Assembly: GCA_028692955.1 (NCBI GenBank)
Contig: JAQUWH010000008.1
Location: 1 to 64,000 of the forward strand
DNA from: Clostridia bacterium
GTDB taxonomy: Bacteria > Bacillota > Clostridia > TANB77 > CAG-465
Length of the DNA: 64,000 nucleotides
Reading direction: 5' to 3'
Positions 1-64,000 of the stretch are shown one piece after another. The notes beneath the pieces were generated by a model, which did no database searches, was not told the origin of the DNA, and saw nothing but the letters and a program-made list of their open reading frames with translations. The translations under genes and the position numbers were made by a program. How positions within the stretch are numbered: position 1 is the stretch's first letter; every line of letters starts with the position of its first letter.

Positions 1-54
1 ATCAAATTTGCTTGATATTTCAATATTTTTTTGACTTCTTTTCTTTTCCTTATA

Positions 55-83
55 TTGACTTATATCATGATTTACAGTATAAT
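55..83 (+). promoter_or_regulatory. Promoter of the gatC-gatA-proS-gatB operon
   Basis: TTGACT at 55-60 and TATAAT at 78-83 are separated by 17 bases, close to the housekeeping sigma-A consensus. The predicted start of transcription is about 30 bases before the gatC start codon, leaving a short leader that carries the AAAAGGGGGA ribosome site. Confidence 0.8.
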
Positions 84-112
84 ATATTCATATGTAAAAG
101 GGGGACTTTTTG

Positions 113-400
113 ATGAGTATATCAAAAGAAGAAGTACTAAAAATAGAAAAATTATCAAGAATTAATTTTAATGATGATCAGCTTGAAAAGCAAATACTAG
201 ATTTATCCAACATCGTAGAATTTGCAAATCAATTAGAGGAGATAGACGTAAGTCAAGTTAAACCAACGGCTCATATACTGGATATACAAAATAGATTAAG
301 AGAAGACAAAGAGGAGCCTTGTTTTTCAAGAGAAGAAATATTGAAGAATGCACCAAGCGCACAAGGTGGATGTATAAGTGTCCCAAAAGTAATTGAATAG
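113..400 (+). CDS. gatC: Asp-tRNA(Asn)/Glu-tRNA(Gln) amidotransferase subunit C
   Basis: This small (95-residue) subunit of the GatCAB complex wraps around GatA and stabilises the GatA-GatB contact. The complex converts misacylated Glu-tRNA(Gln) and/or Asp-tRNA(Asn) to the correct aminoacyl-tRNA in the cytoplasm. The N-terminal segment (ISKEEVLKIEKLSRINF) and the C-terminal AHILDIQNRLREDK segment are typical of GatC, and the length is normal. I chose ATG at 113 because AAAAGGGGGA lies 7 bases upstream; a TTG at 110 is in frame but less likely. gatA starts 12 bases after the stop, so the genes are co-transcribed. Confidence 0.93.
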   Translation: MSISKEEVLKIEKLSRINFNDDQLEKQILDLSNIVEFANQLEEIDVSQVKPTAHILDIQNRLREDKEEPCFSREEILKNAPSAQGGCISVPKVIE

Positions 401-411
401 GAGTGTCATGT

Positions 412-1872
412 ATGGAATTATATCACTTAACGGTAAGTAGTCTTGCAAAGAAAATAAAAGAAAAAGAAATTACAATTAAAGAAGTATTAGATAATTTATA
501 TACTAGAATAGAAGCTGTAGAACAAAAAGTAGATGCATATATTACATTAACCAAAGAGTATGCCTATGAACGTGCAAAGATATTGCAAGAGCGTTTAGAT
601 GCAGGAGAAGATATTGGTATCATGGGTGGTGTTCCCATTGCCATCAAAGATAATATTTGTACGAATGGTATTAAAACCACTTGTGCTTCTAAAATGTTAG
701 AAAACTTTGTCCCTTTTTATAATGCAACAGTAATAGAAAAATTAGAAAATGCTGGTGCCATTATTATCGGTAAAGCAAATATGGATGAATTTGCGATGGG
801 ATCTTCAACGGAAAATTCTGCTATTAAGAAAACAAAGAACCCTTGGGATAATGAAAGAGTACCGGGTGGCTCTAGTGGTGGTAGTGCTGCTGCTGTTTCA
901 TCAGAAATTGCCTATTGTGCTCTTGGAACGGATACGGGTGGTTCTATTAGACAACCAGCTTCTTTTTGTAGTGTTGTTGGACTAAAACCAACTTATGGAT
1001 TAGTATCTAGATATGGCGTTGTTGCCTATGCATCTTCACTTGATCAAGTAGGACCAATTACAAAATCAGTAGAAGATGCAGCGTTATTACTTAATGTCAT
1101 TGCTGGTAATGATAAGAAGGATAGCACTTCAGCAAATCTAGAAAAGAAAGATTATTTACAATCGTTAATTAACGATATACAAGGAAAGAAATTGGGAGTT
1201 CCAAAGAAATTTATTGAGACTGGTTTAAATGCAGACGTCAAAAAAGCATATGAGGATGCATTACAAACATTAGAAGATTTAGGTGCAGAAATTGTGGATA
1301 TTAGTTTAGATTATGCAAAATATTCACTACCTACGTATTACATTATTGCAACAGCGGAAGCTTCTTCTAATTTAGGAAGATATGATGGCATTCGTTATGG
1401 ACATAGGGCAAAGAACTTTGACTCTTTAGAAGAGCTATATGTAAAATCAAGAACAGAAGGTTTTGGCGATGAAGTAAAAAGAAGAATTATGCTTGGTACT
1501 TATGTATTGTCTGCTGGTTATTATGACGCATATTACAAAAGAGGGCAGCAAGTTAGAACTTTGATTATTGAAGATTTCAAGAAAGCATTTGAGACATGTG
1601 ATGCTATTGTCATTCCTACAACACCGAATACATCATTTAAATTTGGTGAAAAAACAAGTAACCCAATTGAAATGTATTTAGAAGATATCTTTACTGTACC
1701 GGTTAATATTGCTGGATTACCAGCCATTTCTGTTCCTGGTGGTTTTGATACAAAAGGGATGCCAATTGGTATGCAGTTTATTTCAAAAGCATTTGATGAA
1801 GAAACGTTATTACAAATTGCTTATACTTTTGAGCAGAATACAAATTTTCATGAAAGTAAGCCAACAATCTAA
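412..1872 (+). CDS. gatA: Asp-tRNA(Asn)/Glu-tRNA(Gln) amidotransferase subunit A
   Basis: GatA is the glutaminase subunit that releases ammonia from glutamine and channels it to GatB. The amidase-signature domain covers most of the 486 residues. Counting from the ATG at 412, the catalytic Lys-cisSer-Ser triad falls at K79 (AIKDN), S154 (PGGSSGGS) and S178 (TDTGGS), the same numbers as in well-studied GatA proteins, which supports this start. The ribosome site ATAGGAG (397-403) also fits ATG 412; a GTG at 403 lies inside that site and is unlikely. The gene is intact and sits between gatC and proS. Confidence 0.96.
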   Translation: MELYHLTVSSLAKKIKEKEITIKEVLDNLYTRIEAVEQKVDAYITLTKEYAYERAKILQERLDAGEDIGIMGGVPIAIKDNICTNGIKTTCASKMLENFVPFYNATVIEKLENAGAIIIGKANMDEFAMGSSTENSAIKKTKNPWDNERVPGGSSGGSAAAVSSEIAYCALGTDTGGSIRQPASFCSVVGLKPTYGLVSRYGVVAYASSLDQVGPITKSVEDAALLLNVIAGNDKKDSTSANLEKKDYLQSLINDIQGKKLGVPKKFIETGLNADVKKAYEDALQTLEDLGAEIVDISLDYAKYSLPTYYIIATAEASSNLGRYDGIRYGHRAKNFDSLEELYVKSRTEGFGDEVKRRIMLGTYVLSAGYYDAYYKRGQQVRTLIIEDFKKAFETCDAIVIPTTPNTSFKFGEKTSNPIEMYLEDIFTVPVNIAGLPAISVPGGFDTKGMPIGMQFISKAFDEETLLQIAYTFEQNTNFHESKPTI

Positions 1873-1884
1873 AGGAGAGATATT

Positions 1885-3618
1885 ATGTTACAATCAAAAT
1901 TAATAGGAGAAACAAAAAAAGAATGGCCAAACGAAGCAACGATTAAAAGTCACGGTTTACTTCTTAAAGGAGGCTATGTAAAACAGATGGCATCTGGTAT
2001 TTATACTTTAATGCCACTTGGGAAAAAAGTTGTTTCTAAAATAGAAAATATCATACGAGAAGAAATGGTGAAAGTGGATGCACAAGAAATATTAATGCCA
2101 CTCGTTGCTACTAAAAAATTATGGGATATGTCAGGTAGATACGATAGTATCGGTTCTGAACTATTGCGCTTTTCTGATAGAAACAAAGCAGAAATGGTGC
2201 TTTCTATGACTCATGAGGAGGCAACTGTGTTTTCACTTTTAAATGAAGGAAAATCGTATCAAAAATACCCATTTTCTGTTTTCCAAATACAAACTAAATT
2301 TAGAGATGAAGCAAGACCACGCGCAGGTCTTATTCGTGTAAGAGAATTTACGATGAAAGATGCGTATTCTTTTCATACATGTGAAGAGAGTTTAAGTAAA
2401 GAGTATGATAAGTTTTACCAAGCATATAAAACAATATACAAAAGAGTAGGAATTCCAGAAGTCATTGCTGTAGCATCTGATACTGGTATGATGGGTGGAA
2501 GTGGTGCTCATGAATTTATGCTACTTTGTGATGCTGGTGAAGATAAGATTGTAGTATGTAAAGAATGTGGTTATAGTGCTAATATGGAAGTTGCAACTAC
2601 AGATAAAATAGAGGAAGCTACCATTGAAGAATCAAAAATCGAGAAAATCTATACACCAAATATAAAAACAATAGAAGAGCTACAAGAATTTACTGGACTT
2701 TCAGCAGATAAAATGGGCAAAGCTGTAATTTATCAAAGATTAGATACAATGGAAACTATTATTGTATTTATACGTGCCGATAGAGAAGTTAATGAGACAA
2801 AGCTACGTAATTTGCTAGGAATTGACGATGAAAAATTAGTACCTAAAAAAGAAACAGATGATGGCATTGTATATGGTTTTGTTGGGCCTATCAATCTAAC
2901 TTTAACTAATACGACTATTGTATATGATAACTCATTAAAAGAGGAAAAATGCCTTGTTTTTGGAGCAAATGAAAAGGATTATCATTTAACGGGTGTGCAT
3001 CTTTCTAGAGATGTTAACAACGTGACCTATGCTGATGTATCTAAAATAGTAGAGTCTGATGCTTGTCCAATTTGCCATCAAAAAACAATCACGATTTCTA
3101 ATGGTATCGAAGTGGGTAACATTTTTAAACTAGGTAACAAATATACAAATATGATGCAAATGAGATACCTAGATGAAAACGGAAAAGAACAAACACCAAT
3201 CATGGGATGTTATGGTATTGGAGTAGGTAGATTAATGGCTTCTGTAATGGAAGCAAGAGCAACCGAAAAACAAGTGAATTGGCCTGCTAGTATTGCACCG
3301 TTTGATGTACATATTTGTCCGATTGAATACCAAAAAAATGAAGTGGTAAAAGAAAAGACAGATCGTATCTATGACGAATTAACAAAACTTGGATTAGAGG
3401 TTTTGCTAGATGATAGAAGTAAATCCACTGGCGTTATCTTTGCTGATGCTGATTTAGTAGGAGCACCTATCCGTGTTATCATTGGTAAAAGAAATTTAGA
3501 AAATGACTTAATTGAAATAAAAATAGCAGGAGAAGAAGAAAGCAAAATGGTATCTGCAAATAAAGTGGTAGACTATATCATTAAAACAAGAGAAACATTA
3601 CTAAAGGGGGTAAACTAG
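1885..3618 (+). CDS. proS: Prolyl-tRNA synthetase, bacterial type with editing domain
   Basis: This class II synthetase attaches proline to tRNA(Pro). The 577-residue length and the large insertion between class II motifs 2 and 3 (roughly residues 230-400) are those of the bacterial ProS type, in which the insertion edits mischarged Ala-tRNA(Pro). Motif 2 (FRDEARPRAGLIRVREF) and the motif 3 region (MGCYGIGVGRLMASVME) are visible, followed by the anticodon-binding domain starting near APFDVHICPI. AAAGGAGA precedes the ATG. The gene is embedded in the gatCAB operon: 12 bases after gatA and 2 bases before gatB. Confidence 0.96.
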   Translation: MLQSKLIGETKKEWPNEATIKSHGLLLKGGYVKQMASGIYTLMPLGKKVVSKIENIIREEMVKVDAQEILMPLVATKKLWDMSGRYDSIGSELLRFSDRNKAEMVLSMTHEEATVFSLLNEGKSYQKYPFSVFQIQTKFRDEARPRAGLIRVREFTMKDAYSFHTCEESLSKEYDKFYQAYKTIYKRVGIPEVIAVASDTGMMGGSGAHEFMLLCDAGEDKIVVCKECGYSANMEVATTDKIEEATIEESKIEKIYTPNIKTIEELQEFTGLSADKMGKAVIYQRLDTMETIIVFIRADREVNETKLRNLLGIDDEKLVPKKETDDGIVYGFVGPINLTLTNTTIVYDNSLKEEKCLVFGANEKDYHLTGVHLSRDVNNVTYADVSKIVESDACPICHQKTITISNGIEVGNIFKLGNKYTNMMQMRYLDENGKEQTPIMGCYGIGVGRLMASVMEARATEKQVNWPASIAPFDVHICPIEYQKNEVVKEKTDRIYDELTKLGLEVLLDDRSKSTGVIFADADLVGAPIRVIIGKRNLENDLIEIKIAGEEESKMVSANKVVDYIIKTRETLLKGVN

Positions 3619-3620
3619 GT

Positions 3621-5054
3621 TTGAAAGAGTATGAAGTAATCATTGGTCTTGAAGTTCACGCTGAACTTTCAACTAATACCAAAGCATATTGTAACTGTAC
3701 GACCGAATTTGGAGCAGATCCTAATACGCATTGTTGCCCTATTTGTACTGGTATGCCAGGTACGTTACCTGTTCTAAATGAAAAAGTAGTGGAATATGCT
3801 ATAAAAATGGGTCTTGCCACTCATTGTACTATTGCTCAATTTTCTAAACAAGATAGAAAAAACTACTTTTACCCGGATACACCAAAAGCCTATCAAATAT
3901 CACAATATGATTTACCTCTTTGTAAGAATGGGCATCTTGACATTGAAGTAGAGGGAAACAAAAAGACAATTGGCATTACGAGAATTCATATTGAAGAAGA
4001 TGCAGGAAAATTAATCCATGATGCCTATACAGGTGATACTTTAGTCGACTTTAATCGATGCTCTGTACCATTGATAGAAATTGTATCAGAACCGGATATA
4101 CGTAACGCGAAAGAAGCAGTTGAATATATGCAAACATTAAAATCGATTCTTGAATATTTAGATATTTGCGATTGTAAAATGCAAGAAGGTTCTTTAAGAT
4201 GTGATGTTAATTTATCAGTAAGACCAGTAGGACAAAAAGAATTTGGTACTAGAACAGAAACAAAGAATTTAAATTCTTTTAAAGCCATACAAAATTTAAT
4301 AGAATCTGAAACAAAAAGACAGATTGAAGTATTAGAAAATGGAGGAACCATTTATCAAGAAACAAGAAGATATGATGATGCCAAAGGAGAAAGCTATGCG
4401 ATGCGTACGAAAGAAGATGCACAAGATTATCGCTATTTCCCAGAACCTGATTTAGTTCCAATTGTGCTTAGTGAGGAATACATTAGTAGCTTAAAAAATT
4501 CCCTACCAGAGCTTCCTCATGTGAAAAAAGATAGATATATGAGTGAATATGGTCTGTCAGAGTATGATGCAAGTATCCTTACAATGTCGATTCACACTGC
4601 CAATTATTTTGAAAAGGTAGTCAAGAAATGCAATAATCCTAAAATAGCTGCTAACTGGATGATGGGAGACTTTGCAAGAATGCTCAATGAAAGTGATCTG
4701 CAAATCAATGAATGCAATATTACAGAAGAAAATATGGCAAGCTTAATTCAGTTAATCGATGATGGAACTATCAGTTCAAAAATTGCTAAAACAGTATTTG
4801 AAGAAATGTTTATTACTGGTAAAGAGGCAAGCAAGATTGTAAAAGAAAAAGGATTAATCCAAATATCGGATGAAGGCGCAATCCAAGCAATTGTAGAAAA
4901 TGTAGTTGCCAACAATCCACAATCTATTGTAGATTACAAAGCGGGGAAAGATAGAGCATTAGGATTTTTAGTAGGGCAAGTAATGAAGGAGTCAAAGGGA
5001 AAGGCGAACCCTGGACTTGTGAATAAGTTACTGCTTACTATTTTAAACAAATAA
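3621..5054 (+). CDS. gatB: Asp-tRNA(Asn)/Glu-tRNA(Gln) amidotransferase subunit B
   Basis: GatB binds the misacylated tRNA, phosphorylates the side-chain carboxylate with ATP and accepts ammonia from GatA. The N-terminal cradle domain begins with EVIIGLEVHAEL and contains the CNC...HCCPICTGMPGTLP segment with zinc-ligand-type cysteines. The last ~120 residues form the YqeY-like tail that recognises the tRNA elbow. The start is TTG at 3621, with AAGGGGG ten bases upstream inside the end of proS, which implies translational coupling. At 477 residues the length is normal. Confidence 0.95.
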   Translation: MKEYEVIIGLEVHAELSTNTKAYCNCTTEFGADPNTHCCPICTGMPGTLPVLNEKVVEYAIKMGLATHCTIAQFSKQDRKNYFYPDTPKAYQISQYDLPLCKNGHLDIEVEGNKKTIGITRIHIEEDAGKLIHDAYTGDTLVDFNRCSVPLIEIVSEPDIRNAKEAVEYMQTLKSILEYLDICDCKMQEGSLRCDVNLSVRPVGQKEFGTRTETKNLNSFKAIQNLIESETKRQIEVLENGGTIYQETRRYDDAKGESYAMRTKEDAQDYRYFPEPDLVPIVLSEEYISSLKNSLPELPHVKKDRYMSEYGLSEYDASILTMSIHTANYFEKVVKKCNNPKIAANWMMGDFARMLNESDLQINECNITEENMASLIQLIDDGTISSKIAKTVFEEMFITGKEASKIVKEKGLIQISDEGAIQAIVENVVANNPQSIVDYKAGKDRALGFLVGQVMKESKGKANPGLVNKLLLTILNK

Positions 5055-5072
5055 CAAAAAGAGGTGATGTGT

Positions 5073-5555
5073 TTGAAGAGCAAGAAAAAAATAATTATAA
5101 TTGCGGTCATTGCTTTTGTTGTGATTGCCATAATAACAAGTGTGGTCATATATAACGTGAACAAATATAATGTTACTAATGTTGATATGGCAAAATTAGA
5201 TATTGATTTATTATTTGAGGGAAACTTTAGCAATAATAGAATGATGAATATAACAAAACAAGAGGCAAACGAAGTATTTGGAATTGATACAGAAGATATT
5301 GAAGAAATTATTGGCAAAATGCCTGTTTTAAACATATCATCCTCTATGTATGTGGTGATACATACAAAGAAAGAAAAAGTAGCAGAAATGACGGAAAAGC
5401 TAAATGACTATGCCATCAAATATGAAAAAGAATGGGAGAGTTATTTAGAGGGTCAATATGAATTAGTTAAAAATCGAAAAATAGGCAACAAAGGAAATTA
5501 TGTCTATCTTATTATCACAGATGAGCCTGATAAATTAGTGAAATTGATTAAGTAG
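5073..5555 (+). CDS. Membrane-anchored DUF4358-like protein
   Basis: This is a small extracytoplasmic protein with one N-terminal transmembrane helix (KKKIIIIAVIAFVVIAII) followed by about 130 soluble residues. The segment FGIDTEDIEEIIGKMPVLN and the later YELVKNRKIGNKGNYVYLII resemble the DUF4358 family as I recall it; the function is unknown. The start is ambiguous: AGAGGTGA ends next to ATG 5067, and TTG 5073 is better spaced, so I chose TTG. It lies 18 bases after gatB and is the last gene before a terminator, so it is probably an operon passenger. Confidence 0.7.
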   Translation: MKSKKKIIIIAVIAFVVIAIITSVVIYNVNKYNVTNVDMAKLDIDLLFEGNFSNNRMMNITKQEANEVFGIDTEDIEEIIGKMPVLNISSSMYVVIHTKKEKVAEMTEKLNDYAIKYEKEWESYLEGQYELVKNRKIGNKGNYVYLIITDEPDKLVKLIK

Positions 5556-5595
5556 TAAATGACAAAAAAGAAAAAAATAGTAATGAATATATAAA

Positions 5596-5630
5596 CAAAA
5601 AGTTCAATGTAAAATGCATTGAACTTTTTG
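5596..5630. terminator. Bidirectional intrinsic terminator between DUF4358 gene and aquaporin
   Basis: A perfect 14-bp inverted repeat (5596-5609 with 5617-5630) and a 7-base loop. The 3' side ends in a T run and the 5' side begins with an A run, so the hairpin can stop transcription from both converging genes. Confidence 0.85.
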
Positions 5631-5649
5631 TTCTATAATAAATGATTTA

Positions 5650-6363
5650 TTATACACCCTCTATTTCTTCAGTATCTTCTTTTTTTGCCAAGGACTTGTA
5701 AGCAATAGCAGCTAAAGCAGCGCCGGCAAGTGGAGCAACAATGAATACCCAAAGTTGTTCTAAAGCAAGACCACCAGTAAATAATGCTGGCCCGATGCTT
5801 CTAGCTGGATTAACGGATGTTCCAGTAAAGGGAACTCCAAAGATATGAACTAATGTTAAAGTGAGTCCTATGACAAGACCTGCTACAGAAGCATTTTTTA
5901 CTTTTGATGTAACTCCTAGTATGGCAATACAGAATGTAAATGTAAGGATTACTTCTACTAGAATTGCTTGTAACATATTACTATTCATGGCACTTGCTGC
6001 ATCAAAACCATTAGCGCCAAGAGCAGTCGTACTTCCTAAAATAAGTGCTAATATTCCTGCACCAACAATACCACCAAGGATTTGTGCAATGACATAAGAG
6101 CCAAACTCTTTTGCAGTCATTCTACCAGATAGTAACATCGAAAAAGAAACGGCTGGATTAATATGACAACCAGAAATGTTTCCAATTGAATAGGCCATTG
6201 CAACGATAACAAGACCAAATGCAAAAGCAATTAAAAGTGTTGAAAGTGCTAGTGGAATTGCTTCACCTGCGTTAGCAAGTAGTGTATTAGCAGCAACAGC
6301 ACTACCACAGCCAAAAATAACTAGAATCATTGTTCCAATAAATTCGGCAATTAATTTTTTCAT
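5650..6363 (-). CDS. aqpZ: Aquaporin Z-type water channel (MIP family)
   Basis: This is a six-helix channel protein of 237 residues with the two NPA half-helix motifs (HINPAVSFS and TSVNPARSIGP). The pore-lining residues visible around them (Phe in AFAFGL, His in LVHIFG, and T...NPAR) match the narrow water-selective AqpZ filter rather than the wider glycerol facilitator GlpF. The N-terminus (KKLIAEFIGTMILVIFGCG) is typical. It is monocistronic, with its own promoter upstream and a shared terminator downstream. Water selectivity is inferred from residues and not tested. Confidence 0.88.
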   Translation of the reverse strand: MKKLIAEFIGTMILVIFGCGSAVAANTLLANAGEAIPLALSTLLIAFAFGLVIVAMAYSIGNISGCHINPAVSFSMLLSGRMTAKEFGSYVIAQILGGIVGAGILALILGSTTALGANGFDAASAMNSNMLQAILVEVILTFTFCIAILGVTSKVKNASVAGLVIGLTLTLVHIFGVPFTGTSVNPARSIGPALFTGGLALEQLWVFIVAPLAGAALAAIAYKSLAKKEDTEEIEGV

Positions 6364-6389
6364 ATAAATTCACTTCCTTTATAATTCGC

Positions 6390-6418
6390 ATTATACCATA
6401 TCAAAAAATTAATGTCAA
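6390..6418 (-). promoter_or_regulatory. Promoter of the aquaporin gene
   Basis: Reading on the minus strand, TTGACA (6418-6413) and TATAAT (6395-6390) are 17 bases apart, a perfect sigma-A consensus pair. The start codon is 27 bases downstream. Confidence 0.85.
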
Positions 6419-6476
6419 AAGAAATATTTATTACAACAAAAAACTATATATTTTTTATTATATTTTACTATTTTGG

Positions 6477-6505
6477 TTGAATATATGTTCTTTTTTTGAT
6501 ATAAT
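6477..6505 (+). promoter_or_regulatory. Promoter of recG
   Basis: TTGAAT (6477-6482) and TATAAT (6500-6505) are 17 bases apart. The leader before the TTG start codon at 6523 is very short, with AGGTGA as the ribosome site. Confidence 0.7.
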
Positions 6506-6522
6506 CCTATCAGGTGATCAAA

Positions 6523-8577
6523 TTGGAAAACAAGGAAATAAACCTAGAAGCAAATATTCAGTATTTAAAAGGCGTAGGCCCAAAAATGGCTGAACTTCTC
6601 ATGAAATTAAATATTATTACTATTAAAGATTTATTAGAATATTATCCAAGACAATATGAAGATAGAACAAAGTTATATCACATTGATGAATTAATTGAAA
6701 ATGAAAATAATTTATTTATGGCAACAGTAGTAAAACCTGTCCAATCGATTAGGAGAGGAAAACTTGCCATACTTTCTACTTATGTTTCTGATGACACTGG
6801 AGTATGTAAATTAACTTGGTTTAATCAAAAATATATCAAAGAAAAGTTAAAAATAGGGAATAAATATGTTTTTTTTGGAAAAGTAATCAATGATAATGGA
6901 AAAAAAGCAGTAGAAACTCCAATGATATATTCTTTAAGTGAGCTTGATAAAGTACAAGGGTTATACCCCATTTATCCGCTTACTGCTGGTATCACACAAA
7001 ACTATTTATTTAAGATTATGAATATAGCTTATGATAATAAACCGTTAGTAGAAGAAATATTCGATGATGGATTTAGAAAGAAATATTCCCTTGCTGAAAT
7101 TAATTTTTCCATGCAAAATATACATTTTCCAAAAACATTCCATGATGTGAGTGAAGCTCGTAGGCGTTTGATATTTGATGAATTATTTTTGCTCCAACTT
7201 GCTTTAATGACAATTAAAAATTCTACTTTGGGAAAAGAAAAAACTACCAAATTTAATTCTGTAGATATTAAGCCTTTTCTAGATTTACTACCTTTTCAGT
7301 TAACAAATGCACAAAATAGAGTGATTGAAGATATTAAAAAGGATATGTATTCTAGTAAAATAATGAATCGATTGGTACAAGGAGATGTAGGTAGTGGTAA
7401 AACAATTGTAGCTGCTATTGCTATCTATATTGCTGTTAAAAATGGTTATCAAGCAGCTTTGATGGCTCCTACTACAATTCTTGCTAATCAACATTTTGAA
7501 GAGCTTGGTCAATACTTTGATAAGCTAGGTATTACAGTTGAAATCATTACATCAAGTACAACAAAAAAAAGAAAACAAGATATTGTGAGTCGATTAAAAT
7601 CACACGAAATAGATGTTATCATTGGTACTCATTCATTAATTGAAGATGATATTGAGTTTAATAATATTGGTCTTGTGATTACGGATGAACAACATCGTTT
7701 CGGTGTGAAACAAAGAATGATGCTTGGTAATAAAGGTGAAAGTGTTGAAACGATTGTTATGACAGCAACTCCAATACCAAGAACATTATCAATCATATTA
7801 TATGGTGATTTAGACTTATCGATTATAGATGAAATGCCACCAGACAGAAAACCAGTAAAAACTTTTGTTGTGAGCGATAATCTTGAAGCTAGAGTAAATG
7901 AGTTTATTAGAAAACAAGTAAAAGAAGGAAGACAAGTATATATTGTATGCCCTCTGGTGGAAGAAAATGAAACGTTAGAGTTAAAATCCGTACAAACATT
8001 ATATGAAAAGTATAAAAATGAGGTATTTCAAGATTTAAGTGTTGAGTTTTTACATGGTAAAATGAAGAATAGGCAAAAAGATGAAATCATGCAACGCTTT
8101 AAAAATAACGAAGTGAATATTCTTATTTCTACTACTGTCATTGAGGTTGGGATAAGCGTTAGTAATGCTACTGTGATGGTGATAGAAAATGCAGATCGAT
8201 TTGGACTTGCTGCACTGCATCAATTGAGAGGCAGAGTAGGAAGGGGGGCACATGAATCTTTTTGTATTTTGAAAAGTAATAACCGTTCTTTACAGTCTAG
8301 ACAAAGATTAAAGATAATGGAGAGTAGTAATAGTGGATTTGAGATCGCACAAAAGGATTTAGAGTTACGTGGACCAGGAGATTTCTTTGGTATCAGACAA
8401 TCAGGCTTACCAGAATTTAAACTTGCCAATCTTTTAACAGATGTTAATGTGTTAAAAGAAACGCAAGATGCCGTGAAAGAATTACTAGAGGAAGATAGAA
8501 ATTTAGAACATCATATTCAGTTAAAAAAAGAATTATTCAATCAATATGGGGAACAATTAACCAAACGAACAACATAA
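6523..8577 (+). CDS. recG: ATP-dependent DNA helicase RecG
   Basis: RecG reverses stalled replication forks and migrates branched DNA. The N-terminal wedge/OB region begins with IQYLKGVGPKMAELL. It is followed by the superfamily 2 helicase core with Walker A GDVGSGKT, the DEQHRFGVKQR box and TATPIPRT, then the C-terminal helicase half with VIEVGISV and QLRGRVGRG. The length (684 residues) is normal. I prefer TTG at 6523, which is well spaced from AGGTGA at 6512-6517; a GTG at 6514 lies inside that site. It stands alone between a promoter and a strong terminator. Confidence 0.95.
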   Translation: MENKEINLEANIQYLKGVGPKMAELLMKLNIITIKDLLEYYPRQYEDRTKLYHIDELIENENNLFMATVVKPVQSIRRGKLAILSTYVSDDTGVCKLTWFNQKYIKEKLKIGNKYVFFGKVINDNGKKAVETPMIYSLSELDKVQGLYPIYPLTAGITQNYLFKIMNIAYDNKPLVEEIFDDGFRKKYSLAEINFSMQNIHFPKTFHDVSEARRRLIFDELFLLQLALMTIKNSTLGKEKTTKFNSVDIKPFLDLLPFQLTNAQNRVIEDIKKDMYSSKIMNRLVQGDVGSGKTIVAAIAIYIAVKNGYQAALMAPTTILANQHFEELGQYFDKLGITVEIITSSTTKKRKQDIVSRLKSHEIDVIIGTHSLIEDDIEFNNIGLVITDEQHRFGVKQRMMLGNKGESVETIVMTATPIPRTLSIILYGDLDLSIIDEMPPDRKPVKTFVVSDNLEARVNEFIRKQVKEGRQVYIVCPLVEENETLELKSVQTLYEKYKNEVFQDLSVEFLHGKMKNRQKDEIMQRFKNNEVNILISTTVIEVGISVSNATVMVIENADRFGLAALHQLRGRVGRGAHESFCILKSNNRSLQSRQRLKIMESSNSGFEIAQKDLELRGPGDFFGIRQSGLPEFKLANLLTDVNVLKETQDAVKELLEEDRNLEHHIQLKKELFNQYGEQLTKRTT

Positions 8578-8609
8578 AAACAAGGTCAGTTCATTCTGAC
8601 CTTGTTTTT
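8576..8609. terminator. Bidirectional intrinsic terminator after recG
   Basis: A perfect 14-bp hairpin (8576-8589 with 8596-8609) with a 6-base loop, flanked by A and T runs. It overlaps the stop codon of the convergent membrane-protein gene. Confidence 0.9.
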
Positions 8610-9261
8610 ATGCCAATAGTTTATCTGAAAGGATAATGCCTATGACAAAGAATAAAATGCTAGAAAATATAATCAAACAAAATGTAAATAAACTGGCAAT
8701 CAGAGCAGTAGAGAAGGTTAATGTTTCTTTTTCGTCTCCTAGAGCAATTTGTGACTCATTGTTTACTTCTGTATGTAGCTCTTTATTTTCTATTAGTTTT
8801 AATTCAATAGACTCCATACTTTTACTAGGGTCTGTTTGTTTATTTTCACTTGGCAATATATGAAGTGATTTTTTTATTGCAAATCGAGTTTTACCAAAGA
8901 TTGTTTTTAAGTCAACATTAATACAAAAATAAGTAAGTGCTTGTAACAATACAATCAACGCAATATAGATAAAGCCAACAGGTAATAATACATTTAAATA
9001 GGATGAAACACTTTGTATTCTTAAAAAGTGGTCAAATAGGATATCAAATAATGTTTTTCCTATGATACCTTTTATGGTAGCAAAAGCAGTAACAGTTAAT
9101 AAAATGAAAACTATAAGTGTTAAAATGGTTGGTAAAAATAATCGTATATTAGAGTAATGATGTTTTGTCGTTAAATATAATGATATTTTTATCATAGTAG
9201 ATATCATAGTATATACTAATAAAAATACAAATAAAAGTATTAAAAAGATTAAACCACCCAT
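8608..9261 (-). CDS. Hypothetical integral membrane protein
   Basis: I do not recognise a family. The 217 residues contain an N-terminal hydrophobic helix (residues ~3-24), two further helices near 40-65 and 90-115, a polar, probably cytoplasmic segment (~125-180, rich in Glu, Ser and Asn) and a final helix near 185-212. It starts 14 bases downstream of the glycosyltransferase stop on the same strand, so the two genes form a pair; a role near lipid or envelope glycosylation is only a guess from context. Confidence 0.65.
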   Translation of the reverse strand: MGGLIFLILLFVFLLVYTMISTMIKISLYLTTKHHYSNIRLFLPTILTLIVFILLTVTAFATIKGIIGKTLFDILFDHFLRIQSVSSYLNVLLPVGFIYIALIVLLQALTYFCINVDLKTIFGKTRFAIKKSLHILPSENKQTDPSKSMESIELKLIENKELHTEVNNESQIALGDEKETLTFSTALIASLFTFCLIIFSSILFFVIGIILSDKLLA

Positions 9262-9275
9262 AATTTTTTCACATC

Positions 9276-10559
9276 CTATTTTTTAAGTCTTGTAAGCTTT
9301 AATAACTCGTCTGTAATTGTTCGATATAAATTCTTTTTCTCTTTTTGTTTCTCTTGTTTTGTTTTATATGTTTTTCTTAATTTGTAATCTTTTATAATTT
9401 CAGTATAGAGCTTTTCTAGTTTATCAGCAAATTCTTCAACGGAATACAACTTTGCTGTGTCTAATCCATTTTCAACAAGTTTATTTGCCAATTTCTCATT
9501 ATTTAATACATTGATAATTGCCTTTGTAAAATCAGCATTTTTTCTCACCAAAATCCCATTTTTGTTATTCGTGATAAATTCTGAAAGGTTTGGTGCGAAT
9601 TTTGCAACAACTGGTGTGCTGGAAGCCATTGCCTCAATGAAAGTTAAACCTTGTGTTTCCGTTAAAGAGGCATTCACAAATACATCTCCAATGTTATAAT
9701 ATTTTGGAACATCAGTCCATGGAATTTTTCCAGTAAAAATAACTTTGTCGGAAATATTTAATTTTTTTGCTTGTTCTTTTAAATCATCGACAGAAGGGCC
9801 AATACCAACAATTAAGAATTTAGCGTTTGGCATCTCTTTAAAAATGGATGGCATATTATCCATGATAACATCAATACTTTTTTCTTCCGCAATTCTTCCT
9901 AAAAACAATATGACTTTATCTTCTTTTTTTATTCCAAGTGATTCTTTTAAATTAATTCTTTCTTCATCAGAAAAATTTGATCTTTTAAAAGGAATAATAT
10001 CAATCCCTGTTGGAATAATATAAATTGGTTTATTCTTTACTTTACATCTATATCTTAAATATTTTTCTGTTTTACTAGAAGGGGAAATAACGCATTCAGC
10101 CTTCCTTAAAAAGCTCCTAGAAAGTCTTCTTACTAGTCTTTTAGTAAAAATTTTTCTTGTCCATTTTATTGGCATCACATAATGCACATAATCTTCCCAC
10201 ATCGTATGATAAGTATGGATAAAAGGAATGTTAAATTTTCTTGAAATAATTTTTCCAAAATGACCAAGTCCAAATTCTGATTGTGTATGGACAATATCTA
10301 AATTTAGTTCTTTTATTTTCTTTGCTATATCTCTCGAATAAAAAGCTGCTATCCTATTTTTATACTGTCTTGCCACTATAAGTGGCATACTTTTTAGCAT
10401 AAATAATTCTTGATTTTCCTTTGGCTTAATTGATTTTGATGGCGCAAAAACATATACTTCATGACCACGCTTTTTCATTTCTAATTCTAACATGTTAATA
10501 GAAGTAACTACTCCACTAACAACTGGATTATATGTATCGGTAAATATACCTATTTTCAT
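9276..10559 (-). CDS. GT4-family glycosyltransferase, probably a diacylglycerol glucosyltransferase
   Basis: This is a GT-B fold retaining glycosyltransferase of 427 residues. The N-terminus MKIGIFTDTYNPVVSGV and the HTYHTMWEDY segment are typical of the glycolipid-forming glucosyltransferases of low-GC Gram-positives (processive or monoglucosyl-diacylglycerol synthases). The C-terminal nucleotide-sugar domain has LFLGRIAEEKS and the ETQGLTFIEAMASSTPVVA element with the EX7E catalytic/binding pair. A GGGAG site precedes the ATG. The lipid acceptor is inferred from family resemblance; other GT4 acceptors remain possible. The strongly basic C-terminal tail would suit membrane association. Confidence 0.8.
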   Translation of the reverse strand: MKIGIFTDTYNPVVSGVVTSINMLELEMKKRGHEVYVFAPSKSIKPKENQELFMLKSMPLIVARQYKNRIAAFYSRDIAKKIKELNLDIVHTQSEFGLGHFGKIISRKFNIPFIHTYHTMWEDYVHYVMPIKWTRKIFTKRLVRRLSRSFLRKAECVISPSSKTEKYLRYRCKVKNKPIYIIPTGIDIIPFKRSNFSDEERINLKESLGIKKEDKVILFLGRIAEEKSIDVIMDNMPSIFKEMPNAKFLIVGIGPSVDDLKEQAKKLNISDKVIFTGKIPWTDVPKYYNIGDVFVNASLTETQGLTFIEAMASSTPVVAKFAPNLSEFITNNKNGILVRKNADFTKAIINVLNNEKLANKLVENGLDTAKLYSVEEFADKLEKLYTEIIKDYKLRKTYKTKQEKQKEKKNLYRTITDELLKLTRLKK

Positions 10560-10704
10560 TGTTCACAACTCCCTAAGTCACAATACTATATATTAAAATA
10601 TAATAATTGTCGTGTTTATATTATATAGTAAAGGACTTTCAAAGTCAATATTCGACAGAAACATCATATACCTTTTTTTCTTTGTACAGACGTTCATTAT
10701 GATA

Positions 10705-10733
10705 TTGTTTTATAACATAGTATATGATATAAT
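10705..10733 (+). promoter_or_regulatory. Promoter of the Ig-like anchored protein gene
   Basis: TTGTTT (10705-10710) and TATAAT (10728-10733) are 17 bases apart, about 38 bases before the ATG at 10771. Confidence 0.65.
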
Positions 10734-10770
10734 AGGACATAATATGATATGGGGAAAAAGGTGTGATTTT

Positions 10771-11214
10771 ATGAGAACAAAGAAGATAATTATAATTGCT
10801 ATTTCTGTTGTCATTATACTTATATTAACCCTTTGTATCGTACTATTATCTAAAAATACGATTTCAAAATGTTTGTCAAAACATGGAGTAATAGAAGCAG
10901 TAAATGATTTTTCTTTAGTGGTTGATAAAGATAATATTACCAATGAGTCAATTAAAATTACGATATATAATCATACCAATGAAGATACTTCTTATGGTGT
11001 TAATTATGAAATTGAACAATGGGAAGAGGGTCGATGGAAATCATTTGATGTACAGGCTAATTGGATTGAAATAGCTTGTATTCTAAAGGCTAATTCTAGT
11101 AATACTGAAACAATATCCTGGCAATCGGTTTATGGTAGATTGGCTATAGGAAAATACAGAATGATTAAAAACGTTGCAGGCACTATTATCTCAGATGAAT
11201 TTGAAATTAAATAA
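10771..11214 (+). CDS. Membrane-anchored protein with a bacterial Ig-like (Big_14-type) domain
   Basis: An N-terminal helix (KKIIIIAISVVIILILTLCIV) anchors about 120 extracytoplasmic residues. The domain pattern SIKITIYNHTNEDTSYG...IEQWEEGRWKSF...YGRLAIGKYRMIK is that of the bacterial Ig-like domain usually seen in small Firmicutes lipoproteins and anchored proteins. The function is unknown. The frame is open further upstream to 10612, but AAAAAGGTGTGA just before ATG 10771 and the promoter at 10705-10733 decide the start. The gene is monocistronic. Confidence 0.75.
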   Translation: MRTKKIIIIAISVVIILILTLCIVLLSKNTISKCLSKHGVIEAVNDFSLVVDKDNITNESIKITIYNHTNEDTSYGVNYEIEQWEEGRWKSFDVQANWIEIACILKANSSNTETISWQSVYGRLAIGKYRMIKNVAGTIISDEFEIK

Positions 11215-11222
11215 TATAAACT

Positions 11223-11263
11223 AAAAAAATGTATGCTAGTAGATAAGTTGCATATATTTTTTT
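11223..11263 (+). terminator. Intrinsic terminator after the Ig-like protein gene
   Basis: A-rich stem 11223-11236 pairs with GCATATAT plus a T run at 11250-11263 (one G-U pair); the loop is about 13 bases. Confidence 0.7.
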
Positions 11264-11281
11264 CATTTTAGCTAAGATCTA

Positions 11282-11310
11282 TTGACAAGGATAGAGAAGT
11301 ATATTATAAT
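11282..11310 (+). promoter_or_regulatory. Perfect-consensus promoter upstream of a doubtful gene
   Basis: TTGACA (11282-11287) and TATAAT (11305-11310) with exactly 17 bases between them. The nearest open frame starts only about 9 bases after the expected transcription start and lacks a ribosome site. What this promoter drives is unclear: a small RNA, a decayed gene, or uvrB through a long leader. Confidence 0.7.
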
Positions 11311-11325
11311 AAGAAACATGAACTA

Positions 11326-11532
11326 ATGTTCTTAAAGTGCGATAATATAGAAAATACAAATGCCGAATTAATCAATGAGGGTCTATCTCAACAATATAGA
11401 CTTATAAAGTTAAATGAATCTGCAAAAAGCCAAATAGCAATTTTAGAAAAAAATAAAGGAATTAAAGAATTAGAAAATTTACAGGAAAAAGTAAGAACAG
11501 GAGAATTGTTAAAATTGAAAGAAATTAATTGA
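11326..11532 (+). CDS. Doubtful or decayed small ORF upstream of uvrB
   Basis: The 68 codons are Lys-, Glu- and Asn-rich and would form helices (ESAKSQIAILEKNKGIKEL), but there is no Shine-Dalgarno site. A second stretch of open frame without a start codon (11573-11698) follows, encoding sequence such as [17 protein letters not shown]. Together they may be remnants of a gene now broken by stops, or the leader of uvrB. I do not recognise the family. Confidence 0.3.
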   Translation: MFLKCDNIENTNAELINEGLSQQYRLIKLNESAKSQIAILEKNKGIKELENLQEKVRTGELLKLKEIN

Positions 11533-11711
11533 ATATAGAAGATAGTGACTTTTTTTATTTTAGATTGACTAAGAAATATGTACTATAGCGTCTACAATCA
11601 TTGGATTTTATACTACAAAGGAAAGAGTTAGTCTTTCCTCAATAGAACGAGTATATGATTGGTTAAAATCAACTTTGCAAAAATATAATAATATATAGAT
11701 TGGAGAAAAAT

Positions 11712-13667
11712 ATGGATTTTAAAATACATTCAAAATACAGTCCAACAGGTGACCAGCCACAAGCCATTGAAAAAATAGTAAATGGCTTTGAAAGCGGTGC
11801 TAAAAATCAAACGTTGTTGGGAGTAACTGGGTCTGGTAAAACTTTTACAATGGCAAATGTTATTGAAAGGCTTAACAAACCAACTATTATTATGGCACAT
11901 AATAAAACACTAGCAGGTCAGTTATATAGTGAGTTCAAAGAGTTATTTCCTGAAAATGCTGTTGAATTATTCATTTCATATTATGATTACTACCAGCCGG
12001 AGTCGTATATAGCATCTACAGATACCTATATAGAAAAGGATAGTAGTATCAATGATGAGATAGACAAGTTAAGGCATAGTGCTACTGCTGTATTATTTGA
12101 GAGAAAAGATGTTATTATTGTTGCCTCTGTTTCTGCAATCTATTCACTCGGTTCACCAGATGACTATTCTAATATGGTTTTATCTGTTAGACCTGGAATG
12201 AAGAAAAGCAGAGAAGATGTGATTAAGAGTTTAGTTGAAATGCAGTATAGTAGAAATGACATTGAATTTGTACGTGGCAATTTTAGAGTAAAAGGAGATA
12301 TCGTTGATGTATTTCCAGCTGATAATTCTGAACAAGCCATTAGATTGGAATTTTTTGGTGATGAAATTGATAGAGTATGTTTAATAGATGGTATGACAGG
12401 AAAAGTAAATGCTGTTTCAAAGCATGAGTTCATTTATCCAAAGTCACATTATGTCATACCAAAAGAAAAAATAGAACAATCAATTCAAACCATACAAGAA
12501 GAATTGGCTGAAAGAATTAAATTCTTTAAAGAAAGAGATAAAATTGTAGAAGCTTACAGGATAGAACAAAGAACCAATTTTGATATGGAGATGTTAAGAG
12601 AAACAGGATTTTGTCAAGGAATTGAGAACTATTCTGCTGTACTTAGTGGAAGAAAACCTGGAAGTATGCCTTATACATTGTTTGACTATTTAGGAGATGA
12701 TTTCTTAACCATCATTGACGAATCCCATGTTACACTACCACAAATTAGAGGAATGTATAATGGAGATAGGGCAAGAAAAGAATCGTTGATTGAAAATGGA
12801 TTTAGACTTCCCTCTGCTTTTGATAATAGACCACTTCGCTTTGAAGAATGGGAAAAGAAAGTACATGATATCATATATGTGAGTGCTACACCAGCAGATT
12901 ATGAATTTTCAAAATCGAAATCTGTTGCGGAACAAATTATACGTCCAACGGGATTACTTGACCCTGAAATAGTGGTAAAACCAACAGAAAATCAATTAGA
13001 TGATTTAGTCAAAAACATTAATGAAGTGACCCAAAAAGGTGAGAAAGTGTTAGTTACAACATTGACTAAGAGAATGTCAGAAGAACTAACGACGTATCTT
13101 TCTGAAAAAGGAATTAAAGTAAGGTATATGCACTCTGATATTGATGCACTGGACCGTTTGGAAATTATCCGTGATTTAAGATTAAGTAAATTTGATGTAT
13201 TAGTCGGCATTAATCTATTAAGAGAGGGACTCGACATACCAGAGGTATCACTTGTTACGATACTTGATGCGGATAAAGAAGGCTTCTTAAGAAGTGAGCG
13301 ATCTTTGATACAGACAATAGGACGTGCTGCTAGAAATGCACATGGTAGGGTTATAATGTATGCAGATGAATTGACCGATTCTATGGAAAAAGCAATCCAT
13401 GAAACAAATAGAAGAAGAGGGATACAGGCAGCGTATAACGAAGAACATGGGATCATACCACAAAGTATTGTAAAAGATGTGAGGGATAGTGTAAAGGCTA
13501 CTGTCGAAGAAGTAGAAGAAAAAGAAGTGAATCTAAAGAAAGGCGAAACAGTCGAAGAAAGTATTGCAAGATTAACAGAAGAAATGATGCAATATGCTAG
13601 AAAATACGAATTTGAAAAAGCAGCGACAATACGTGACTTTATAGAGGAACTGAAGAATTTAAAATAA
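11712..13667 (+). CDS. uvrB: Excinuclease ABC subunit B
   Basis: UvrB is the damage-verification helicase of nucleotide excision repair, loaded by UvrA and cut next to by UvrC. Visible are the Walker A GVTGSGKT at residues 37-44, the beta-hairpin [10 protein letters not shown] that clamps DNA, the helicase motifs [12 protein letters not shown] and QTIGRAARN, and the C-terminal UVR helix pair ([20 protein letters not shown]) that contacts UvrC. The length of 651 residues is normal. ATG 11712 follows GGAGA; a TTG at 11700 overlaps that site. No convincing LexA box lies directly upstream. Confidence 0.96.
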
Positions 13668-13710
13668 AATATTCAAAAATAATTATCTTTTACTATGATG
13701 CTTGTATCAC

Positions 13711-13739
13711 TTGCATTTTACATAAGTTTATGATATAAT
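13711..13739 (+). promoter_or_regulatory. Promoter of the DEAD-box helicase gene
   Basis: TTGCAT (13711-13716) and TATAAT (13734-13739), spacing 17. The transcript would start near 13746, immediately before the leader hairpin. Confidence 0.75.
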
Positions 13740-13750
13740 ACTATTACAGT

Positions 13751-13787
13751 AATATTAGAGCGATATTATTTTGCTCTAATATTTTTT
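13751..13787 (+). promoter_or_regulatory. Attenuator-like terminator hairpin in the DEAD-box helicase leader
   Basis: An 11-bp perfect stem (13751-13761 with 13773-13783) runs directly into a T run (13782-13787), the form of an intrinsic terminator, yet it lies between the promoter and the coding region. An alternative pairing TAATAT (13750-13755) with ATATTA (13763-13768) would prevent the terminator from forming. A small GGCA-TGCC hairpin (13790-13800) follows, then the GAAGGGA ribosome site. The arrangement suggests control by premature termination; no ligand or factor can be inferred. Confidence 0.6.
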
Positions 13788-13814
13788 ACGGCAAAATGCC
13801 ACGAAGGGAAAAAT

Positions 13815-15470
13815 ATGGAAATTAAAAAATTTGAAGAAATGAATATTAACGAGAACATAAAAAAAGCAATTAAAAAAATGGGATTTGAAGAAGGAACCCC
13901 TATACAAACAAAAGCAATACCTTATATTTTAGAAGGTATGGATGTGATTGGAATTGCACAAACTGGTACAGGAAAAACCTCTGCTTTTGGTATACCTGCA
14001 ATTGAAGCAGTTGATATAACTAATACTAGTGTACAGACATTGATACTGTGCCCAACAAGAGAACTTTGTATTCAAACATGTGAAGAATTAAAAGCGTTAG
14101 GATTATACACAAAGGGATTGTTGATTACTCCAATTTATGGTGGTCAACAAATTGATAGGCAAATGGCTTCTTTAAAAAAGAAACCACAAATTGTTGTGGG
14201 AACTCCAGGAAGAGTTATGGATCATTTAAGAAGAAAAACATTGAAGCTAGATACCATTGAAATGTTAGTGTTAGATGAGGCCGATGAAATGCTTAATATG
14301 GGATTTAGAGAGGATTTAGATGTCATATTAAAAGGAGCAAATAAAGAAAGACAAACTGTTTTATTTTCTGCTACGATGTCAAATGAAATTAAGAAAATAA
14401 CCAAAAAATATCAAAAAGAAGATGCAGTGAATTGTACAGTAGAAAGAAAAAACATTACTGCTCCTAAAATTGAACAAACAGTGGTACGATTACAAGAAAG
14501 CAAAAAATTAGAAGTGTTAACAAGAATCATTGATTCAGAAGATACAAAACTTGCCGTGATATTTTGCAATACGAAACGTAAAGTAGATGACATCGTAGAA
14601 GCTTTAAAAACGAGAGGTTATTTTGTAGATGCATTACATGGTGACATGAAACAAAGTCAAAGAGACGTTGTCATGAGAAAATTTAGAACCAATAAGCTTA
14701 ATATTTTAGTAGCAACAGATGTGGCAGCAAGAGGTATTGATGTTGAGGATGTAGAAATTGTTTTCAATTATGATATACCATCAGATGAAGAATATTATGT
14801 ACATAGAATTGGTAGAACAGGAAGAGCTGGAAAAAGTGGAAAAGCAATTACATTTGTGACACCAAGAGAAGTATACAAATTAAGAGATATCCAAAAATAT
14901 ACGAATGTTGAAATGGAAGAATATCAATTTGTAAGTAAGGATATTGCCAATCAAAAGAAATTTGGTAAACTATTTGAACAAGTTGAGAGTATTATCAATG
15001 AAAATGAGTTAGATACAGAATCTAATTTCATAGAAAGTTATTTAGAAGAAAATGAAATAAGCCTTATGGATTTATGTGCAGGTTTGATTCGATTTAATCT
15101 AAAAGATAGTATATCTGATTACAAAGATTTAGTATTAAATGAAAATGATTTTAATAGTAAAGATAGAAAAGTAAAAGAAGGACAAGTAAGATTATTTTTA
15201 ACTCTTGGTAAATTGGACAAGATCAATAAAAATGAATTAAGAGATTATATTGTCAGTGAAGCAAAAATTGATCGTTCTGATATTCATGGAGCAGAAGTAT
15301 TGGATAAATTTAGCTTTTTAACAGTCTCTAAAGAGGCAGCTGATGAGATTATTGAAAAATTAAATCATTCAACATATAATGGAAGAAAAATTATTATTGA
15401 AGAATCTACCAAAGAAGGTAAAAAAAATGGTAACAGGTCAAATGGAACTTTTAAAAGAAAAAGAAACTAA
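13815..15470 (+). CDS. DEAD-box ATP-dependent RNA helicase with DbpA-type RNA-binding domain
   Basis: This enzyme unwinds structured RNA, probably in ribosome assembly, cold adaptation or mRNA decay. The core shows the Q motif (GFEEGTPIQTKAIP), AQTGTGKT, PTRELCIQ, VLDEADEML, SAT and HRIGRTGRAG. After a linker and dimerisation-like region (~residues 370-450) comes a C-terminal DbpA-type RNA-binding fold (VRLFLTLGKLDKINK...GAEVLDKFSFLTV) and a short basic tail. The 551-residue length fits the CshA/DeaD group. It has its own promoter, an attenuator-like leader and a terminator. Confidence 0.92.
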   Translation: MEIKKFEEMNINENIKKAIKKMGFEEGTPIQTKAIPYILEGMDVIGIAQTGTGKTSAFGIPAIEAVDITNTSVQTLILCPTRELCIQTCEELKALGLYTKGLLITPIYGGQQIDRQMASLKKKPQIVVGTPGRVMDHLRRKTLKLDTIEMLVLDEADEMLNMGFREDLDVILKGANKERQTVLFSATMSNEIKKITKKYQKEDAVNCTVERKNITAPKIEQTVVRLQESKKLEVLTRIIDSEDTKLAVIFCNTKRKVDDIVEALKTRGYFVDALHGDMKQSQRDVVMRKFRTNKLNILVATDVAARGIDVEDVEIVFNYDIPSDEEYYVHRIGRTGRAGKSGKAITFVTPREVYKLRDIQKYTNVEMEEYQFVSKDIANQKKFGKLFEQVESIINENELDTESNFIESYLEENEISLMDLCAGLIRFNLKDSISDYKDLVLNENDFNSKDRKVKEGQVRLFLTLGKLDKINKNELRDYIVSEAKIDRSDIHGAEVLDKFSFLTVSKEAADEIIEKLNHSTYNGRKIIIEESTKEGKKNGNRSNGTFKRKRN

Positions 15471-15498
15471 AAGTATACATATAAATGTTAATTAGTAT

Positions 15499-15542
15499 AA
15501 AAAACATCTTTTATTATTAAATAGAATAAGAGATGTTTTTTT
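15499..15542 (+). terminator. Intrinsic terminator after the DEAD-box helicase gene
   Basis: An A-rich stem (AAACATCT arm near 15502) pairs across a 9-base loop with the arm ending AGATGT, followed by a run of seven or more T; one G-U pair. Confidence 0.75.
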
Positions 15543-15544
15543 GA

Positions 15545-15573
15545 TTGCACCTTTTCATAAAGTATGGTATAAT
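15545..15573 (+). promoter_or_regulatory. Promoter of the M50 protease-tsaD operon
   Basis: TTGCAC (15545-15550) and TATAAT (15568-15573), spacing 17, about 30 bases before the TTG start codon. Confidence 0.7.
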
Positions 15574-15602
15574 TTAAAATAATTTTGAGAGGATGATAAA
15601 AT

Positions 15603-16250
15603 TTGTTTAATATCTTTAGTAAAGAAGGATTAATGTCCTTTATCTATACGCTTCCAGCATTACTGATTTGTTTAGCAGTTCATGAGTTTGCCCATGCGTA
15701 CACAGCATATAAATTAGGAGATAAGTCACAAAAAGCACTAGGTAGATTAACATTAGACCCATTTAAACATATTGATTGGATGGGATTTTTGTGTATTGCT
15801 CTTTGTGGATTTGGTTGGGGAAAACCAGTGTCCGTTAATAGTAGAAGTTTTAAAAATGAAAGCAAAGGAATCATGCTTACTTCTCTTGCAGGTCCACTTT
15901 CAAATTTGCTACTTGCTATCTTTTTTACAATAGTACTAAAAATATTGATTGTAACAGGCGCTGTAGGGCCATTAATTAGTACGAGTGCGGGTGGGATACT
16001 CACTCAAATGTTGCTACTTACCATACAGTTTAATGTAGTATTTGCAGTGTTTAATATGATACCATTACCACCATTTGATGGTTCAAAGGTATTAAGGCAT
16101 TTTTTACCATACAAAGCAAAACAAAGTTTTGATATGTTAGAAAGATATTCGTTTATTATTATTGTAATATTTTTTATATCAGGAATTGGTAATTATATCA
16201 TATTGCCACTTGTTAATTTAATACTACAAGGATTAATGTTTATATTATAA
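15603..16250 (+). CDS. Site-2 protease family protein (M50 metallopeptidase)
   Basis: This is an intramembrane zinc protease of the small YwhC/YdgE-like group. The zinc motif HEFAH lies in the first hydrophobic helix (ALLICLAVHEFAHAYTAYKLGD), the glycine-rich loop GRLTLDPFKHIDWMGFL follows, and the third ligand region NMIPLPPFDGSKVL is near residue 155. At 215 residues it lacks PDZ domains. The start is TTG, preceded by GAGAGGATG. The substrate is unknown. It is followed 12 bases later by tsaD. Confidence 0.87.
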   Translation: MFNIFSKEGLMSFIYTLPALLICLAVHEFAHAYTAYKLGDKSQKALGRLTLDPFKHIDWMGFLCIALCGFGWGKPVSVNSRSFKNESKGIMLTSLAGPLSNLLLAIFFTIVLKILIVTGAVGPLISTSAGGILTQMLLLTIQFNVVFAVFNMIPLPPFDGSKVLRHFLPYKAKQSFDMLERYSFIIIVIFFISGIGNYIILPLVNLILQGLMFIL

Positions 16251-16262
16251 AAAGGAGAAACA

Positions 16263-17264
16263 ATGATTGGATTAAATATAGAATCTAGTTGTGATGAAAC
16301 AGCAGTATCCATCATAGAAGATGGAAGAAAAGTGTTGTCTAATGTTATTTCAACACAAATAGAGATTCACAAGGAATTTGGGGGAGTAGTGCCAGAGATT
16401 GCATCAAGAAAACATTTAACAAATATTTCTTATGTGGTAGAGGAAGCAGTCAAAGAGGCGAATGTATCATTTCAAGACATTGACTATATTGGCGTTACTT
16501 ATGGACCAGGATTAATTGGTGCTTTGCTTGTGGGGGTATCTTATGCAAAATCATTAGCTTATGCTTTAGATATACCTATTGTACCAACTCATCATATTGA
16601 AGGGCATATCGCTGCTAACTATTTGACTTATGAAGAATTAAAGCCACCATTTTTAGCGTTAGTTGTTTCTGGTGGACATTCTCATTTGATACAAGTAAAA
16701 GATTATACTACATTTGAAGTTATAGGGAAAACAAGAGATGATGCTGTTGGGGAAGCTTTTGATAAAGTGGCAAGGGTACTTGGCTTACCTTATCCAGGTG
16801 GACCAGAAGTGTCTAAACTTGCTATGTCTGGTGAAAGAACCTATCAACTGCCTAAAACTAAATTTGAGAATTTAGATTTTAGTTTTAGTGGGATTAAAAC
16901 AGCAGTCATTAATATTGCCCATAAGGAAGGCGATAAATTAAGAAAAGCTGATCTTGCTACTTCATTCGAACAAACGGTGTGCGAAGAGCTACTTCATAAT
17001 ACATTACTTGCGGTAGAAGAATTAAAAATAGATAAGGTAGTGTTAGCCGGTGGTGTATCTGCTAATAGGGTATTAAGAAACATGTTAAATGAATTAGCAG
17101 ATAAACATCATTTTAAAGCATATATGCCTGATTTAAAATATTGCACGGATAATGCTGCAATGATTGGTAGTGCTGCCTATTACAACTATATAGCTGGTAA
17201 TTATTTTAATATTAGAGATAAAATGGATTTAAATGCAATTGCTAATATTAAAATTGGAGACTAG
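16263..17264 (+). CDS. tsaD: tRNA N6-adenosine threonylcarbamoyltransferase TsaD
   Basis: TsaD transfers the threonylcarbamoyl group to A37 of ANN-decoding tRNAs, together with TsaB, TsaE and TsaC. The ASKHA fold is shown by GLNIESSCDETAVSI at the N-terminus, the iron-binding THHIEGH (H111 and H115 region), VVSGGHSHL and the C-terminal CTDNAAMIG. The length is 333 residues and complete. AAAAGGAG precedes the ATG. tsaB and tsaE are not nearby. Confidence 0.95.
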   Translation: MIGLNIESSCDETAVSIIEDGRKVLSNVISTQIEIHKEFGGVVPEIASRKHLTNISYVVEEAVKEANVSFQDIDYIGVTYGPGLIGALLVGVSYAKSLAYALDIPIVPTHHIEGHIAANYLTYEELKPPFLALVVSGGHSHLIQVKDYTTFEVIGKTRDDAVGEAFDKVARVLGLPYPGGPEVSKLAMSGERTYQLPKTKFENLDFSFSGIKTAVINIAHKEGDKLRKADLATSFEQTVCEELLHNTLLAVEELKIDKVVLAGGVSANRVLRNMLNELADKHHFKAYMPDLKYCTDNAAMIGSAAYYNYIAGNYFNIRDKMDLNAIANIKIGD

Positions 17265-17298
17265 TATTGTATTTATTAAATAGAAAGGAGGAGAGAAA

Positions 17299-17988
17299 AT
17301 GGCAACTTATGCAATATCAGATTTACATTTATCTTTTGGAACAGATAAGCCTATGAATGTATTTGGAAACGTCTGGTTAAATTATGAAGAGAAAGTAAAA
17401 GAAAACTGGATAAAGCAAGTAAAAGAAAAGGACATTGTGATTTTACCTGGTGATTTATCATGGGGCATTACGTTAAAAGAGGCAAAGAAAGACTTTGAAT
17501 TTATTCATCATCTTCCTGGTAAAAAAATAATAATAAAAGGCAATCATGATTATTATTTCCCAACGAAAACAAAAATAGAAAGTTTTTTTGATGAAAATAA
17601 CCTAGATACTATAGCTGTATTATTTAATAACGCTATTGATACGGAGGAATATATTATTGCAGGAACAAGAGGTTGGGGTAAAACCGAACCTAGCGATAAA
17701 AAATTGGATAAAAAAATTATCGAACGTGAAGAGGGAAGATTAATTATTTCCCTAGAAATGGCAAAAAAGTTACAAGCTGAAAATGGAAAAGAGATTATTG
17801 TTGCTATGCACTTTCCACCATTTATCGGAAAATTTCAAGAGATTATGAAACAGTACGGGGTGAAAACTTGTGTTTATGGACATTTGCATGGCTATGGGCA
17901 CTGTATGATAAAAGAGGGTATCATCGATGGAATCGAATACAAGATGGTGTCATGTGATTATACGAAATTTAAATTAATACAACTATAA
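17299..17988 (+). CDS. Calcineurin-like metallophosphoesterase
   Basis: The two-metal phosphoesterase motifs are all present in order: SDLHLSF, LPGDLSWG, IKGNHDYYF, MHFPPF and YGHLHG. At 229 residues it belongs to the group of small cytoplasmic Firmicutes phosphoesterases with an ISDLHL start; the physiological substrate is unknown. AGGAGG lies just before the ATG. It is probably co-transcribed with tsaD, as only 34 bases separate them. Confidence 0.85.
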   Translation: MATYAISDLHLSFGTDKPMNVFGNVWLNYEEKVKENWIKQVKEKDIVILPGDLSWGITLKEAKKDFEFIHHLPGKKIIIKGNHDYYFPTKTKIESFFDENNLDTIAVLFNNAIDTEEYIIAGTRGWGKTEPSDKKLDKKIIEREEGRLIISLEMAKKLQAENGKEIIVAMHFPPFIGKFQEIMKQYGVKTCVYGHLHGYGHCMIKEGIIDGIEYKMVSCDYTKFKLIQL

Positions 17989-18031
17989 TATTACACATAT
18001 GTTTCATTTTTATTAAAGTATGCTAAAAACA

Positions 18032-18088
18032 AAACTTTTGTTTGACAAACAAAATTCGATATGATATAATTTAACAAACAAAAGTTTG
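18032..18088 (+). promoter_or_regulatory. lexA promoter with two candidate LexA operators
   Basis: TTGACA (18042-18047) and TATAAT (18065-18070) with 17-base spacing form a perfect promoter. Two palindromes of the form AAAC-N4-GTTT flank it: AAAC TTTT GTTT at 18032-18043, touching the -35, and AAAC AAAA GTTT at 18076-18087, just after the -10. They resemble the Gram-positive SOS box GAAC-N4-GTTC with the outer base changed, and suggest autoregulation. The box assignment is an inference. Confidence 0.65.
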
Positions 18089-18102
18089 AGGAGGACAATG
18101 AT

Positions 18103-18711
18103 ATGGGAAGTACTGGTTTAAATATTCAAGAACAAAGAGTTTTTGATTATATTAAGGAAACAATTAGGGTAACGGGTTATCCGCCATCAGTAAGAGAAAT
18201 TTGTGCCGCTTTAGATTTCAAATCCACTTCATCTGCACATCAATATATTTCAAGACTTGCTGATAAAGGATATATTGACAAAAAAGATTTAAAAACAAGA
18301 GCAATTAAAGTAGTTGGTACAGAGTCTACCATTTCTGTTCCAATTGTAGGAAAAGTAGCTGCTGGTGAACCAATATTGGCGCAAGAAAATATCGAGGATT
18401 ATTTTTCAATTGGAGAAAGCTTCTTTAGACAAGACGAGTTAAGAAATGATAATTATATTCTAAAAGTACAAGGTGAAAGCATGATTAATGCTGGTATCAA
18501 TAATGGTGACTATATTATTGTTTCTAAACAAGATGTTGCCAGAAATGGTCAAATCGTTGTTGCTATGATTGATGGCAATGCTACTGTTAAAACTTTCTAT
18601 AAAGAGAACGGATATATCAGATTACAACCAGAAAATGATACAATGGAACCAATTATTGTAAGAGATGTTACGATACTTGGAAAAGTGGTTGGATTATTCA
18701 GAAAAATATAA
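18103..18711 (+). CDS. lexA: SOS repressor LexA
   Basis: LexA represses DNA-damage genes and cleaves itself when RecA filaments form. The winged helix-turn-helix spans residues ~1-70 (GYPPSVREICAALDFKSTSSAHQYI). The self-cleavage site is A87-G88 (KVAAGEP), and the Ser-Lys dyad is S126 (QGESMINAG) and K163 (NATVKTFY). The length is 202 residues. GAGGAGG precedes the ATG. Two palindromes overlapping its promoter suggest autoregulation. Confidence 0.96.
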   Translation: MGSTGLNIQEQRVFDYIKETIRVTGYPPSVREICAALDFKSTSSAHQYISRLADKGYIDKKDLKTRAIKVVGTESTISVPIVGKVAAGEPILAQENIEDYFSIGESFFRQDELRNDNYILKVQGESMINAGINNGDYIIVSKQDVARNGQIVVAMIDGNATVKTFYKENGYIRLQPENDTMEPIIVRDVTILGKVVGLFRKI

Positions 18712-18726
18712 TAAAATAGTAAAAAG

Positions 18727-18762
18727 AATACGTATGCTAAAGATTTAGTATACGTATTTTTT
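18727..18762 (+). terminator. Intrinsic terminator after lexA
   Basis: Stem AATACGTA...TACGTATT extended inward by CTAAA/TTTAG pairs, followed by a T run ending at 18762. Confidence 0.85.
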
Positions 18763-18875
18763 GCCACTAAATTGCAATATTTTTTATTCTGACATATTTA
18801 GACAAATTTCGTCAAATATATAGTGATATAATTTCAATGAATCCATAAACTACTAATTAAATTTGGAGGTTAAAT

Positions 18876-19958
18876 ATGAGAAAAAAAAGTCAACATAAAA
18901 TATTGAAAATTTTTATCATAATAATTGTATCTGTAGGCTTAATTATTACAACATTTTATATATGGAAAATCACAAAAGGAAATCAGAAAGTAGAATCTAA
19001 TCTTACTTACACAGGTAAAATGGGTAATACAGATATAAATAGCATATGGGTTGCCACTTTTCAATTAGTATGGAATGAGCTTATAAGTCAAAGAATAGGT
19101 TCGCCAATACAATTTGAAGAAGAATTAGATTTAGTGTCTGAATTAAATAAAAGAATATTTCAAAAAGATATGATTTCACAAAAAGATTATTATATAAAAG
19201 TAGGTGCCACAAGCCCAAATCTAAAATCAGAAATATTAACTGACGTAAAAAATAAATTTAACATTGAGGATACTGCTTTATTAAATAACATCAGTTTTTC
19301 TAGTAACATAGAGAAGGGAGAAAGTTATACTTTATTTTCTATGTTACACAAGAAATTTGCTTTCATCTTTCCTTTTGATAAATTAAAATATGCGGAATCA
19401 TTTGGTGGTAGTAATAAAAAAATACAATATTTCGGAATTAATAATGCAAGTTCTGAAGAATTAAATAAAAATGTAGACGTTTTATTTTATAATAATAGTT
19501 CTGATTTTGCTGTTAGATTAAATACGAAAGAAGGTGATGAAGTATTACTCTATAGAACGAATGATATTAATACATTTGATAATTTATATCATCAAATACT
19601 AGATAAAAATATTCAATCTGAAGGTGATAAGATGTTTGGAATAGACGATGAATTAAAAATACCGTATATCAATATAGAAACTTTAATCAATTATGATGAA
19701 TTATGTGGGAAAATAATTAAAGGTACAAACGGTCTATATATACAAAATGCAATACAAAATGTTAAATTTTCCTTAAATGAAATGGGAGGTAATCTAGTTA
19801 GCCAAGCAGCATTAAAAGATATTTACATTTCATCAAGTGAAAAGCCTAAATATTTTTATTTTACAGATAAATTTGTATTGTTTATAAAAGAAAAACAAGC
19901 TTCTATTCCTTATTTTGCGTTAAGAGTAGATAATACTGATAGCCTTGTAGAACAATAA
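18876..19958 (+). CDS. Membrane-anchored protein of unknown function, possibly serpin-like
   Basis: A 360-residue protein with one N-terminal transmembrane helix (ILKIFIIIIVSVGLIITTFYI) and a large outer domain. I do not recognise it with certainty. The last ~90 residues (KFSLNEMGGNLVSQAA... then YFTDKFVLFIKEK...ALRVDN) follow the pattern of the serpin C-terminus, where a glycine-rich hinge is followed by FxxDxPFxFxI and a final hydrophobic strand with V-x-N. The rest is too divergent to judge by eye. The gene is monocistronic with TTTGGAGG before the ATG. Serpin identity is a tentative inference. Confidence 0.6.
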   Translation: MRKKSQHKILKIFIIIIVSVGLIITTFYIWKITKGNQKVESNLTYTGKMGNTDINSIWVATFQLVWNELISQRIGSPIQFEEELDLVSELNKRIFQKDMISQKDYYIKVGATSPNLKSEILTDVKNKFNIEDTALLNNISFSSNIEKGESYTLFSMLHKKFAFIFPFDKLKYAESFGGSNKKIQYFGINNASSEELNKNVDVLFYNNSSDFAVRLNTKEGDEVLLYRTNDINTFDNLYHQILDKNIQSEGDKMFGIDDELKIPYINIETLINYDELCGKIIKGTNGLYIQNAIQNVKFSLNEMGGNLVSQAALKDIYISSSEKPKYFYFTDKFVLFIKEKQASIPYFALRVDNTDSLVEQ

Positions 19959-19998
19959 AATACTGTTATATTTTTCACTTTATTAAAAACAACATATC

Positions 19999-20025
19999 AC
20001 TTTTATCACACTCCCGCATACTATA
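19999..20025 (+). promoter_or_regulatory. Sigma-K-like promoter of spoVFB
   Basis: AC (19999-20000), 16 bases, then CATACTATA (20017-20025) fits the sigma-K pattern AC-N16-CATANNNTA known from Bacillus subtilis, where dipicolinate synthase genes are sigma-K controlled. A TATAAT (20023-20028) overlaps, so a sigma-A reading is also possible, but I see no good -35 for it. Confidence 0.5.
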
Positions 20026-20046
20026 TAATAGTCGGGGGTGTTTCTT

Positions 20047-20634
20047 ATGAAACTAGATAATATAAACATTGGACTAGGTATAACCGGCTCTTTTTGTAAT
20101 TTTAATGAAGTATCGGAAGTAATCAATGCATTAAAGAAAGAAAAAGTTGGTAGAATTATCCCAATTGTTTCAGATGCAACAAGGTTATATGATACTAGAT
20201 TTTATAATTCAAAAGAATTTATAAAAATGTTGAAGGATACTACAGGAGAAAAAATTATTGATTCTATTGTAAAAGCAGAACCAATAGGTCCTAAAAATAT
20301 GATAGATGTGATGGTAATATGTCCATGTACTGGAAATACACTTGCTAAACTTGCAAATGGAATTACAGATACTCCTGTGCTCATGGCTACAAAGAGTATT
20401 TTAAGAAATCATAAACCAGTAGTAATAGGAGTTTCTACCAATGATGGACTTGGAAAATCACTTAAGAATATAGCAACACTTATGGACTTAAAAGATCATT
20501 ATTTCATTCCTTTTAGGCAAGACGATTATATCACAAAACCCAATTCATTAGTATTAGATTATAACTACATAATAGATACCATTAAAGAGGCTTTAGATGC
20601 AAAGCAAATACAGCCTATACTATCTATAATTTAA
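20047..20634 (+). CDS. spoVFB: Dipicolinate synthase subunit B
   Basis: SpoVFB (DpaB) is the flavoprotein subunit needed in the mother cell to make dipicolinic acid, which fills the spore core. The HFCD-type flavoprotein fold is seen in IGLGITGSFCNF at the start, the conserved AEPIGPKNMIDVMVICPCTGNTLAKLANGITDTP-type core (split here by residues 75-110) and the FRQDDYITKPNSL segment. The length of 195 residues is normal. ATG 20047 follows GGGGGTG; an upstream GTG at 20038 overlaps that site. The usual partner gene spoVFA is not adjacent. A terminator follows. Confidence 0.9.
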   Translation: MKLDNINIGLGITGSFCNFNEVSEVINALKKEKVGRIIPIVSDATRLYDTRFYNSKEFIKMLKDTTGEKIIDSIVKAEPIGPKNMIDVMVICPCTGNTLAKLANGITDTPVLMATKSILRNHKPVVIGVSTNDGLGKSLKNIATLMDLKDHYFIPFRQDDYITKPNSLVLDYNYIIDTIKEALDAKQIQPILSII

Positions 20635-20677
20635 AAAATATAAACTAGAAGATAATATTCTCCAGTTTATTACAATG

Positions 20678-20709
20678 AAAGGACTTAATATTATTATATT
20701 AAGTCCTTT
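20678..20709. terminator. Bidirectional terminator after spoVFB
   Basis: Perfect 14-bp inverted repeat (20678-20691 with 20696-20709) with a 4-base loop, between convergent genes. A weaker imperfect hairpin lies just upstream near 20643-20669. Confidence 0.85.
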
Positions 20710-20717
20710 GCTTTTAT

Positions 20718-21116
20718 TTATTCATGAAATTCAGATGAATATGAATAGATATATGTTTGGTATGCGAAATTTTTTGCAATAGTACTGTCCAAAGGAAGTG
20801 AATCAACATTTTTTAAAAACTGCTCACATATATCCGAAAGATTGTATATGAGATTTTCCTCAAGTTTGGTGTTGTATTCTCGTACCTCATCATAGTATAT
20901 TTTGCAAATGGGAGTTAACTCTTTGTTAAGCCTTTTAAGGGATAGTGTAATTTGCCCATTTTTAATTTTTTCTACTAGAATATACCGACATTTGCCTTTA
21001 TAAGAACCGGCAATTGGTTTTTCACAGACAATTCTTTTTATATCACCATTTTTTGTGATATAAATTGAACGATATAATGGCACTGTCTGTTCTTCATAAA
21101 TTTCATTCGTGTTCAT
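20718..21116 (-). CDS. Hypothetical cytoplasmic protein
   Basis: I do not recognise this 132-residue protein. It has no signal peptide or membrane helix, and an N-terminal half of alternating beta pattern (LYRSIYITKNGDIKRIVCEKP... CRYILVEKI) followed by a helical half with Tyr-rich C-terminus (YQTYIYSYSSEF). A GGAGGA site lies 11 bases before the ATG and a perfect promoter lies upstream, so expression looks real. It is transcribed toward spoVFB and away from rimO. Confidence 0.6.
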   Translation of the reverse strand: MNTNEIYEEQTVPLYRSIYITKNGDIKRIVCEKPIAGSYKGKCRYILVEKIKNGQITLSLKRLNKELTPICKIYYDEVREYNTKLEENLIYNLSDICEQFLKNVDSLPLDSTIAKNFAYQTYIYSYSSEFHE

Positions 21117-21178
21117 GACAATTTTTGTTCCTCCTGTTAATAAATTTTTATTTACATATTAGGATATCTGCTGATGTG

Positions 21179-21207
21179 ATTATATCATTCATAACGAATA
21201 TTGTCAA
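21179..21207 (-). promoter_or_regulatory. Promoter of the hypothetical gene at 20718-21116
   Basis: On the minus strand TTGACA (21207-21202) and TATAAT (21184-21179) are 17 bases apart. Confidence 0.85.
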
Positions 21208-21376
21208 CTAAAAATTACTTTTATTGGTGAGAATCCTAGCAATAGGAAAATACAAAATTACATAATTTTAGTATAATTTGTGTGATAGACAACACATTTG
21301 TTGTCTAGTTTTGTCGAAGAGTGTAAAAAACAATGCTTTTTTAAAAGCTTAGCTTTTTTTTTGTAAAATTATGTGG

Positions 21377-21382
21377 TATAAT
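21377..21382 (+). promoter_or_regulatory. Probable -10 element for rimO
   Basis: TATAAT at 21377-21382 lies 25 bases before the rimO ATG. The -35 position falls in a T tract after an AAAGCTTAGCTTT palindrome, so the -35 is not recognisable. Confidence 0.5.
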
Positions 21383-21407
21383 GACATTACGTGAAAGGAG
21401 AATTACT

Positions 21408-22721
21408 ATGAAAGTAGGATTAGTCTCACTTGGATGCAGTAAAAACCAAGTGGATAGTGAAATGATTTTAGGATTATTTAAAAACTATTCTATCGATATT
21501 ACAAATGAGGTAGCAGAAGCGGATATCATTGTAGTCAATACTTGTGGATTTATAGAGTCGGCAAAAAAAGAAGCAATCGATACAATATTAGAAATGGCAG
21601 ATTACAAAAAAGAGGGAAATTGCAAAACTTTGATAGTAACAGGATGTCTGGCTAAAAGATATAAAAAACAAATTTTAGAAACAATGCCGGAAGTTGACCT
21701 TTGTATTGGAGTAGATGAATATAATGATATAGACAAAATTTTATCTGAATGTTTAAATCAAAAACTTTTAAATCAAAATTTAAATTTTAATGACAGAATT
21801 ATTTCAACAAATTTTCCATTAGCATATATTAGAATTTCAGATGGATGTGATAATAGATGCAGTTATTGCGCTATTCCACTCATTCGAGGGAATCATGTTA
21901 GTAGGAAATTTGAAGACATTGTTTCTGAAGTACAAAATCTTGCTGCGCAGGGAATACAAGAATTTTGTTTGATTGCACAAGATACTTCAAAATATGGATT
22001 GGATCTATATGGTAAATTAAGATTAAAGGATATAATACAAAAGATAAGTAAAATAGAAGGTGTAAAGTGGATTAGAATATTATATATGTATCTATATGAA
22101 ACAACTGATGAATTAATAGAAGAAATAGCTCATAATCCTAAAGTTTGTCCATATTTTGATATTCCAATTCAACATATTTCTAATAGAATGCTAACATTAA
22201 TGAATCGACATGATACAAAAGAGATTATCATGGATAGGATTAAAAAAATTAGAGAAGTCATTCCAGAAGCTATTCTTAGAACAACTGTGATTACTGGATT
22301 CCCAGGTGAAACACAACAAGATTTTGATGAAATGCTAAGTGGTATTAGGCAAATAGCATTTGACAGGCTTGGTGCATTTGCTTATTCAAGAGAAGAAGAT
22401 ACCAAGAGTTATCATATGAAGAATCAGATAAAGGAAAGTACCAAAGAAGAAAGGTTAAAAAAAGTATTTGATGTTCAAAAAGAAATATCTTTAAAGAACA
22501 ACAAAAAAAGAATTGGAAAACAATATGAAGTCATTGTTGAAGATGTATCACCAGATAATCAATATTTTGTCTGTAGATCAATGTGTGAAGCACCGGATGT
22601 GGATGGTAGAATATACATTAAGATAGATGATGACAATGTAGACAAAATTATAGTTGGCGGTTTTATTCATGTTGAAATTATAGAGTGTAATGAATATGAT
22701 TTATATGCCAAAATATTGTAA
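21408..22721 (+). CDS. rimO: Ribosomal protein S12 methylthiotransferase RimO
   Basis: RimO is a radical SAM enzyme that adds a methylthio group to an aspartate of ribosomal protein S12. The N-terminal UPF0004 domain carries three cluster cysteines (VSLGCSKNQVDSE, VNTCGFIESAK, TGCLAKRY); the radical SAM motif is SDGCDNRCSYCAIP; a TRAM domain closes the protein. The SKNQVDSE version of the first motif and FIESAKKEAI separate RimO from MiaB and MtaB. ATG 21408 with GAAAGGAG upstream gives 437 residues; an ATG at 21381 lacks a ribosome site. Confidence 0.93.
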   Translation: MKVGLVSLGCSKNQVDSEMILGLFKNYSIDITNEVAEADIIVVNTCGFIESAKKEAIDTILEMADYKKEGNCKTLIVTGCLAKRYKKQILETMPEVDLCIGVDEYNDIDKILSECLNQKLLNQNLNFNDRIISTNFPLAYIRISDGCDNRCSYCAIPLIRGNHVSRKFEDIVSEVQNLAAQGIQEFCLIAQDTSKYGLDLYGKLRLKDIIQKISKIEGVKWIRILYMYLYETTDELIEEIAHNPKVCPYFDIPIQHISNRMLTLMNRHDTKEIIMDRIKKIREVIPEAILRTTVITGFPGETQQDFDEMLSGIRQIAFDRLGAFAYSREEDTKSYHMKNQIKESTKEERLKKVFDVQKEISLKNNKKRIGKQYEVIVEDVSPDNQYFVCRSMCEAPDVDGRIYIKIDDDNVDKIIVGGFIHVEIIECNEYDLYAKIL

Positions 22722-22755
22722 TGATATATTATTTAGTATAAAAGGAGGAAAAAAT

Positions 22756-24069
22756 ATGTATACTAAAGACAGTTTAAAAAAATCTACTTTGACAGAATTA
22801 AGAAAGGTAGCGGAAGAATTAAATATCGATGGCTATCAAAGATTAAAGAAAGAATATTTAGTAGAAGAGATTATAAAAGTATTAGAAGATAGTCATGAAT
22901 TAGAAGAAAAAGATGATATACAAATTGAAAATGCGGAAACAGATTATATCGCAGAAGGAATTTTAGAAGTGATGCCAGATGGCTATGGCTTTTTAAGAAG
23001 CGATAACTATTTGCCTGGCGATAAGGATATCTATGTGTCACAAGTACAAATCCGTAGATTTAGGCTTGCAACAGGAGATATGTTAAAGGGAATAGCACGT
23101 TTTACGACAGATCCACAAAATAAATTCCCATCTTTAATTTATATTGATAAAATCAATGAAGACAGAGTGGAGATTGCTTTAAAGAGAAAAGCTTTTGAAT
23201 CGTTAATTCCTATCTATCCAACAGAAAGAATGAAGTTGGAAAGTATAAAGACAGAATATAGCACAAGAGTGATTGATTTAGTGGCACCTATTGGTAAGGG
23301 TCAACGTGGCCTTATTGTTGCCCAACCCAAAGCAGGTAAAACGACTATTTTAAAACAGATAGCCAATGGAATATTAAAGAATAATCCAGAAATACATTTG
23401 ATGGTTCTTTTAATTGATGAAAGACCAGAAGAAGTAACAGATATTGAAAGATCCATTGATGCAGAGGTTATCCATTCTACTTTTGATGAATCACCAGAGC
23501 ATCATATCAAAGTGTCAAAAATGGTCCTTGAAAGAGCAAAAAGATTAGTTGAACATAATAAAGATGTGGTAATATTAGTAGATAGTTTAACTAGGTTAAC
23601 AAGAGCAAATAACTTAACTGTTGACCCAAGTGGTAGAACACTATCTGGTGGCTTAGACCCTGCTTGCCTTCATTTTCCAAAAAAATTATTTGGTGCAGCA
23701 AGAAATATTGAAAATGGGGGGAGTTTAACGATACTTGCTACCATACTTGCCGAAACTGGTAGCAGAATGGATGATATTATCTTTGAAGAATTTAAAGGAA
23801 CAGGAAATATGGAAGTTCATTTAGATAGAAAATTATCTGAAAGAAGAATTTTTCCATCTATTGATATATACAAATCAGGTACAAGAAGAGAAGATTTATT
23901 ACTTAATAAAGAGGAACTTGATTGTAGCAATTGTATTCGTAGATTATTATCACAAAATGGAAATCTATCTAATATAGAAATTGTAGAAAAAATAATAAAT
24001 ATTATCACAAAGACAAAAGATAACAAAGAGTTCATAAAAATTTTTCTTGAAAATGTCAAAAAGAAATAG
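22756..24069 (+). CDS. rho: Transcription termination factor Rho
   Basis: Rho is the hexameric RNA helicase that ends transcription. The N-terminal Rho_N helix domain ([16 protein letters not shown]) is followed by the cold-shock-like RNA-binding domain ([15 protein letters not shown]) and the ATPase core with Walker [10 protein letters not shown], Walker [16 protein letters not shown] and the Q/R-loop region. The 437-residue length is normal and there is no large insertion. AAAGGAGG precedes ATG 22756, 34 bases after rimO, so the two are co-transcribed. Confidence 0.96.
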
Positions 24070-24131
24070 CATCTTTTGAATTTATATGATAAAATATTTG
24101 TGTTACAATTATGAAGAGAGGTTTTGAATAG

Positions 24132-25781
24132 ATGAAAGAAAAAATAAAAGTAAATTTTGAAGATGGAAGACAAGTAAGTGTTGATTATAAAACAAAAGCT
24201 ATTGATGCTATCAAACTAGTAGAAAAAGATGTTAGTGACATTTTAGCACTAAATATTAATAATGAAGTGAAAAATTATTCTTATGAATTAGTCGCAAACG
24301 AAAATATGATTAAATATATCAAATTAAATAGCCCAGATGGTTATCGAATTTATACCAGAACTTTAAAAATGGTGTTATATATGGCACTGACAAAGCTATA
24401 TTCTGCATCAGATATTGAATTTATTGCAACTATTGATAAAGACCAATATTTTATTATCAATAATATTGAATTAACAGCTGATAAAGTAAAAGACATCAAG
24501 AAGAAAATGTTAGAGATTATAAAGAATGATTTCCCTATAACGAAAAGAAATGTGTCTATTGAAGAAGCAGAATTACTTTATACGGCTTCTAATGATGGTG
24601 ATAAATTACAACATATTGAAAATAAATTAAAATCCAATCTAACCATTTATTTTTGTGATGGATTATACAATTACTTTTATGGGATTTTAGCTCCAAGTAC
24701 TGGATATGTCAAAAAGTTTGATCTAATCCCATACAGAGATGGTGCTTTATTAGTTATACCTGATGCTAAACTAAATATCAAAACAGAAGTAACAAATAAT
24801 AGAATGTATGATACTTTTATAGAGTTTAATAAATTAAATGAAGTAATTGGTATTGAAAATGTTGGTAATTTAAATGAAAGAATCTTAAACAATAAGATTA
24901 ACACCGTTATACAAGTGGCAGAAGCAATCCATCAAAGAGAACTAGTTGAGATGGTATTAGACATTGAAAAAAGAAAAGATGTTAAAATGATTTTGATTGC
25001 TGGACCATCTTCTTCGGGAAAAACAACATTTGCTCAAAAGCTTGGTGTGCAATTAAGACTCACTGGATTTAATCCTATTACCATATCAATGGATAATTAT
25101 TTTGTAGAAAGAAAAGATACTCCACTTGGTGAAGATGGTAAATATAATTTTGAATGTGTAGAATCATTAGATATAGAATTATTTAATTCGCAGATGAGAG
25201 ACTTAATTGCAGGAAAAACAGTAGAACTTCCAGAATTTGATTTTGTTGTTGGTACTAAAAAATATAACGGTAACTATTTAACATTAAAAGAAAAAGATAT
25301 TTTAATTGTAGAAGGAATTCATGCATTAAATCCGATTTTAACACAATTTACGCCAAAGGAAAATAAATATAACATATACATAGCACCAATTGCTACGTTA
25401 AACCTTGATGGCTATACAAAAGTCTCATCCTCTGATACTAGATTGTTAAGAAGAATGGTAAGAGACTTTAATACAAGAGGACATAGTGTTGAGAAAACTT
25501 TTGAACTATGGGTAAATGTTAAAAAAGGTGAAGAAAAATATATCTTCCCATTTGTCAATTCTGTAGATAGAATTTACAATTCAAGCCTTATTTATGAACC
25601 TAGTGTCATGAAAACATTTGCACAACCATTGCTATTACAAGTAGAAAGAGAAAGTCCATATTATGGAGAAGCAAGAAGATTATACGAGTTTTTAAATAAC
25701 TTTTTACCAATGGAAACAACCAATATTCCGATTGATTCTATTATTCGTGAATTTATAGGAAATGGATGTTTTTACAGATAA
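24132..25781 (+). CDS. TGS-domain nucleoside (uridine-type) kinase
   Basis: The N-terminal ~200 residues resemble the TGS and second additional domain of threonyl-tRNA synthetase (IKVNFEDGRQVSVDYKTK at the start). The C-terminal half is a uridine kinase/phosphoribulokinase P-loop domain: Walker A AGPSSSGKTTFAQKLG near residue 290, SMDNYFVERKDTP, and IVEGIHALNP. This fusion is widespread in Clostridia and is annotated as nucleoside kinase. The substrate is inferred. It lies 62 bases after rho and ends at a terminator. Confidence 0.85.
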   Translation: MKEKIKVNFEDGRQVSVDYKTKAIDAIKLVEKDVSDILALNINNEVKNYSYELVANENMIKYIKLNSPDGYRIYTRTLKMVLYMALTKLYSASDIEFIATIDKDQYFIINNIELTADKVKDIKKKMLEIIKNDFPITKRNVSIEEAELLYTASNDGDKLQHIENKLKSNLTIYFCDGLYNYFYGILAPSTGYVKKFDLIPYRDGALLVIPDAKLNIKTEVTNNRMYDTFIEFNKLNEVIGIENVGNLNERILNNKINTVIQVAEAIHQRELVEMVLDIEKRKDVKMILIAGPSSSGKTTFAQKLGVQLRLTGFNPITISMDNYFVERKDTPLGEDGKYNFECVESLDIELFNSQMRDLIAGKTVELPEFDFVVGTKKYNGNYLTLKEKDILIVEGIHALNPILTQFTPKENKYNIYIAPIATLNLDGYTKVSSSDTRLLRRMVRDFNTRGHSVEKTFELWVNVKKGEEKYIFPFVNSVDRIYNSSLIYEPSVMKTFAQPLLLQVERESPYYGEARRLYEFLNNFLPMETTNIPIDSIIREFIGNGCFYR

Positions 25782-25794
25782 GAAAAAGATTTTT

Positions 25795-25825
25795 AGATAG
25801 AGAATGACACTCTATCTATTTTTTT
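25795..25825 (+). terminator. Intrinsic terminator after the nucleoside kinase gene
   Basis: AGATAGAG (25795-25802) pairs with CTCTATCT (25810-25817), loop of 7, followed by a T run. Confidence 0.85.
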
Positions 25826-25911
25826 GTATGTAAATTTGACTCTTTGCTTTATTTTTGATACATTTTGTAGTAAAATAGAAATAGAAAAAAATATTTTAAT
25901 AGGGAGGTATT

Positions 25912-27600
25912 ATGCAAAGCGTATGGAATGTTAAAAAATATGATGAAAAAATAATAGCAAAAATAGCAAAAGAAAATAACGTCTCAGAAATGATTGCTAA
26001 ACTTCTTGTGGCAAGAGGAATACAAGAAAAGGAAATTAATAATTTTTTATATGGAACGATTCAGGATATTCATGACCCATTCTTAATAAAAGATATGAAA
26101 AAATTAGTAGATAGGGTAAAAATTGCTATTACAAATAAAGAAAGAATTTGTATTTATGGTGATTATGATGTAGATGGTATTACTAGTATTACTATTCTTT
26201 ATCAATTTCTTACGTCGATAGGTGCTGATGTTATCTATTACCTACCAGATAGATTAATTGAAGGATATGGAGTAAATAATACAGCATTAGATGGCATCAA
26301 GCAAAGAGGCGCCAGTTTAGTAATCACAGTAGATTGTGGTATCACTGCAATAAATGAAACGGAATATGCAAAATCTATTGGGCTTGATATGTGTATTACA
26401 GACCATCATGAATGTTCTGAAAATTTACCCAATGCTATTGCAATAGTCAATCCAAAGCAAAAGGATGATACTTCGTTTTTTAAAATGCATGCTGGTGTGG
26501 GGGTAGCATTTAAATGCATTATGGCTATTGCAAAAGAATATGAATTAGCAGATAGTAGTTATCTACAATATATAGATATTGTGGCAATTGGTACTATATC
26601 TGATATTGTTCCTTTAGTAGATGAAAACAGAGTGATATCAAAAATTGGACTGGATGAAATGAAACATACGAATAATATAGGATTAAAAGCTTTACTTAAA
26701 ATATTAAATTTTAATGAAGTTGATAGTACAATGGTATCTTTTGGTATTGCCCCAAGAATAAATGCATGTGGAAGAATGGGAAAAGCCGGTGTTGCTGTTG
26801 AATTGTTACTTGAAAAAGACGAAAATAAAGCAGAACAAATCGCTAGAAAACTAGATATGTTAAATGCAAAAAGACAACAAGTAGAAAAAGCCATATTTGA
26901 AGAAGCATTAAATGAAATAGTCAGCAAAAAACTAGATGAGAGTGCAAGTATTGTGTTATATAATCCTAATTGGCATAACGGTGTTATTGGTATTGTTGCC
27001 TCTAGACTTGTTGGTATTTATTATAAACCAGTAATCTTGCTAACAAAAGAGCAAAATGTGATTCGTGGTTCCGGTAGATGTCAAGTAGGAGCATCACTCT
27101 ATGATATATTAACAAGATGTAAAGACTTATTGTTACAATTTGGTGGACATGAACTTGCTGCGGGACTTAGCATTGCAGAAGAAAATATAGAAAAATTTAG
27201 AGAAGAATTTGAGAAAGTAGTGAAAGAAACAACACCGGATACAACAGAACAAATGATAGAGATAGATACGCAAATTACAGTAAAAGATTTAAATTTACAG
27301 TTATTAAAGGACATTTATCAGTTAAAACCATATGGCCAATCTAACCGATTACCCTTATTTCTATATAAAGATTTAAAAATTGATTCCATTCGAACTTTAA
27401 AAGAAGATAAACATCTAAAGTTAACTTTAAGAGATGGCAAATTTTTGCTAGAGGGATTAGCTTTTTCACAGGGTAATAGAAGGGACGAATTAAGAATTGG
27501 TGATAAGGTAGATGTTGTATGTAATGTAGAATTAAATTCCTATCATTCACCAAAGACAATCCAACTTGTGATACAAGATTTTAAAAAATCAATTGAATAA
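25912..27600 (+). CDS. recJ: Single-stranded-DNA-specific 5'-3' exonuclease RecJ
   Basis: RecJ degrades 5'-ended single strands in recombination and repair. The DHH phosphoesterase motifs are ICIYGDYDVDGITS, ITVDCGI and CITDHHECS; the DHHA1 domain includes SRLVGIYYKPVILL and GSGRCQVGASLYDIL; and the OB-like C-terminus is present. The 562-residue length is within range. AGGGAGGT precedes the ATG. Confidence 0.94.
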   Translation: MQSVWNVKKYDEKIIAKIAKENNVSEMIAKLLVARGIQEKEINNFLYGTIQDIHDPFLIKDMKKLVDRVKIAITNKERICIYGDYDVDGITSITILYQFLTSIGADVIYYLPDRLIEGYGVNNTALDGIKQRGASLVITVDCGITAINETEYAKSIGLDMCITDHHECSENLPNAIAIVNPKQKDDTSFFKMHAGVGVAFKCIMAIAKEYELADSSYLQYIDIVAIGTISDIVPLVDENRVISKIGLDEMKHTNNIGLKALLKILNFNEVDSTMVSFGIAPRINACGRMGKAGVAVELLLEKDENKAEQIARKLDMLNAKRQQVEKAIFEEALNEIVSKKLDESASIVLYNPNWHNGVIGIVASRLVGIYYKPVILLTKEQNVIRGSGRCQVGASLYDILTRCKDLLLQFGGHELAAGLSIAEENIEKFREEFEKVVKETTPDTTEQMIEIDTQITVKDLNLQLLKDIYQLKPYGQSNRLPLFLYKDLKIDSIRTLKEDKHLKLTLRDGKFLLEGLAFSQGNRRDELRIGDKVDVVCNVELNSYHSPKTIQLVIQDFKKSIE

Positions 27601-27612
27601 GGAGTATATATT

Positions 27613-28062
27613 ATGAATAAAAAAATGATTATTTTAGTTGTTATCTCAGTGATTGTTATAGGTTTAGCCGCACTTATGGTATATAGTATCAGGGCAATTA
27701 GCTTTAGTGAACAATCTGATGTAAAAAGAGTATATAATAATGAAAGCAATATAAGCAATATACAAATTGAAGTAAATAATATTGCTGAAAATAAAAAAAC
27801 AAAGATTGAAAACAAAGAGGATATAGAATTGATACTTAATAAAGTCAAAGGGGTAATGATTAAAAAAATAAATCCGCGTGATGCTTTACTGGGTGGCTAT
27901 GCAAGATTAATCATTACAAATAAAAACACTGGTATTAGTATTCATGTAAATATTGGATCTAGCCAAATAGGGATAGAGGACAAACAATATAGGATAGATG
28001 AAAATGTACTAGATAAGATAAAAGAAATGATAAACAAATATGATAATCAAGCTATTTTATAA
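27613..28062 (+). CDS. Membrane-anchored hypothetical protein downstream of recJ
   Basis: A single N-terminal helix (MIILVVISVIVIGLAALMVY) anchors ~125 outer residues. I do not recognise the family; the C-terminal half (GGYARLIITNKNTGISIHVNIGSS) has the alternating pattern of a small beta domain. GGAG lies 10 bases before the ATG and only 12 bases separate it from recJ, so it is co-transcribed. Confidence 0.65.
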   Translation: MNKKMIILVVISVIVIGLAALMVYSIRAISFSEQSDVKRVYNNESNISNIQIEVNNIAENKKTKIENKEDIELILNKVKGVMIKKINPRDALLGGYARLIITNKNTGISIHVNIGSSQIGIEDKQYRIDENVLDKIKEMINKYDNQAIL

Positions 28063-28097
28063 TATGAAATTAAACTAACATTAGAGGTGATATATTC

Positions 28098-28223
28098 ATG
28101 GGTATGATGGCAAATCAAAAAGCAATAGAAATAATTTGCAAAATAAAGGAACAAATAAAAGAGAAGAAAAGTATAAAAAAGCAAGAACAATGTACGTGTA
28201 AAGAAATTCCAAAGCAAGATAAA
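28098..28223 (+). CDS. Small basic ORF (41 residues) with a CxC motif
   Basis: ATG 28098 is preceded by AGAGGTGAT at good spacing. The peptide is Lys-rich and helical in the middle (IICKIKEQIKEKKSIKKQEQ) and ends with CTCKRNSKAR. It has no hydrophobic segment. No family is recognised; the ribosome site and position after the recJ operon are the only support. Confidence 0.45.
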
Positions 28224-28544
28224 AATTAATAGATCAAGATAAGATGTAAATAAACCAATATGTTTACATTTTTTGTTCTTCTTTTTAAATATGGTAGCAT
28301 TCTAGTCAACTTTTGTATATATTGTATAACAGAGAATTTATATACATAAAATAAAAAGAAATAATAATAAAAAATAAAAACAAAATTTGTTATGTTCTCT
28401 TTGTAGATGAATGGATTATAATGTTTAATCAAAATTATCAATCCCAATTTCATATATACATAGTAATTAACCATATTTTCTTGAAAAATATGGTTTTTTG
28501 TTATATAATATCATATATATTTACTAGATAAAGTGGGTGAGAGA
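28224..28544. other. Gene-free interval with two terminator-type hairpins before rel
   Basis: I see no convincing coding region here. An intrinsic terminator (ATGTAAA 28245-28251 with TTTACAT 28264-28270, then T run) closes the recJ group. A second one (11-bp stem 28469-28479 with 28485-28495, then T run to 28499) lies 200 bases later with no gene between them. TATAAT near 28504 is the probable -10 for rel. The stretch between the hairpins could hold a small RNA. Confidence 0.6.
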
Positions 28545-30698
28545 ATGAATGATACGGCAAATATAATTAGTAAAGTGTTAAATGAAGAAAAGATAAAATA
28601 TGATGTGACTGTACTAGAAAAAGTAGCAAATTATTGTAATGAAAAATATGCTGATAAAAGAAAGGGTAGCGTTTCTTTACTTGACCATGTTATTGGTGTT
28701 GCTACACAAGTAGCAACTTTACGAATCGATGATGTGTCTGTGTATGCCTCATTGTTGCACGAAGTTGTAAAGTTTGATGATTATGATAGTAAAAAGATGA
28801 GGATACTTTTTTGTGATGAAATAGCAGATATGATAGAAACAGTGGATAAACTATCTTGCTTAAATTTTAAAACGAAAGAAAAAGTAGATAGTGAAGTACT
28901 TCGTAATATGTTTCTTGCCATTGCAAAAGATTTGAGGACTGTTATTATTAAGCTATCGGATAGATTATACAATATGAGAAATATTTCAAATATCGATAAT
29001 GAAAATGTAGTGAATAATATGGCCGGCGAATGTTTACAAATTTATGCACCGATTGCTCATAGATTAGGTATGTCAAAAGTAAAATCTGAACTTGAAGATA
29101 TTTCCTTTAGAATATTAATGCCTGCTGAATATGCAGTCATAAAAAAGCAAATTGATGCTAAAAAAGCACAAAGAGAACAGTATATAGAAGAAAGAATAGC
29201 TGAAGTACAAAATGATTTAAAAGAGCAAAGTATAGAAGCGACAGTATATGGTAGACCAAAACATTTCTACAGTATATACAAAAAGATGAAAGAAAAAAAT
29301 TGTAATGTTGATGATTTATTTGATCTTCTTGCAATTAGAGTCATTGTTAATTCTATCAAGGATTGTTATAATGTTCTTGGAATAGTACATGATAGATATA
29401 AACCAATGCCAGGTAGATTTAAAGATTATATAGCTGTTCCAAAAACAAATATGTATCAATCTTTACATACTACGGTTTTTGGTGAAGATGCAAAACCTTT
29501 TGAGGTACAAATAAGAACATGGGATATGCACAATATAGCAGAGCGTGGTATTGCTGCTCATTTTTCGTATAAAGAAAAAACCAAGAGAATATCTGAAGCG
29601 GATAAAAAGATAATATGGTTAAGACAAACTTTAGAAATACAAAAAGAATTATCTGACAATACAAAAAATCTGGACAAAATAAAAGGTGAAATTTTTGGCG
29701 AAGAAGTATTTATATTTACTCCAAAAGGAGATATTAAAGCATTACCAAAAGGATCAACTCCTATTGATTTTGCTTATTCTATTCATCAAAAGATAGCTGA
29801 AAAAATGGTCGGTGCCAAAGTAAATGGAAGAATGGTTCCTATGAATACCAAACTGGAAAATACTGATATTGTTGAAATTATAACTTTATCAAGTTCTAAA
29901 GGTCCTAATTCTGATTGGCTAAAATATGTTAGAACTTCTAGTGCTAAAAATAAAATAACATCTTTTTTAAAGAAACAAGGAAAAGAAATTAACGTAGCAA
30001 AAGGAAAAGAACTGTTTGAAAAAGAATTAAGAAAAAAAAGACTTCCGAAAGATATCATGAGTAAAGAAGAGTTTGTAAAAGGAATGCTTCAAAAAAGTAA
30101 TTTCAATACTTTAGAAGAAGCTTATGAAAATATTGGATTTGGTAGTATTTCTCCACTTAAAGTCGTGAATCGATTAGAGGAAACATACAATGTAAGCTTG
30201 TCCCCACAAAAGGAGTTGAAATTTAATACAACATTACCTAAAATACGAAAAAATGAATCTGATATGGTAATTGTTAAAAATATTCCTAATTGCAAAGTGA
30301 AATATGCAAAATGTTGTTTACCAATACCAGGAGATGAAATTGTAGGATATATTACTTTTTCAAATGGTGTATCCATTCATCGAAAAGATTGCAAAAATTT
30401 AACCAATTTAGATACTTCTTCTCGTGTTATTGATGTATCATGGAAACCAAAATCTCAAATTAATTTTACGGCAAAAATAAGAATAAAAGCAAATAACAGA
30501 GATGGTTTGATTTCTGATTTGCTAAAATATACCAAAGAACTAAAAGTAAATATTGCTGAAATGAATACAAAGTTAACGGATGATAGAGAAGTAATTGTTG
30601 AACTTATTACGTATGTTTCTGATACAGAGACATTACAAAAGATTATAAAAGCATTAAGAAAAGTAGATAGTGTATTTGAAGTAAAAAGAATACATTAA
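28545..30698 (+). CDS. rel: RelA/SpoT-family (p)ppGpp synthetase/hydrolase with an altered HD motif
   Basis: This long Rel protein makes and possibly degrades the alarmone (p)ppGpp. Domains in order: HD hydrolase (~30-200), synthetase (~220-370, with RPKHFYSIYKKM, LLAIRVIV and FKDYIAVPKTNMYQSLHT), TGS (~390-450), a zinc-finger-like region (YAKCCLPIPGDEIVGYI...HRKDCKNL) and ACT (~640-717). In the HD domain the expected LLHDVVEDT reads LLHEVVKFD, so the metal-binding Asp is Glu and the Glu-Asp pair is changed, while KLSDRLYNMRN is kept. Hydrolase activity is therefore doubtful. ATG 28545 follows GGTGA; a GTG at 28533 overlaps it. Confidence 0.92.
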   Translation: MNDTANIISKVLNEEKIKYDVTVLEKVANYCNEKYADKRKGSVSLLDHVIGVATQVATLRIDDVSVYASLLHEVVKFDDYDSKKMRILFCDEIADMIETVDKLSCLNFKTKEKVDSEVLRNMFLAIAKDLRTVIIKLSDRLYNMRNISNIDNENVVNNMAGECLQIYAPIAHRLGMSKVKSELEDISFRILMPAEYAVIKKQIDAKKAQREQYIEERIAEVQNDLKEQSIEATVYGRPKHFYSIYKKMKEKNCNVDDLFDLLAIRVIVNSIKDCYNVLGIVHDRYKPMPGRFKDYIAVPKTNMYQSLHTTVFGEDAKPFEVQIRTWDMHNIAERGIAAHFSYKEKTKRISEADKKIIWLRQTLEIQKELSDNTKNLDKIKGEIFGEEVFIFTPKGDIKALPKGSTPIDFAYSIHQKIAEKMVGAKVNGRMVPMNTKLENTDIVEIITLSSSKGPNSDWLKYVRTSSAKNKITSFLKKQGKEINVAKGKELFEKELRKKRLPKDIMSKEEFVKGMLQKSNFNTLEEAYENIGFGSISPLKVVNRLEETYNVSLSPQKELKFNTTLPKIRKNESDMVIVKNIPNCKVKYAKCCLPIPGDEIVGYITFSNGVSIHRKDCKNLTNLDTSSRVIDVSWKPKSQINFTAKIRIKANNRDGLISDLLKYTKELKVNIAEMNTKLTDDREVIVELITYVSDTETLQKIIKALRKVDSVFEVKRIH

Positions 30699-30713
30699 TA
30701 ATAAAAGAGGAAA

Positions 30714-31379
30714 ATGATGACAAAGATTGAAAAAATAGAAATAGATGTTGCAATGCAAGGACATATTACTAATTGCTATTTAGTATACAATGAAAATAAA
30801 GAGGCAATTTTAATTGACCCAGCAGATAATGCTACTAAGATAATCAATAGAATAGTTGAATGTGATGCTAAAGTAAAATACATCGTAATAACGCATGCAC
30901 ATGGAGATCATATAGGAGCACTAATAGAAGTACAGAAGTATACAAAAGCTACTATTCTTGTTCATGAAAATGATACTGATATGTTACTTGGTAAAGAAGA
31001 AAACTATTGTGAAATGTTATTGGTAGAACAACCAGATATTGATGCTACCAATCTCTTATCCGTAAAGGATGGATATACATTTAAATTAGGAACTTTAGAC
31101 TTTGAAGTGATACTTACAAAGGGGCATTCATCTGGTTGTATTTGTTTATATGAAAAAAATTCTAATGTATTATTTACAGGAGATACTCTTTTTTCGGATT
31201 GTTATGGTAGATGCGATTTAAACACTGGGAGTTTTGATGACATGGTAGCATCCTTAAGAAAGCTATTTGATAGATTTACAGATATTATGATCTATCCAGG
31301 GCATGGGAAAAGTGTCAATATTAATACAGCAAAACGATATATTAGAATGTTAATGGCAATGAAAGGTGTAGAGTTATAG
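30714..31379 (+). CDS. MBL-fold hydrolase (glyoxalase II-like)
   Basis: The metallo-beta-lactamase motif is ITHAHGDHIGA. Further metal ligands are in TKGHSSGCICLY, FTGDTLFSDCYGRCDL and YPGHGKSV, the arrangement of small hydroxyacylglutathione-hydrolase-like proteins, here 221 residues without the glyoxalase C-terminal domain. The substrate is unknown. GAGG lies before tandem ATGs at 30714 and 30717. It lies 15 bases after rel; such a gene commonly follows rel in Clostridia. Confidence 0.85.
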   Translation: MMTKIEKIEIDVAMQGHITNCYLVYNENKEAILIDPADNATKIINRIVECDAKVKYIVITHAHGDHIGALIEVQKYTKATILVHENDTDMLLGKEENYCEMLLVEQPDIDATNLLSVKDGYTFKLGTLDFEVILTKGHSSGCICLYEKNSNVLFTGDTLFSDCYGRCDLNTGSFDDMVASLRKLFDRFTDIMIYPGHGKSVNINTAKRYIRMLMAMKGVEL

Positions 31380-31387
31380 GTGTCAAG

Positions 31388-32050
31388 ATGAATCATTTTA
31401 AAGAAATCATTGAAGAAGAATCTAAAAAAGAATATTATACTAAACTTCACGAATTTGTTGAAAATGAGTATAGAACGAAGACTATCTTTCCACCCCATGA
31501 CAATATATTTTTTGCACTGAAGAATACACCTTATGAATATGTTAAGGTAGTAATAATAGGTCAAGATCCCTATCATGGTGAGGGAGAGGCACATGGTATG
31601 TGCTTTTCGGTAAATCCAGGTATTAAGGTGCCGCCATCACTGCAGAATATATACAAGGAATTACAAAGAGATTTGGGTTGTAAAATTCCCAATAATGGTT
31701 ATTTATTAAAATGGGCAAGACAAGGTGTATTGCTTTTAAATGCTGTACTAACGGTAGAAAAAGATAAGCCAGCATCTCATCAAGGCAAAGGTTGGGAGAT
31801 ATTTACGGATAGAATTATAGAGGAAATTAATAACAAAGATACACCAGTTGTATTTCTGTTATGGGGGAATTTTGCTAAACAGAAGGCATCTTTAATCACA
31901 AATCCTAAACATTTGATATTAACTTCATCACACCCAAGTCCATTTGCAGTAAGATATGGATTTGAAGGATGCTCCCATTTTTCAAAGACAAATGATTTCT
32001 TAATAAACATGGGACAAGCACCAATTGATTGGCAAATAGAGGATAGATAA
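31388..32050 (+). CDS. ung: Uracil-DNA glycosylase, family 1
   Basis: Ung removes uracil from DNA. The catalytic water-activating loop GQDPYHGEGEAHGMCFS contains the key Asp. The Leu-intercalation/His motif is HPSPFAVRYGFEGCSHFSKTN, and the uracil-binding LLLNAVLTVEKDKPASH segment is present. The 220-residue length is normal. It starts 8 bases after the hydrolase stop. Confidence 0.95.
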   Translation: MNHFKEIIEEESKKEYYTKLHEFVENEYRTKTIFPPHDNIFFALKNTPYEYVKVVIIGQDPYHGEGEAHGMCFSVNPGIKVPPSLQNIYKELQRDLGCKIPNNGYLLKWARQGVLLLNAVLTVEKDKPASHQGKGWEIFTDRIIEEINNKDTPVVFLLWGNFAKQKASLITNPKHLILTSSHPSPFAVRYGFEGCSHFSKTNDFLINMGQAPIDWQIEDR

Positions 32051-32062
32051 AAGGAGAAGAAA

Positions 32063-32605
32063 ATGCTAAAGAAAACAATAGGACATTTTCATACTATAAC
32101 AAAGCATAAGTTACTAGTATTTAAATTTGCAATAATGGCTGGAATACCTTGGAGAGGATTTATGCATGATTGGTCAAAATACAGTCCAACAGAATTCTTT
32201 GAAAATTCAAGATATTATATTGATTCAAAATCAAGCCCTATTAATAATACAAAAGAAATAGATGGATTTTCTAAGGCTTGGTTAAATCATAGAGGAAAAA
32301 ATAAACACCATATTGAGTATTGGTATGATGAATCATCCAGAATAGCAACTCCCGTAATACCATATAATTATGCAGTAGAAATGCTTTGTGATAGAATTGC
32401 AGCGGGGATTGTATATGAGGGAAAAGAGTGGAAACAAGATCAACCACTAAGGTATTTTTTAGAGAGTATAGATATAAAAATATTAAATGATAAAATATAT
32501 ACCTTTTTTCTTATGATATTAACACAAATAAGAGATGATGGAATAAACAAAACTTTAAAAAGAAAAAATTTAAAAGAGAAATATAGAAGTATAGTAGGAG
32601 AATAA
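32063..32605 (+). CDS. DUF5662-family protein
   Basis: The sequence FKFAIMAGIPWRGFMHDWSKYSPTEF and the later NHRGKNKHHIEYW are characteristic of the DUF5662 family as I know it. The spaced histidines and aspartates (HDWSKYS, KNKHHIEYW) suggest a helical metal-binding HD-like fold, but the function is unknown. The 180 residues are soluble. It is tightly packed between ung (12 bases) and queA (1 base), so it belongs to that operon. Confidence 0.75.
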   Translation: MLKKTIGHFHTITKHKLLVFKFAIMAGIPWRGFMHDWSKYSPTEFFENSRYYIDSKSSPINNTKEIDGFSKAWLNHRGKNKHHIEYWYDESSRIATPVIPYNYAVEMLCDRIAAGIVYEGKEWKQDQPLRYFLESIDIKILNDKIYTFFLMILTQIRDDGINKTLKRKNLKEKYRSIVGE

Positions 32606-32606
32606 A

Positions 32607-33632
32607 ATGAAAACAAGTGATTTTTATTATGATTTACCACATGAGCTAATAGCACAAACACCGCTAAAAGAAAGAGAAAAATCTAGGATGATGGTACTGG
32701 ATAAAAAGACCGGTAATATTTTAGATGAGAAATTTGAAAATATAACAGAGTATATAAATGAGGGTGATACTATTGTGTTAAATGATACAAAGGTACTACC
32801 AGCTAGGTTATTTGGACATAGAGAAGGTAAAGAGGAAGCAATAGAAGTTTTATTATTAAAACAAAGGGATGGAAATGTTTGGCAAACCTTAGTAAAGCCA
32901 GGTAAAAAATTACAAATTGGTACTAAAGTTATATTTGAAGAAAAACTATTATCTGCAATAGTAAGGGATGTTTTGGAAGATGGGCAACGAGTAATAGAAT
33001 TTGAATATACAGGAATATTTAATGAGATACTTGATAAATTAGGAAGTATGCCACTTCCACCTTATATAACGGAGAAATTAGAAGATAAGGATAGGTATCA
33101 AACGGTATATAGCAAACATCTTGGCTCTGCTGCTGCGCCAACAGCTGGATTACATTTTACAAATGATATATTAAAGCAGTTAGAAAATAAAGGAGTAAAT
33201 ATAGTCTATGTTACTTTGCATGTAGGTATTGGTACATTTCGACCAGTTAAAGTAGATGATGTAGAAAAGCATGAAATGCATAGTGAGTATTTTGTGATTG
33301 ATGAAGAAGCTTGTAATGTCATTAATAAAACAAAAAAAGAAGGACATAAAGTTTATTCTGTTGGTACTACTTCTTGTAGAGTATTAGAAAGTGCTACCGA
33401 TGAAGATGGAATCATACATTCTATGGCAAAAGAAACAAATATATTTATATATCCTGGCTATCATTTTAAGATGATAGATGCATTACTTACAAATTTTCAT
33501 CTACCAGAATCAACATTGATTATATTAGTATCTTCACTTGCCGGTAAAGAAAATATTTTAAACGCATATAACAGTGCTGTCCAAAAGAAATATCGTTTCT
33601 TTAGCTTTGGCGATTGTATGTTAATTAAGTAA
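32607..33632 (+). CDS. queA: S-adenosylmethionine:tRNA ribosyltransferase-isomerase QueA
   Basis: QueA transfers and isomerises the ribosyl group of SAM to preQ1-tRNA, giving epoxyqueuosine. The N-terminus DFYYDLPHELIAQTPL, ARLFGHREG, GSAAAPTAGLHFT, THVGIGTFRPV-like LHVGIGTFRPVKVD and YPGYHFKMIDALLTNFHLP are all family signatures. The length of 341 residues is complete. It is the last gene of the rel-MBL-ung-DUF5662-queA run. Confidence 0.95.
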   Translation: MKTSDFYYDLPHELIAQTPLKEREKSRMMVLDKKTGNILDEKFENITEYINEGDTIVLNDTKVLPARLFGHREGKEEAIEVLLLKQRDGNVWQTLVKPGKKLQIGTKVIFEEKLLSAIVRDVLEDGQRVIEFEYTGIFNEILDKLGSMPLPPYITEKLEDKDRYQTVYSKHLGSAAAPTAGLHFTNDILKQLENKGVNIVYVTLHVGIGTFRPVKVDDVEKHEMHSEYFVIDEEACNVINKTKKEGHKVYSVGTTSCRVLESATDEDGIIHSMAKETNIFIYPGYHFKMIDALLTNFHLPESTLIILVSSLAGKENILNAYNSAVQKKYRFFSFGDCMLIK

Positions 33633-33639
33633 TAAAAGA

Positions 33640-33670
33640 GAACGCTTCGTTAAAAACGGAGCGTTCATTT
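33640..33670 (+). terminator. Terminator-type hairpin after queA
   Basis: GAACGCTTCGT (33640-33650) pairs with ACGGAGCGTTC (33656-33666), one T-G pair; the T-rich tail is weak (CATTTGCTTT). Confidence 0.65.
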
Positions 33671-33706
33671 GCTTTAAATATAATAGTACCAATCTTTTTC
33701 CTTCTC

Positions 33707-33976
33707 TTAAAAAATAATTTGCTTTATCACATTAATCACACCATAACAGCTAGAAATAGTAACAGAAAAGTTGTTTAAATTTTTGTCAGCAATGTCAAAA
33801 TTTTCTATGCATGTAACATGTAATTGTTCCTGTAGATGTTTTATACCTTCTGAATTTATTCTTCCGGTATGAACAATGCCATCTAAATCAAGAAATGTGA
33901 TAAAGTATGCACCATTTTCTTCATAAGAATGAATGATTTTACCAATGAATTTTTCTATGGAACTGTTTTTAGTCAC
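33707..33976 (-). CDS. Hypothetical small cytoplasmic protein
   Basis: The 89-residue protein has a beta-rich N-terminal part (FIGKIIHSYEENGAYFITFLDLDGIVHTG) and no membrane segment. No family is recognised. GTG at 33976 is preferred because GGAGGA lies 7 bases upstream; an in-frame TTG at 33991 sits just before that site. A perfect promoter lies upstream, divergent from the next gene. Confidence 0.6.
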   Translation of the reverse strand: MTKNSSIEKFIGKIIHSYEENGAYFITFLDLDGIVHTGRINSEGIKHLQEQLHVTCIENFDIADKNLNNFSVTISSCYGVINVIKQIIF

Positions 33977-34026
33977 AATAATTTCCTCCAATATAATTTA
34001 TTTGGAATTGTAAAAAAACTAAGATG

Positions 34027-34055
34027 ATTATACCATAGTAATTGATTTATGTCAA
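34027..34055 (-). promoter_or_regulatory. Promoter of the hypothetical gene at 33707-33976
   Basis: On the minus strand TTGACA (34055-34050) and TATAAT (34032-34027), spacing 17. It is back to back with the next promoter; the two -35 regions form an inverted repeat TGTCAAT-N14-ATTGACA-like pair. Confidence 0.8.
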
Positions 34056-34071
34056 TCACCTTGCTTAACAA

Positions 34072-34100
34072 TTGACATATTCCTATACTAGTGATATAAT
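34072..34100 (+). promoter_or_regulatory. Promoter of the two-helix membrane protein gene
   Basis: TTGACA (34072-34077) and TATAAT (34095-34100), spacing 17, divergent from the promoter at 34027-34055. Confidence 0.8.
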
Positions 34101-34172
34101 TAAGTTGATTTTATTATTAATATGCTTTAACAATTTAAAGCATAAATTTATTATTTTTAGGAGGTCTATGTA

Positions 34173-34727
34173 ATGCGGGAAAATAAAGTGATGAAAAAAA
34201 TAGGAAAGTGGTGTATTTTTGTTATATGCTTTGTGCTTCTTGTTGTATCAGGGGTCGCATGTGTATATTCTCTATCTTTTTTGAAAATCAACGAAAATAG
34301 TGTCATTGACATTACTTCTCAAATGAATCAAACTGATAAGGCAGAACTATCAGAAAGAATGGGAGAATTTGAAGTTTCAAAAGGCACTAATTTTGTATTT
34401 GCCTATCAAAGCGATTATTTTGAAATTAATGAAGAATATATACAAAACATCGACAAAATTTCAGATGGCACGCCAGACGTCATATATGTATATATGAAAG
34501 AAGAAGGACAGATGTATAAAGTAGTTGATGGTATAGCACAAGAAATGAGTCAGGTAAGTTCAGATTCTGGTATAGTGGAACAGCTTATACTAGATATGTC
34601 AAGGACAGAAAGTAATGGTTTGCTTAGTATTAAGTATGTGTCATCAGCTATGTCTGTTATCGTATTTGTTAGTTTACTAATAATTTTTATTAAAATGCAA
34701 TTCAAACGAAAAGATAGTGATGATTAA
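34173..34727 (+). CDS. Membrane protein with two transmembrane helices
   Basis: An N-terminal helix (WCIFVICFVLLVVSGVACVYSL, residues ~13-35) and a C-terminal helix (MSVIVFVSLLIIFIKM, ~160-175) bracket about 120 outer residues containing YVYMKEEGQMYKVVDG. No family is recognised. GGAGG precedes the ATG. It is monocistronic, with a consensus promoter and a strong terminator. Confidence 0.65.
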   Translation: MRENKVMKKIGKWCIFVICFVLLVVSGVACVYSLSFLKINENSVIDITSQMNQTDKAELSERMGEFEVSKGTNFVFAYQSDYFEINEEYIQNIDKISDGTPDVIYVYMKEEGQMYKVVDGIAQEMSQVSSDSGIVEQLILDMSRTESNGLLSIKYVSSAMSVIVFVSLLIIFIKMQFKRKDSDD

Positions 34728-34752
34728 GAACAAGGAGTATTGTTTTTTACTT

Positions 34753-34796
34753 AAAGTTTGTACAACAAATTTTGTTGTGCAAACTTTTTCTTTTTT
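34753..34796 (+). terminator. Intrinsic terminator before ftsY
   Basis: A long stem (AAAGTTTGTACAACAAA at 34753-34769 against the 34771-34787 arm, one G-T pair) followed by a T-rich tail. Confidence 0.8.
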
Positions 34797-34797
34797 G

Positions 34798-34825
34798 TTG
34801 AAAAAAAACGAAAATATGGTATAAT
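34798..34825 (+). promoter_or_regulatory. Promoter of ftsY
   Basis: TTGAAA (34798-34803) and TATAAT (34820-34825), spacing 16, about 25 bases before the ATG. Confidence 0.65.
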
Positions 34826-34849
34826 TAATATGTATCAAAGGAGGAAGAC

Positions 34850-35746
34850 ATGTTCTTTTCTAAAATAAAAGAAAATCTAAAGAAAACAAAAGAAGCTTTA
34901 GATGTTAAATTAAGTAATGTATTTGCAAATAATAAAGATATAGATAAAGTAATAGATGAAATAGAAGAGACCCTTATACTATCAGATGTCGGTATTAACA
35001 CTAGTACTATGATATGTGGTAACTTAAGAGATGAACTAAAAAAACAAGCTGATAAAAGTGAAAATGCTATTAAGAAATTGCTAAAACAAGAGATGGAGAA
35101 AATACTTTCCGTTTCTTATGAGGAACAAGATAGTGATGGCAAAGAAGTGATTTTAATTGTTGGTGTCAATGGTGTTGGTAAGACAACCTCAATTGGTAAA
35201 ATTGCTAACTTATACAAAAGAAATGGTAAAAAAGTATTACTAGCTGCTGCAGATACTTTTAGAGCAGGAGCGGTTGAACAATTAGACATTTGGGCAAAAA
35301 GAACTGGCTGTGATATCTGTACGGGTAATGATGGACAAGACCCAGCTTCTGTAATTTTTGACGCTGCAAATAAATTTAAAAACAATGACTATGATATTTT
35401 AATATGTGATACTGCTGGGAGACTTCATAACAAATCAAATTTAATGAATGAACTTGAAAAAATAAATAGAATAATAGATAAAAATTTAAATGGAATAAAA
35501 AAAGAAGTATATATAGTGCTTGATGCTACAACTGGGCAAAATGGCACAATTCAAGTTAAGAGTTTTTATGAAAAAACCAATTTGGATGGTATTATCCTTA
35601 CAAAATTAGATTCAACAGCCAAAGGTGGTGTGATTTTTAGTATTGTCAGTGAACTTAATGTACCAATCAGATATATTGGTATTGGTGAGCAAATTGATGA
35701 TATAGAAAAATTTAATCCAAAAGAGTTTGTTGAAGCAATTGTGTAA
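34850..35746 (+). CDS. ftsY: Signal recognition particle receptor FtsY
   Basis: FtsY docks SRP-ribosome complexes at the membrane. The N domain helices (VIDEIEETLILSDVGI) precede the GTPase G domain with G1 GVNGVGKTTSIGK, AADTFRAGAVEQL, G3 ICDTAGRLH and G4 LTKLDSTAKGG. At 298 residues it lacks the acidic A domain, as is usual in Clostridia and Bacilli. GGAGGA precedes the ATG. ffh is not in the window. Confidence 0.95.
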   Translation: MFFSKIKENLKKTKEALDVKLSNVFANNKDIDKVIDEIEETLILSDVGINTSTMICGNLRDELKKQADKSENAIKKLLKQEMEKILSVSYEEQDSDGKEVILIVGVNGVGKTTSIGKIANLYKRNGKKVLLAAADTFRAGAVEQLDIWAKRTGCDICTGNDGQDPASVIFDAANKFKNNDYDILICDTAGRLHNKSNLMNELEKINRIIDKNLNGIKKEVYIVLDATTGQNGTIQVKSFYEKTNLDGIILTKLDSTAKGGVIFSIVSELNVPIRYIGIGEQIDDIEKFNPKEFVEAIV

Positions 35747-35793
35747 ATAGTAAGTAGAGCTGTAGCATATATTTTAATATGAGGAGTGAAGTC

Positions 35794-36705
35794 ATGGAAG
35801 CATATATTGGACTAGAAAATCTACTAGATATTAGTAGAATAAAATACAATGAACCTATGAAGAAACATACCACAGTAAAAGTGGGCGGTCCTTGTGATTG
35901 TCTTGTTATGCCAGAGAATATAGATGAAATTAAAAATATAGTAAGGTTTGCAAAAGAAAGCAAAATACCGTATTATATTATTGGTAGTGGAAGTAATTTA
36001 TTAGTTGCAGATGATCCTGTACATGCGCTTATTATTAAAATAGGAAATAAATTTGGTAAGGTCATTGTAAATGGTGATATTATTACGGCGTATTCTGGTG
36101 CTAGCATGCCATATGTTGCTATGTGTGCCAAGAAAAATAGTTTGACAGGCTTTGAATTTGCTTGTGGCATTCCTGGTACTATCGGTGGTGGAATTAGAAT
36201 GAATGCAGGTGCTTATGGATCTGAAATGTCTAATATTGTCTATGAAGTAACGTATTTAGATAAAGAAGGAAATATTGTAACTTTAAAGAATCATGAGTTA
36301 GAATTTTCATATAGAAATAGCTTTTTTACCAATCAGCCAGATTTAGTAATTTTATCTGCTGTTTTTAAATTAAAACAAGGAAACGAAGAAGACATAGCAA
36401 AGTTAATGGAGGAAAATAAAGAGGCAAGACAAGAAAAGCAGCCTTTAGATTTACCTAACTTTGGAAGTGTTTTTAGAAGACCAGAAGGTTACTTTGTAGG
36501 TAAATTGGTAAGTGATGCTGGTCTTAGAGGTTATACTATCGGTGGTGCACAAGTTTCAAAAAAACATACTGGATTTATCGTAAATGTTGGAGATGCTACT
36601 TGTAAAGATGTCGTTGATTTAATACATTATATACAAAAAATTGTAAAGGAAAAATTCGATGTCAGTTTAACATCTGAAGTCGTATTTATTGGAGGAGAAA
36701 TTTAA
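35794..36705 (+). CDS. murB: UDP-N-acetylenolpyruvoylglucosamine reductase MurB
   Basis: MurB is the FAD enzyme that makes UDP-N-acetylmuramate for peptidoglycan. The FAD-binding pattern YYIIGSGSNLLVADDP and the FACGIPGTIGGGIRMNAGAYG segment are clear, as is SYRNSFF and the C-terminal GLRGYTIGGAQVSKKHTGFIVN, which holds the catalytic Ser/Glu region. It is the type II form. ATG 35794 follows GAGGAGTGA; an earlier ATG at 35779 precedes that site. The stop overlaps the yvcK start (TAATG). Confidence 0.95.
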   Translation: MEAYIGLENLLDISRIKYNEPMKKHTTVKVGGPCDCLVMPENIDEIKNIVRFAKESKIPYYIIGSGSNLLVADDPVHALIIKIGNKFGKVIVNGDIITAYSGASMPYVAMCAKKNSLTGFEFACGIPGTIGGGIRMNAGAYGSEMSNIVYEVTYLDKEGNIVTLKNHELEFSYRNSFFTNQPDLVILSAVFKLKQGNEEDIAKLMEENKEARQEKQPLDLPNFGSVFRRPEGYFVGKLVSDAGLRGYTIGGAQVSKKHTGFIVNVGDATCKDVVDLIHYIQKIVKEKFDVSLTSEVVFIGGEI

Positions 36706-38222
36706 TGAGAACAATACTGGAATGGTTAAAACCAGGAGCAAGAGTCAAAAGATATATTGTGATGCAAATTGTGTCGATAGCGGTACTAATATTTTGTATC
36801 GTTACGTTAAGAGGCGTTTATGATTTAAATCAAAAAATGCTAATTGCTTATATAATTTTAATTACCTTATCTATTTTTGGAATAATTTTTTCATTTGTAT
36901 TGGCACAAAAAAATATATTGTTTGTGTCTTTAAAGAATATTTCTAGAAAGAATAAAAATATAAAAGTAAGAAAATTGTTATATGCAGATCCTAAATTAAA
37001 AAAAGGGCCTAAAATTGTTGTAATTGGTGGAGGAAGTGGTTTACCAAATCTGCTAAAAGGATTAAAAGAATTTACTTCTAACATTACAGCAGTGGTAAAT
37101 GTATCAGAAGATGATACAACACTGACTTCTGCACTTTCTAACACTGATTATTTGACACCTGGTGATATTCGTAAATGTATTGCCTCCTTATCAACGTCAG
37201 AGGCAGAACTTAACAAATTATTAACATATAAAGAAAATGAAAATGGTCAATCTATTGGTAATACGATTATTAATTGTCTTGCCAATATGTCTGGCAGTTT
37301 TGCAAAGGGAATAGAAAAAATCCCAGAAGTATTTAAAATGCAAGGAAATATCTACCCTGTTACAACTGAAAATCTTGTACTTTGTGCAGGACTTGAAAAT
37401 GGTGAGGTTGTTGTAGGAAAGCAAAACATCATAGAAATAGTAAGAGAAACAAAATCTGCAATTAAACAAATATTTTTAAAAGAAGGTAGTATTAAACCAC
37501 ATCCAGAAGTTATTGAGGCAATAAAATCAGCTAATGTCATTGTACTTGGACCTGGTGCGTTGTATACATCTGTTGCTTCTAATCTCTTAATTGAAGAGGT
37601 TTCAAAAGCAATTATTAAATCAAGAGCAAAGAAAATATTTATTGCAAATATTATGAATCAACCTGGCCAAACAGATGGCTACACACTTGCTAAATATATT
37701 AATGAAATAGAAAGATATATTGGGAAACATGTACTTGATTATGCAATTGCCAATAATGGTAAAATAACAGAAGAAATGATTAAAGACTTTAATCAAGAAG
37801 GGTCTTTCCCAGTAAAAATAGATTTAGAAAATATTTCTAATAGAGCAATATGTGTAGTAAAAGAAGATTTGATTTTGACTGCAAAAGATGCTATTATTCA
37901 TGATCCAGATAGACTTGCTGAAATCATTGTTAAAGTTTCTAAATCAAATACAGTAGGTGATTTAAATATTGTGAAGATTAAGAAGAAACATATGAGAAAA
38001 GAAAAATTTTTAAAACATAGCGGTTCTTCTTCTAAAACTGAAAAAGTAACAAAAGAAATTAAAAATTCAAATGTAAAAAAAATATCTACTAGTACTCCTA
38101 AAAAAGGTACTGGAAAAGAAGAAAAAGCACATGCTAAGGCACAAGCTACGATTGATAAAATAAAAAAAGCAGTAAGAAAGGGTCGTAATATTCATGTACA
38201 AATACAAAAGAGGAATTGGTAG
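36705..38222 (+). CDS. yvcK: YvcK/CofD-like protein with two N-terminal membrane helices
   Basis: YvcK-type proteins bind UDP-GlcNAc-like sugars and influence cell-wall synthesis and gluconeogenic growth. The core starts at GPKIVVIGGGSGLPNLLKGLKEF and includes VVNVSEDD, LTPGDIRKCIA, VLGPGALYTSVASNLL and FIANIMNQPGQTDGYT. Unlike the ~320-residue soluble B. subtilis protein, this 505-residue version has two hydrophobic helices (~18-37 and ~45-65) before the core and a ~75-residue Lys-rich tail (KEEKAHAKAQATIDKIKKAV). It is coupled to murB by the overlapping TAATG. Confidence 0.88.
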   Translation: MRTILEWLKPGARVKRYIVMQIVSIAVLIFCIVTLRGVYDLNQKMLIAYIILITLSIFGIIFSFVLAQKNILFVSLKNISRKNKNIKVRKLLYADPKLKKGPKIVVIGGGSGLPNLLKGLKEFTSNITAVVNVSEDDTTLTSALSNTDYLTPGDIRKCIASLSTSEAELNKLLTYKENENGQSIGNTIINCLANMSGSFAKGIEKIPEVFKMQGNIYPVTTENLVLCAGLENGEVVVGKQNIIEIVRETKSAIKQIFLKEGSIKPHPEVIEAIKSANVIVLGPGALYTSVASNLLIEEVSKAIIKSRAKKIFIANIMNQPGQTDGYTLAKYINEIERYIGKHVLDYAIANNGKITEEMIKDFNQEGSFPVKIDLENISNRAICVVKEDLILTAKDAIIHDPDRLAEIIVKVSKSNTVGDLNIVKIKKKHMRKEKFLKHSGSSSKTEKVTKEIKNSNVKKISTSTPKKGTGKEEKAHAKAQATIDKIKKAVRKGRNIHVQIQKRNW

Positions 38223-39991
38223 TATTGAACAAGCTAAAACGGTGGAATATACTATTTCAAATAATGACAATTGTTGTCTTGCTATGTCTGCAGCACTTGA
38301 TACGAAAAAGCCGTATCAGGGGATGTATATTAAAGATGGTAAGATTATCATTGAAAGTATAATGGAAGAAATTGAAGTTAAAAATAAATTATATAGAATT
38401 CGGACAAGTAGTTACCTCATCGCAAAATATCTCTTGTGACGAGTATATCAGTGGTATTGATTTAGAGCAAAATTGTATTAGTTATGATCTTGATACAGTA
38501 AAATTTAGTAAAACATTTTGTTTTGATAAAGACAGCGATTTACTTTGCATTAAATACGAGGTGTATAACAACAGTACAAATGTAGCAAAATTTAAGATAC
38601 TACCATTTATTACTTATAGAGAACTTTTTAAAATGAAGAACTCTCAAACATTACGTTTTAACGAACGTAAATTGGAAGATGGCGTTTTAATTAATTTAAG
38701 TATTATGAATGAGGAAAATGTTATCATCAAATCAGATAAAGCAAAATATGTAAAATCCCCAAAAGTATTAGTAAATGTCAAACATGAATATGTCACAAAA
38801 GAGTTAAACAAAGAAATAGTAAATGAAGATTTGGTAATACCTGGAACTTTTGATATAGATATAAAGAAAGAAAGTAGTTGTACTTTTTATGTATATATTT
38901 CTTCAAAAGATTTTAAATTAAAAGAAATTGACGAAAATGGTATATTAGATAATGCTAGATTCTTTAGACAGAGTATCACAGATAAAATACAAGAAGAATA
39001 TATTGAACTAAAAGATCTGGCTCTACAAATAGAGAATTTTAATAGGAAAAATAGTATGGCTTGTTCATTGCCATATACCAAATCCTATCCTTTAGATTTT
39101 AACGTGAAATTAAGTGATAAACTTTTAAAAGAAGATGTTGTGGCACTTACTGATGTGACAAAAGCAATAGAGGGGCAGTACCTTACTTTTGGAAAAGTAA
39201 AGAAAGCAAATAGTGTATTACTTAAAATAATGGAATATATTAAGCAAATAGATAGAATGGATAAAACAGATATTGACAGTGAATTGGTATTACTAAAACT
39301 GTGGTATATTGAAAGTGTAAATCGATTATTGCAAAAGGACAATTCTTTGTTAGATTCTTATCTTTCTTTTATGAATGAAATATTATATGATGTTTTATCA
39401 AATAGTAATAAAGACAAATATTTAATCAATATACAGACTTGTGCTTTAAGCTATAATGCTATCAAAATATACCAAAATTTTCTTACTGAGCAAGATGAGA
39501 TTATGTATCATATAGCGGAGTATATTCAGGACTTGATTTTAACGAAATTTTGGGATGAAGAAAAAAGGACAATGAAACAAAATATTGATGATGTGGTAGC
39601 AAAACCAAATATAGATATGGTGTATACGTTTAGTCTTTCCTATCCTTGCATTGTAGGGGACATATCAATCAAACTTTTAGATACTATATTTAAAGAACTA
39701 TATACCCCTTATGGATTGCGAGATATACCAAGAAGTGACAGTGAAGTTGGGTATATTTATCCAAGATACATGGCTCATTTTATAAAAGCAAATTTAAGAC
39801 AAAACGGTGTGACTCGTGCTTCTCAAAAAATCGCCTTTAATTTAGTTAAAGAATTATTTCAAGATATTAATAAATATATGAATGGCGGTATTATGTCTGT
39901 CTATTCGGAAAAGGGAATTTTGATTGATGATAGAGGGTATGATTTGTATACCAATGCGGAAATCATACGTTTATATGATATGTTAAGTTAG
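38194..39991 (+). pseudogene. Glycogen-debranching-enzyme-like gene interrupted by a frameshift
   Basis: Two overlapping frames together look like one glycoside hydrolase of the amylo-alpha-1,6-glucosidase type. The first (38194-38439) carries the N-terminal NGLGGY-like region in degenerate form and ends EEIEVKNKLYRI. The second (open from 38372) continues with IEFGQVVTSS and runs to an (alpha/alpha)6-type C-terminus (LYTPYGLRDIPRSD, GGIMSVYSEKGILIDDRGYDLYTNAEIIRLYDML). Removing one A from the run AAAAA at 38380-38384 would fuse the frames as EEIEVKINYIEFG. It could be a real frameshift, a sequencing error or programmed slippage. The active-site residues of true debranching enzymes are not obvious, so the function is uncertain. 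Confidence 0.5.
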
Positions 39992-40006
39992 GTGATGTGA
40001 TAAAAA

Positions 40007-40495
40007 ATGATAATATTAGGAATTGATCCTGGTTTTGGTAGAGTTGGTTATGGAATTATTGATTATACAAAAAATAAGTATAGGGTAATAGAATTTGGTT
40101 GTATTACAACACCTGCTAATACCAATTTTCCAAAGAGATTAAATAAAATTGAAACAGATTTAAGAGAGGTGTTATCAAGATATAAAATTGATGCGGCTTC
40201 TATAGAAGATTTGTTTTTTAATACGAACTCCAAAACGGCTATCAAAGTGGCAGAAGCAAGAGGCGTTATTTTAAATACACTAGTAAGTGAGGGAATAGAC
40301 ATACATGAATATACTCCTTTACAAGCAAAACTTGCAATAGTTGGTTATGGAAGAGCAGAAAAAATACAAGTAAAAGAAATGGTAAAGAGATTTTTAAATC
40401 TTGAGCAAATGCCAAAGTTAGATGATACGACAGATGCTTTAGCAATCGCCATCTGCCATACCCATAATATGCGTTTTAATCAATATATAAAATAA
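40007..40495 (+). CDS. ruvC: Holliday junction resolvase RuvC
   Basis: RuvC cuts four-way junctions. The RNase H-like fold begins with IILGIDPGFGRVGYGII (first catalytic Asp), continues with SIEDLFFNTNSKTAIKVAEARG (catalytic Glu) and ends with KLDDTTDALAIAICH (last acidic pair). The 162-residue length is normal. ruvA and ruvB are not adjacent. A terminator follows. Confidence 0.94.
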   Translation: MIILGIDPGFGRVGYGIIDYTKNKYRVIEFGCITTPANTNFPKRLNKIETDLREVLSRYKIDAASIEDLFFNTNSKTAIKVAEARGVILNTLVSEGIDIHEYTPLQAKLAIVGYGRAEKIQVKEMVKRFLNLEQMPKLDDTTDALAIAICHTHNMRFNQYIK

Positions 40496-40815
40496 TGTAA
40501 TAATAGTAAGATAGACACATAACTCTTTAAGGCTTATGTGTTTTGTTTTACCAAATATTTAATTAATTTATATGTCAAATACAAGTAATGTTTTTTTAAC
40601 AAAAAAGAAATCAAAATGAAATATGAAAGCAGCACTATATAAAATACTTATGTTATATTAATGAAATGTTACATTTTGAGAATACAAGATTACATAATTT
40701 GAGATATCTATAAAAAATATAGAATTTAAGCTATTTCATACAAAAGAAATGTATTGAAAAAAAAATATTTAATGATATAATTATCATATATATGATTGAA
40801 ATTAGGTGGATATAA
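40496..40815. other. Intergenic region between ruvC and the large surface protein
   Basis: It contains the ruvC terminator (ACACATAA 40515-40522 with TTATGTGT 40534-40541, then a T-rich tail to 40548) and, at its end, a promoter for the next gene. The ~200 bases between are very AT-rich and show no open frame or clear RNA structure. Confidence 0.6.
40754..40781 (+). promoter_or_regulatory. Promoter of the large Ig-repeat surface protein
   Basis: TTGAAA (40754-40759) and TATAAT (40776-40781), spacing 16, 34 bases before the ATG. Confidence 0.65.
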
Positions 40816-43800
40816 ATGGTTGATGGAAGTAAAAAAAGAAAAGGAATTAGTTTAATTATCTTAATTATTACTATTGTTGTCATGCTGATATTGGCTACAA
40901 CAGTAATTGTTTTTGTGATGAGAAAAAATCCAATACAAAGTGCAAAAGATGCCAACTTAAAAAATGAAATGCAAACGATGTTAGATGAGCAAAATGAAAG
41001 ATATAAAGATCTTTTATTTCAAAAAGCAGGAGACGATTCTAAAATAAATGATGGAGACTTCCAAGGAATTGTATCTGATGAATATAAAGAACAAGGCTTT
41101 GATGCAACAAAAGATGGCGTTTTGTATAAAGGCGAAGATGACCATGTAAAAGACATTGCAATAGAGATGGGACTAATTGTCACAGATAAAAATATAGTTC
41201 CTATTATTGAAGGAATATTATATGCATCTACTACATGTACCATCAAGATTGATGTTACGTCACAAGATACTCTTTCTCAAATAGAAGATTATAATTATTA
41301 TATCAGTAAAGATGGTAATAATTGGAGTAAATATGCGGAAGCTGAAACTCCTTATGTGATTGGTAGATTAACGGATAACACTGATTATAAAGTGAAAGTA
41401 GAGTTAGTGGATATTAATGGGAATAGAGTAGAGTCGGAGCCTGCGACTGTAAGAACGAAAGAATTATTAAGGGGTAGTCTTGTTGCAAAATTAAATTCAA
41501 GTACTGGCGCTAAATATGAATTTAATACATGGACAAAAGAAGATATATGGGTTAATGCTATTCAATCAGCTACTGGCTCTACAAGTTATAGTGCGACAGG
41601 AGCAAATATAGTTGCTGCAGGTACGACAACACCTACTACTTTGAAGAAACAAGGTGAAACTAAGATACATTTAATCACTACTGATGGAACAAATAATAAA
41701 ACAGCAGACTATGTAATAAAGATTGATAAAGATGCACCAACAGGAACTATTACTACAACTGCCAATACTAATTCAATTTATACAAAAATTAATAATCCTA
41801 CTGATAATTTGAGTGGAATTGCTAAATATGAATATTACTTAGATGGTGAGTTGAAAAATACAAGTCAATCACCAGAATTTACTTATCAAAATCTAACACA
41901 AGGTAGTAACCATGAAGTAAAAGTTGTCGTAACAGACGTTGCTAAAAATTCAACAATATTTACCAAAGGTCAACAACTTCCAATTGTACCAGATGCAGAA
42001 GATGTTATTACATATACATTGAATCCAGATAAATGGACCAATCAAGACGTTACTTTAACAGTAAAATACCCTAGATTTGATGGGCTATTTGCACAGTTTA
42101 GTGACTCAAAAGATGCAAGTGGAAATAAGATATGGAGTAATGTTTCTAGTATTGGGCAAGCGATAGATTATAAAACAACCATAAGGACAAACAAAACTGT
42201 ATATGTTAGATATACGGATATTACAAATCAAGTAGGAAAAGAAATGCCAATAGTAATTAATATCATTGATAAATTGGCGCCAGATAATATAACACTTTCA
42301 TCAAGTACAAAGGAAAATGTCCAATCGGTAAGTGTTATAGTATCTGTACAGGATACGCCTGCTACTGAAGATTATGGAATGAGTGGCATTGAAGAAATAA
42401 AATATTTGTGGAGTACGAAACCTGACAAATTAGCCTCAGGTGATGCTCTATGGAATAGTTCTGTTAATATAGCAAATGATGGAACTGTAACACGAGGTGG
42501 GACAAATGAAGTTATTTACTTACACGTAAGGACAAAAGATAAGGCAGGAAACTATACTACCGCAGTATCTGGTAGATATTTAATTGATAATCAGGCTCCA
42601 ACTGTCATATTTAATCCAAATGGAAATAGCACTTATGCCAAATCACAAAGTACAGTCGTTACTGTAAATGATAATTTTAGTATTGATGGAACATATGTAA
42701 GATATTCATGGACACAAAGTACGACTGCGCCTGCTGAATCATCATTCCCAACAAGCAATACATTTACGAGTGGACAAACTATAACAAAAAATAATGATTC
42801 AGGAAGCAATTGGTATTTATGGGTACTTGCTAAGGATTTAACCGGAAATACAACGATAATAAGATCCAATGCATTTTATTTAGATAATACTAATCCAGTG
42901 ATATCAAGTTTTAACAAGACTTCTCATACGATTAATACGGTACAATATACTGCACAGGCAAGTGATGCTCATAGTGGTATAAAAACGTATCAATTTTATA
43001 TAGGTGGAACTTTAAAATCTACGGTTACTACTACTGCCGGTAGTGCAAGCTATAAATTTACTGGGTTAACCCCCCTTACTAATTATACATTTAAAGTTAG
43101 AGTTACTGATAATGCGGGTAATTTCTCTGAATCTAGTAGTACATTTACGATTAATAATGTTGTTGAGGCAAAAAACATATCAGCAACTGGCTATGATGTA
43201 TATGTCTATACCAATACAAACCCATACATCGTGTATGTACAAACCTGGGCTGATCTAAATGGTAATGATGATAAGATTTTGGAAGCAGTAAGAACTGGTA
43301 GTAATGGTGTATATAAATATAGAGTAAATGTATCAGCACATAAGTATAAAAGTGGAGTATATAATTCTCTTGTGTATCTTAAGCCTAATGAGAATGCTGC
43401 GAACACGTATATTGGTAAAGTAACACCAGAGGTGCCAGCTGATGAAACCCCTCCTGACGCACCTACTATAACGCTAAAATATAACAATTCTAGTGGATCA
43501 CAATATCCGAGGGGGTATTGGACTGCTGAAAATGTCTATGTGAAAGCTACTTCAAGTGATAATGTGGGAATAAAAAAATTTCAATATATGGTCGTTGCCA
43601 TTGATGGTAAAGAGGTAACTGATCCGAAATGGAGTGATACACCACCAAGCGCATGGAACCCTTCAAAGAACGGTAATACTATAGAGACAGTAATTTCTAG
43701 TGGTATTAATTCAAGTTATTTTGTACGTGCCGTTGATTATAATGATAATAAGAGTCTATCGTCAATTCAATTTACTATTAAAATAGATAAGACTCCACCA

Positions 43801-44343
43801 AAGGCTTTTAATATTGCATATGAAAATGTAGGCAAAACAGCATTTACTATAACAGCTTCAACTTCAGATCCGGAAACTGGAATAAAAGAATATCAGTATG
43901 AGATAATTGGTGTTAAGAGTGCAAAAACAGCGAATAATAGTTATCAATTTACTGGACTCACTCCAGGTACTAATTATAAAGTAAAAGTAACTGCATATAA
44001 TAAGGTTGGATTATCAACAGGGAGCAATAGTAATTTGTCTATTACTACATCTTCGGACGTATGCCCCTCTAATGTACATGTATTTGGTGCTTTCATGGGT
44101 GATCCTTCTACTGCTAAATATGGAGATCTTCCAAATTACGTAATGCGTAACTACCATTATGATGGTGGATGTGAGTGGTTTGACTGTAAGCATGAACACC
44201 ATGTAATCTATACAAGTCGTGTAGGTCCCTACAGAGCCTGTGTTATTTGTGGAAGAACAGCATATGAATTAAAAAAAGATTTTGATCAGGCTGTTGGTGA
44301 AGCTAATTTATGGTGTCCTGGTGAAATAAACCTCTGTTGGTAG
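40816..44343 (+). CDS. Large surface protein: pilin-like N-terminus, Ig/FN3-type repeats, Cys/His-rich C-terminus
   Basis: The 1175-residue protein starts with a class III signal (KKRKG10 then ISLIILIITIVVMLILA), as in type IV pilin-like proteins, but lacks the usual Glu at +5. A ~120-residue pilin-like head follows (MQTMLDEQNERYKDLL...EMGLIV). Residues ~130-1080 hold repeated Ig/FN3-like units marked by WT-x-ENVYV/QDVTL strands, ID-K/N-xAPT linkers and SGIxxYxYYxDG motifs. The last ~90 residues carry seven cysteines and several histidines (GGCEWFDCKHEHH, CVICG), possibly a metal-binding knot. It shares the head and repeats with the truncated gene at 62597. It is probably displayed outside the cell; adhesion is a guess. 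Confidence 0.75.
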   Translation: MVDGSKKRKGISLIILIITIVVMLILATTVIVFVMRKNPIQSAKDANLKNEMQTMLDEQNERYKDLLFQKAGDDSKINDGDFQGIVSDEYKEQGFDATKDGVLYKGEDDHVKDIAIEMGLIVTDKNIVPIIEGILYASTTCTIKIDVTSQDTLSQIEDYNYYISKDGNNWSKYAEAETPYVIGRLTDNTDYKVKVELVDINGNRVESEPATVRTKELLRGSLVAKLNSSTGAKYEFNTWTKEDIWVNAIQSATGSTSYSATGANIVAAGTTTPTTLKKQGETKIHLITTDGTNNKTADYVIKIDKDAPTGTITTTANTNSIYTKINNPTDNLSGIAKYEYYLDGELKNTSQSPEFTYQNLTQGSNHEVKVVVTDVAKNSTIFTKGQQLPIVPDAEDVITYTLNPDKWTNQDVTLTVKYPRFDGLFAQFSDSKDASGNKIWSNVSSIGQAIDYKTTIRTNKTVYVRYTDITNQVGKEMPIVINIIDKLAPDNITLSSSTKENVQSVSVIVSVQDTPATEDYGMSGIEEIKYLWSTKPDKLASGDALWNSSVNIANDGTVTRGGTNEVIYLHVRTKDKAGNYTTAVSGRYLIDNQAPTVIFNPNGNSTYAKSQSTVVTVNDNFSIDGTYVRYSWTQSTTAPAESSFPTSNTFTSGQTITKNNDSGSNWYLWVLAKDLTGNTTIIRSNAFYLDNTNPVISSFNKTSHTINTVQYTAQASDAHSGIKTYQFYIGGTLKSTVTTTAGSASYKFTGLTPLTNYTFKVRVTDNAGNFSESSSTFTINNVVEAKNISATGYDVYVYTNTNPYIVYVQTWADLNGNDDKILEAVRTGSNGVYKYRVNVSAHKYKSGVYNSLVYLKPNENAANTYIGKVTPEVPADETPPDAPTITLKYNNSSGSQYPRGYWTAENVYVKATSSDNVGIKKFQYMVVAIDGKEVTDPKWSDTPPSAWNPSKNGNTIETVISSGINSSYFVRAVDYNDNKSLSSIQFTIKIDKTPPKAFNIAYENVGKTAFTITASTSDPETGIKEYQYEIIGVKSAKTANNSYQFTGLTPGTNYKVKVTAYNKVGLSTGSNSNLSITTSSDVCPSNVHVFGAFMGDPSTAKYGDLPNYVMRNYHYDGGCEWFDCKHEHHVIYTSRVGPYRACVICGRTAYELKKDFDQAVGEANLWCPGEINLCW

Positions 44344-44358
44344 AAAAGAGTGATAAAA

Positions 44359-44826
44359 GTGTTAGATAAGAAAAAAAAAATAAATGAAAAAAAAATAAAA
44401 ACTTCGAAGAAGATATTTGTTACACTATTAATTGTTTCAATAGTAATTATTATATCTATTATTTTAATAGTAGTATATTACAATAAAAATAAAACAACAG
44501 AAAAAGTGTATGACAATATAGATAATTATGAAGATGTAAAAATAGAACAAGAGGATATCACAATCAATGGGATTACATTTTTTGATTTTAAATACAAAAC
44601 TTCAAAAGATGCACAAGTATTTTTTTTAAAGTTTAAGAATGCAACTGATAAAGATATTACTGAAAAAAGAAGATATCAAATTAGTTTATTAGGTGGTTCC
44701 TTTGATTTAAGTACAAATGAGATTTTTGCTATTAATGAATTAAAAGCAGGAGAGGAACAAGAAATTTCTATTGCTATAAAGAATAAAATAATTAGTATTA
44801 AACAAATTGTGTTGTCAGAATATTAA
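44359..44826 (+). CDS. Membrane-anchored small protein downstream of the surface protein
   Basis: A Lys-rich N-terminus and one helix (ILVTLL-type segment FVTLLIVSIVIIISIILIVVYY, split here as residues ~20-41) precede a ~110-residue beta domain containing FDFKYKTSKDAQVFFLKF and LGGSFDLSTNEIF, reminiscent of FxLYD-like extracellular domains. GTG 44359 is spaced better from AAAGAGTGAT than GTG 44350. It lies 15 bases after the large surface protein and may work with it. No family is certain. Confidence 0.6.
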   Translation: MLDKKKKINEKKIKTSKKIFVTLLIVSIVIIISIILIVVYYNKNKTTEKVYDNIDNYEDVKIEQEDITINGITFFDFKYKTSKDAQVFFLKFKNATDKDITEKRRYQISLLGGSFDLSTNEIFAINELKAGEEQEISIAIKNKIISIKQIVLSEY

Positions 44827-44831
44827 GCCTT

Positions 44832-44867
44832 AAAAAGTTGTTAGTAAACTACTAACAACTTTTTTTC
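44832..44867. terminator. Bidirectional intrinsic terminator before the P-type ATPase
   Basis: Perfect 14-bp stem (44832-44845 with 44851-44864), 5-base loop, A run on one side and T run on the other, between convergent genes. Confidence 0.9.
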
Positions 44868-44868
44868 T

Positions 44869-47538
44869 CTATTTTTGATACTCATTTTTAATATTAGAAA
44901 CGGTATAAATCCTTCTACCGTGCTTTAACTCTTTTAATTTCTTTTTAAACTCCATGATAACAATTGGTGTAATTGAGATTACTAGTGTAAAAATCCATTG
45001 AACTGGATTTAAAGCAACTACATCAAATATTTTAGCAATTGGCTCTACGACTACTACAATAATTTGTAGAAAAGCACCAGCAAGAAAAGCAATATTAAGA
45101 GATTTATTCTTAAAGATACCTATTTCAAATATTGAATTTTCACTACGGATATTAAAGCTATGAACTAGTTCTAACATGCTAAGTGAGATAAATGCCATGG
45201 TTCTTCCTACTTCAAGACCATATAAATGATTGCCAATAGCAAAAGCAAATAAGGTAAGTAAACCTATCATCGTTCCTTCAAAAAATATTTTTGCCCATAA
45301 GCCATCTGAAAATAACCCTTTTCGTGGATTTTTGGGCTTTTTACACATAATAGACTTATCCATTGGCTCAAGCCCAAGACCGATTGCTGGGAAAGAATCT
45401 GTTACTAGATTAATCCATAATAACTGTATCGCAAGAAGAGGAGTATCTAGTCCAAGTAATAATCCGATAAATATTGTTACAATTTCGCCAACATTTGTGG
45501 CAATGAGAAAGTGAACAGCTTTACGTATATTATCATAGATATGTCTGCCTTCTTTTACTGCCTCTACAATAGTAACAAAATTATCGTCGGTTAGTATCAT
45601 ATCAGAAGCATTTTTGGCAACATCAGTGCCATTAAGCCCCATGGAAACACCTATATCGGCATTCTTTAAGGCGGGAGCATCATTGACACCATCGCCGGTC
45701 ATAGCAACAACGGCTCCAGTGGCTCTAAATGCTTTTACAATTCTTACTTTATGCTCAGGTGATACTCTTGCAAAGACTGAATATTTCATAATGTCTTTTT
45801 CTAATTTATTTTGTGATATTTTATCTAATTCTTCTCCTGTGATAGCTAAATCATTCTTGGAAAGAATGCCAAGATTACTTGCGATGGCTTTTGCAGTTAA
45901 AATATGGTCACCAGTTATCATGACAGTTTTTACTCCCGCCTTTTTACAAGTGAGAACGGCTTCAAAAACACCTTCTCTTGGTGGGTCTATCATTCCAATA
46001 AGTCCTACAAAAGTTAAATTGTTTTCGATCGTATTACTGTCTATTATCCTTGGCAATGTTTCTACTTCTTTATAGCTAACGGCAATGACTCTTAACGCTT
46101 CATTTGCCATTTTCTCATTGTAGGATACGATAGAAGAAAGATTGGATTGGTTAAGAGTGTAAGTATTAGAGTTTGCGTAATAATTACTACATCTTTTTAA
46201 GATGACATCAGGCGCACCTTTTGTTACAATTCGATATCCATTATTGATTTTATGAATAGTCGTCATCATTTTTCTTCCAGAATCGAAAGGAATTTCATTG
46301 GCCCTTTCTTTTAATTTCGAATGGTATGCACCATATTTAATACTTGCAGTGACAATTGCAGCTTCAGTTGGCTCACCGTTTACAGTGGCATTTCTGCCAG
46401 AATATTCTACGATACTGTCATTACACATAGAACCAAGTTCCAGTACAAAATTAAAGTCCTTGCTATTTATACCAGATTCTAATACACCAGTAGCACCACT
46501 AATCTTTACTACCTTCATTTGGTTTTGTGTAAGTGTACCAGTTTTATCTGAACAAATGACACTACTGCTACCAAGAGTTTCTACGGCAGGTAATTTTCGA
46601 ATAATCGCATTCTTTTTTGCCATTTTAGTAACACCTATTGATAGCATGATAGTAACAATAGCAGGTAATCCTTCCGGTATGGCGGCAACGGCAAGACCAA
46701 TCGATGTCATGAATATTTCAATAAAGGATATTTTTTTTGCAAGTCCAATGATTAAAATTAGAACACAAATAATAATACAAGCAGTACCGAGTTTTTTTCC
46801 TACATCACCCAATTTTTTTTGTAGTGGTGTTTGAGGAGATTCATCAGTGATAATCATTTTAGCAATTGTACCAACTTTTGTGCTCATGCCAATATCGGTA
46901 ACTATCCCTTCACCATGTCCGTTTGTTATAATAGTGGAGGAAAAAACAGTATTTAACATATCTCCCAGTGGAATATTTGATGTTAGAACAAGTGAAGCAT
47001 CCTTTAATACAGAAACAGCTTCACCAGTTAAGGCAGATTCCTCCACTTTTAAATTAAAAGCTTTGATAAGATGACAATCAGCTGGTACTAGATTACCAGA
47101 TTCTAAAATAATGATATCACCTGGGACTAAATCACAAGAATTAATTGTTGTGATTTTACCATCACGCCTTACTTTTGCGGTAGGTGCTGATAATTTTTTT
47201 AATGCTTCTAGGGATTTTTCTGCTTTGTTTTCTTGGATAATTCCCATCATTGCATTAAAAAACACAATGGCTACAATGATAATAGAATCCATATAATCAT
47301 TAGTGCCCTCAACGTAGGCAATTACAGCTGATATGATGGCTGCAATTAGTAAAATGATAATCATAAAGTCTTTAAATTGTGCGATAAATTTTGAAATAAA
47401 GCTAACTTTTTTCTTTTCCTCTAATTTATTTTTGCCGAAAACTTTAGCTCTTTTTTCTGCTTCCTTTGAAGATAGTCCTCTTGAAACATTACTATTTAAT
47501 TTTTTTTCTACTTCAATAGAAGACAATGTATGCCACAT
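44869..47538 (-). CDS. Calcium-translocating P-type ATPase (P2-type)
   Basis: This is an ATP-driven cation exporter of 889 residues with ten predicted helices. Phosphorylation motif DKTGTLTQNQ, TGEAVSV actuator, TGDGVNDAPALK hinge and the helix 4 motif AAIPEGLPAIV are clear. Helix 5 NVGEIVTIFIG and helix 6 LLWINLVTDSFPAIGLG contain the Asn, Glu, Thr and Asp residues that form calcium sites in SERCA-like pumps. The N-terminal cation ATPase domain begins WHTLSSIEVEKKL. The calcium specificity is inferred from these residues. It is monocistronic on the minus strand. Confidence 0.9.
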   Translation of the reverse strand: MWHTLSSIEVEKKLNSNVSRGLSSKEAEKRAKVFGKNKLEEKKKVSFISKFIAQFKDFMIIILLIAAIISAVIAYVEGTNDYMDSIIIVAIVFFNAMMGIIQENKAEKSLEALKKLSAPTAKVRRDGKITTINSCDLVPGDIIILESGNLVPADCHLIKAFNLKVEESALTGEAVSVLKDASLVLTSNIPLGDMLNTVFSSTIITNGHGEGIVTDIGMSTKVGTIAKMIITDESPQTPLQKKLGDVGKKLGTACIIICVLILIIGLAKKISFIEIFMTSIGLAVAAIPEGLPAIVTIMLSIGVTKMAKKNAIIRKLPAVETLGSSSVICSDKTGTLTQNQMKVVKISGATGVLESGINSKDFNFVLELGSMCNDSIVEYSGRNATVNGEPTEAAIVTASIKYGAYHSKLKERANEIPFDSGRKMMTTIHKINNGYRIVTKGAPDVILKRCSNYYANSNTYTLNQSNLSSIVSYNEKMANEALRVIAVSYKEVETLPRIIDSNTIENNLTFVGLIGMIDPPREGVFEAVLTCKKAGVKTVMITGDHILTAKAIASNLGILSKNDLAITGEELDKISQNKLEKDIMKYSVFARVSPEHKVRIVKAFRATGAVVAMTGDGVNDAPALKNADIGVSMGLNGTDVAKNASDMILTDDNFVTIVEAVKEGRHIYDNIRKAVHFLIATNVGEIVTIFIGLLLGLDTPLLAIQLLWINLVTDSFPAIGLGLEPMDKSIMCKKPKNPRKGLFSDGLWAKIFFEGTMIGLLTLFAFAIGNHLYGLEVGRTMAFISLSMLELVHSFNIRSENSIFEIGIFKNKSLNIAFLAGAFLQIIVVVVEPIAKIFDVVALNPVQWIFTLVISITPIVIMEFKKKLKELKHGRRIYTVSNIKNEYQK

Positions 47539-47601
47539 AAAATCACTCCTTTGTACAAGTTACAATAAATGTATATGATACACAAAAGAAAATATGTCTT
47601 G

Positions 47602-49104
47602 TTATACTTTCAAATCTTTTTGATTCATGGAACCTGTTATGAATAATATGATAAGATAGATTCCTAGAAATAATATCATTTTAATAACTAATGATCCCAT
47701 ATTACTTGCTTCATTTAAGTGAATAAGGGTAATGATGTATCGCGTGATAAGAGCTGCACCAACAGGTTTTAAAATCCAAGCAAAATATTTAATATTTAAT
47801 TTTGTTACTTTTACTAATTGCCTAATACTGATAATTCCATTTAGTAACTCACTAATATATATCACAATAATATAGCCGTAGATTGAATAGATAGGTAGTA
47901 AAAAGTAAAGAAGAGTAGTACTAACAAATAGGTCGAGTATATTGCATTTCATTACATTAACTTGTTCATTGAGGCCCCTTAACATACCATCTACTACTGT
48001 ATCAATATACATGATAAGAACAGCGGGACTTAAGTAAAGTAAAAATTTAGCCACTTCACTGCTATTGTATATAATTCTTCCTAAATCATCATAAAAGGTT
48101 AAAAATAATCCAAACACTCCTGCAGAAAATAGGAAAGTTGTTTTAAATATTTTGCTGGTTAAGGTATTAATTCTTTTATAATTTTTTGTGACAAATAGAC
48201 TTGAAAATTCTGGTATAATTAATCCGGCAAACGAATTAATAAATACACTTGGAAAGAGTAAGATAGGAAGTACCATACCACTTACAAGTCCATATTTTGA
48301 TAAGGCCTGTGAGCAAGTAAGGCCAGATTTTTCGAGTCTTACAGGCACGATTAATTGTTTCAGCGTAGAAAGACCAGAACGAATATATGATGTGATAGCA
48401 ATAGGAACGCATATATTTAGGATAGGTTTTACATAGCTATTCTTGTTTTTTTCTTTGTTACCCAATTTTCTTTTATCAATGAGGTATAAAATGAAGATAT
48501 AAAAGAAAGAGAAAGCTTCACAAACGCAAGTACCGATTACAAGACAGATACAAGCATAATCTAATCCTTTTGGTAAATAAATATTAAGTAATGTGACAGT
48601 TAACACTATTTTAAATAATATCTCTAGTAATTGAGAAGATGCTGTCTTAAATACTTTTCTAGTCGCCGAAAAATATCCATTAATAGACGCTGACATTGAA
48701 AGAAAAGGTAAGCTAAAAGCAATAAAATATAAAGGCGTAATTGTGATTCTATTATGCAAGCATACATTAATAATAAAACCAGAAAATACTAGTATTAGTG
48801 TTGAAGCAATCATTCCACAAATGAGACTAAAAAAAATACATTGTCTGATCGCTTTTTTAGCACCTTGTTCATTTCCTTTTGCTATTTCTTCTGATACAAT
48901 TCTTGTTGAGGCAAGACTAATACCAGAAGTAGCAAGTGTAATGGCAAAGGCATATACTGACATAATAAGCTGAAATAAACCAATACTTTCAGCACCAACT
49001 TTATTAGAGACATATACACTAAAAGAAATACCGATTGTTTGCATTAGAATAGCAGTACCAGTTAATATAATAAGATTAATTATAAATAGTTTTGCTTTTC
49101 TCAA
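47602..49104 (-). CDS. SpoVB/MurJ-like polysaccharide or lipid II flippase family protein
   Basis: The 500-residue protein has about 12-14 hydrophobic helices of the MOP exporter superfamily. The N-terminal region (VYVSNKVGAESIGLFQLIMSVYAFAI then LATSGISLASTRIVSEE) is characteristic of SpoVB-like proteins, which in spore formers help build the spore cortex and otherwise transport lipid-linked sugars. The start is TTG at 49104 with GGTGA upstream. Whether it acts in sporulation or vegetative wall synthesis cannot be told from the sequence. It lies near uppP and a phosphodiester glycosidase, which suits an envelope role. Confidence 0.85.
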   Translation of the reverse strand: MRKAKLFIINLIILTGTAILMQTIGISFSVYVSNKVGAESIGLFQLIMSVYAFAITLATSGISLASTRIVSEEIAKGNEQGAKKAIRQCIFFSLICGMIASTLILVFSGFIINVCLHNRITITPLYFIAFSLPFLSMSASINGYFSATRKVFKTASSQLLEILFKIVLTVTLLNIYLPKGLDYACICLVIGTCVCEAFSFFYIFILYLIDKRKLGNKEKNKNSYVKPILNICVPIAITSYIRSGLSTLKQLIVPVRLEKSGLTCSQALSKYGLVSGMVLPILLFPSVFINSFAGLIIPEFSSLFVTKNYKRINTLTSKIFKTTFLFSAGVFGLFLTFYDDLGRIIYNSSEVAKFLLYLSPAVLIMYIDTVVDGMLRGLNEQVNVMKCNILDLFVSTTLLYFLLPIYSIYGYIIVIYISELLNGIISIRQLVKVTKLNIKYFAWILKPVGAALITRYIITLIHLNEASNMGSLVIKMILFLGIYLIILFITGSMNQKDLKV

Positions 49105-49262
49105 AATATCACCATCTTTGTTACTATATAAATATATGACTTTAAATATTTTTTAGAAAAAGTGGTTGCAAAAAATGTCACAATCTGATAAAATTAATAC
49201 ATATTGTTGATAAAACAATGTATACTTTTGTTTTATCAATTTTATGATATGAGGAGAAATGA

Positions 49263-50237
49263 ATGAAGAGATTTTTAAAAATAGGGGGATTATTCCTGTT
49301 ATTTCAGATAATATATATTCCAATACTATGTATAGGATTAGTGTTTTATGGGCCGTTTACCAATGTACGTGATATGATTGTGACGACTGCCATGACAACA
49401 ATGACTCATCAATACTTTGCCACTTGGTTTTTAAGTGATGAACAAATTGATTCTATTTTAAAAGCAAACAGACCAGAAGAAAATATTGAATCACAAGATA
49501 TTAGTGATATTACCATTAATGAAAATAGTGAAAGTGATAAAAATGGAATTGAGGTGGTAGATGTTAGTTCTTCTACTTTTAAAGGATATCTTATGATAGT
49601 CAATGATCCTTCTAGAGTAAAACTTGCGTCTGCACCAAAACTTGGGAAAGTGGGTGCTACAACTTCACAGATTGTAGAAGAAAATAATGCGATTGCTGGC
49701 ATTAATGCTGGCGGTTTCCAAGATGATGCTCTTGGAACTGGTGGTAAGCCAGATGGACTTGTTATTGAAAATGGAGAATTGATTTCAGGTAATTCATATA
49801 CTAGTTATGGTATTGTTGGATTAGATGCTTCTAATAGACTTGTCGTGTCAAATGCTATGACCTATAACAAAGCAAAAGCACTTGGACTAAAATCTGCTGT
49901 TGCTTTTGGACCAGTTATTATTATTAATGGCCAGCCAACAATAAGAAGTGGAAATGGCGGTTGGGGAATTCAACCAAGAACTGCTATTGGTCAAACAAAA
50001 GATGGTAAAATCTTAATGCTTGTTATAGATGGAAGACAGACTAGCAGTCTAGGTGCAACACTTAAAAATGTGCAAGATATTTTGCTTCAATATGGAGCGT
50101 ACAATGCATTTAATTTAGATGGTGGTGCCTCTTCAACGATGGTATATGATGGAAAAGTAGTGAATAGTCCTAGTGATATTATGGGTGAGCGTTATGTACC
50201 AAATGCGTTCATTGTTACAAAACCTGTAAAGAAGTAA
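49263..50237 (+). CDS. Membrane-anchored phosphodiester glycosidase-family protein
   Basis: One N-terminal helix (GLFLLFQIIYIPILCIGLVF) precedes a ~60-residue linker and a NAGPA-type catalytic domain (about residues 100-320) with NAGGFQDDALGTGGKPDGLVI-type core (split: AIAGINAGGF, GKPDGLVIENGEL), GVQPRTAIGQ-like GIQPRTAIGQTKDG and the signature AFNLDGGASSTMVYDG. Family members cleave sugar-1-phosphodiesters or modify exopolysaccharide. ATGAGGAG lies before the ATG. The next gene follows after 12 bases. Confidence 0.85.
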   Translation: MKRFLKIGGLFLLFQIIYIPILCIGLVFYGPFTNVRDMIVTTAMTTMTHQYFATWFLSDEQIDSILKANRPEENIESQDISDITINENSESDKNGIEVVDVSSSTFKGYLMIVNDPSRVKLASAPKLGKVGATTSQIVEENNAIAGINAGGFQDDALGTGGKPDGLVIENGELISGNSYTSYGIVGLDASNRLVVSNAMTYNKAKALGLKSAVAFGPVIIINGQPTIRSGNGGWGIQPRTAIGQTKDGKILMLVIDGRQTSSLGATLKNVQDILLQYGAYNAFNLDGGASSTMVYDGKVVNSPSDIMGERYVPNAFIVTKPVKK

Positions 50238-50249
50238 TGGAGGAATAGA

Positions 50250-51296
50250 ATGAAAAAGTTTTTTATATATTTACTTTTGTTTTTTGCTATTGGAACCATT
50301 ATTACTGTCATAGGGTTATCTGTAGTAGATAATTTTATTTATTCACTTGGGCAAACGAGTGCGGTAACAGTCGGAGAAGAGAAGAAAAACAATAATGAAA
50401 CTATTAAAACATCTTCTGGTATTAAAATAGAAGATGGAGCTGAAAGCTTACAATATACATATAATAATAAATACTATGCTTATTTAAAAGAGAATAAGGT
50501 ATATATTAATACAACAAAAGATGGAAAAAACCATGATGTTATTGAGGAAAAAGATCCGATTTGTTATTATAATATTCTTTATGATAAAAACCTTGTTATC
50601 TATTTTACAGCAAAGAAAACAACTACAACAAATACAAAATTACAAATTAATACTTATGATATTGCTAATAAGAGAAAAAATGAATATAATGTATTTAATG
50701 TTCAAAATTTTTCTAAAATAAAAGATATGAATATGTCACCAGTTATCAACATAATATATATTAATGTCGAAACAAAAACTACGTCAAGGACAAATAATAT
50801 TATCTATAGGGTTGACTTGTTTAATAGCATGTCACAGGTAAAATCTGGTAGTATCATTAATCAGATGATTATGTTACAACGTAAAGACAGAGTGTATTAT
50901 GAAGATAGTAACAAAAACGTATATAGTTCAGCTGGTGCACTTAATATATTTAAAACAGATGTTGAACTGATCGGAATTGATGAGGATGATAGTTTATATT
51001 TCTTATCAAGCGATATTAAAAATATTGTATACAAAGTAACGAATAATAAAATTGTCAATACCATAAAATTAAGTGATACTGATGTAATTAAGACATATAC
51101 CAATAATGTTGGTACGTATTTAATCTATCCTACCTATATCATTAACGTTGCGTCAAAAGATCCATATAGAAGAATAGGAAGATTATCTAAATATGTTAAT
51201 TTTGAGGCAATTAAAGGTGATACCATGTATCTTAGAACATCAGATAATATTTTAGTGACAACAAAAGTATTAGTAGATGATGATACTACTAAGTAA
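50250..51296 (+). CDS. Membrane-anchored hypothetical protein with repeat-like beta strands
   Basis: The 348 residues begin with a hydrophobic anchor (FIYLLLFFAIGTIITVIGLSVV). The outer part shows repeated short beta elements (YYAYLKENKVYINTTKDG, KDRVYYEDSNKNVYSS, DDSLYFLSSDIKNIVYKV), the look of a beta-propeller of the DUF5050-like type, but I cannot assign a family. It sits between a phosphodiester glycosidase and uppP with short gaps and AATGGAGGA upstream, so it is part of an envelope-related operon. Confidence 0.65.
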   Translation: MKKFFIYLLLFFAIGTIITVIGLSVVDNFIYSLGQTSAVTVGEEKKNNNETIKTSSGIKIEDGAESLQYTYNNKYYAYLKENKVYINTTKDGKNHDVIEEKDPICYYNILYDKNLVIYFTAKKTTTTNTKLQINTYDIANKRKNEYNVFNVQNFSKIKDMNMSPVINIIYINVETKTTSRTNNIIYRVDLFNSMSQVKSGSIINQMIMLQRKDRVYYEDSNKNVYSSAGALNIFKTDVELIGIDEDDSLYFLSSDIKNIVYKVTNNKIVNTIKLSDTDVIKTYTNNVGTYLIYPTYIINVASKDPYRRIGRLSKYVNFEAIKGDTMYLRTSDNILVTTKVLVDDDTTK

Positions 51297-51313
51297 AGTG
51301 AAGGAGAAAAAGA

Positions 51314-52132
51314 ATGGGGATTATACAGGCTATCGTGCTTGGAGCTGTACAAGGAGTTGGTGAATTTTTGCCAATTTCCAGCTCTGCACATTTAATTTTA
51401 GTGAGATATTTATTTAATTTTCAACCGATGGAAGCATCTTTTGAAACTGCATTTGATGTGGCATTACATTTTGGCACTTTGCTTGCCGTTATTTTTGTAT
51501 TTTGGAAAGATTGGTTAAATCTATTCAAAGGTGCTTATAATGGAATAGTAAAAAAGAAAAAATCTTTTGAAGGAAGAATGTTTTGGTATTTAGTAGCAGC
51601 TACTATACCCGGCGCTATCATGGGGATGTTGTTTGAAGGCGTGATAGAGGAGTCTGTTAGAAATAACATGGTACTCATTGCACTGTTACTTGCCATCATG
51701 GGTATACTTATTTATCTTGGAGATAAATGGTCAGAAAAAAGATTTAAAACGCCAACGTCCTATGAAAAAATGACGTTTAAACAAACTTTTATTATTGGTT
51801 TATCACAAGCATTAGCAGTTATACCAGGATTTTCACGTTCTGGAACGACAATACTTGCTGCAAGACTAATGGGTATATCAAGAGAAGCGGCAGCTAAATT
51901 TACATTTCTATTGTCTACACCAATTATATTTGGTGCAGCGATTATAAAAGTGAAAGATTTATTTGTAGGATTTAATTTCTCAATATTAATCGGGATTATT
52001 ACTGCTGCAGTAGTAGGCGTCCTTAGTATCAAATTCTTGTTAAGATATATTAAAAAGAATGACTTTGCAGTATTTGCCTATTATAGAATTATTATTGCTA
52101 TTGTTGTATTAGTAAAAGTATTTTTCTTTTAA
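51314..52132 (+). CDS. uppP: Undecaprenyl-diphosphatase
   Basis: UppP (BacA) recycles the lipid carrier undecaprenyl pyrophosphate for cell-wall synthesis and gives bacitracin resistance. The two catalytic motifs are GVGEFLPISSSAHLIL near the N-terminus and PGFSRSGTTILAARLMG near residue 175. The 272 residues contain about eight helices. AAGGAG precedes the ATG, 17 bases after the previous gene; a terminator follows. Confidence 0.95.
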   Translation: MGIIQAIVLGAVQGVGEFLPISSSAHLILVRYLFNFQPMEASFETAFDVALHFGTLLAVIFVFWKDWLNLFKGAYNGIVKKKKSFEGRMFWYLVAATIPGAIMGMLFEGVIEESVRNNMVLIALLLAIMGILIYLGDKWSEKRFKTPTSYEKMTFKQTFIIGLSQALAVIPGFSRSGTTILAARLMGISREAAAKFTFLLSTPIIFGAAIIKVKDLFVGFNFSILIGIITAAVVGVLSIKFLLRYIKKNDFAVFAYYRIIIAIVVLVKVFFF

Positions 52133-52140
52133 AAAATAGT

Positions 52141-52168
52141 AAAGAGATGACGGACCATCTCTTTTTTT
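52141..52168 (+). terminator. Intrinsic terminator after uppP
   Basis: AAAGAGATG (52141-52149) pairs with CATCTCTTT (52156-52164), 6-base loop, T run to 52168. It isolates the DGR locus from uppP. Confidence 0.88.
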
Positions 52169-52249
52169 GCGCTTAAAAGATAGTAATGTTACAAAATTCG
52201 ACTTATTTTATTTCTATCGTTTATTTTACGACAAAAATGTATATAAGTA

Positions 52250-52278
52250 TTGCAAAATAAAATCATATATTATATAAT
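52250..52278 (+). promoter_or_regulatory. Promoter of the DGR target gene
   Basis: TTGCAA (52250-52255) and TATAAT (52273-52278), spacing 17. The leader of about 70 bases is AT-rich and ends with AGGAGG before the ATG. Confidence 0.6.
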
Positions 52279-52354
52279 TATTAATATATAACTATACTGT
52301 AAAAATGTAAACTCATTAAAGTACAGATATATGTAAAATAGGAGGTTTTTATAA

Positions 52355-54145
52355 ATGAAAATAAGTAACACAACAGCAAGAAGAGGAATTAGCTTAATAA
52401 CGCTAGTGATTACAATTATAGTTGTTATCATATTAGCAGCTGCAGTAATACTGACATTAAATAACAATAATCCAGTAGAAAATGCGAAAGAAGCAACTTT
52501 TAGAAGTGATGTAGCAAGTATTCACGAACAATTAAACTTATATGCCTTAAATGAACTTGCAAAAAATAACGGAACATTCGATATAACAAGCATGAATGGA
52601 AAAGTATCAGATTATATACCAGGAGTGACTCAATATGATAGTGAGTTAAAAGTAGAGCAAGGAAAACTAGTATATACAGGATCAGATACAAAAAGATCAC
52701 AAATGGTAGAGGAGATTGTAGGAAAAACAAGTACAGTAGAAGTAGGTGGATTAAAGTATAACAAACCAAATCTATCGTATTTACCAAGCGCTACCACAAA
52801 AGCGGTAAAATGGGATGCTAGTAACGTAGAAACAGAAATGGAAATAACAGCAGCAGATAAAGATTCAAGCTGGTATGACTATGCACAAAAGAAATGGGCA
52901 AATATATATACCAACAATAATGGAAATAAAGCGTATTGGGTATGGATACCAAGATATGCATATAAAATAGATAACCCTCACACAACAACAGCAGAGAAAA
53001 TTAACATCAAGTTTTTAAGTGGAACAAGTAATGTAGCAAGTGATGGAAGTAGTATAGAAGGATATACAATACATCCAGCATTTACGTTTGGAGATACACA
53101 ATTAAGTGGAATATGGGTAGCAAAGTATGAGGCAAGTAGTTCAGATCCCAATAAAGTAACTTCAGATGGTTATACTGGAGGAGGAAACACTACAGCCTTA
53201 CAAGTAAGAGTTATACCAGATGTATACAGTTGGAGATCTATTTATATAGGAAATATGCAAACAGTAAGTATGAATATGGCAAGTAGTAATGGAAGTGTAG
53301 GAACCAGCACTAACATAGATACGCATCAAATGAAGAATATAGAATGGGGAGCAGTAGCATACCTATGCCAAAGTCAATATGGACAAGAACCATGGAATAA
53401 CCCATACGGAGATTGGACAGCAGGATCGTATAAGTTAAAAACAGGATATGCAGGAGCAAGCAAAGATAGTGGCGGATTAGTAGAAGGAAATGCAAATTTA
53501 GCAAAATATAACACAGTAAATGGAGTAAAAGCAAGTACAACAGGAAATATAACTGGGGTATATGATATGTCAGGAGGAGCATATGAATATGTAGCTGCTG
53601 TATTAAATAATGGAAATCCAAATATTGGTTACTGTATGAAAGCAGAGCATGTACAAAGTAACAAAGTAAAAACAGAATATGCCAAGTATTATGATGTATA
53701 TGAACCAGGGGATGAAGAAAAAGAAGGTGGAGCGTATTACGGCCAAGGAGGAGTAAATCTTTGGAATTCCGGAAATGCGGAGTCACAAAATATCATTAGA
53801 AAAAGAATAACAGCAGCAACGTATGCAAATTTTGCAAACAAAAAAGGTGATGCCTTGTGGGAGACTTCTAACGGGAATAGTTATTACGGAAGATATACAT
53901 CAGGAACAGGAGACTTGGCATGGTTACAGGATACTGCAAGAGATTCAGCAAGTGGCAGTCAGTATGCCAGAGGATGGAACACAGATTACATGCTAGTCGG
54001 TCATGCCTATCTACCTTGCCTGTTACGTGGTAGCGGTTTCAGCAGCGGTTCTTATGCGGGTGTGTTTGCAGCTTATTCGAACTACGGTAGCAGCTTCGTC
54101 CTTTACGGGTTCCGTCCCGTTCTTGCCGTGGGGTTGGCACTTTAA
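52355..54145 (+). CDS. DGR target (variable) protein: pilin-like N-terminus and FGE/C-type-lectin-like domain
   Basis: This 596-residue protein is the substrate of the diversity-generating retroelement. Residues 1-11 (ending TARRG) plus ISLITLVITIIVVIILAAAV form a class III pilin-like signal; Glu at +5 is missing. A helical pilin-like head follows (EATFRSDVASIHEQLNLYAL). From about residue 185 there is a formylglycine-generating-enzyme/sulfatase-modifying fold (YWVWIPRYAYKI, GIWVAKYEASSS, MKNIEWGAVAYLCQSQYG, VYDMSGGAYEYVA), the C-type-lectin scaffold commonly used by DGRs. The variable repeat encodes residues 550-596 and ends in GFRPVLAVGLAL directly before the stop. Ten codons (553, 561, 564, 567, 574, 577, 579, 581, 583, 584) differ from the template. 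It is probably displayed on the surface; its ligand is unknown. Confidence 0.9.
   Translation: MKISNTTARRGISLITLVITIIVVIILAAAVILTLNNNNPVENAKEATFRSDVASIHEQLNLYALNELAKNNGTFDITSMNGKVSDYIPGVTQYDSELKVEQGKLVYTGSDTKRSQMVEEIVGKTSTVEVGGLKYNKPNLSYLPSATTKAVKWDASNVETEMEITAADKDSSWYDYAQKKWANIYTNNNGNKAYWVWIPRYAYKIDNPHTTTAEKINIKFLSGTSNVASDGSSIEGYTIHPAFTFGDTQLSGIWVAKYEASSSDPNKVTSDGYTGGGNTTALQVRVIPDVYSWRSIYIGNMQTVSMNMASSNGSVGTSTNIDTHQMKNIEWGAVAYLCQSQYGQEPWNNPYGDWTAGSYKLKTGYAGASKDSGGLVEGNANLAKYNTVNGVKASTTGNITGVYDMSGGAYEYVAAVLNNGNPNIGYCMKAEHVQSNKVKTEYAKYYDVYEPGDEEKEGGAYYGQGGVNLWNSGNAESQNIIRKRITAATYANFANKKGDALWETSNGNSYYGRYTSGTGDLAWLQDTARDSASGSQYARGWNTDYMLVGHAYLPCLLRGSGFSSGSYAGVFAAYSNYGSSFVLYGFRPVLAVGLAL
54003..54142 (+). 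repeat. DGR variable repeat (VR)
   Basis: These last 140 coding bases of the target gene match the template repeat at 54359-54498 except at 13 positions, each of which is A in the template: eight became T, four G and one C. The final 38 bases (54105-54142) are identical and GC-rich, as expected of the initiation-of-mutagenic-homing end. The match stops at the stop codon. Confidence 0.95.
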
Positions 54146-54224
54146 GTGTGGCTCTGAATCTTGTTTCTCTTTTATTAGTTAAAGCAAGAATGTAAGTTAA
54201 AATAGAATCATAAGGAAGTAATAA

Positions 54225-54256
54225 GATTTCAGGCCTGTTTTGAGAGGCCTGAAATC
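54225..54256 (+). repeat. Perfect 12-bp inverted repeat downstream of VR
   Basis: GATTTCAGGCCT (54225-54236) and AGGCCTGAAATC (54245-54256) are separated by 8 bases, with no T run after them. In the Bordetella phage DGR a hairpin or cruciform just after VR helps retrohoming; this one is 83 bases after VR and may play the same part, or may fold the 5' end of the template RNA. Confidence 0.7.
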
Positions 54257-54275
54257 GGAAATGATAGAAAATAGT

Positions 54276-54307
54276 GCGACATTGACAAGCGTAGCTTGTG
54301 ATGTTGC
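54276..54307 (+). repeat. Second hairpin before the template repeat
   Basis: The arms 54276-54290 and 54294-54307 (GCGACAT..ACAAGC and GCTTGT..ATGTTGC) pair with a small internal bulge and a G-T pair. It ends about 50 bases before the TR and is probably part of the template RNA fold. Confidence 0.6.
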
Positions 54308-54358
54308 AGAATAAAAAATGAGGTATTTCTAAAAATGAAATATAGGGATTAAACTGAT

Positions 54359-54498
54359 ATGCCTATCAACCTTGCCTGTTACGTGGTAGCAATTTCAGCA
54401 ACGGTTCTAATGCGGGTGTGTTTGCAGCTAATTCGAACAACGGTAACAGCAACGTCAATAACGGGTTCCGTCCCGTTCTTGCCGTGGGGTTGGCACTT
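54359..54498 (+). ncRNA. DGR template repeat (TR) within a predicted template RNA
   Basis: The TR is the unchanged RNA template that the reverse transcriptase copies with errors at adenines. It is 140 bases long with 30 adenines; 13 are replaced in the VR and no non-adenine differs. Ten of the variable codons are AAC, AAT or CAA in the TR frame, which cannot mutate to stop codons. GC is about 50 percent by my count, well above the flanks. The RNA sense strand is the plus strand. A TGA stop lies directly upstream in the VR frame, so the TR is not a gene. Confidence 0.95.
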
Positions 54499-54675
54499 CG
54501 ACACAATAGAAGATATTTATATATTTTCAACCTAGATGGGTATTTCTTCAAGGAGAATACTGAATGGTCTGTGTCAAAGAAGTTTAATTCCTGGAATATA
54601 GACATGTATCTATATTACAAATACATGAAAAGTATCATTAAGTTAGTAGCAAAATGGCGAAAATTTAAGAATATG

Positions 54676-54709
54676 AAAAGAATAGAGGAATAAATCTCTA
54701 TTCTTTTTT
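54676..54709 (+). terminator. Intrinsic terminator of the template RNA
   Basis: A perfect 12-bp stem (54676-54687 with 54696-54707), 8-base loop and T run end the plus-strand transcript about 180 bases after the TR. This gives a predicted 3' end for the DGR RNA. The 54499-54675 stretch would be the RNA spacer. Confidence 0.85.
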
Positions 54710-54852
54710 ATGCAAAAATAGTATATGGTTTTTGAGTATGTTTTTATAAGTTGTTAAATACTTTCAAGTGTTTATTTTACAAGCATTTTTGGCATTTCTG
54801 TTTTTGGAAGATAATCACATATATTCTTATAAATTCTTATATTTTTACTTTC

Positions 54853-54877
54853 AAAAGTAGTAAAAAAGTAGTAAATT
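54853..54877 (+). repeat. Direct repeat, left copy
   Basis: A 25-bp AT-rich sequence containing AGTAGTAAA twice. The copy at 55521-55545 matches at 24 of 25 positions, and both are followed by TTTAAATAAAT within 40 bases. Confidence 0.6.
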
Positions 54878-54900
54878 CCTTATAGGTTTTAAATAAATAG

Positions 54901-54988
54901 ATGCTATTTTGCTGGGCAAGTGGCAAAGCCACGATTGCACCCGCAACTATAAGGTATAGTATTACCTTTATAGTGTAGCAAGTAGCAT
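54901..54988. ncRNA. Candidate structured RNA: compact three-way junction
   Basis: Three helices close on each other almost without linkers. P1 pairs 54901-54913 with 54977-54988 (one bulged base). P2 is GGG/CAA/GTGGC closing an AAA loop (54914-54942, 2-base bulges). P3 pairs 54946-54956 with 54963-54974. The GC-rich P2 stands out from the AT-rich surroundings. It does not match a riboswitch or tRNA that I recognise. The strand is undetermined, as the helices exist in both. Confidence 0.55.
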
Positions 54989-55067
54989 GTAGCAACTTTC
55001 ATAAAAGTGTGATATAATACATGTAGTAAAATAGATAGTAATTTGATTAATGAAAGGAGAAAAAACT

Positions 55068-55169
55068 ATGCATCAAAATTTATGGTTTATAATTATTATA
55101 GCAATATGTTTGTCTTGTTCTGCAATTGCTATATATTATATAACAAAAAATAAAAATAATGATAAATAG
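55068..55169 (+). CDS. 33-residue single-helix membrane peptide
   Basis: ATG 55068 follows GAAAGGAG. The peptide MHQNLWFIIIIAICLSCSAI (residues 1-20) continues to YYITKNKNNDK, giving one transmembrane helix and a basic tail. It overlaps the next ORF by 11 bases. No family is recognised; small toxin- or holin-like peptides have this form, but nothing else supports such a role. Confidence 0.55.
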   Translation: MHQNLWFIIIIAICLSCSAIAIYYITKNKNNDK

Positions 55170-55398
55170 TAATTTGAAAGGAGAATTACAAAAACTAAAT
55201 AATATAGGAATATATAATTATGAGGATTTAGTGGACTGTGGTAGTACGGAGGCTTGGTTAAAAATTAAAGAGATTGACCCGACAACTTGTATAAATAGAC
55301 TAATGGCTTTGGAAGGTGCAATACAAAATATCAGATGGCATAATTTATCAGATATAGATAAAAAATATTTAAAATATTTTTATGAAAGTAATAGATAA
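55159..55398 (+). CDS. TfoX C-terminal-domain protein
   Basis: The 79 residues match the TfoX C-terminal domain, a helix-hairpin-helix-like module: GELQKLNNIGIYNYEDLVDCGSTEAWLKI-type pattern (split: LNNIGIYNYEDLVDCGS, EAWLKIKEIDP) then CINRLMALEGAIQNIRWHNL and KKYLKYFY. Stand-alone versions are common in Firmicutes with no known function. The ATG at 55159 has no ribosome site and overlaps the preceding stop, so translation is probably coupled; TTG 55174 (giving MKGELQKL) is an alternative that fits the usual family start. Confidence 0.78.
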   Translation: MINSNLKGELQKLNNIGIYNYEDLVDCGSTEAWLKIKEIDPTTCINRLMALEGAIQNIRWHNLSDIDKKYLKYFYESNR

Positions 55399-55410
55399 CT
55401 TATAATAAGT

Positions 55411-55440
55411 GGGCAGGTAATTAGTTTAAATTATCTGTCC
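55411..55440 (+). terminator. Hairpin after the TfoX-like gene
   Basis: GGGCAGGTAATT (55411-55422) pairs with AATTATCTGTCC (55429-55440) with two G-T pairs; the following T-rich tail is weak. Confidence 0.6.
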
Positions 55441-55520
55441 GTTGTTATATAATCGTAACAGAAGATAGTTAGTTGTATGCTGATTATCTGGTTTTTATAT
55501 AAAATATTCGAATTTAAATT

Positions 55521-55545
55521 AAAAGTAGTAAAATAGTAGTAAATT
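55521..55545 (+). repeat. Direct repeat, right copy
   Basis: This copy differs from 54853-54877 at one base. The pair brackets the structured RNA, the membrane peptide and the TfoX-like gene. Confidence 0.6.
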
Positions 55546-55612
55546 TGCTTGGAATCTTGCGAATATGCCTTTAAATAAATCACTTTTTAGGAGTAATTAA
55601 TCTTTTTTGTAT

Positions 55613-55647
55613 AAAAAGACATCCTTTATGTAAAACATGAAGGATGT
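55613..55647 (-). terminator. Intrinsic terminator of the DGR operon
   Basis: On the minus strand an ACATCCTTCATGT arm pairs with ACATAAAGGATGT across a short loop and is followed by CTTTTTAT. It lies just after the reverse transcriptase stop codon. Confidence 0.75.
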
Positions 55648-55659
55648 AGTATATAAAAA

Positions 55660-56706
55660 TTAAATTTCAGTATACTCAGTATATAAAAAATCACATTTTT
55701 TTAAAATAGATTGCTTTAATCTATAGGAGTCGCAATGTTTGATATGAACAAGCCATGAATTGAAACTTTGTAGCGCTTCTTCATAATTGATTTGATTAAT
55801 TTTCCATTGATGATTCCAGGTCGCGACTTTTCTTTTAATCTTAATTTTGCTATCTCTTCTAATTAATCTATGTGTAGTCCAAATTTTGTACCCACAGAAA
55901 TTAACACCAAATTGATAAGGATAATATTTCGATTTATTATTTAGTTCAAGACCTAATTGATTTCTACAAAATTCAATGATTTTATTTTTTAAAATCTTAC
56001 ATTCTTCTTTTGTATCCGTCAATAATATAAAATCATCCATGTATCTTACATAGTATTTTATTTTTAATTCATGTTTCACATAGTAATCTAACTCATTTAA
56101 ATAAATGTTGGCGAAAAATTGTGATGTATAATTACCAATTGGTATTCCAACCTTTGAATTAGAATTTCCCTCATAGATTAAAAGTCTAGTAAAATCTAAT
56201 AATTTTTTGTCTGCAATATATCTTTTCATAATATCAAATAGGATATCTAAATTAATATTATAGAAGAACTTTCTGATATCACATTTTAAAATCCAAAAGT
56301 TTCCTTTATTTCTATAAAAAATTCTCATATATTTTTGCATGAGACTAGCGGCATAATGTGTACCTCTAGTTGGAACACATGCACAACTTGAAATAATAAA
56401 CCTAGGTACGATATATGGCTTTATAAATTCCTCAATATACCATTGATGTACAACTCTATCAATATATGGTAAAGCTTTTATAACGCGTTCTTTTGGCTCT
56501 CTAATGATAAAACTTCTGTATTGTCCTAGATGATATCTGCCAGCTTTTATTTTGTTGATAAGGTTAACAATATTATTTTCCAAATTGATTTCAAATTTAA
56601 TTAATTCGTTTCGATAGGCTTTATTTTTTCTTGCTCTTTGATGTGCTTGTAATATCTTATCAAAAGTTAAGTTTGCATAGAAACAGTTTTTTATCTTTTT
56701 AGGCAT
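55660..56706 (-). CDS. DGR-type reverse transcriptase
   Basis: The 348-residue enzyme copies the TR RNA into mutated cDNA with Avd. Motifs in order: ILKCDIRKFFYNI with catalytic D143; GIPIGNYTSQFFANIYLNELD, whose GNYTSQ (191-196) is the DGR-typical form replacing the QG found in group II intron and retroviral enzymes; and YYVRYMDDFILLT with catalytic D224-D225. A thumb-like region follows (GVNFCGYKIW). There is no maturase or endonuclease domain. It overlaps the avd stop by 16 bases and is transcribed opposite to the TR and target gene. Confidence 0.95.
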   Translation of the reverse strand: MPKKIKNCFYANLTFDKILQAHQRARKNKAYRNELIKFEINLENNIVNLINKIKAGRYHLGQYRSFIIREPKERVIKALPYIDRVVHQWYIEEFIKPYIVPRFIISSCACVPTRGTHYAASLMQKYMRIFYRNKGNFWILKCDIRKFFYNINLDILFDIMKRYIADKKLLDFTRLLIYEGNSNSKVGIPIGNYTSQFFANIYLNELDYYVKHELKIKYYVRYMDDFILLTDTKEECKILKNKIIEFCRNQLGLELNNKSKYYPYQFGVNFCGYKIWTTHRLIRRDSKIKIKRKVATWNHQWKINQINYEEALQSFNSWLVHIKHCDSYRLKQSILKKCDFLYTEYTEI

Positions 56707-57053
56707 GATTTGATCCAGGCTCCTAGTAAATTACATACATCAGTTAGTTTAGTACTCCAAGAAGAATAATTATTACTACTGATGTATTTATATTTATAGG
56801 AAATACGTATCAAGACTTTTTGTAAATTTAATGTTACATCTAAATGATTTAAATATTTCAAACGATTAGCGTTACTAAATTCTTTTTGTGCAAACATTAA
56901 ATATTTAAGTCCCTCATATAGATTGGATTTTATTTCTTGTACGAGTGCAAACTTTTCATGTTTGGGATATTTTTGTAAAATATCATTTGTATAGTAAATT
57001 AATTCTAAATACTTTTGATAGATAATTAAATTTCCTTCTCCTTTTTCATTCAT
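56691..57053 (-). CDS. avd: Avd-like DGR accessory protein (four-helix bundle)
   Basis: Avd forms a basic pentamer that binds the reverse transcriptase and template RNA. This 120-residue protein shows the family pattern: an N-terminal helix with IIYQKYLELIYYTNDILQKYPKHEKFAL, then IKSNLYEGLKYLMFA, a LNHLDVTLNLQKVLIRIS helix, and the C-terminal helix ending VCNLLGAWIKSC. Lys and Arg are abundant, as expected for nucleic-acid binding. The gene overlaps the upstream MutS-like gene by 8 bases and the downstream RT gene by 16 bases, so the three are translationally coupled. Confidence 0.9.
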   Translation of the reverse strand: MNEKGEGNLIIYQKYLELIYYTNDILQKYPKHEKFALVQEIKSNLYEGLKYLMFAQKEFSNANRLKYLNHLDVTLNLQKVLIRISYKYKYISSNNYSSWSTKLTDVCNLLGAWIKSCLKR

Positions 57054-57456
57054 CTTTTAAATACCTCAATTCTTCTTTCATATCACTCAATATTCCTAAT
57101 GCTTTTAAAGGAGAGATATCATTGATATCTAAACTTTGTATCAAATCCATGATTTTTTTAATTTGGGAATTATGAATATAATCGGGAGAACTCTCTACAA
57201 CAGTAAAGTCGTTTTCTATTATTTTAAAATTTAGATGATTCTTTTCTAGTAATTCAGAATATTTGGGTAGGGTATCTTTTGGGAAACCACATTTTTGTAC
57301 TTCACTATTTAAATAAGTTAATTTTAGACCAATTTTTTCTGAAACCAATTTAGCATCTTTTTCTAAAAAGATATAAAAAAGACCATTGTTAAACAAGAGC
57401 ATATCATCTGGATAATTTGTTTTTAAAGATAAATATTTTTTATATAATTTACTCAT
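57046..57456 (-). CDS. MutS-derived mini-protein, first gene of the DGR operon
   Basis: Residues ~3-88 align by eye with MutS domain I, the mismatch-recognition domain: KKYLSLKTNYPDDMLLFNNG then LFYIFLEKDAKLVSEKIGLKL and the later GFPKDTLPKYSELLEKN. The FxE motif that stacks on a mismatch reads F27-Y28-I29, so the Phe is kept and the Glu lost. Residues ~107-130 (LDINDISPLKALGILSDMKEEL) match the segment near the MutS C-terminus (TPLEALNLLYELK). The ATPase, clamp and lever are absent. AAAGGAGG lies before the ATG. A role in the DGR, such as handling mismatched cDNA-target hybrids, is inference. Confidence 0.8.
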   Translation of the reverse strand: MSKLYKKYLSLKTNYPDDMLLFNNGLFYIFLEKDAKLVSEKIGLKLTYLNSEVQKCGFPKDTLPKYSELLEKNHLNFKIIENDFTVVESSPDYIHNSQIKKIMDLIQSLDINDISPLKALGILSDMKEELRYLKDE

Positions 57457-57498
57457 AAACCTCCTTTCAATTTAATTTTTATATAACTTAATGTATAG

Positions 57499-57504
57499 AT
57501 TATA
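57499..57504 (-). promoter_or_regulatory. Probable -10 element of the DGR operon
   Basis: TATAAT on the minus strand 43 bases before the MutS-like ATG; no good -35 is seen. A palindrome AGTATA-GCG-TATACT lies upstream at 57542-57556 and could be an operator. Confidence 0.45.
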
Positions 57505-57732
57505 CACTGAGAACAAATTTAATTGTGAGATTTTTAAGTACAGTATAGCGTATACTATAGTATTATTTTGTAATATTTTGTCGATAATACAAATTTAATG
57601 TAAAAATATATCATAATCTAGCGATTATGTAAAATAAAATGTTTTAAGAAGAATCCTTGAAAAATGTAAAAAATATCTAGTAAAAAATAGTGATATATGA
57701 TAAAATATAAAATATAATTTGGAGGAACGTAT

Positions 57733-58161
57733 ATGAAGAGAGGTATTACACTATCCATTGTATTAATTGCCATCGTTATCATGATTACATTAATTACTAC
57801 AGCAAGCGTAGTTGGTGCAGGGGCTATTGGCACTGCAAATTTTGAATCATTTAAATCAAATGTCACTAGAACAGCTGATGCGGTGAATGAATATTATTTG
57901 AAAAATGAAATATTACCTACTACAAATGAAATTATTGCAGCAGATTCTGTATCTAATGAGTTAAGACAATTATTAGCAGAAAAAGGCGACATCAATGCAA
58001 AGTTGTATGTTGTGGATATGTCAAAATTAAATGATTCAACGATTGAAAATGGTAAGGGAACATTAAAGGATAAAGATGTATATTTTATTGCCGAAAATTC
58101 TTTAAATGTATATTATTTAAAGGGATACAAATATAGAGCAAATAGATATTTTAGTTATTAA
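57733..58161 (+). CDS. Small pilin-like (class III signal) protein
   Basis: The 142 residues begin MKRG then ITLSIVLIAIVIMITLITTA, a pilin-like signal with a basic stretch and Gly before the hydrophobic helix, followed by a head of ~110 residues (ADAVNEYYLKNEILPTTNEI). As in the other three such proteins here, position +5 is not Glu. GGAGGA precedes the ATG. It is next to the DGR and starts a run with dusB 8 bases later. It may be a minor pseudopilin; no prepilin peptidase or assembly ATPase is in the window. Confidence 0.65.
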   Translation: MKRGITLSIVLIAIVIMITLITTASVVGAGAIGTANFESFKSNVTRTADAVNEYYLKNEILPTTNEIIAADSVSNELRQLLAEKGDINAKLYVVDMSKLNDSTIENGKGTLKDKDVYFIAENSLNVYYLKGYKYRANRYFSY

Positions 58162-58169
58162 GGAGCATC

Positions 58170-59141
58170 ATGGAAAATTTGATACATGAAATAAAATTAA
58201 AAGAGATAACAATCAATAACAATGTTTTTTTAGCACCGATGGCTGGTGTAACAGATATACCATTTAGAAAGATATGTAGAGCTTATGGACCGGGTCTTAC
58301 TTATACAGAAATGGCAAGTAGTAAAGCTATGGAATATAACAGTGATAAAACAGAAAGATTGCTTTCGTTAATGGAAGATGAGAGACCATCTGCTGTCCAA
58401 ATTTTTGGTAGTAATCCTGATGTAATAGCAAATACCATACTAAAATTAAATGAAAATGAAACAATTGATATCATAGATATTAATATGGGATGTCCTGCTC
58501 CAAAATTAGTAAAAAATGGTGATGGAGCTGGTCTTTTACTTGATTTAAAAAATGTGGAAAGAATTATCAAAAAAGCAACACAAGTTTCTAGCAAAATCAT
58601 TACCGTTAAAACAAGACGTGGATTTGATGAAGAACATATTACGGCTATTGAAGTAGCTAAAATGTGTGAAGAATATGGCGTATCGATGATTACGATACAT
58701 GGTCGTACGCGCGAAGAATATTATACTGGTCTAGCAAATTTGGATATTATTAAAAAAGTAAAGGATACTGTTGCTATACCAGTGATAGGAAATGGTGATA
58801 TCGTGGATGTTGCCTCTGCAAAAAATATGTTTGAATATACTGGGTGTGATGGTATTATGGTGGCACGTGGAGCAGAAGGAAACCCATGGATTTTTAAAAG
58901 TATTCTGGAAGGCAAGGATTATATTCCAAGTAATATGGAAAAATTAGAAACAATCTTAAGACATATTGATTATGCACTGGCATATGATGATAAAAAGCAA
59001 GCAACACTTAAGATGAGAAAGCATATTTCTTGGTATCTCAAAGGATTACCAGAAAGTACAAAAATAAAAGATAAAATTAATAGATGCGATGATATTAATG
59101 TAGTAAAGGAAATATTAAGAGACTATTTCTATTCTATTTAA
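58170..59141 (+). CDS. dusB: tRNA-dihydrouridine synthase (DusB-like)
   Basis: This FMN enzyme reduces uridines in tRNA D-loops. The TIM-barrel motifs are NVFLAPMAGVTDIPFRKICR, DIIDINMGCPAPKLVKNGDGAGLL (catalytic Cys in the MGCPAPK loop), ITIHGRTREEYYTG and VIGNGDIVD, GIMVARGAEGNPWIF. The length is 323 residues. GGAGCATC is a modest ribosome site. ylmH follows with an overlap-free junction. Confidence 0.93.
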   Translation: MENLIHEIKLKEITINNNVFLAPMAGVTDIPFRKICRAYGPGLTYTEMASSKAMEYNSDKTERLLSLMEDERPSAVQIFGSNPDVIANTILKLNENETIDIIDINMGCPAPKLVKNGDGAGLLLDLKNVERIIKKATQVSSKIITVKTRRGFDEEHITAIEVAKMCEEYGVSMITIHGRTREEYYTGLANLDIIKKVKDTVAIPVIGNGDIVDVASAKNMFEYTGCDGIMVARGAEGNPWIFKSILEGKDYIPSNMEKLETILRHIDYALAYDDKKQATLKMRKHISWYLKGLPESTKIKDKINRCDDINVVKEILRDYFYSI

Positions 59142-59156
59142 ATGGGGAAGGTAACT

Positions 59157-59960
59157 ATGTTTACACGTGAGCAAAGAGCAAAAATACTAGAACGTTATGA
59201 GAATAAAGAAGAAAAAATGCTTGTATCTACTATTTTGGATAAGGCATTTCGATTTGATAAAGAAGATAAATTAATCTTCACTAATTTTTTGAATTTACAT
59301 GAGCTAACAATTGTGTATCAAATATTAAATGAATTAAAGATAAACTTTGAGGTATATTCTGTTAATGAATATGCTAACAAAAAGGTTATCTTTTTTGTGC
59401 CAAGCTATATCAATGATAAAGAGGCTATTTACAAAGAGTATGTCTCTTGTATAAAAATAACGCCAAATATTAAAAATAAATTAGCACATAAAGATTATAT
59501 GGGAAGTATTTATTCACTGGGAATTAAAAATGAAATGATTGGTGATATTTTTGCTTATGAAAATTATGCTTACGTTTTTTGCATGAAATCAGTTCTTGAT
59601 TTTTTACTCACTAATTTATATAACGTAGGAAATCAAGAGGTAATGTTAGAAGAAATAGTTCTTAACGATGAAGAAATATCAAAAATGACGGTAAAACTTA
59701 TCAAAAAAGAATGTATTATCCCTTCCTTAAGAATAGATGCAGTACTTAGTGAAGTGTATCATATCAGTAGAAGTGAGACAAAAGAAAAGATAGGAAAGGG
59801 TGATTTATTTTTAAATGATAAAAATCTCTTTTATCCTAATACTCTAGTAAAAGAAAATGATATTATCTCTTTAAAAAGATATGGTAAAATGAAAGTGGGT
59901 TCTGTTATTAGAAAAACAAAGAGTGATAATGTAGTGATTGAAATTTATCAATTTGCTTGA
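59157..59960 (+). CDS. ylmH: YlmH-type S4-domain RNA-binding protein
   Basis: YlmH-like proteins combine an N-terminal ~170-residue region with a C-terminal S4 RNA-binding domain; the B. subtilis protein is linked to rescue of stalled 50S-peptidyl-tRNA complexes and to the division gene cluster. Here the N-terminal domain (FTNFLNLHELTIVYQIL, HKDYMGSIYSLGIKNEMIGDI) and the S4 domain (SLRIDAVLSEVYHISRSETKEKI then FLNDK) are clear. ATG 59157 follows GGGGAAGG; an ATG at 59142 lacks a ribosome site. Confidence 0.88.
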   Translation: MFTREQRAKILERYENKEEKMLVSTILDKAFRFDKEDKLIFTNFLNLHELTIVYQILNELKINFEVYSVNEYANKKVIFFVPSYINDKEAIYKEYVSCIKITPNIKNKLAHKDYMGSIYSLGIKNEMIGDIFAYENYAYVFCMKSVLDFLLTNLYNVGNQEVMLEEIVLNDEEISKMTVKLIKKECIIPSLRIDAVLSEVYHISRSETKEKIGKGDLFLNDKNLFYPNTLVKENDIISLKRYGKMKVGSVIRKTKSDNVVIEIYQFA

Positions 59961-60039
59961 ATGAAATAACGATGTAAAAAATAGCAAGAAATAGTGGATG
60001 CGCATACCAAAAATATGTTGTGTTTTTATTTATTTTCCC

Positions 60040-60068
60040 TTGCATTAAAAAAGCATATGTAGTAAAAT
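60040..60068 (+). promoter_or_regulatory. Promoter of mtaB
   Basis: TTGCAT (60040-60045) and TAAAAT (60063-60068), spacing 17. Confidence 0.6.
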
Positions 60069-60096
60069 AGATGGTGTAAAGATAAAGGAGTTAGCA

Positions 60097-61398
60097 GTGA
60101 AAGTAGCATTTTATACATTAGGCTGCAAAGTCAATCAATATGAAACAGATTTTATGCAAAAAAAGTTTGTGGATGATGGAAATAATATAGTTGATTTTAA
60201 TGAAAAAGCAGACATATATATTGTCAATTCTTGCAGTGTTACAAATTTATCTACAAGAAAAACAAGACAAGCATTAAGCAAGGCAAAAAGAAACGGTGGT
60301 ATTGTTGTTTTAGCAGGTTGCTATGCACAAGAAATAAAAGAGGAAACAAAGATAGAAAATGTCGATGTTGTCATTGGGAATGAAGAAAAACAGGATATCG
60401 TTTCTATCGTAAAAGAGTACCTTGCTAGAAATCATAAAGCAAAGAACGAAGTCACTTTTAAGATAAGTGATATTGCATGTGTTAAGAAATATACACAAAA
60501 GGAAGGATTAGAAAAAGGAATTAACGTAAGAGAAAGTGTTAAAATTGAGGATGGTTGTAACAACTTTTGCTCTTATTGCATTATTCCTTATGTTCGCGGT
60601 AGAGTAAGAAGTAGGAATTTAGAGGATATTGTAGCTGAAGTAAAGTCACTGGTAAAAAGTGGTGTAGGTGAAGTCGTTTTAGTTGGAATAGAAATTGCTT
60701 CTTATGGCAAAGACTTTTCCACTGGAACCTCTTTGATTGATGTAATTGAAGAAGTAAATAAGATAGAAGGATTAAAGCGAATTAGACTAGGTTCCATTGA
60801 ACCAAGGATTTTAACCGATGATTTTATTTTGCGACTTGCAAACGTTGATAAACTATGTCCACATTTTCATTTATCCGTACAAAGTTTAGATAATAACGTT
60901 TTAAAACGAATGAATCGAAAATATACAAGAGAAGACATTTTTCACATAACCGATAAATTAAGGGGAAATATAAAAGATGTAGCATTTACTTGTGATATTA
61001 TTGTAGGATTTCCTGGTGAAACTGAAGAGGAATTTCATACTACCATTGATGGAATTAAAAAGGTTCAATTTTATGAAGTGCACACTTTTAAATATTCAAA
61101 AAGAAAGTGGACAAAGGCTGCTATAATGCCAGAACAAGTAGAGGGAACAATTGCTAGTGATAGAAGTAATCAAGTAATCCGATTGGCAAGAGAACTAAAA
61201 CATCGCTATATGAGTCAGTATATAGGGAGCACAATGGAAGTATTAGTGGAATCCTATGATAAAGAATTTTTGTATGGTTATACTTCTAATTATATAAAAG
61301 TAAAAGTAAGAGGTGACAAAGGAAAATGGGGCTATCTGTTAAAGACAGAATTAAATTCAATAGAAGAAGATATGATATTAGGAAATATCTTACGATAA
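60097..61398 (+). CDS. mtaB: tRNA (t6A37) methylthiotransferase MtaB
   Basis: MtaB is a radical SAM enzyme that makes ms2t6A at position 37 of ANN-decoding tRNAs, so its substrate is made by TsaD (16.3 kb). Cluster cysteines are in FYTLGCKVNQYETD, IVNSCSVTNLSTRKTRQ and LAGCYAQE; the radical SAM motif is EDGCNNFCSYCIIPYVRGRVRSR. The GCKVNQYE and RKTRQ forms point to MtaB rather than MiaB or RimO. The start is GTG at 60097 with AAGGAG upstream. The 3' end overlaps the next gene by 73 bases. Confidence 0.93.
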   Translation: MKVAFYTLGCKVNQYETDFMQKKFVDDGNNIVDFNEKADIYIVNSCSVTNLSTRKTRQALSKAKRNGGIVVLAGCYAQEIKEETKIENVDVVIGNEEKQDIVSIVKEYLARNHKAKNEVTFKISDIACVKKYTQKEGLEKGINVRESVKIEDGCNNFCSYCIIPYVRGRVRSRNLEDIVAEVKSLVKSGVGEVVLVGIEIASYGKDFSTGTSLIDVIEEVNKIEGLKRIRLGSIEPRILTDDFILRLANVDKLCPHFHLSVQSLDNNVLKRMNRKYTREDIFHITDKLRGNIKDVAFTCDIIVGFPGETEEEFHTTIDGIKKVQFYEVHTFKYSKRKWTKAAIMPEQVEGTIASDRSNQVIRLARELKHRYMSQYIGSTMEVLVESYDKEFLYGYTSNYIKVKVRGDKGKWGYLLKTELNSIEEDMILGNILR

Positions 61399-62570
61399 AA
61401 AATGCTGTTATTCTAACAAGTTTAATTGCAGTTTTTGTGGTAACTTTTAGTATTGTAACAGGTTTAGTTCTCAAAAACGAAGTAAGAAATTCTACTATTG
61501 TGTATAAAGGTGAAGAAGCAAATCATATGATTGCAGATATAAAAGATAGTAATACCAAGGAGGATAATACAGAAGAAGTCATCGGTGCTATTAGTAATGT
61601 AGAAAAAGAAAATAAAGAAAATACACAAGCAATATATAGTGATATGACCTTAACTTTGCTGGGCGAGATTATGATGGGTGGACAAGTTACTACCAATGTA
61701 GATTATTCTTATTCGAAGGCGTTTAAATCTGTTTATGCCCTTACGAATAAATCTGATTTTACTTATGCTAATTTTGCTACTAACATTACAAATCTAGAGA
61801 AAATAGAAAATGCTAAATCAAAATATTTAGTAACAAAAGACGTTATTAATGGTTTAAATGCATTAGGAATTGATTGTGCTTCTATTGCTTCTGATCATAT
61901 GACGGATTTTCCATCTGATATTATTAATAATACAGTGAGTATATTAGAAAAAAATGATATCTTTGTAGCTGGTAAGCAAAACATGCCTGTATATTTTGAA
62001 AAGGGTGATAAAAAAGTTGCTATTATTTCTACAAACTCTGTGATACTTGGGACAAGTAGTAACTATACTAAAAATAATATTTCAATTTATAGTAAGGAAA
62101 ATTTAGAGAAAAACATTAAAGAGGCAAAGCAATCTGCTGATGTGATTATCGTAGATATTCATTGGGGTAGAGAATATGAATATAGCGTGACGGAACAAAT
62201 GAGGCAAATTGCTAAAATAGCGATTGATGCTGGTGCGGATTTAGTGATGGGTGAACATGCTGCTGGTGTGTATCCAATAGAAATGTATCATGGGAAACCA
62301 ATCATTTTCTCACTTGGTTATTTAATTAGCGATTCTGATTTATATGTTGGTAAAGAAAGTTTTTTATTTGATATTCACATATCAAAAGATAAAAAAATCG
62401 ATCAAATTACGATGACGCCCATTTATATTAATGAGAAAAAAGAAGTTTTATTGTATAAGGATTATGATAAAGAAAAATCTGATTCCTATATAAATCAATA
62501 TAACGAGTGGCATATTCAAAATAGTTTGGATTCTACTATTCGAGATAATAAAATTGTAATTAATTTTTAG
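61326..62570 (+). CDS. Membrane-anchored CapA-family protein
   Basis: A basic N-terminus and one helix (AVILTSLIAVFVVTFSIVTGL) precede a CapA/PgsA-type metallophosphoesterase-like domain (residues ~110-380) with LTLLGEIMMGG, TYANFATNI, VDIHWGREYEY and LVMGEHAAGVYPIEMYHGKPIIFSLG. Family members are tied to poly-gamma-glutamate or capsule formation; several usual motif residues are altered (LGEIMMGG for the common GDxM), so activity may differ. ATG 61326 lies within the end of mtaB with AAAGGA upstream, an overlap of 73 bases. Confidence 0.8.
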   Translation: MGLSVKDRIKFNRRRYDIRKYLTIKNAVILTSLIAVFVVTFSIVTGLVLKNEVRNSTIVYKGEEANHMIADIKDSNTKEDNTEEVIGAISNVEKENKENTQAIYSDMTLTLLGEIMMGGQVTTNVDYSYSKAFKSVYALTNKSDFTYANFATNITNLEKIENAKSKYLVTKDVINGLNALGIDCASIASDHMTDFPSDIINNTVSILEKNDIFVAGKQNMPVYFEKGDKKVAIISTNSVILGTSSNYTKNNISIYSKENLEKNIKEAKQSADVIIVDIHWGREYEYSVTEQMRQIAKIAIDAGADLVMGEHAAGVYPIEMYHGKPIIFSLGYLISDSDLYVGKESFLFDIHISKDKKIDQITMTPIYINEKKEVLLYKDYDKEKSDSYINQYNEWHIQNSLDSTIRDNKIVINF

Positions 62571-62596
62571 TAATGAGTTTGTATTTAGGGGGATTT

Positions 62597-64000
62597 ATGG
62601 AAACTATGAAGGGAAATCATAAAAATAGGTATCATGGAATATCACTATTAGTGTTAATTATTACAATTATTGTAATGATTATCATTTCTGGTGCTGTTAT
62701 TTTGATAGTAATGAATCAAGGAACTATAAATACTGCAAAGGAAACTGCTCTTAGAACTGATATGAGAACAATGGTAGATAACTATGATCAAAGATATAAA
62801 GAAGTATTATATGATTATCAAGGTGATGATTCAAAGTTAAAAAACTCTGATTTTAATGGTGTGGTACCCGATAAATACTTTGATACGGGGGACTATGTTG
62901 CTGAAAAAGATGGTGTAAGATATCAGGGTGATGATGAAAAAACCAAAGTAATTGCAAAAGAGATGGGGTTATTAGTTGGGAAACAAACTAATTTAACAGG
63001 AATCGAATCTATTACATTAAGCAATATTACAACTAATTCTGTAAAAGCAGAAGTGAATTTAACTGGAAATCCTACAGGTAACTTTAATTATACCTATTAT
63101 ATTTATGACGGTACAAGATGGATTATTTCTGCAGATATGATTGCAGATGGCATTTATAACTATAAATCATTAAAACAAAACTTTGGATATAAAGTGAGAG
63201 TAGATGTATCAGATGCTTATGAAAATTCATTTACTTCTGACGAAGTTGCTTTTTCTACACAAGATTTAATGCTTGGAAGAGTAATACTAAGATTAAATGA
63301 TAAAAATGGTTCTGATTATGTACCAAATACATGGACAAATCAAAGTGTGTATGTGGAATCAGTACAAACAGAACAAGATACACGTACCTCTTATACTGTT
63401 TCAGGTACAAATGTGATATCAAGTGATACAGAAGTAGGAAGTGTATTGGCATTACAAGGAAAATCTACTGTAACATACAAGACAACGGATGGCAATAATG
63501 AAAAGTCAGCAGAGCATATTGTATTGATAGATAAAGAGGCACCAACTGCCACTTATGATATTACTAAATCTACAAAAGATATTACGGTAAAAGTATTAAA
63601 TGCAAATGATAATTTAAGTGGGGTCAAAGAATTTAGGTATTATTTGGATGGCATTATAAAGTCAACACAAAAAGAACCAACTTATGTATTTAGTTCCGGC
63701 ATAGCTCAAAACACTAAATATAAAATAAAAGTAGTTATTGTAGATGTGGCAGGAAATGAAAAAGTATATGAACAAGATGTAACAACAGATACGGTACCTT
63801 CTGCAGAAACAATAACAATAGAAGCAAATCCGACAACATGGACAAATCAAGATGTAAATATTAAAGTAAAATATACAGGCGTATCAAATATGCGTGTACA
63901 ATATAGCAAAGATGGAAATAATTGGACATTGATTGGAAACGTAGGTGTAACTGGAGAATACAATACAACTGTAAGTAGTAATACGACTGTATACGTAAGA
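62597..64000 (+). CDS. Large pilin-like surface protein with Ig-type repeats (truncated by window end)
   Basis: The reading frame is open for 468 codons to the last base. It begins METMKGNHKNRYHG then ISLLVLIITIIVMIIISGAV, a class III-type signal, here with no basic residue directly before the Gly, and a head (MRTMVDNYDQRYKEVLYDYQ...KEMGLLV) that is clearly paralogous to that of the gene at 40816. Ig-like units follow with TWTNQSVYV, VLIDKEAPTATYD, NLSGVKEFRYYLDG and TWTNQDVNI. AGGGGGA precedes ATG 62597. It is probably a surface protein related to the 1175-residue one. Confidence 0.8.
   Translation, partial: METMKGNHKNRYHGISLLVLIITIIVMIIISGAVILIVMNQGTINTAKETALRTDMRTMVDNYDQRYKEVLYDYQGDDSKLKNSDFNGVVPDKYFDTGDYVAEKDGVRYQGDDEKTKVIAKEMGLLVGKQTNLTGIESITLSNITTNSVKAEVNLTGNPTGNFNYTYYIYDGTRWIISADMIADGIYNYKSLKQNFGYKVRVDVSDAYENSFTSDEVAFSTQDLMLGRVILRLNDKNGSDYVPNTWTNQSVYVESVQTEQDTRTSYTVSGTNVISSDTEVGSVLALQGKSTVTYKTTDGNNEKSAEHIVLIDKEAPTATYDITKSTKDITVKVLNANDNLSGVKEFRYYLDGIIKSTQKEPTYVFSSGIAQNTKYKIKVVIVDVAGNEKVYEQDVTTDTVPSAETITIEANPTTWTNQDVNIKVKYTGVSNMRVQYSKDGNNWTLIGNVGVTGEYNTTVSSNTTVYVR

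Follow-up and report, generated by a model that had tools for sequence, protein, structure and literature searches.

Background

In a diversity-generating retroelement (DGR), a complex of reverse transcriptase (RT) and the accessory protein Avd makes an adenine-mutagenised copy of the template repeat (TR) RNA, and this product takes the place of the variable repeat (VR) in a target gene. In the TvpA DGR of Treponema denticola, a single TR and RT act on as many as seven target genes scattered over the genome (PMC4891356), and Roux et al. 2021 reported that the targets of cellular DGRs are membrane-bound (PMC8144416). Modular type IV pilins have been described from Streptococcus sanguinis, where PilB carries a vWA module and PilC a lectin module; a survey in the PilB paper counted 264 modular-pilin architectures (PMC8179133, PMC9934059). 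The residue Glu5 of type IV pilins pairs with the N-terminus of the neighbouring subunit and normally drives docking (PMC10191384). It is usual and not universal, since PilA and the K subunit lack it, and the known Glu5-less subunits are mostly minor pilins with a tip or initiating role (PMC9934059).

DGRs, modular pilins and DGRs in which one TR serves seven targets are each already known separately. The main text of the S. sanguinis PilB paper mentions neither DGRs nor FGE modules, and that of Roux et al. 2021 (PMC8144416) contains no word starting with "pili". Another paper (PMC6642488) attributes to Paul et al. 2017 the description of "putative pilin structures" close to DUF1566 targets. 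Our literature search found no paper combining "diversity-generating retroelement" with "prepilin", an earlier mention in Paul 2017 or Wu 2018 being possible, and no T4P-coupled modular-pilin DGR family with genomic evidence.

Here we analyse a DGR on a stretch of 64,000 nucleotides from a Clostridia bacterium (the window; GenBank assembly GCA_028692955.1, contig JAQUWH010000008.1), whose host we call Gram-positive because its relatives are Clostridia and Bacilli. We propose that the multigene family on which this cellular DGR acts probably consists of modular type IV pilins, which would most likely be displayed by type IV pili (T4P).

Results

The DGR cassette

The window locus is a bona fide DGR (Table 1). 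Its VR is 90.7% identical to the TR over 140 nt (E=4e-51), and all 13 mismatches lie at TR adenines, with none at the 110 other TR bases (chance about 2e-9). The RT is the only RVT_1 match of the 1.25-Mb, 97.7%-complete genome and has the motif IGNYTSQ in common with its DGR relatives. An earlier sequence-only reading of the locus held that the last 47 residues of the target vary; these 47 residues do correspond to the repeat, but the mutable codons inside it number only about 11 per protein, because error-prone copying is confined to TR adenines.

A stand-alone MutS domain I protein is conserved next to the DGRs of this clade, similar ORFs lying beside the related RT loci L023-L028 and L030. 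A literature search for MutS together with DGRs returned no paper evidently on such an accessory gene.

Table 1. Features of the DGR locus (positions within the window)
Feature	Positions	Strand	Evidence
DGR target gene, pilin module plus C-type-lectin/FGE module	52355..54145	+	ORF, 596 aa
Prepilin leader, residues 1-11	52355..52387	+	Sequence; cleavage is expected behind Gly11; profile aligns to solved mature pilins from residue 1
Pilin-like module	52388..52762	+	AlphaFold2 model; alignment with operon pilins
C-type-lectin/FGE-like module (predicted)	52763..54142	+	Foldseek 5vf4 TaqVP E=1.5e-9; profile 5vf4 E=2.8e-7
Variable repeat (VR), 140 nt, last 47 codons of target	54003..54142	+	Repeat comparison with TR
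Template repeat (TR)	54359..54498	+	Contains 30 adenines and ten AAY codons; at least six further VRs of the genome match it
DGR reverse transcriptase, 348 aa	55660..56706	-	PF00078 E=1.7e-18
Avd accessory protein, 120 aa	56691..57053	-	PF22296 E=5e-20; NF033474 82 bits against a cut-off of 80
MutS domain I-only accessory protein, 136 aa	57046..57456	-	PF01624 E=3e-11
Another short pilin-like protein (142 aa) adjacent to the DGR; uncertain whether it belongs to the system	57733..58161	+	ORF; pilin alignment

Anchor and predicted fold of the target

The target begins with MKISNTTARRG, followed past the expected cleavage point by ISLITLVITIIVVIILAAAVILTL. Judged from the sequence and from alignment with the operon pilins described below, this is a class III prepilin-type signal, with a basic leader, Gly at -1 and a hydrophobic helix of about 20 residues; the mature +5 residue is Thr, and Glu5 is absent. 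A family profile (A4) built from 40 homologues of the window target matches solved type IV pilins from mature residue 1, among them PilE1 (8pfb, E=7e-6), geopilin (9egp, E=8e-6), MshA and PilA. The C-terminal half of the same profile matches 5vf4, a DGR protein of Thermus aquaticus (Table 1). The Pfam family N_methyl is matched by 12 of the 40 family members and FGE-sulfatase by 16; the window target searched alone against Pfam matches neither, so its FGE/C-type-lectin identity becomes visible only through homologues and fold search.

The AlphaFold2 model of the target has an overall pLDDT of 80. It shows a hydrophobic alpha1 without Glu5, modelled as helices at residues 14-37 and 40-70, then a small alpha/beta part up to about residue 136 with a pLDDT of about 40-65, and a C-terminal domain that is mostly confident. 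The best PDB match of the model in Foldseek is TaqVP, itself a DGR variable protein. The assignment of a C-type-lectin/FGE fold to the binding module, with the VR at its C-terminus, is supported by this predicted structure.

The sequence-only reading had described a DGR that diversifies a pilin-like, surface-anchored protein of FGE/lectin fold. Signal, helix, TR/VR pair and TaqVP fold match all support that description; within it, the family profile's match to solved pilins confirms the class III pilin-like signal (TARRG and a hydrophobic helix), and structure prediction bears out the FGE-type C-terminal domain. A cytoplasmic location is ruled out by the prepilin signal and helix. A phage-tail target is likewise ruled out, as the neighbours are housekeeping genes and the target has a prepilin signal, and a Bacteroides-type (type V) pilin is unsupported, the profile matches being type IV pilins.

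Type IV pilus machinery of the genome

Lack of a prepilin peptidase and of pilus machinery had been named as a finding that would speak against the pilin-like description; the genome encodes an A24 prepilin peptidase and a complete T4P operon. The catalytic A24 peptidase was found by profile match on contig 3 (C3:119079). On contig 17, an operon-like run comprises a PilM/N-like fusion (549 aa), a PilO-like protein, two short pilins, a PilV-like pilin carrying a peptidase-A24 N-terminal domain, a further minor pilin, a PilB carrying MshEN, PilT and PilC, where PilM/N/O were assigned by size, order and the look of their sequences, and the ATPases, PilC and the A24_N domain by profile matches. 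A second, Tad-like cluster lies on contig 3. At L010:15980-16792, a PilV-like pilin segment with Glu5 is joined to the N-terminal zinc domain of prepilin peptidase (PF06750), and the catalytic A24 domain is encoded apart from this fusion (L011:6843-7598).

The target genes are located outside the pil operon. The N-terminal helix of the two short operon pilins is nearly identical to that of the target, all three having GISLI[VT]LVITIIV[IV]IILAAAVILTLNNNNP in common. Both operon pilins have Val at +5, and Glu5 is missing from both and from every target of the genome. Entry of the target into a filament is not assured, because it has no Glu5, which is the chief difficulty for the pilus reading; Glu5 is, however, equally absent from the presumed major pilins.

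More than 30 loci in the genome have a Glu5-less pilin-type N-terminus, many of them on proteins of 400-1300 aa; proteins of 939-1324 aa with such an N-terminus are encoded in the window at 40816-44343 and 62573-64000 and at L238. To judge by these sequences, a large and unexplained pilin-anchored surface proteome is encoded in a 1.25-Mb genome.

Related DGR loci in Clostridia and Bacilli

An RT scan of GTDB contigs yielded 80 loci in Clostridia and Bacilli MAGs. Among the related Clostridia DGRs with a readable TR/VR pair and target start, targets are mostly pilin-type, and within the family of the window DGR the target is pilin-type in every genome with a readable DGR target. Canonical GFTL[IL]EL signals with Glu5 occur in four targets, L080, L097, L100 (Bacilli) and L109 (a Clostridiales record), and other transmembrane (TM) anchors at five Bacilli loci. 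In the Clostridia targets L061 and L082 the helix is in frame and a standard start codon is missing. At L024 the VR spans 1496-1656, but the target ORF already ends at 1589, which places a frameshift or stop inside the VR. Four loci (L175, L177, L207, L212) have signal-less targets starting approximately M..RY.K.V.EAE..ITF.VSEGT beside a related RT, and are probably prophage DGRs.

Pilin-type targets and PilB across the order

Across 388 genomes from the order, 148 encoded an RT of this clade, 293 a PilB of this kind and 127 both, so that PilB occurred in 127/148 genomes with the RT against 166/240 of the others (p=2e-4). Among genomes with readable targets, pilin-type ones were found in 24 of 29 PilB-positive and 3 of 12 PilB-negative genomes (p=8e-4), with N-termini classed by motif and eye, the ambiguous G122 and G228 excluded, and a sample that was not random, the first PilB-positive batch having been chosen by RT identity. 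The association with PilB is uncorrected for phylogeny and is confounded by kinship and prophage DGRs. When the comparison was restricted to RTs of 40-47% identity, the counts were 8/13 and 2/11, respectively (p=0.047). Targets in PilB-negative genomes mostly have a signal peptide, another TM helix or no signal, and some look like prophage DGRs, a type that is present in PilB-positive genomes too. At four loci from PilB-less genomes of the order (L172, L178, L182, L184), the DGR target bears a plain signal peptide or TM anchor, which looks as though genomes without the pilus had exchanged one anchor for another.

A universal link between pilin-type targets and PilB is ruled out by three clean exceptions, G108, G186 and G380 (97-99% complete), which have pilin-type targets and no convincing PilB-like ATPase. 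All three retain the prepilin peptidase, and a pilin-type anchor may therefore outlive the pilus and persist as a mere anchor. In one of them, G380, pilin-type targets occur at three distinct DGR loci (L185, L186, L187). Prepilin peptidase is not useful as a discriminating marker, being present in 21 of the 22 genomes tested.

The pilin-like N-terminus might serve for export and membrane anchoring only, in which case the target would be a stalked lectin-like membrane receptor, processed or not, that never enters a filament. The missing Glu5 suits such a receptor, as do the plain TM or signal-peptide targets of other DGR families and the peptidase kept by PilB-less genomes with pilin-type targets; the numerous long proteins with the same N-terminus are also hard to fit to one type of pilus. 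We nevertheless consider this unlikely, as the pil operon itself encodes two short pilins with a helix close to that of the target and, again, no Glu5, pilin-type targets are enriched in genomes with PilB, and a 460-aa module held near the membrane would be expected to lie buried in the wall of a monoderm cell. Display as modular pilins on T4P is the reading that we prefer.

One template, many targets

Besides the window VR, a search of the genome with the TR recovered six full-length VRs, on contigs 13, 14, 16 (two), 18 and 20, which rules out a single-target DGR. Differences from the TR at adenine sites and at other sites, respectively, number 13 and 0 in the window, 17 and 1 on contig 13, 14 and 5 on contig 14, 14 and 6 on contig 20, 15 and 6 on contig 18, and 18 and 4 (C16a) and 17 and 7 (C16b) on contig 16. 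Pooled over the seven VRs, 108/210 adenine sites are changed against 29/770 other sites (odds ratio 27, Fisher 5e-57), so that the adenine footprint extends to at least seven genes. The encoded proteins are 87-95% identical outside the VR and 64-79% identical inside it (the C20 fragment left out).

All seven VRs sit in members of one paralog family of at least 14, made up of ten complete genes and fragments at contig ends; the true number may be higher, because breaks in the assembly fall within the family. Contigs 6, 12 and 16 carry tandem arrays. Six further paralogs, one on contig 12 and five on contig 6, show 13-19 adenine-site and 29-39 other differences from the TR, and the non-adenine differences are largely common among them (L154, L155, L153). 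This pattern suggests that these paralogs may have been written by a second template, older or lost, that is absent from the assembly. The TRs of related genomes, considered as a source of the 430-470-aa FGE pilin-type paralogs, gave weak matches and no clear adenine bias.

An alternative is that the window VR alone is still being rewritten and that the remote paralogs are relics, whether old copies or products of recombination. The many non-adenine differences of the contig 6 and 12 paralogs would agree with this, since they imply that some paralogs are no longer maintained, or not by the window TR. We hold it to be distinctly improbable, because the six remote VRs differ from the TR at 14-18 adenines but at only 1-7 other sites and their ORFs are open. 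The question touches the multi-target claim alone and is compatible with either pilus or membrane display.

Discussion

We favour a mechanism in which the RT-Avd complex would copy a single TR RNA with adenine errors and use the cDNA to overwrite the 3' end of any one of seven or more dispersed targets, an activity read here from its sequence footprint. Each target would be exported by way of its class III prepilin signal, the pilin helix and short module carrying the putative C-type-lectin/FGE-like module, and we infer that the prepilin peptidase processes it and that the PilB/PilC/PilM-N-O machinery incorporates it into type IV pili. Display would most likely be at or near the pilus tip, as in S. 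sanguinis PilB/PilC (PMC8179133, PMC9934059). The result would be a repertoire of randomised adhesins, with glycans, host mucus, neighbouring cells or particles as candidate ligands. Because Glu5 is missing, our claim is limited to a protein that is built like, and would work like, a modular pilin, and does not extend to a proven filament-forming pilin.

That the target is a minor pseudopilin in a Com/T2SS-like machine for DNA uptake or secretion, its variable domain acting in uptake or release and not in adhesion, is highly improbable: the weak NCBIfam matches to GspG, and to ComGE for one fused minor pilin, score far under the family cut-offs, the genome has a PilT retraction ATPase and a PilM/N/O-like set, and hypermutated lectin folds suit ligand recognition.

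More broadly, and tentatively, T4P may act as a retroelement-driven display library, in which one template would continuously randomise at least 14 pilin-grafted lectin-like tips in a small genome, on T4P of presumed Glu5-less major pilins; the strategy would be widespread in a group of Clostridia, with Glu5-type pilins in Bacilli. A single bacterium could then display many randomised "sticky tips", probably on T4P. If the proposal is true, cellular DGRs gain a concrete display machine, the function of many "membrane-bound" Firmicutes DGR targets would be explained, T4P would have a programmed source of adhesin diversity, and the long-open purpose of bacterial DGRs would become testable in Clostridia. 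It also raises the structural question of how a pilus is assembled when its presumed major pilins lack Glu5.

Within the literature searched, the combination of DGR and modular pilin, its multigene scale and its association with PilB appear new. The targets resemble the membrane-bound cellular targets of Roux et al. 2021 (PMC8144416) in being anchored and adhesion-like. TaqVP of T. aquaticus (PDB 5vf4; PMC6328139) is the closest solved fold, with a C-terminal VR on a C-type-lectin scaffold; unlike TaqVP, the window target has an additional pilin-like module, and the profile match covers the lectin/FGE module only. As in the T. denticola TvpA DGR, one TR serves many dispersed surface-exposed targets, although those of T. 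denticola are largely lipoproteins of a diderm (PMC4891356), whereas the window family has pilin-type anchors in a genome with T4P. A close parallel in architecture is with S. sanguinis PilB and PilC, in which a large binding module is likewise attached to a class III signal and a short pilin module, in a monoderm lineage with T4P machinery and with tip display expected. In contrast to these pilins, the window family lacks Glu5, comprises at least 14 paralogs and carries a putative C-type-lectin/FGE module that is rewritten by a DGR.
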